A stretch of DNA of 15,439 nt, taken from assembly GCA_001789205.1 (NCBI GenBank), contig MFYT01000017.1, positions 1 to 15,439 of the forward strand, in the 5' to 3' direction. Source of the stretch: Candidatus Raymondbacteria bacterium RIFOXYA2_FULL_49_16. Lineage in GTDB: Bacteria > Fibrobacterota > OXYB2-FULL-49-7 > XYB2-FULL-49-35. The notes under the pieces are model-generated. The model worked only from the letters and a program-made list of their open reading frames with translations, did not search any database and was not told the origin of the DNA. The position numbers and the translations under genes were made by a program. Below are positions 1 to 15,439 of the stretch, in pieces. Position 1 is the first letter of the stretch, and the number at the start of each line of letters is the position of its first letter.

Positions 1-94
1 GTCTGTGATAACCCCTTTATCGGAAAGTGAACGCTATTCTTTCATAAATTCATTAATCTTGGTTCCGGCTATGCCGGCTTAGAATATAAAAAAT

Positions 95-1033
95 TCAATC
101 CGCCGGTTTCCTCAAACAGGTTTCGAGGCAGGTGGGATCGCAGTTTTTCTCGCATGGCTCGATATGGACCATGACATGCGTGCCAGGAAAAAGGGCGCGT
201 ATCTCCTCCGCGATATCATGATTGATCCGGTGCGACTCATTGACCGGCATATCGGGCGCTACCAGCGCGTGAAACTCGACAAAGCGCGTTGCTCCCGACT
301 TGCGCGTTTTAAATTTGTGATATCCCATGAGTTCGGGATGGCGCTGGCGCAAAACCTCCTTTATGCGTTCTTCCTCGTCCGGGGGCAGCCGCACATCGAG
401 GAGGTCGCGGACCGATTGCAGTGTAAGTTCCCAGGCGGCCCTGAGGATAAGCAAAGCCACCAGCATGGCGGCCACAGGATCGACCCAGTGGAGATCTATG
501 CCAGGAAACCAGCGATCGTGACACCAGAGAACCGCCATGCCGGCCATAACGCCCAGCGAGGTGTACACATCAGTGCGCAGGTGCCAGGCATCGGCCTTCA
601 GGGCTATGGAATCCGTGGCCTTGCCCACACGGAAAAGCAGGGACGAGACCGCGATATTAACCACGGCTGAAAGCGCCATGACCGCCGCACCGAGCGCTGG
701 CGCCTCAAGGGCTGAAGGATGGAGGAGCTTGCCAATAGCCTCCCAGATAATCCATATCGCCGCGCCAAAAATGAGCAATGCTTCTATGGCGCCCGAAATG
801 TTCTCGAATTTGCCATGGCCAAAGGGATGGTCGCTGTCCGCTGGTTTTCCCGATGCGCGCACGGCCAGAAAAGCAATGAACGCCGCCACAAGGTCCATGG
901 CCGAGTGGGCCGCCTCGGAAATGACCGCAACCGAGCCGATGGAAAGGCCTATCATAAGTTTAACGCCAACCAATAGAGTGTTTGACGCCACTGAAATAAG
1001 CGCAACCCGGAATTTTAGTTGATTTGTATCCAT
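95..1033 (-). CDS. Cation diffusion facilitator (CDF) family metal exporter
   Basis: This 312-aa inner-membrane protein should export divalent metal ions (Zn, Co, Ni, Cd class) in exchange for protons. About six hydrophobic segments fill residues 10-215, followed by a soluble C-terminal domain. The usual metal-site residues are visible: H43-x3-D47 in helix 2 and H151-x3-D155 in helix 5 (context ADAWHLRTD), plus the family signature DHPFGHGKFE at 68-77. The C-terminus ends in four evenly spaced cysteines (C294, C298, C302, C306), unusual for the family and probably metal binding. I chose the ATG at 1033; an in-frame TTG at 1042 would add three residues but has no better ribosome site. The leader carries a riboswitch-like fold and terminator (1044-1153), which supports metal-responsive control. 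The metal specificity is inference; the family assignment is firm. Confidence 0.95.
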   Translation of the reverse strand: MDTNQLKFRVALISVASNTLLVGVKLMIGLSIGSVAVISEAAHSAMDLVAAFIAFLAVRASGKPADSDHPFGHGKFENISGAIEALLIFGAAIWIIWEAIGKLLHPSALEAPALGAAVMALSAVVNIAVSSLLFRVGKATDSIALKADAWHLRTDVYTSLGVMAGMAVLWCHDRWFPGIDLHWVDPVAAMLVALLILRAAWELTLQSVRDLLDVRLPPDEEERIKEVLRQRHPELMGYHKFKTRKSGATRFVEFHALVAPDMPVNESHRINHDIAEEIRALFPGTHVMVHIEPCEKNCDPTCLETCLRKPAD

Positions 1034-1040
1034 AAGACCC

Positions 1041-1079
1041 AAATAATAAAGCCCCGTGGAACCGTATGTCCCACGGGGC
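1041..1079 (-). terminator. Intrinsic terminator in the CDF leader
   Basis: Perfect 9-bp GC-rich stem (1079-1071 with 1059-1051; arm GCCCCGTGG) and an 11-nt loop, followed on the minus strand by TTTATTATTT. It lies just before the CDF start codon at 1033 and downstream of the predicted CDF promoter (1164-1192). It can therefore act as a conditional terminator for the CDF gene as well as stopping readthrough from the URO-D gene. Confidence 0.75.
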
Positions 1080-1084
1080 GCCTT

Positions 1085-1153
1085 GTACCATCCGCTGCCG
1101 GCATATCCGGCCCGGCTACACTGCCCAACCTCTGTTGAACAGCTGCCTGATCA
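1085..1153 (-). promoter_or_regulatory. NiCo (czcD-motif)-like riboswitch aptamer
   Basis: Read on the minus strand, this leader holds three GGCAG-type modules (CAGGCAG at 1149-1143, GGGCAG at 1126-1121, CGGCAG at 1100-1095) and three small hairpins. The hairpins are CUGU/ACAG around 1142-1132, GGC/GCC around 1125-1114 and a perfect 5-bp GCCGG stem at 1111-1097. The set of G-rich GGCAG loops around a multi-stem junction, directly before a CDF gene and followed by a terminator, matches what I remember of the NiCo riboswitch, which was first named for its association with czcD/CDF genes. I could not draw a clean closing P1 helix, so the class call is from pattern memory and not from a covariance search. 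Confidence 0.55.
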
Positions 1154-1163
1154 TTATGCAAAT

Positions 1164-1192
1164 AATATATGTATTTTCATTTTCCGCGTCAA
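1164..1192 (-). promoter_or_regulatory. Sigma-70-type promoter for the CDF gene
   Basis: TTGACG (minus strand, 1192-1187), a 17-nt spacer, then TATATT (1169-1164). The predicted start near 1157 would place the riboswitch-like fold and the terminator entirely inside a leader of about 120 nt. It begins just downstream of the URO-D stop codon, so the CDF gene appears to be independently transcribed. Confidence 0.55.
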
Positions 1193-1205
1193 TTCAGAAA
1201 ATTAT

Positions 1206-2333
1206 CTACCGCCACCCGCATGCCTCTGCAAGAAGCGCCGAATAATCCACAAAATCCGGCCACGACACATCAGGCGGCACCCCGTGGTCGCACCCGGGAA
1301 TATACCCGCCATCCAGAATTACCGGTTTGATCCGTTCAATCTCCCATCGGATCTCATCCCCGGCCTTTGCCATGCACCGCTTATCCACACCGCCGCGATA
1401 CGCCATGTTCTTCCCGAACTTTTTCCTGAACGCCCGTATATCGCAACCGGCTGCCACCTCAAGAGGATCGCACGCGTTGATTCCGCCCTCTATCCAGACA
1501 GGTATGAGATCCTCAATATACCCATCTGAATCCATTGATACTATCTGACAGCCCGACGCTTTTATTTCTCGTGTCCATCTCTGGTATACGGGCAGCAGGA
1601 ACTCCCGGGTCATGTCGGGCCCGATCATGGGATGGCTTTTATACGCCATGTCTTCGCTAATATGCACTGAATCCAGTTCCACCATGGTGATCAGAGGCTT
1701 CAGTGTCAATGAAATGAAATCTGACCAGAAGCTGATCATTTCCCGTATCCACTCAGGATCGTCGATTAAAAGCATACACAGGCCTTCAAACCCGAGCCAT
1801 TCGCGCAATTGCCAGAATGGACCGTTTATAGGAAGGTCTACGACATAGTCCCTGTTCCGCAACAGCCTGCACCGATCTTCAAAATCAGCGGGGAATCTCC
1901 CTGAAGTCGCGGGATCGTACCGTTTTTTCATCTCCTCCCAGTCGCCGCGCGTCTCCACCGGACATTTGATCCACCTGCGAGTGACAAAGTCCCTTGCCGT
2001 GCGCAGATACGTGGCATCGAACTGGTCGCTGATCTCGACAATGGCGCCCATCCAGTCGCGGACAATATAATGGCCGTGCTTGTGCTCCAAAACCTTTTCC
2101 TCGTATTCCGGCATCATTTTAAAAGAAACCCCGGGATCTGCATACGGAATTTTTGGAAGTTCCGGATCAATGCCGGTCTCTGTACAGACCTGTTCATAAT
2201 AATCGGCATTTTCCGGAAGCCCCTGCGCATGCCATGTCTTGAGCGTTGATTCGCGCGGATGACCGGGCTGAAAGGGTATTTTATCCGGTTTGCCAAAAAG
2301 GAGGGTTTCGTTGAACCGTTCACGCGCATTCAT
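1206..2333 (-). CDS. Uroporphyrinogen decarboxylase (URO-D) superfamily protein
   Basis: A 375-aa cytosolic protein with the URO-D/methyltransferase TIM-barrel pattern. An N-terminal segment 'IPFQPGHPRES' stands where true HemE has its substrate-binding arginine motif. A central 'SMDSDGYIEDLIPVWIEGGIN' stretch leads into 'DPLEVAAGCD', and the C-terminus has 'PGCDHGVPPDVSWPDF'. This arrangement is typical of the large non-heme URO-D-like group that includes corrinoid/coenzyme M methyltransferases and many uncharacterised members, rather than HemE itself. The start has a good ribosome site (AAAGG). It is divergently transcribed from an AraC regulator, with overlapping promoters in the 148-bp gap, so that regulator probably controls it. 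No corrinoid protein gene is adjacent, so the substrate is unknown. Confidence 0.85.
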   Translation of the reverse strand: MNARERFNETLLFGKPDKIPFQPGHPRESTLKTWHAQGLPENADYYEQVCTETGIDPELPKIPYADPGVSFKMMPEYEEKVLEHKHGHYIVRDWMGAIVEISDQFDATYLRTARDFVTRRWIKCPVETRGDWEEMKKRYDPATSGRFPADFEDRCRLLRNRDYVVDLPINGPFWQLREWLGFEGLCMLLIDDPEWIREMISFWSDFISLTLKPLITMVELDSVHISEDMAYKSHPMIGPDMTREFLLPVYQRWTREIKASGCQIVSMDSDGYIEDLIPVWIEGGINACDPLEVAAGCDIRAFRKKFGKNMAYRGGVDKRCMAKAGDEIRWEIERIKPVILDGGYIPGCDHGVPPDVSWPDFVDYSALLAEACGWR

Positions 2334-2392
2334 GGTTGACCTTTCTTTTTATTGATTATTTGTTCCCTGTATATTGAATGTACCTGTTTTCC

Positions 2393-2421
2393 TTGATATT
2401 AATATTATACTCTATTATTTT
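2393..2421 (+). promoter_or_regulatory. Possible promoter of the AraC-family gene
   Basis: TTGATA (2393-2398), a 17-nt spacer, then TATTTT (2416-2421). It overlaps, face to face, the better-matching minus-strand promoter at 2404-2432. Such overlap would make the two divergent genes interfere with each other. The -10 match is weak and the DNA is AT-rich, so chance is possible. Confidence 0.3.
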
Positions 2422-2432
2422 TATTATTACAA
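2404..2432 (-). promoter_or_regulatory. Sigma-70-type promoter for the URO-D-like gene
   Basis: TTGTAA (2432-2427), a 17-nt spacer, then a perfect TATAAT (2409-2404) on the minus strand. The predicted start near 2397 gives a leader of about 64 nt before the ATG at 2333. Confidence 0.5.
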
Positions 2433-2481
2433 GAGGCTGGATGTAGTATTTATTGTGTTTTTGTGCTGTTATTACTGAAAT

Positions 2482-3309
2482 ATGAAGGAATCATCGATCA
2501 ACAGGTTCTGGCAGCGCGCAGGGGGCCCTGCGTGGCCGCTTGATGTCAGGAGCGTAGGCGTTAAAAACGACCTTTTTCCCTTTTCCGCGGAACGGCCATC
2601 AGGCGCTGATTTTTTTATAATCATGTGGACCACTGCCGGCAGGGGGGAATTGAAGGCTGGCGCAACACGCTACATCCTGAAAAAAGAGTATGTGTTTATA
2701 CTGCCTCCAGGTGTTCCGCATTCGTATGGCACTGTTAAACAGGTAAAAAGCTGGGAAAAATGGTGGTTGACAATTGACGGGGCAACAGCGGCCGATTTTA
2801 TGAGGGGTTTGCATTTGAACAGGGTCCTTGTGCGCAGGATCGGCGCTCCGCCTCTTCTGCTTTTCAAGAGACTGGCAACCATGTCAGCGTATCCGGGCGT
2901 CTCCGGCGCAATGGACCGCGCGCACATCGCGCTCCGCATCCTGTACGAGATCTCAGCAAGGGTCGATCAGCGGTATAGAGGAAATCCCGCAGCTAGGTAC
3001 GGAAAAATCGCTGATTGGGTGAATGCCAATATCGACTCGCTGAAGAACGTGGACGCCATGGCCAAAAGGGCCGGCATTACGCGGTCGCATTTTTCGCGTA
3101 CGTTTACCGAATCAATGGGGATAACGCCCAAACAGTTCCTGCTTGAGGCAAAACTGAACAGGGCAAAGGACCTTCTTATGCGCACGCCATTGAAGATCAA
3201 GGAAATCGCCTATGCATCAGGCTGGTGCGACCCGGCGCATTTCTGCCGGCAATTCTATCGTCTGACCGGCTTTTCGCCAACGCAGTACCGCGCCATGTCG
3301 CACATATAG
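2482..3309 (+). CDS. AraC-family transcriptional regulator
   Basis: A 275-aa regulator. Residues about 25-110 form a cupin-like ligand-binding domain (a glycine-rich strand near 'GRGELKAG' and the turn 'LPPGVPHSYG'). Residues about 178-272 form the double helix-turn-helix DNA-binding domain. The first HTH is 'VDAMAKRAGITRSHFSRTF'; the second, 'IKEIAYASGWCDPAHFCRQF', is followed by the classic 'TGFSPTQYR' ending. Cupin-AraC regulators of this kind usually sense a sugar or small carbon compound. It is divergent from the URO-D-like gene, its likely target. The start has no obvious Shine-Dalgarno sequence (the bases before it are GTTATTACTGAAAT), so it may be weakly translated. It is convergent with the sigma-54 activator gene, with only 3 bp between the two stop codons. 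Confidence 0.93.
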   Translation: MKESSINRFWQRAGGPAWPLDVRSVGVKNDLFPFSAERPSGADFFIIMWTTAGRGELKAGATRYILKKEYVFILPPGVPHSYGTVKQVKSWEKWWLTIDGATAADFMRGLHLNRVLVRRIGAPPLLLFKRLATMSAYPGVSGAMDRAHIALRILYEISARVDQRYRGNPAARYGKIADWVNANIDSLKNVDAMAKRAGITRSHFSRTFTESMGITPKQFLLEAKLNRAKDLLMRTPLKIKEIAYASGWCDPAHFCRQFYRLTGFSPTQYRAMSHI

Positions 3310-3312
3310 AGA

Positions 3313-5826
3313 TCATTGGTTTGTTTTTTCAAGCACCTGAAAAAACACGGCCCGTCCTTTTGCCTGTTTCAGTATTTTTCCCTGGTTTAATAATACATCA
3401 AGATATTTCCAGCCAGTGGCCTTTGAGATCTTCATGCGCCTCATGAAATCGTTTATGGTGAACTCTGTCCGTTGAAGCTGTTTGAGCGCTTTTTCCACTC
3501 TGCTTTGCAGGGAGTCCTGCAAGCCGAAAGACGATATGTAGCGTTTGACAGTATTGTACGAGCAGCCGAAGTGGAGCGCTATTTTATGCGGTTTGCCGTA
3601 CAATTCATCATACACCCTCCGGAACGTTTCGCTGTCCCGGTACGACCCCGCGACCGCACGCACAGCGCCAGCCCCCGCTCCTCCGGCAGTCATGGCCCGT
3701 GTACGGACCACAGGCGTCCCGCCTATTGCCATACCCGCTGTTTTTGCCAAGAACGAGGGAAAGTGTTCAGCCGTTAATATGCCCTGGCGGTTGATGATAA
3801 GGGCGTTCTCGATCGCGTTCTTGAGCTCGCGCACATTACCGGGCCAGGCATAGTTCATGAGCGCTGGAAACACGTTGTTGTTTATCGTGGGAATGAGGGT
3901 ATCGTTCTGTTTGGCCAGGGAGACGATGAGATGATTCACAATAGGATATATGTCCATCAGCCGTTCCCGTAGCGGCAGCACCGGAATATGCACGACCTTG
4001 ATCCGGTAATACAGGTCGGCCCTGAATGTGCCCTGCGCGACCGCCTCCTCAAGGTCGGTATTCGTTGCTGAAACAATGCGCACGTCGACTTTCAGCGTTG
4101 TCTTGCCGCCGATCCGCTCGAGCTGGCGGTCCTGCAGGAAGCGGAGCAGTTTGGTCTGGATATCAACGGTCAGGTTGCCTATCTCATCGAGGAACACGGT
4201 GCCGCGGTGGGCAAGTTCGAACTTGCCAATCTGCCTGCGGTCCGCGCCGGTAAAAGCGCCTTTTTCGTACCCGAACAGCTCGCTTTCGATGAGCGTTGGC
4301 GGCAACGACGCGCAATCGATTTTCACAAAGGGCCCCTTGCGGCCGCTTTCCAGATGGATCGCCTTGGCGACAAGGTCCTTGCCCGTGCCTGTCTCGCCGG
4401 TGATCAGGACCGAGGCGCCCGACGATGCCACGGTCTTGATGGTGCTGATGATGTTCTCGATTGCCGGGGAGTTGCCGATGAGACCATGAAAGCCCCGTTC
4501 CGTGTTCGCGAGCCGTATCAGCGCCCGGTCCCGGTCCTTTTTATACACGGCCATGCGTTCCTCAGCCCTGGCAACCTCGCCCAGCTCGCGCATGAGCAGA
4601 AATTTTTTCATCACGTTGATATACAGCCCGGGAACAATCTGCAATTCATACTGGTTGCCCTCGTCGTTCCTGAACCGCACCAGCTTCCGGAATCCCTTCA
4701 ACGCGTCATAATTAAACACACTCGACCGGGTGCGCATCGTGAATGACAGATAGGTCACTTTTCCGGGAGCGCACAGACCGAACCTGTTGAGGGGCGCATG
4801 GTCGCTGTAAAATGGAATGTCATCTATATGGCGCAGGACATCCCTGCCGTTCACGGCAATGGTGATGATCGGACCGGTCTTGACAATAGCGACCTCACGG
4901 GGTCTTTCCTCCAGCTCCTTGCCATAGAGTATGTTGGCGTTCCGTTTCAGGATCGCCCTGTTGTTATTGAAGTTTATCAAGTATCCATTTTCATCGGGCG
5001 AAAGGACCGGGTTATCGATGCCGCATAAAAAAACGCCCCCAAATCCTTCGGAGAAGCTGTATTCTATTTTATAGTCGGTCTGAAAAAAATCAAAAGAATC
5101 CGGGCAGACAAGGTAATTCGTGTCTCCTGTTTTTCCCTGACGTACCAAACGGACGCTATTTTTCTGAATCTCCCATGACGGGTCTTGCGTATGGAAAAAC
5201 TGCTCAAAACCGTCTTTTTGAGAATCGACCTTCAGTCCCCATGGCGCATTATTTTTCGCCTCCAGATCAGAAACATGCGCCAGGAATTCCCTTCTCACCC
5301 TTCCCCATTCCTTAAAATCCTCTTGGACCAGGCATTCGCTCAAATTCGTCCCGCGAAAACGCTTTTCTCCGAAGATGGACATGAGCTTGCGGTGAAACCT
5401 TCTCCCGAAATCCTCCAAATTCAAGCGTTCATCCAGGATCGCAAACAGGTCTTTTTCGTAAAATTGGTGGATGCTTTCCACGGAAAAAGGAAGCAATTCA
5501 ATGGAAAATACTGAAAAATCATCGTGCTTTTGCCCTCGCTTGATCAATGCGTGGATACCCTCCTTCTGCGAGGAATCCACGGGAAAAGCGATAAAACCCG
5601 GCTTGGGAACCATACGGCACCTGATGCCTGTCGCGGTTTCATTAATGACATCAATGATCGATTTGAACGGTTTCCCTTGCAGGTCGCCAAGGACATATCC
5701 CAAAGTCCGGGTGAAATTGTCCGATATCCAGATTATTCTAGAATCATTGTCAACCGCACACAGGGCATTGAAAGAACCATTAAGAAGAGATGTGAACTGA
5801 TTTTCTGTAAATTCCTTGATGGTCAT
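3313..5826 (-). CDS. Sigma-54-dependent transcriptional activator with PAS and lectin-like sensor domains
   Basis: An 837-aa enhancer-binding protein that should hydrolyse ATP to open sigma-54 promoters. A PAS-like domain occupies about residues 8-110 ('LCAVDNDSRIIWISDNFTR'). A beta-rich region at about 210-366, with alternating strands such as 'GGVFLCGIDNP' and 'ITIAVNGRDVLRHI', resembles concanavalin-A/LamG or DUF1080-like sandwiches. The AAA+ domain has Walker A GETGTGKD near 475, GAFTGA near 523, Walker B VFLDEIG near 542 and 'YAWPGNVRELKNAIENA'. The C-terminus has a helix-turn-helix ('HKIALHFGCSYNTVKRYI', about 745-770) and a winged-helix-like segment (about 785-835). No receiver domain is present. 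I chose the ATG at 5826 because AAGAGGTG precedes it; an in-frame upstream start at 5865 lacks this. The gene is divergent from a sigma-54 promoter. The lectin-like call is by eye. Confidence 0.93.
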   Translation of the reverse strand: MTIKEFTENQFTSLLNGSFNALCAVDNDSRIIWISDNFTRTLGYVLGDLQGKPFKSIIDVINETATGIRCRMVPKPGFIAFPVDSSQKEGIHALIKRGQKHDDFSVFSIELLPFSVESIHQFYEKDLFAILDERLNLEDFGRRFHRKLMSIFGEKRFRGTNLSECLVQEDFKEWGRVRREFLAHVSDLEAKNNAPWGLKVDSQKDGFEQFFHTQDPSWEIQKNSVRLVRQGKTGDTNYLVCPDSFDFFQTDYKIEYSFSEGFGGVFLCGIDNPVLSPDENGYLINFNNNRAILKRNANILYGKELEERPREVAIVKTGPIITIAVNGRDVLRHIDDIPFYSDHAPLNRFGLCAPGKVTYLSFTMRTRSSVFNYDALKGFRKLVRFRNDEGNQYELQIVPGLYINVMKKFLLMRELGEVARAEERMAVYKKDRDRALIRLANTERGFHGLIGNSPAIENIISTIKTVASSGASVLITGETGTGKDLVAKAIHLESGRKGPFVKIDCASLPPTLIESELFGYEKGAFTGADRRQIGKFELAHRGTVFLDEIGNLTVDIQTKLLRFLQDRQLERIGGKTTLKVDVRIVSATNTDLEEAVAQGTFRADLYYRIKVVHIPVLPLRERLMDIYPIVNHLIVSLAKQNDTLIPTINNNVFPALMNYAWPGNVRELKNAIENALIINRQGILTAEHFPSFLAKTAGMAIGGTPVVRTRAMTAGGAGAGAVRAVAGSYRDSETFRRVYDELYGKPHKIALHFGCSYNTVKRYISSFGLQDSLQSRVEKALKQLQRTEFTINDFMRRMKISKATGWKYLDVLLNQGKILKQAKGRAVFFQVLEKTNQ

Positions 5827-5863
5827 AGTTGCACCTCTTGACCAAAGTTTTGATCGAACAAAC

Positions 5864-5892
5864 AATATAAATAATAATAGATATAGTGTACA
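5864..5892 (-). promoter_or_regulatory. Possible promoter of the sigma-54 activator gene
   Basis: TGTACA (5892-5887), a 17-nt spacer, then TATATT (5869-5864) on the minus strand, giving a leader of about 30 nt. The -35 hexamer lies within the upstream dyad shared by the two sigma-54 promoters, so activator binding there could repress its own gene. AT-rich DNA makes chance matches likely. Confidence 0.25.
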
Positions 5893-5910
5893 TATTTATA
5901 CGATACGTAC
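5886..5910 (+). promoter_or_regulatory. Candidate upstream activator site, copy A
   Basis: An imperfect dyad at 5888-5910: outer arms GTAC/GTAC and inner TAT/ATA with one mismatched pair between them, centred 80 bp before the -24 element. It aligns with 8414-8438 at exactly the same distance from its own promoter; the best block is ACAT-TTTATA. Position and conservation fit a binding site for the divergent activator, but binding is inferred. Confidence 0.55.
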
Positions 5911-5978
5911 CAATACATTCAGCTATCTGATAATAATAACAACAGCATTACTTATTTAAATTCAAAGTAGTTGTTCTC

Positions 5979-5992
5979 GGTATAGTTTTTGC
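5979..5992 (+). promoter_or_regulatory. Sigma-54 (-24/-12) promoter of the DUF4091 operon
   Basis: GG at 5979-5980, exactly 10 nt, then GC at 5991-5992, with the T-run before GC that is typical of the -12 box (CGGTATAGTTTTTGCA). It is divergent to a sigma-54 activator gene and nearly identical to the element at 8507-8520. The predicted start is near 6004, giving a leader of about 80 nt. Confidence 0.85.
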
Positions 5993-6038
5993 ATATTAAA
6001 CCTATAATGTTATAGATTATAGTACCATAAGTTTTATT

Positions 6039-6110
6039 GTGAAACTTTTTATGAAAGATTTAAAAGCAACTTACAGGAGGGCCAAATGTCCGCATCTAGC
6101 TTTCAGCTGA
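6039..6110 (+). pseudogene. Remnant of a small leader gene related to the 58-aa ORF
   Basis: A GTG-initiated 23-codon frame (MKLFMKDLKATYRRAK...) runs over the start of the DUF4091 gene in another frame. Its opening resembles that of the 58-aa ORF at 8566 (F-[ML]-K-D-L...Y), and the DNA shares TGAAAGATTT at nearly the same distance from the promoter (2524 bp apart, versus 2528 for the promoter pair). Right after it, CTTACAGGAGGGCC matches the region before the LRR gene (CTTAC, TTAA, AGGAGGGCC). It looks like the small gene with its middle deleted. The match is short and there is no ribosome site, so it may not be translated. Confidence 0.4.
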
Positions 6111-7873
6111 CTGCTGTTCACGAGTGGTGTGCCCATGATCCTTTTGGCAAACTTAAGCCTGCAGACGTTTCTGCGGCACTCCTTTCAGTGACCGATAATT
6201 CTGGGACAGTGCGCCTGCGTGCTGCGCGCAATGGGTATGTCTCTTTCCGGATACTGATCCAGGGTACTGGCGAATACAGGCTCAACGCTTCGATAGGCAA
6301 GAATCTGGAGACAGACCTTTTCAAGGCCTGGTATCACCGTATGGCAGATCAAAAAGAGAAGCAGCCGGATTACTGGCCCGATGCGCTTATCCCGGTTCAT
6401 GGCACTGAAGCCAACGGCGCAATTCCCGACCCTGATAACAAAATTAACGGGCAGTCTGTCCAGGAGTATTGGGTAGACCTCTTTGTGCCCCCTGACGCCA
6501 AACCCGGAACCATTACGGGTAAAATAGAGCTCATTACCGGCGGTCAGACGATAAAACTGCCAGTGGCCGTGGAAGTGCTGGCCATGGATATACCCGAAAA
6601 CCCCTGCGTCACGGTTTATCTCAAATCATACGGGTGGGAAAAACTGCGGGAACAATACCCCAGTACCTTCGCACGCACCGGCAAAGGCGCCCGCATGTGG
6701 AAAAATGTCATAGGTCTTTTCCATAACTACCACCGCCTTATCCACGAGCACCGCGCCATATTCCGCAGCCGCGGAGGTTCCCACTCCGGGTCGTTTGATA
6801 TCATCTACAGCCCGCGCGTGGTTGGCAACGGCCGCCAAAAACACCTTGAAGATTGGGAGATGTTCGACCAGCACTTTGGCCCGCTTTTCGACGGAAGCGT
6901 TTTTCTGAAGGCAGCGCCAGGCGCTCCACGGCCCAGACGGCCCGCACTCCCGGTGCAAGGAATGTACGCGCCCATTGGCCCGAACTGGCCCGCCTCCTAT
7001 CTCTGGTGGGGCCAACCTGGCTACGAAGTGGAATTCACCAATTGCGTGGCGGAACTCGACGCGCACCTGCGCGCAAAGGGATGGACCCGGACTCAGATGG
7101 AAATGTTCTTCTTTCACAAAAAGCGCTTCCGCGGCTTTGAGTGGGATGGCGATGAAACCAAGTTCGCCAAGGACGACGACCGCTTCTTGGAGATGGGCCA
7201 GCTCCTAAAAAAGGCCACGGCGAATTCTCCTGTTAAGTGGGTCTTTCGCGCAGACTCCAGCTGGCAGCAGAAATTCCAGTTTGAACGGCTTGCCAACGTG
7301 GTGACCTTCTGGGTACTGGGAGGATTTTGGCGCTGGTATCCTCAGGAAATCCGCCAAATTATTGCCCGTGGCGACACTGTCTGGTGGTATGGCGGCACCC
7401 CACAGATCCAATGGATAAGCAACCAAGTGCTCGAAAGTCTCTACACCACCTGGGCCTGCGGCCTGCATGGCTATAACCACTGGCTGGCCACTGACCCAGG
7501 AAAGGATCCCTGGTTTGCCTGTAATGGGGCCGGTACTGGGATGGTCTATCCCGGCGAGCGTTTTGGCCTGGCAGGTCCCATCCCCTCGACTAGAATGAAA
7601 ATCATGCGTAATGGCATACAGGATATTGATCTTCTAGACCAGGCAGTGCGCGCCTCTGGTCGCATAGATGCTGTTCGTGAAGAACTGGCCCGCGCCATCC
7701 CGCTGCAACTCTGGTCCAAGCCGCCGCGCGCTGCGCTGGAATTGCCTCCAGAGGAATGGGACAGTCGCAAGCTTGGCGCTGAGCACGAGCCTAATGCAAT
7801 CGAACAAAAAACAGCAGACCCGTCGTGGTGGATGGAGATCCGCCAACGGGCCATTCCTGAGGAGGTGCGCTGA
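6086..7873 (+). CDS. DUF4091 / GH123-like glycoside hydrolase-type protein
   Basis: A 595-aa protein. Residues about 1-170 form a beta-sandwich ('QEYWVDLFVPPDAKPGTITGKIEL'), as in other DUF4091/GH123-like proteins. The middle should be a TIM barrel, and residues about 505-525 carry the DUF4091 signature 'MRNGIQDIDLLDQAV'. A D356-E357 pair ('WDGDETKF') is a candidate for the catalytic Asp-Glu, since GH123 uses neighbouring Asp and Glu in substrate-assisted N-acetylhexosaminide cleavage. Many aromatic residues (WGQPGY, GGFWRWYPQE, VWWYGG) suit sugar stacking. Unlike most relatives it has no signal peptide, so it probably acts in the cytosol. The ribosome site AGGAGGG is excellent. It is first in a two-gene operon under the sigma-54 promoter at 5979. 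Exact substrate unknown. Confidence 0.75.
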   Translation: MSASSFQLTAVHEWCAHDPFGKLKPADVSAALLSVTDNSGTVRLRAARNGYVSFRILIQGTGEYRLNASIGKNLETDLFKAWYHRMADQKEKQPDYWPDALIPVHGTEANGAIPDPDNKINGQSVQEYWVDLFVPPDAKPGTITGKIELITGGQTIKLPVAVEVLAMDIPENPCVTVYLKSYGWEKLREQYPSTFARTGKGARMWKNVIGLFHNYHRLIHEHRAIFRSRGGSHSGSFDIIYSPRVVGNGRQKHLEDWEMFDQHFGPLFDGSVFLKAAPGAPRPRRPALPVQGMYAPIGPNWPASYLWWGQPGYEVEFTNCVAELDAHLRAKGWTRTQMEMFFFHKKRFRGFEWDGDETKFAKDDDRFLEMGQLLKKATANSPVKWVFRADSSWQQKFQFERLANVVTFWVLGGFWRWYPQEIRQIIARGDTVWWYGGTPQIQWISNQVLESLYTTWACGLHGYNHWLATDPGKDPWFACNGAGTGMVYPGERFGLAGPIPSTRMKIMRNGIQDIDLLDQAVRASGRIDAVREELARAIPLQLWSKPPRAALELPPEEWDSRKLGAEHEPNAIEQKTADPSWWMEIRQRAIPEEVR

Positions 7874-8388
7874 TGCCTGCCAAATCCAATGCCAAAACCC
7901 GCAGAATGACAAAAGCCCTCCAGGAACTGGCGCGGATAGCCAGTGTCATAGTGGACGGCGAACTCGCCAACAGTATTATCACTGATCAGGCATGCAACCA
8001 TATGGCTAATCCAGATCTCGAATATATCCACCTTTCCGCTGATTACTACGACGTAGAATTTGGCGCTTTTGTTCAAATGAAAAAAACGCTCCTGCGCCTG
8101 CAACGGTTGGTGGACTTCCCCTGTTGCGCGTCACTTTGGGTACGGGTCAGGGGGGCCGACAACCTCATTACCATGGCTGTCCAGAATGGTAACCTGAACC
8201 GATACTGGCAACATGGTGAAGAACGCCGTAATCCCGAGGGAGAAATGGCTGAATGTTTGGCATCTGGCAGGATAATTGTTGCGCCACCAGGACATCCAAC
8301 ACGGACAATCACGGTCCTTACCCCAGTGTTCGACAGTCTGGGAGATGTTGTTGGCATTGTGGAGCTTTCTTCACCAGAACCAATCTAA
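7873..8388 (+). CDS. Hypothetical protein with GAF-like sensory half
   Basis: A 171-aa soluble protein of unknown function. Its start codon overlaps the stop of the DUF4091 gene by one base (TGATG), indicating translational coupling, and GGAGGTG precedes it. The N-terminus is basic (KSNAKTRRMTKALQELARIA) and helical. Residues about 70-168 follow the order of a GAF domain: a strand 'CCASLWVRVRG', a helix 'EGEMAECLASGRIIV', then 'ITVLTPVFDSLGDVVGIVELSS', which matches the 'P(l/v).d..g.vvGv.el' ending of GAF/PAS-like sensors. It has no output domain, so it may sense a ligand and act on its partner or on the activator. The domain call is by eye and could instead be a PAS-like fold. Confidence 0.7.
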   Translation: MPAKSNAKTRRMTKALQELARIASVIVDGELANSIITDQACNHMANPDLEYIHLSADYYDVEFGAFVQMKKTLLRLQRLVDFPCCASLWVRVRGADNLITMAVQNGNLNRYWQHGEERRNPEGEMAECLASGRIIVAPPGHPTRTITVLTPVFDSLGDVVGIVELSSPEPI

Positions 8389-8413
8389 GTATAGTATATC
8401 AACAAAAAAACTA

Positions 8414-8443
8414 ATGCACATGTTTATATAATATATAAGCATG
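8414..8443 (+). promoter_or_regulatory. Candidate upstream activator site, copy B
   Basis: A 25-bp inverted repeat at 8419-8443 with one mismatched pair: CATG-T-TTATATA-A-TATATAA-G-CATG. It is centred 76 bp before the -24 element and aligned to copy A (5886-5910) with identical spacing to the promoter. It lies in the 177-bp gap after the GAF-like gene, where no clear terminator is visible, so some readthrough from operon 1 is possible. Confidence 0.55.
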
Positions 8444-8506
8444 CATTACACCATTAAAGAATAATAATAAAAACGTTTCTTATTTAAATTCAAAGCGCTT
8501 AACTAT

Positions 8507-8520
8507 GGTATGGTTTTTGC
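8507..8520 (+). promoter_or_regulatory. Sigma-54 (-24/-12) promoter of the exported-protein operon
   Basis: GG at 8507-8508, exactly 10 nt, then GC at 8519-8520 (TGGTATGGTTTTTGCA). The predicted start near 8532 leaves a leader of about 34 nt to the 58-aa ORF. It differs from the first promoter at only one of the ten spacer positions. Confidence 0.88.
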
Positions 8521-8565
8521 ATATCAATAGCAGTAAACAAAACTGTTTTCTCAAGGGAGTATTGT

Positions 8566-8742
8566 ATGAATTTTCTGAAAGATTTGATAAACGAATATAA
8601 AACCCTTTATGAGCAGGCAAACCAGGCCAATGATGAAAAAATATATATACAAAAACAGAAAGAACTTGAACTGCTTGGGGAAAAGATAAAATTAATGCAG
8701 ATCCGGGGCAGCCATATCTTGGAAGAAGGCGTTATATTATAA
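8566..8742 (+). CDS. Small coiled-coil-like protein (58 aa), first gene of the operon
   Basis: A 58-codon frame beginning MNFLKDLINEYKTLYEQ and ending in ILEEGVIL, with ribosome site AAGGGAG 6 nt before the ATG. It is rich in Lys, Glu, Gln and spaced Leu/Ile, so it should be largely helical and possibly a short coiled coil; there is no signal peptide. It is the first gene after the sigma-54 promoter, 37 bp before the LRR gene. A shortened relative seems to survive at the same place in the other sigma-54 operon (6039-6110). I do not recognise a family. It could be a small chaperone or adaptor for the exported proteins, or a regulatory leader gene; both are guesses. Confidence 0.6.
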   Translation: MNFLKDLINEYKTLYEQANQANDEKIYIQKQKELELLGEKIKLMQIRGSHILEEGVIL

Positions 8743-8779
8743 ACAGAAATATAATCTTACTTAAAGGAGGGCCTATAGT

Positions 8780-11137
8780 ATGAAGAACTGCGTACTTGTT
8801 TTTCTGGCGCTTGCATCGCTGGTCTTTGCGCAAAACTATTCCAGCGACTCGCTTATTGTGCAGGCAATACTCGATTCAAACGGGTGGAACAGCTTCACTG
8901 TTGAGGAAGTGAGTAACGTGAGCGGCAATAGAATCGTCGAGCTCAAACTCAGAGGAGAGACCATCTACTATTCAATACCCACCTACTCGGTTTGGACCGG
9001 CTGGTTCATGTATCGTTCCATTACCTGGCTGCCTGCGGAAATCGGCAACCTGACAGCCCTTGAAAAACTCGATCTTGGCGGCCACCAGCTGACCAGCCTT
9101 CCTTCCACAATGGGTAACCTGGCCAATTTGAAATATCTCTACCTCGATCCGAAACACTACTGGGACAATACTAAACAGGCCCATATCAACGGCGCCGGTG
9201 ATATCTATTACGGCGACAGCTTGCGCCATAAAACCGTTTCTTTTTGGAGCGACAGCCTGCTGAATACCTACGCGGCAAACGGCAGAATAAACGACTTTTC
9301 CAAATACCGGATTGGATCAAGGCTACCCGCGCTCCCCGCCACTTTTGCAAACCTTGCCAATTTGATTGAATTGGACATAAGCAACAATCCCCTTGACTCC
9401 ATACCCTCATATATAGGCAATCGTACGGGTATGATAAGATTCTGGGCAGCCGGGATTGGCCTGTCACAATTCCCCCCTCAGGTGCTCAACCTGATAAACC
9501 TGGAACTTCTGAACCTGGCAAACAATTACATTACATCTGTGCCATCTGGAATCAGCGCATTGACCATGCTGAAATCACTCAATCTGAGTAACAATGAAAT
9601 CACAAGCCTTCCGGAATCCATGGGCAGCCTTACGGCATTGTCAGACCTTCTCGACGTTTCGGTAAACGAGCTTGCCTCACTGCCCCAGGCAATAGGCAAT
9701 TTCACCTTGCTCAAACGGCTCAACATAGACCACAACATGATTACCGCGCTGCCAGCAACCATTGGCAATTGCGCAAGCCTAACGCGGTTCGACGCTGAAG
9801 TAAACAGCATTGCCAGCCTGCCATCAACCATTGGCGGTTTGGTTATGCTCGACACCCTCTTTCTTGAGTGGAACGATCTTGCCAGCCTTCCCCCCGGGAT
9901 CGGCGGCCTTGTAAAAATCATGAACCTCCAGTTAATGCACAACAATCTTGCCAGTCTGCCGGCTGAATTATGCAACCTGGCCGCACTTGCCGAACTCTAC
10001 ATCGATAACAACCAGCTGACCGCACTTCCCGACTCGTTCGGCAGACTCTCGGGCCTTACCATTCTCGAAGCGACCAACAACAAACTGACCGACATTCCCG
10101 CCTCATGCGCCCGCCTCGGAAACATGTCGCGGGTGTATCTTTCCGACAATCTTCTCACCTCTCTGTCATCAAGAATCGGCTCGCGCACCTTCGACCTCCA
10201 GCTCAACAACAACTTACTGACCTCCCTGCCGCCTGATATCAATGCAAACCGGATCTCCGTGCGCAACAACAAACTGACCAGTCTTCCCGGGTCCATCATG
10301 CGGTCCATCCTGAACTCTCTCGATGTTTCCTTCAACGAACTGACCGCGCTCCCCGATTCAATCTCCCTTGCCGTCAATTTGTCGGGAATCCATTGCGCGG
10401 CGAACAACATAACTAGTCTTCCCGCTCCATTTCTGAATCTTGTCAAAGTAGTAACCATGGATTTTCACCACAACAACTTGACCGTCCTGCCCGACAGCAT
10501 CGGATACAAAATGACCGGCTTACGGTTTGTCGACGTGCGCGGAAATAGTCTCTCCACGATCCCCGCCTCGCTTGGAAAACTGTCGAACACGTACCTGACC
10601 ATATTCGCTGACTCAAACCAGATCAGCTGGCTCCCTGATTCCCTGATTGCCTGGCGGCCCAGCACCAGGTTTTATCTCAATTTCAATCACTTGACACTCG
10701 CAGGGTTACCGTCCAATTTATTATCAATTACCTCCGGATTCGAGATCCAGTACAACAGGATTTGCGGCGCCACTGGGGCCATCAATACTTTGCTGAATGG
10801 AAAATCACCGAACTACGCTGCAACCCAGGATTGCAGCAACACCAGCGTGGCAGACGCGTCATGTGTAAAAGTACTGGTCAATTCGCTTTCGCAGAACACG
10901 CCAAACCCATTCAACCCATCCACAAGCATCAATTTCTCCCTCACATCGCCCAGCCACGTGACGCTGCAGGTCTACGATATCAAAGGCGGGCTGGTGACCT
11001 CGCTGGTCAATACCCAGCAACAGGCTGGATCCCATTCAGTGACTTGGGATGCCCGAGGCCTGGGTTCAGGCGTCTACTACTACCGGCTTGTTGCCGGTGA
11101 TTTCAAGGCAATGAAAAAATGCATCGTAATCAAATAA
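8780..11137 (+). CDS. Exported leucine-rich-repeat protein with C-terminal NPFNP sorting domain
   Basis: A 785-aa secreted protein. The signal peptide MKNCVLVFLALASLVFA probably ends at A17/Q18. An N-terminal cap (about 20-75) is followed by about 21 leucine-rich repeats of roughly 23 residues ('N.LTSLP..IGNL..L..L.L'), spanning about 85-660. An insert of about 60 residues, rich in aromatic residues, interrupts repeats 1 and 2 (about 120-180). Residues about 703-785 form the FlgD-Ig/type A sorting domain: 'NTPNPFNPSTSINFSL', 'VYDIKGGLVTSL', 'WDARGLGSGVYYYRL'. LRR proteins of this type bind proteins or glycans at the surface. A strong ribosome site (AAAGGAGGG) precedes the start. It is followed after 14 nt by the hydrolase gene, so the two are in one operon. 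The ligand is unknown. Confidence 0.92.
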   Translation: MKNCVLVFLALASLVFAQNYSSDSLIVQAILDSNGWNSFTVEEVSNVSGNRIVELKLRGETIYYSIPTYSVWTGWFMYRSITWLPAEIGNLTALEKLDLGGHQLTSLPSTMGNLANLKYLYLDPKHYWDNTKQAHINGAGDIYYGDSLRHKTVSFWSDSLLNTYAANGRINDFSKYRIGSRLPALPATFANLANLIELDISNNPLDSIPSYIGNRTGMIRFWAAGIGLSQFPPQVLNLINLELLNLANNYITSVPSGISALTMLKSLNLSNNEITSLPESMGSLTALSDLLDVSVNELASLPQAIGNFTLLKRLNIDHNMITALPATIGNCASLTRFDAEVNSIASLPSTIGGLVMLDTLFLEWNDLASLPPGIGGLVKIMNLQLMHNNLASLPAELCNLAALAELYIDNNQLTALPDSFGRLSGLTILEATNNKLTDIPASCARLGNMSRVYLSDNLLTSLSSRIGSRTFDLQLNNNLLTSLPPDINANRISVRNNKLTSLPGSIMRSILNSLDVSFNELTALPDSISLAVNLSGIHCAANNITSLPAPFLNLVKVVTMDFHHNNLTVLPDSIGYKMTGLRFVDVRGNSLSTIPASLGKLSNTYLTIFADSNQISWLPDSLIAWRPSTRFYLNFNHLTLAGLPSNLLSITSGFEIQYNRICGATGAINTLLNGKSPNYAATQDCSNTSVADASCVKVLVNSLSQNTPNPFNPSTSINFSLTSPSHVTLQVYDIKGGLVTSLVNTQQQAGSHSVTWDARGLGSGVYYYRLVAGDFKAMKKCIVIK

Positions 11138-11151
11138 CCATGAGGTCTACC

Positions 11152-12918
11152 ATGAATACAATGAAAACTCCTGTCATCGTCAGCTTGTTCGTTGTTCTTT
11201 TTGTTGTTGGAATATCGCTGGTTCCGGTGCAGGCTGAAAACCTGACCATTCCCCAAACGCTCATAACCAAGATGGACACCGCGATTCCCCAAAACCTTTC
11301 AGACACCCTCTGGAAGGAATTGGCGTACGAATATACGCCCAGAATAAACTTGCTCGACAGCAACGATTTTTTTGTGCAAAAATACCTTCCTCGACTGCAG
11401 GAAAAGGTCCTGCTTATCTACCAATCCTTCAACAATGTTGATAGAATGAGTTCGTTTCTACACCATTTCCGGGCGGCAAACAATCTTTCATCGTATTTGG
11501 AATTATTTGTGAGTGCCCTGGAAAAAGGTGTTGATCCGGCGCTCTCCCTTCCCGGGTCCTACATCGGCACTGCGTTTATTTCACCAACAGGTAATTATGT
11601 GATCCATTACCAGTTCGCCGTACCCGGTTCCTATACGCCATCACAAGCCTTTCCGGTCATGGGCGGCCTGCAATGTGAACCAGACCCAGCGGCAGTGGAC
11701 CGTTCGTCATATATTTTTGTGTGGGATGCGACTCAAGACCCGAAAGAGATCTTCATGGACATTGCCAAGGACCTGCATGTGGACCCATTTGGCACATACA
11801 TTGTTTCACATTCAGACGGCGCTCTCGGTGGCATACAAAACGCCGCCCGGGCCCCCCACAACTTCGCCGCCTATGTACCCCTCTCTTCCGGCATCAGGGA
11901 GCCCATCAGATACGATACCTGGCAATACATCCGGTATCTGCAGAACATCCCTATTCTTCTCATGTGCGGAACAACAGACCCCTTTATAGCGAACAACCAG
12001 GCTGTGTATCAGGAATTATCAACCGCAGGCGGCATTGTTGAATGGCGTTCATGGGTCGGATATCATGAACAGAGCGTCCTGGTTGAAGAGGAAAAATACC
12101 AGATCATGACCGATTTTTTCGACAACTACCGTCTCTACCCCTATCCCCAGACAGTGACCCACCTTATCGACAACATTAAATATACGCGCGCCTTCTGGGT
12201 AAATGGGCTCCTAAACAGAAACTATTCTACATTCGGCAAGGACCTCTACATGCTCGGTGTTTCATTCAAGATCACCGCGCACAAGGCCGTGAACACCATT
12301 GAAATAGAGCATGCTGACGACCATATATCCGGATTTGATTTCTTGCTGAACGATTCCCTTGTCTCCAATATCAGCCAGCCGGTAAAAGTGGTGCGGGGCA
12401 GTGACACGCTTTTCAACGCCGTGGTTCCCGTGGGCGGTAAAGTCACAGTGCACCTGTACGATTCAAGCTCCATTCCCGCGGCATTGCCTCCCCAGCACCA
12501 GGCAGCAGGGTATTTTTCAAACATGGAGACCACGCTGCTGTGGGAAGAGCTCAGTGCGATCGAACAGGACTATTTTGGCGTAACCACGCCCATGCCGTTC
12601 GAGTTGCCCGCCCCTCAAACCAGCATCGAAGAGAATAGCGCCAATGAACACCAGATGTTTGCGCTTGCAGCAGGTCCTAACCCATTCAACCCGGTAACTA
12701 CTATTACCGTGAACAATGGCGGGGCTGTTGCCATGTCACTCAAGATTTATAACATTAAAGGAGAGATGGTCAAAGACTTGACGTCTTCCTTCAGCCATGC
12801 CGGATCCTCCGTGCATTCGTGCGTATGGGATGCCGGGAAGATGTCATCGGGGACCTACATTGTCAGGGCAGTCAAAGGGAAACAGGCCATAACCAAACAA
12901 GTTACACTGCTTAAATAA
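11152..12918 (+). CDS. Exported alpha/beta-hydrolase-like (esterase/peptidase-type) protein with NPFNP sorting domain
   Basis: A 588-aa secreted protein. I chose the ATG at 11152 because GAGGT lies 6 nt before it; the frame is open from 11119 but that start overlaps the LRR gene without a site. The signal peptide ends around VPVQA/EN (residue 28). Residues about 120-330 look like an alpha/beta hydrolase with a full triad in order: S221 in 'SHSDGALGG', D276 in 'CGTTDPF' and H305 in 'GYHEQ'. The spacing is typical of PHB-depolymerase or prolyl-oligopeptidase-like esterases. The nucleophile elbow is S-x-S-x-G instead of G-x-S-x-G. A beta-rich region (about 350-460) follows, then the sorting domain from about 505 ('GPNPFNPVTTITV', 'YNIKGEMVKDL', 'WDAGKMSSGTYIVRA'). 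Substrate unknown; ester or acyl groups of polysaccharide are a reasonable guess. Confidence 0.85.
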   Translation: MNTMKTPVIVSLFVVLFVVGISLVPVQAENLTIPQTLITKMDTAIPQNLSDTLWKELAYEYTPRINLLDSNDFFVQKYLPRLQEKVLLIYQSFNNVDRMSSFLHHFRAANNLSSYLELFVSALEKGVDPALSLPGSYIGTAFISPTGNYVIHYQFAVPGSYTPSQAFPVMGGLQCEPDPAAVDRSSYIFVWDATQDPKEIFMDIAKDLHVDPFGTYIVSHSDGALGGIQNAARAPHNFAAYVPLSSGIREPIRYDTWQYIRYLQNIPILLMCGTTDPFIANNQAVYQELSTAGGIVEWRSWVGYHEQSVLVEEEKYQIMTDFFDNYRLYPYPQTVTHLIDNIKYTRAFWVNGLLNRNYSTFGKDLYMLGVSFKITAHKAVNTIEIEHADDHISGFDFLLNDSLVSNISQPVKVVRGSDTLFNAVVPVGGKVTVHLYDSSSIPAALPPQHQAAGYFSNMETTLLWEELSAIEQDYFGVTTPMPFELPAPQTSIEENSANEHQMFALAAGPNPFNPVTTITVNNGGAVAMSLKIYNIKGEMVKDLTSSFSHAGSSVHSCVWDAGKMSSGTYIVRAVKGKQAITKQVTLLK

Positions 12919-12952
12919 TGATTGTTTTTTATCCATGACATCCGGAGGTACT

Positions 12953-15271
12953 ATGCGACTACTTGTTTTGCTTGCCGCTCTCTTGCTTGTCAGTCAGACA
13001 CCTGGGCGGTTGCGTAATCCCTGGATCGTTGTTGATCATGACCTGAATTTCTGGAGCATTACAAAATCAACGCAGACCCACGACCACTTCCCGGATTTTC
13101 CCGCTTTTGACCGGCAAAATCCGGATCAATTCTTAAAGACCTGGCATGATTCCATCTGCGTAGGAGAGGCAAGATGCAATAAATATGACGGGTTTTTAAG
13201 CGATTGGGGCGGCGATTGTCTATATGCAAGAAAAAACGAATACTTTGCCCACGACGGCAAAAACTATAAAGAGGCGCCATTTCCGGAAGGGCTGCAATAT
13301 GCTCACATATATGATCCCATGAAATTTTTCAACTGTTTCGGATATGGATACTGCATGTTTATTGGCGAGGTTTCCTGTAATTATTATACCATGCTAGGAT
13401 ATGAGGCACGGCAGTGGTCATTAAAATGGAACGCGCACCGGGTATGCGATGTATATTATAATGATGGATGGCACTGGTTTGACTGGGACGAGGGCTGGTG
13501 GACCGCCAATGCCTCGGGCAATACCTATGGACTCGACTTTGCCACCACCAATACCACCGCCTATATGGCCGCGCCCCAGCGCTCCGTGTATATTGATTCA
13601 GTAGGATGGGGTACCTTTATCCAAGGCGCGCTGGCACGGCCCGAATATCTGTTTTTCGGGTCCATGCGGGGCGGCGGAGCGGACATGAGCTTTGCTTTGC
13701 GCATAGGCGAAAAGATAGAGCGATTCTACAACCCGCTGGACAATACCTATTTTCATCCAAATACGGATATGGACATGACCAGGACCCCGAAAGCATGCGG
13801 CAATTCCCGGATCACCTATGAGCCCACCCTTGGCGACGTATACGCCGATTTCCTTGACGGTATTTATGAACAATCAAACGCAACCCTGGTAGCGGATGGC
13901 GTTACCCTGGACAACGGCTCTGTTACCTGGGCCATACGGTCGCCCTATGTAATCTATAGCTCAAATGTCTCAATGACCAGCACTGGTTCTTTAACAACCC
14001 AGGTGTCGTATGATCTGGGTGTCACCTGGGCGGACTATACTGATTCGCTCCATGCGCAGCAGAGGTATGATTATCTGCTAAAGGTTTCGGGGACCGGGAA
14101 GATAACCGCGCTTAAAGTGGTCACCATTGGACAACTCAACCCCGGGGCGCTGCCAACACTCAGACAAGGAACAAATAACTGTAGGCTGTACCTGTACGAC
14201 AATGATGAGACCCTTACGTTGCTTCCTGATTGGCGTACCAGTGCGGGGTTTAACAAACATGTGGTTGACGTATCGGGATTTACCTGGCTGGGAACCGATA
14301 ATATGCGGAATGGCGGTAAAACAAACAGCAGCGACAGCGGTGATTATATTACCATGGAACTGACTGGCCCGGCAACAGGGTCTGTTGTGTCCGCCAGCGG
14401 CTATTTTACCATCAACCGCCTAAGACGCCAGGAGAACTTTATACCTTATGCCACAAATACGCTTGATATTCTTACCGGGAATAGCATGCATAATCTGGCG
14501 GTAACTACAACCGCACCTTCGCCCATGCATACAGCGCTTGCCACAATGCAGAGCACGCTCACGGAATATGGTTTTGGCCACTGGGCGCAAGCGATAAATT
14601 TTGAGCGCGACCCGATTTCCACTCCGGGAAACAAGGGGTATATTCAGTGCAAAGGACAGGAAATTCAGCTTACCCAGTTCCGTGAATGCGAGCTGTATAT
14701 GCACTATTATATAAACCACCTTGACCAGGATTACCTGAACGATCTTATTATAAAACATATCTATAATTCGAACGAGACAACGATTGACAGTGTGATATCA
14801 TATGTGTCGGCGGAGGAAATCGCGTCATCTAACGGCATCATCGACTATGAAGTAACCTATCCAACGGCTTTTGTCAAAGACCCAAGTCACTGTATTGTTA
14901 TGGAGGTCGCGGGCGGTGTATTACTTACAGACCTGGAGCAGAACCCCCTTGTATCCCAAATCAAAGAGTTGGGGAATGATAAAAATGATGGTGTATGCGT
15001 CATGACAAACATTCCCAATCCCTTTAATCCATTAACAGTGATCAGTTTTTCCATAAAACAAAAGAAACTTGAAAACATGACGCTCGCGGTATATGACACA
15101 AAGGGCGCATTAGTCAAGGTCCTTACACAAGGGCTTGTTTCCAGCGGGAATATGTCTGTGTCCTGGGATGGACGGAACATGAGGGGTGCGGACGCGGCCA
15201 GCGGTACCTATATGGTAAGACTAAAATATGGAAATACGTTTTATACGCATAGGATAGTATTGATACGATAG
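12953..15271 (+). CDS. Exported transglutaminase-like protein with NPFNP sorting domain
   Basis: A 772-aa secreted protein. The start at 12953 is set by GGAGGT 3 nt before it and gives a clean signal peptide (MRLLVLLAALLLVSQT). Residues about 120-185 show a transglutaminase-like core: C134 in 'GYGYCMFIGEVSCNYYTMLG', H162 in 'WNAHRVCDVYYNDGWHWFD' and D177, in the order and spacing of the Cys-His-Asp triad, with the usual '.LGYEAR' between. Such folds act as crosslinkers, peptidases or amidases. The middle (about 250-670) is beta-rich and unassigned ('VSMTSTGSLTTQVSYDLG' suggests a sugar- or matrix-binding sandwich). The sorting domain starts near 681 ('IPNPFNPLTVISFSI', 'VYDTKGALVKVL', 'WDGRNMRG', 'SGTYMVRL'). 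It lies 34 nt after the hydrolase gene, in the same operon. The fold call is by motif; the activity is unknown. Confidence 0.82.
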   Translation: MRLLVLLAALLLVSQTPGRLRNPWIVVDHDLNFWSITKSTQTHDHFPDFPAFDRQNPDQFLKTWHDSICVGEARCNKYDGFLSDWGGDCLYARKNEYFAHDGKNYKEAPFPEGLQYAHIYDPMKFFNCFGYGYCMFIGEVSCNYYTMLGYEARQWSLKWNAHRVCDVYYNDGWHWFDWDEGWWTANASGNTYGLDFATTNTTAYMAAPQRSVYIDSVGWGTFIQGALARPEYLFFGSMRGGGADMSFALRIGEKIERFYNPLDNTYFHPNTDMDMTRTPKACGNSRITYEPTLGDVYADFLDGIYEQSNATLVADGVTLDNGSVTWAIRSPYVIYSSNVSMTSTGSLTTQVSYDLGVTWADYTDSLHAQQRYDYLLKVSGTGKITALKVVTIGQLNPGALPTLRQGTNNCRLYLYDNDETLTLLPDWRTSAGFNKHVVDVSGFTWLGTDNMRNGGKTNSSDSGDYITMELTGPATGSVVSASGYFTINRLRRQENFIPYATNTLDILTGNSMHNLAVTTTAPSPMHTALATMQSTLTEYGFGHWAQAINFERDPISTPGNKGYIQCKGQEIQLTQFRECELYMHYYINHLDQDYLNDLIIKHIYNSNETTIDSVISYVSAEEIASSNGIIDYEVTYPTAFVKDPSHCIVMEVAGGVLLTDLEQNPLVSQIKELGNDKNDGVCVMTNIPNPFNPLTVISFSIKQKKLENMTLAVYDTKGALVKVLTQGLVSSGNMSVSWDGRNMRGADAASGTYMVRLKYGNTFYTHRIVLIR

Positions 15272-15306
15272 GTCAATACATTTGAAAATTATTAAAGGGG
15301 GCTAGC

Positions 15307-15439
15307 ATGTCCAGATATTTTGCAGCACTTGTTATTCTGATTGCGCTTATTGCCCAGACCCATGGCGCCATCAGACTTAAACACCATTACGGCCAAACCT
15401 TTGTGGTCTTTCCGCGCGGCGCAACCACCACAGACTCTT
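15307..15439 (+). CDS. Start of a further exported protein (truncated by the window edge)
   Basis: Only 44 codons are visible. AAAGGGGG lies before the ATG, and the gene begins 35 nt after the transglutaminase-like gene, so it continues the same operon. MSRYFAALVILIALIAQTHGA is a signal peptide with a likely cut after A21; the mature part starts IRLKHHYGQTFVVFPRG. Too little is present to name a family, but it is another exported product. Confidence 0.8.
   Translation, partial: MSRYFAALVILIALIAQTHGAIRLKHHYGQTFVVFPRGATTTDS

Follow-up and report, generated by a model that had tools for sequence, protein, structure and literature searches.

Two collinear control regions next to a sigma-54 activator: a probable private regulon for a glycosidase-like operon and an exported-protein operon in a Candidatus Raymondbacteria genome

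Two control regions in register

The locus described here raises the question why two control regions, in front of two different operons, resemble each other over more than a hundred base pairs without a single gap, and whether one activator serves both. The window that was analyzed, 15,439 bases long, comprises an entire contig (C17). The original prediction that positions 5886-6000 and 8414-8528 align without gaps at an offset of 2528 was borne out, with 79 of 115 positions identical. The best ungapped segment (5873-5999) scored 47, against a maximum of 18 among 200 pairs of dinucleotide-shuffled sequences. On the basis of this alignment, of the gap-free conservation with two copies on another contig (C108) and of the genome model search described below, we delimited control region 1 (CR1) at 5873..6000 and control region 2 (CR2) at 8401..8528, both on the plus strand. 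As was also claimed, the AATAATAA block lies in register in the two regions (5932-5939 on the plus strand in CR1 and 8460-8467 in CR2) and is present in all four copies, and the 17-mer CTTATTTAAATTCAAAG is identical in both (5951-5967 and 8479-8495, plus strand). The 16-base core of this 17-mer is found nowhere else in the 5.43-Mb genome at fewer than two mismatches. We consider it probable that CR1 and CR2 each consist of a sigma-54 promoter preceded by activator sites, that the product of the divergent gene at 3313-5826 switches them both, and that they constitute a private two-operon regulon.

The near-identical -24/-12 elements that had been proposed are present and in register, with the GG at 5979 and 8507 and the GC at 5991 and 8519 (GG-N10-GC spanning 5979-5992 and 8507-8520). 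The element of CR1, TCGGTATAGTTTTTGCA, occupies 5977..5993 on the plus strand with a predicted start near 6003, and that of CR2, ATGGTATGGTTTTTGCA, occupies 8505..8521 on the same strand with a predicted start near 8531. Both match the sigma-54 consensus imperfectly, at 10 of 13 positions, and because 17 sites in the window attain this score when both strands are counted, the promoter call was made from conservation and position and not from the match alone. The string TTTTTGCA is conserved in the four copies, although AG replaces GG at -24 in the two on C108. The genome encodes a single RpoN, and we infer that both promoters depend on Sigma-54.

The presumed operator

The original prediction also held that the two regions share an upstream dyad, and this part did not stand, as a palindrome beyond chance was found in CR2 only. 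There, the inverted repeat TAATGCACATGTTTATAT/ATATATAAGCATGCATTA (8412..8448, plus strand), which is the presumed operator, was equalled by 2 of 200 shuffled sequences. The inverted repeats of CR1 and of the two C108 copies did not exceed chance (133, 191 and 61 of 200 shuffles, respectively, were as good). What CR1 and CR2 do have in common in this area is the left half ARTGYAYATRTTTWTA plus AATAATA; the presumed activator-binding region of CR1 (5884..5920, plus strand) was delimited by the conserved left half TAGTGTACATATTTATA, its palindrome being at chance level. In all four copies the left half of the operator region is invariant, and so are the blocks AATAATA, CTT.TTTAAA.TCA and TTTTTGCA. 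In the proposed mechanism the activator would occupy a site between about -100 and -75 (numbered from the -12 GC), and the AT-rich DNA between this site and the promoter, constant in length, would form a loop that lets it contact the RpoN-polymerase.

The conserved 17-mer, which in CR1 spans roughly -53 to -37 relative to the predicted start, is a weak candidate for an IHF-like bend site, and an HU/IHF protein bound there could perhaps bend the spacer. Its place is similar to that of the IHF region of PpspA (-42 to -63; PMC6710252). The match of the 17-mer to the IHF site WATCAANNNNTTR is limited to 6-7 of 9 positions, which is not above shuffled sequences, and neither of the two HU/IHF-family proteins in the genome reaches the IHF or the HU cut-off.

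The activator

The gene at 3313..5826 on the minus strand is divergent to CR1, as claimed, and encodes a protein of 837 residues counted from the ATG at 5826. Pfam searches and the alignment of paralogues identify it as a sigma-54 activator, with a PAS domain, a sensor region at around residues 120-440, an AAA+ domain with GAFTGA (Sigma54_activat, E 2e-68), a lid and two C-terminal HTH segments. The GAFTGA and the Walker A/B motifs are invariant among the paralogues. The sensor region beyond the PAS domain had no match in PDB or Pfam, and no relative of the sensor half was recovered from 166 other genomes of the phylum, from viral contigs or from a wider collection of genome contigs. A lectin-like middle domain was considered for the sensor and discarded as unsupported, the single-sequence structure having a pLDDT of only 35. 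Both promoters are proposed to open on a common signal, which would be sensed by the PAS/sensor half. Two further genes beyond the activator (1206-3309), one uroporphyrinogen-decarboxylase-like and the other coding for a divergent AraC-type regulator with a cupin domain, are outside the regulon, judging from the sequence.

The putative target operons

The output of CR1 would be a pair of cytosolic proteins, the first of which (6086..7873, plus strand, 595 aa) is a GH123/DUF4091-like glycosidase without a signal peptide. Its N-domain and its DUF4091 barrel both align to PDB entry 8k2f (E 9e-9), which represents a remote similarity; the Pfam match to the GH123 N-domain was below the cut-off, and a DE pair in WDGDET, a candidate for the catalytic Asp-Glu pair of GH123, falls outside the aligned segments. 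GH123/DUF4091 beta-N-acetylgalactosaminidases have been described (PMC11087588), and the 595-aa protein differs from these in the lack of a signal peptide and in the remoteness of the similarity. The start of the second gene (7873..8388, plus strand), which encodes a 171-aa protein matching no known family, overlaps the stop of the first. A short frame, MKDLKATYRRAKCPHLAFS, is present before the glycosidase start (window 6050-6110); possibly it is a remnant of the small gene described next, the similarity being too weak to claim this.

The output of CR2 would be a small helical protein and then exported type IX cargo. The first gene of this operon (8566..8742, plus strand), absent from the original account, specifies a 58-aa protein predicted to form a helical hairpin. 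It is followed on the same strand by genes for an exported LRR protein (8780..11137, 785 aa; Pfam), which is 76% identical to its paralogue on C108 and carries a type IX sorting tail, and for two further exported proteins that were assigned by domain search, one of 599 aa with a type IX sorting tail (11119..12918) and one of 778 aa with a FlgD_ig/type IX tail (12935..15271). The window ends with the contig, so the operon may run on. The assignment as type IX cargo is based on a signal peptide (judged by eye), a Por_Secre_tail or FlgD_ig domain and the presence of SprA, the type IX translocon, which is encoded elsewhere in the same genome. The proposed division between a carbohydrate enzyme without signal peptide and an operon of exported proteins was correct, the former being GH123-like.

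Genome-wide distribution of the control regions

To make an inventory of related control regions, a sequence-only model was built from CR1, CR2 and the paralogous region on C108, and the whole genome was scanned. Exactly four strong copies were recovered (E 9e-27 to 2e-16), while the next match had an E-value of 0.04. The two C108 copies were found independently of the pair described originally, one of them (C108:7985-8099, E 2e-16, gap-free) via the model itself. The four copies form two pairs, each adjoining one of two related sigma-54 activators that are about 64-65% identical. Together with the GAFTGA activator and the RpoN of the genome, this two-pair result supports the proposal of one activator with a compact, local regulon of two promoters. 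Additional copies ahead of other exported or sugar-acting genes had been named as possible support for a regulon; the scan returned none of these, and since copies occur only at the two activator loci the regulon is to be seen as local.

The activator on C108 is the closest paralogue of that in the window and is likewise divergent to a control region, which is followed by a 64-aa relative of the small gene, a 785-aa LRR protein and a 599-aa protein. This is the gene order of the window without the glycosidase operon. Between the first C108 control region and either of CR1 and CR2 the alignment needs no gap and stays in the same register through the -12 GC; the fourth copy is followed by a degenerate small gene with an internal deletion (C108 8132-8230, MKNKKDTIIQLDALLEEHKTIH...) and by another LRR operon. 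The alignment of all four is gap-free from about -106 to -12, and ungapped similarity extends over 115-135 bp in pairwise comparisons. Over the segment from -105 to +4, the window pair is identical at 76 of 110 positions and the C108 pair at 89 of 110, compared with 64-66 of 110 between the loci. The higher identity within a locus fits an activator that keeps its own pair of sites, and a duplication within each locus would explain it as well. We propose that one control region was duplicated and that the glycosidase operon came to be placed between the copies, in which case C108 would represent the uninterrupted order.

These distributions bear on three other readings. Being repeated and AT-rich, the 115-bp unit might be a small repeat, mobile or structural, whose position upstream of genes is accidental. 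We regard this as highly improbable, considering that there are only four copies, all sense-oriented just before a gene at an activator locus, that no terminal repeats were noted and the ends coincide with the operator and the -12 element, and that no copies remote from genes and flanked by target-site duplications were found in this genome.

It is also unlikely that CR1 and CR2 are sigma-54 promoters under different or several activators, acting for example in trans, with the divergent gene as a mere neighbour. The genome contains about 30 matches to the sigma-54 AAA+ domain, and the proteins concerned could act on these promoters; moreover, CR1 has no clear palindrome. Against this, the types of control region track the activator loci one to one. 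The window and C108 activators have near-identical putative recognition helices (CSYNT[VI]KRY and SK.TGWKYL), whereas paralogues with different recognition helices have unrelated control regions, and the activator locus on contig C23 has a different operator.

Finally, the likeness might reflect a recent duplication of the exported-protein operon with its leader, the spacing being unchanged for lack of time and not because of a special constraint or a common activator. CR2 and both C108 copies indeed precede homologous LRR operons, and CR2 does not exceed the adjacent small gene in identity to C108 (~60% against 64%). However, CR1, which precedes an unrelated gene, matches C108 no less closely than CR2 does (80/132 and 74/132), and the similarity ends at the promoter. 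In view of this, and of the substitution counts given below, we consider such a duplication rather unlikely and retain the local regulon under one activator as the preferred reading.

Is the spacing fixed?

According to the original prediction, strict spacing would be a mark of the system. Within the four window and C108 copies this was confirmed, as 109 columns contain no indel against at least 83 substitutions, while the flanks do differ in length: the distance from the activator ATG to the control region is 59 versus 132 bp, and that from the -12 element to the start codon is 95, 47, 37 and 36 bp in the four copies.

The C23 locus provides a comparison. Its activator is about 30% identical to that of the window, and its operator, TATTGATANNNTATCAWT, occurs at only two sites genome-wide, both at this locus, with a third, degenerate copy between them. 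One activator and three control regions, each before exported-protein genes, are found there within 7.5 kb (C23:99688-107200). The distances from the operator centres to the -12 GC are 112.5, 107.5 and 86.5 bp, and two of the regions (104/134 identical) are separated by three small gaps downstream of the operator, so that the stretch from there to the promoter differs by 5 bp net. An initial reading in which the two C23 operators stood two helical turns apart was rejected, as the exact count is 26 bp. At the C23 rate of around one indel per ten substitutions, about eight indels would be predicted for the window and C108 quartet, and the observation of none has a P of about 0.0002 if indels are Poisson distributed. 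There thus appears to be a constraint on spacing at the window and C108 loci but not across the whole family: C23 keeps its operator and changes the distance, so fixed spacing is not a family rule and strict spacing fails as a system-wide mark. Both situations are known from published sigma-54 promoters: the upstream site of PpspA tolerates a range of at least 40 bp (PMC6710252), whereas the CbrB subsites lie on one helix face and IHF is placed between these and the promoter (PMC6296734).

Families of activators and small helical proteins

The activator of the window has six further long paralogues in the genome, 65 to 32% identical (tblastn), one of which is cut by a contig end, so that the same family counts at least seven members. 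In addition, C74:1-2339 begins inside an activator gene, and C84:5351-5893 and C65:14249-14797 end with near-identical activator C-termini. These pieces are probably two nearly identical copies broken by the assembly, which would bring the family to at least eight. No second control region was found on C21, C74 or C67, or for a second activator on C23.

A profile built from five small genes recovered six copies in the genome (C108, C21, C17, C74, C67 and C23; E 6e-28 to 5e-11); the phylum's 166 other genomes yielded none. A further profile match on C19 (E 0.006) was dismissed as implausible as a gene. The products, which make up a new helical family, are 53-70 aa long, and one intact copy is present at each of 6 of the 7 activator loci, 18 to 47 bp past a sigma-54-like GC element and directly upstream of an exported-protein gene. 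On C21 (48381) and C67 (6077) the ATG of the small gene is only 18-20 bp past the -12 GC, so that the mRNA would be almost leaderless. The single-sequence prediction for the 58-aa protein is a two-helix hairpin with a pLDDT of about 95 in the helices. The family has no relative of note in Pfam or NCBIfam and showed no PspA/IM30 similarity in these databases. A mirror-tree comparison of activators and small proteins gave a weak correlation that was not significant (r 0.33, p 0.10).

Relation to known systems and significance

Several features of the locus have precedents. The PspF/pspA system of E. coli resembles it in having a divergent activator, an upstream operator and a helical protein encoded by the first target gene, although Pfam and NCBIfam revealed no likeness of the 58-aa protein to PspA. 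PspF itself is not known to have a sensor domain. PspA inhibits PspF, and pspA is a PspF target (PMC6710252); by analogy, one may speculate that the activator is subject to feedback from the small protein.

A divergent activator combined with a sigma-54 promoter and an AT-rich site has been described before (PMC4641369), and so has the control of the cell exterior by Sigma-54 (PMC3162934). Examples of the former are DVU2275 and DVU2956 of Desulfovibrio vulgaris (PMC4641369), which share with our locus a divergent one-component activator, an AT-rich site upstream of a sigma-54 promoter and a local regulon of cell-exterior genes. Here, in contrast, one genome contains the whole set in at least seven paralogous versions with operators of their own; 3 of the loci have two or three promoters, and 6 of the 7 have a small helical gene. 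PrsK-PrsR, which with RpoN controls PEP-CTERM exported proteins with C-terminal sorting tails (PMC9850573), similarly ties a sigma-54 activator to such genes; PrsR is, however, part of a two-component system, whereas the activator described here is a one-component, PAS-type protein associated with type IX tails. In the open-licence literature we found no account of such a multiplication of the entire unit within a single genome, of the private operators, of the small helical gene or of an activator whose sensor half lacks any relative in the collections that were searched. Our comparisons are among the paralogues of one genome and, beyond it, with genomes related at the level of the phylum.

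Most likely, the occurrence of at least seven sets of activator and switch beside exported-protein genes means that a known type of control has been multiplied into private local circuits. A tentative extension, which we hold to be possible, is that the sets form a lineage-specific family of modules, each comprising a sigma-54 activator with an orphan sensor, one to three nearby promoters that carry its private operator, exported type IX cargo and a cognate hairpin protein of 53-70 aa that would set or damp the output of the activator. Such modules would act as insulated switches for surface proteins, with operators diverging together with their activators. Private circuits of this type would illustrate the way in which a bacterium can derive several insulated switches for secreted or surface proteins from one sigma-54 switch. 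The diverged activator-operator pairs within one genome would constitute a natural test set for the co-change of specificity, and with fixed spacing in the window and on C108 and variable spacing on C23, the question when enhancer phasing matters would become directly testable. The small helical family, finally, would be a new candidate partner of sigma-54 activators.
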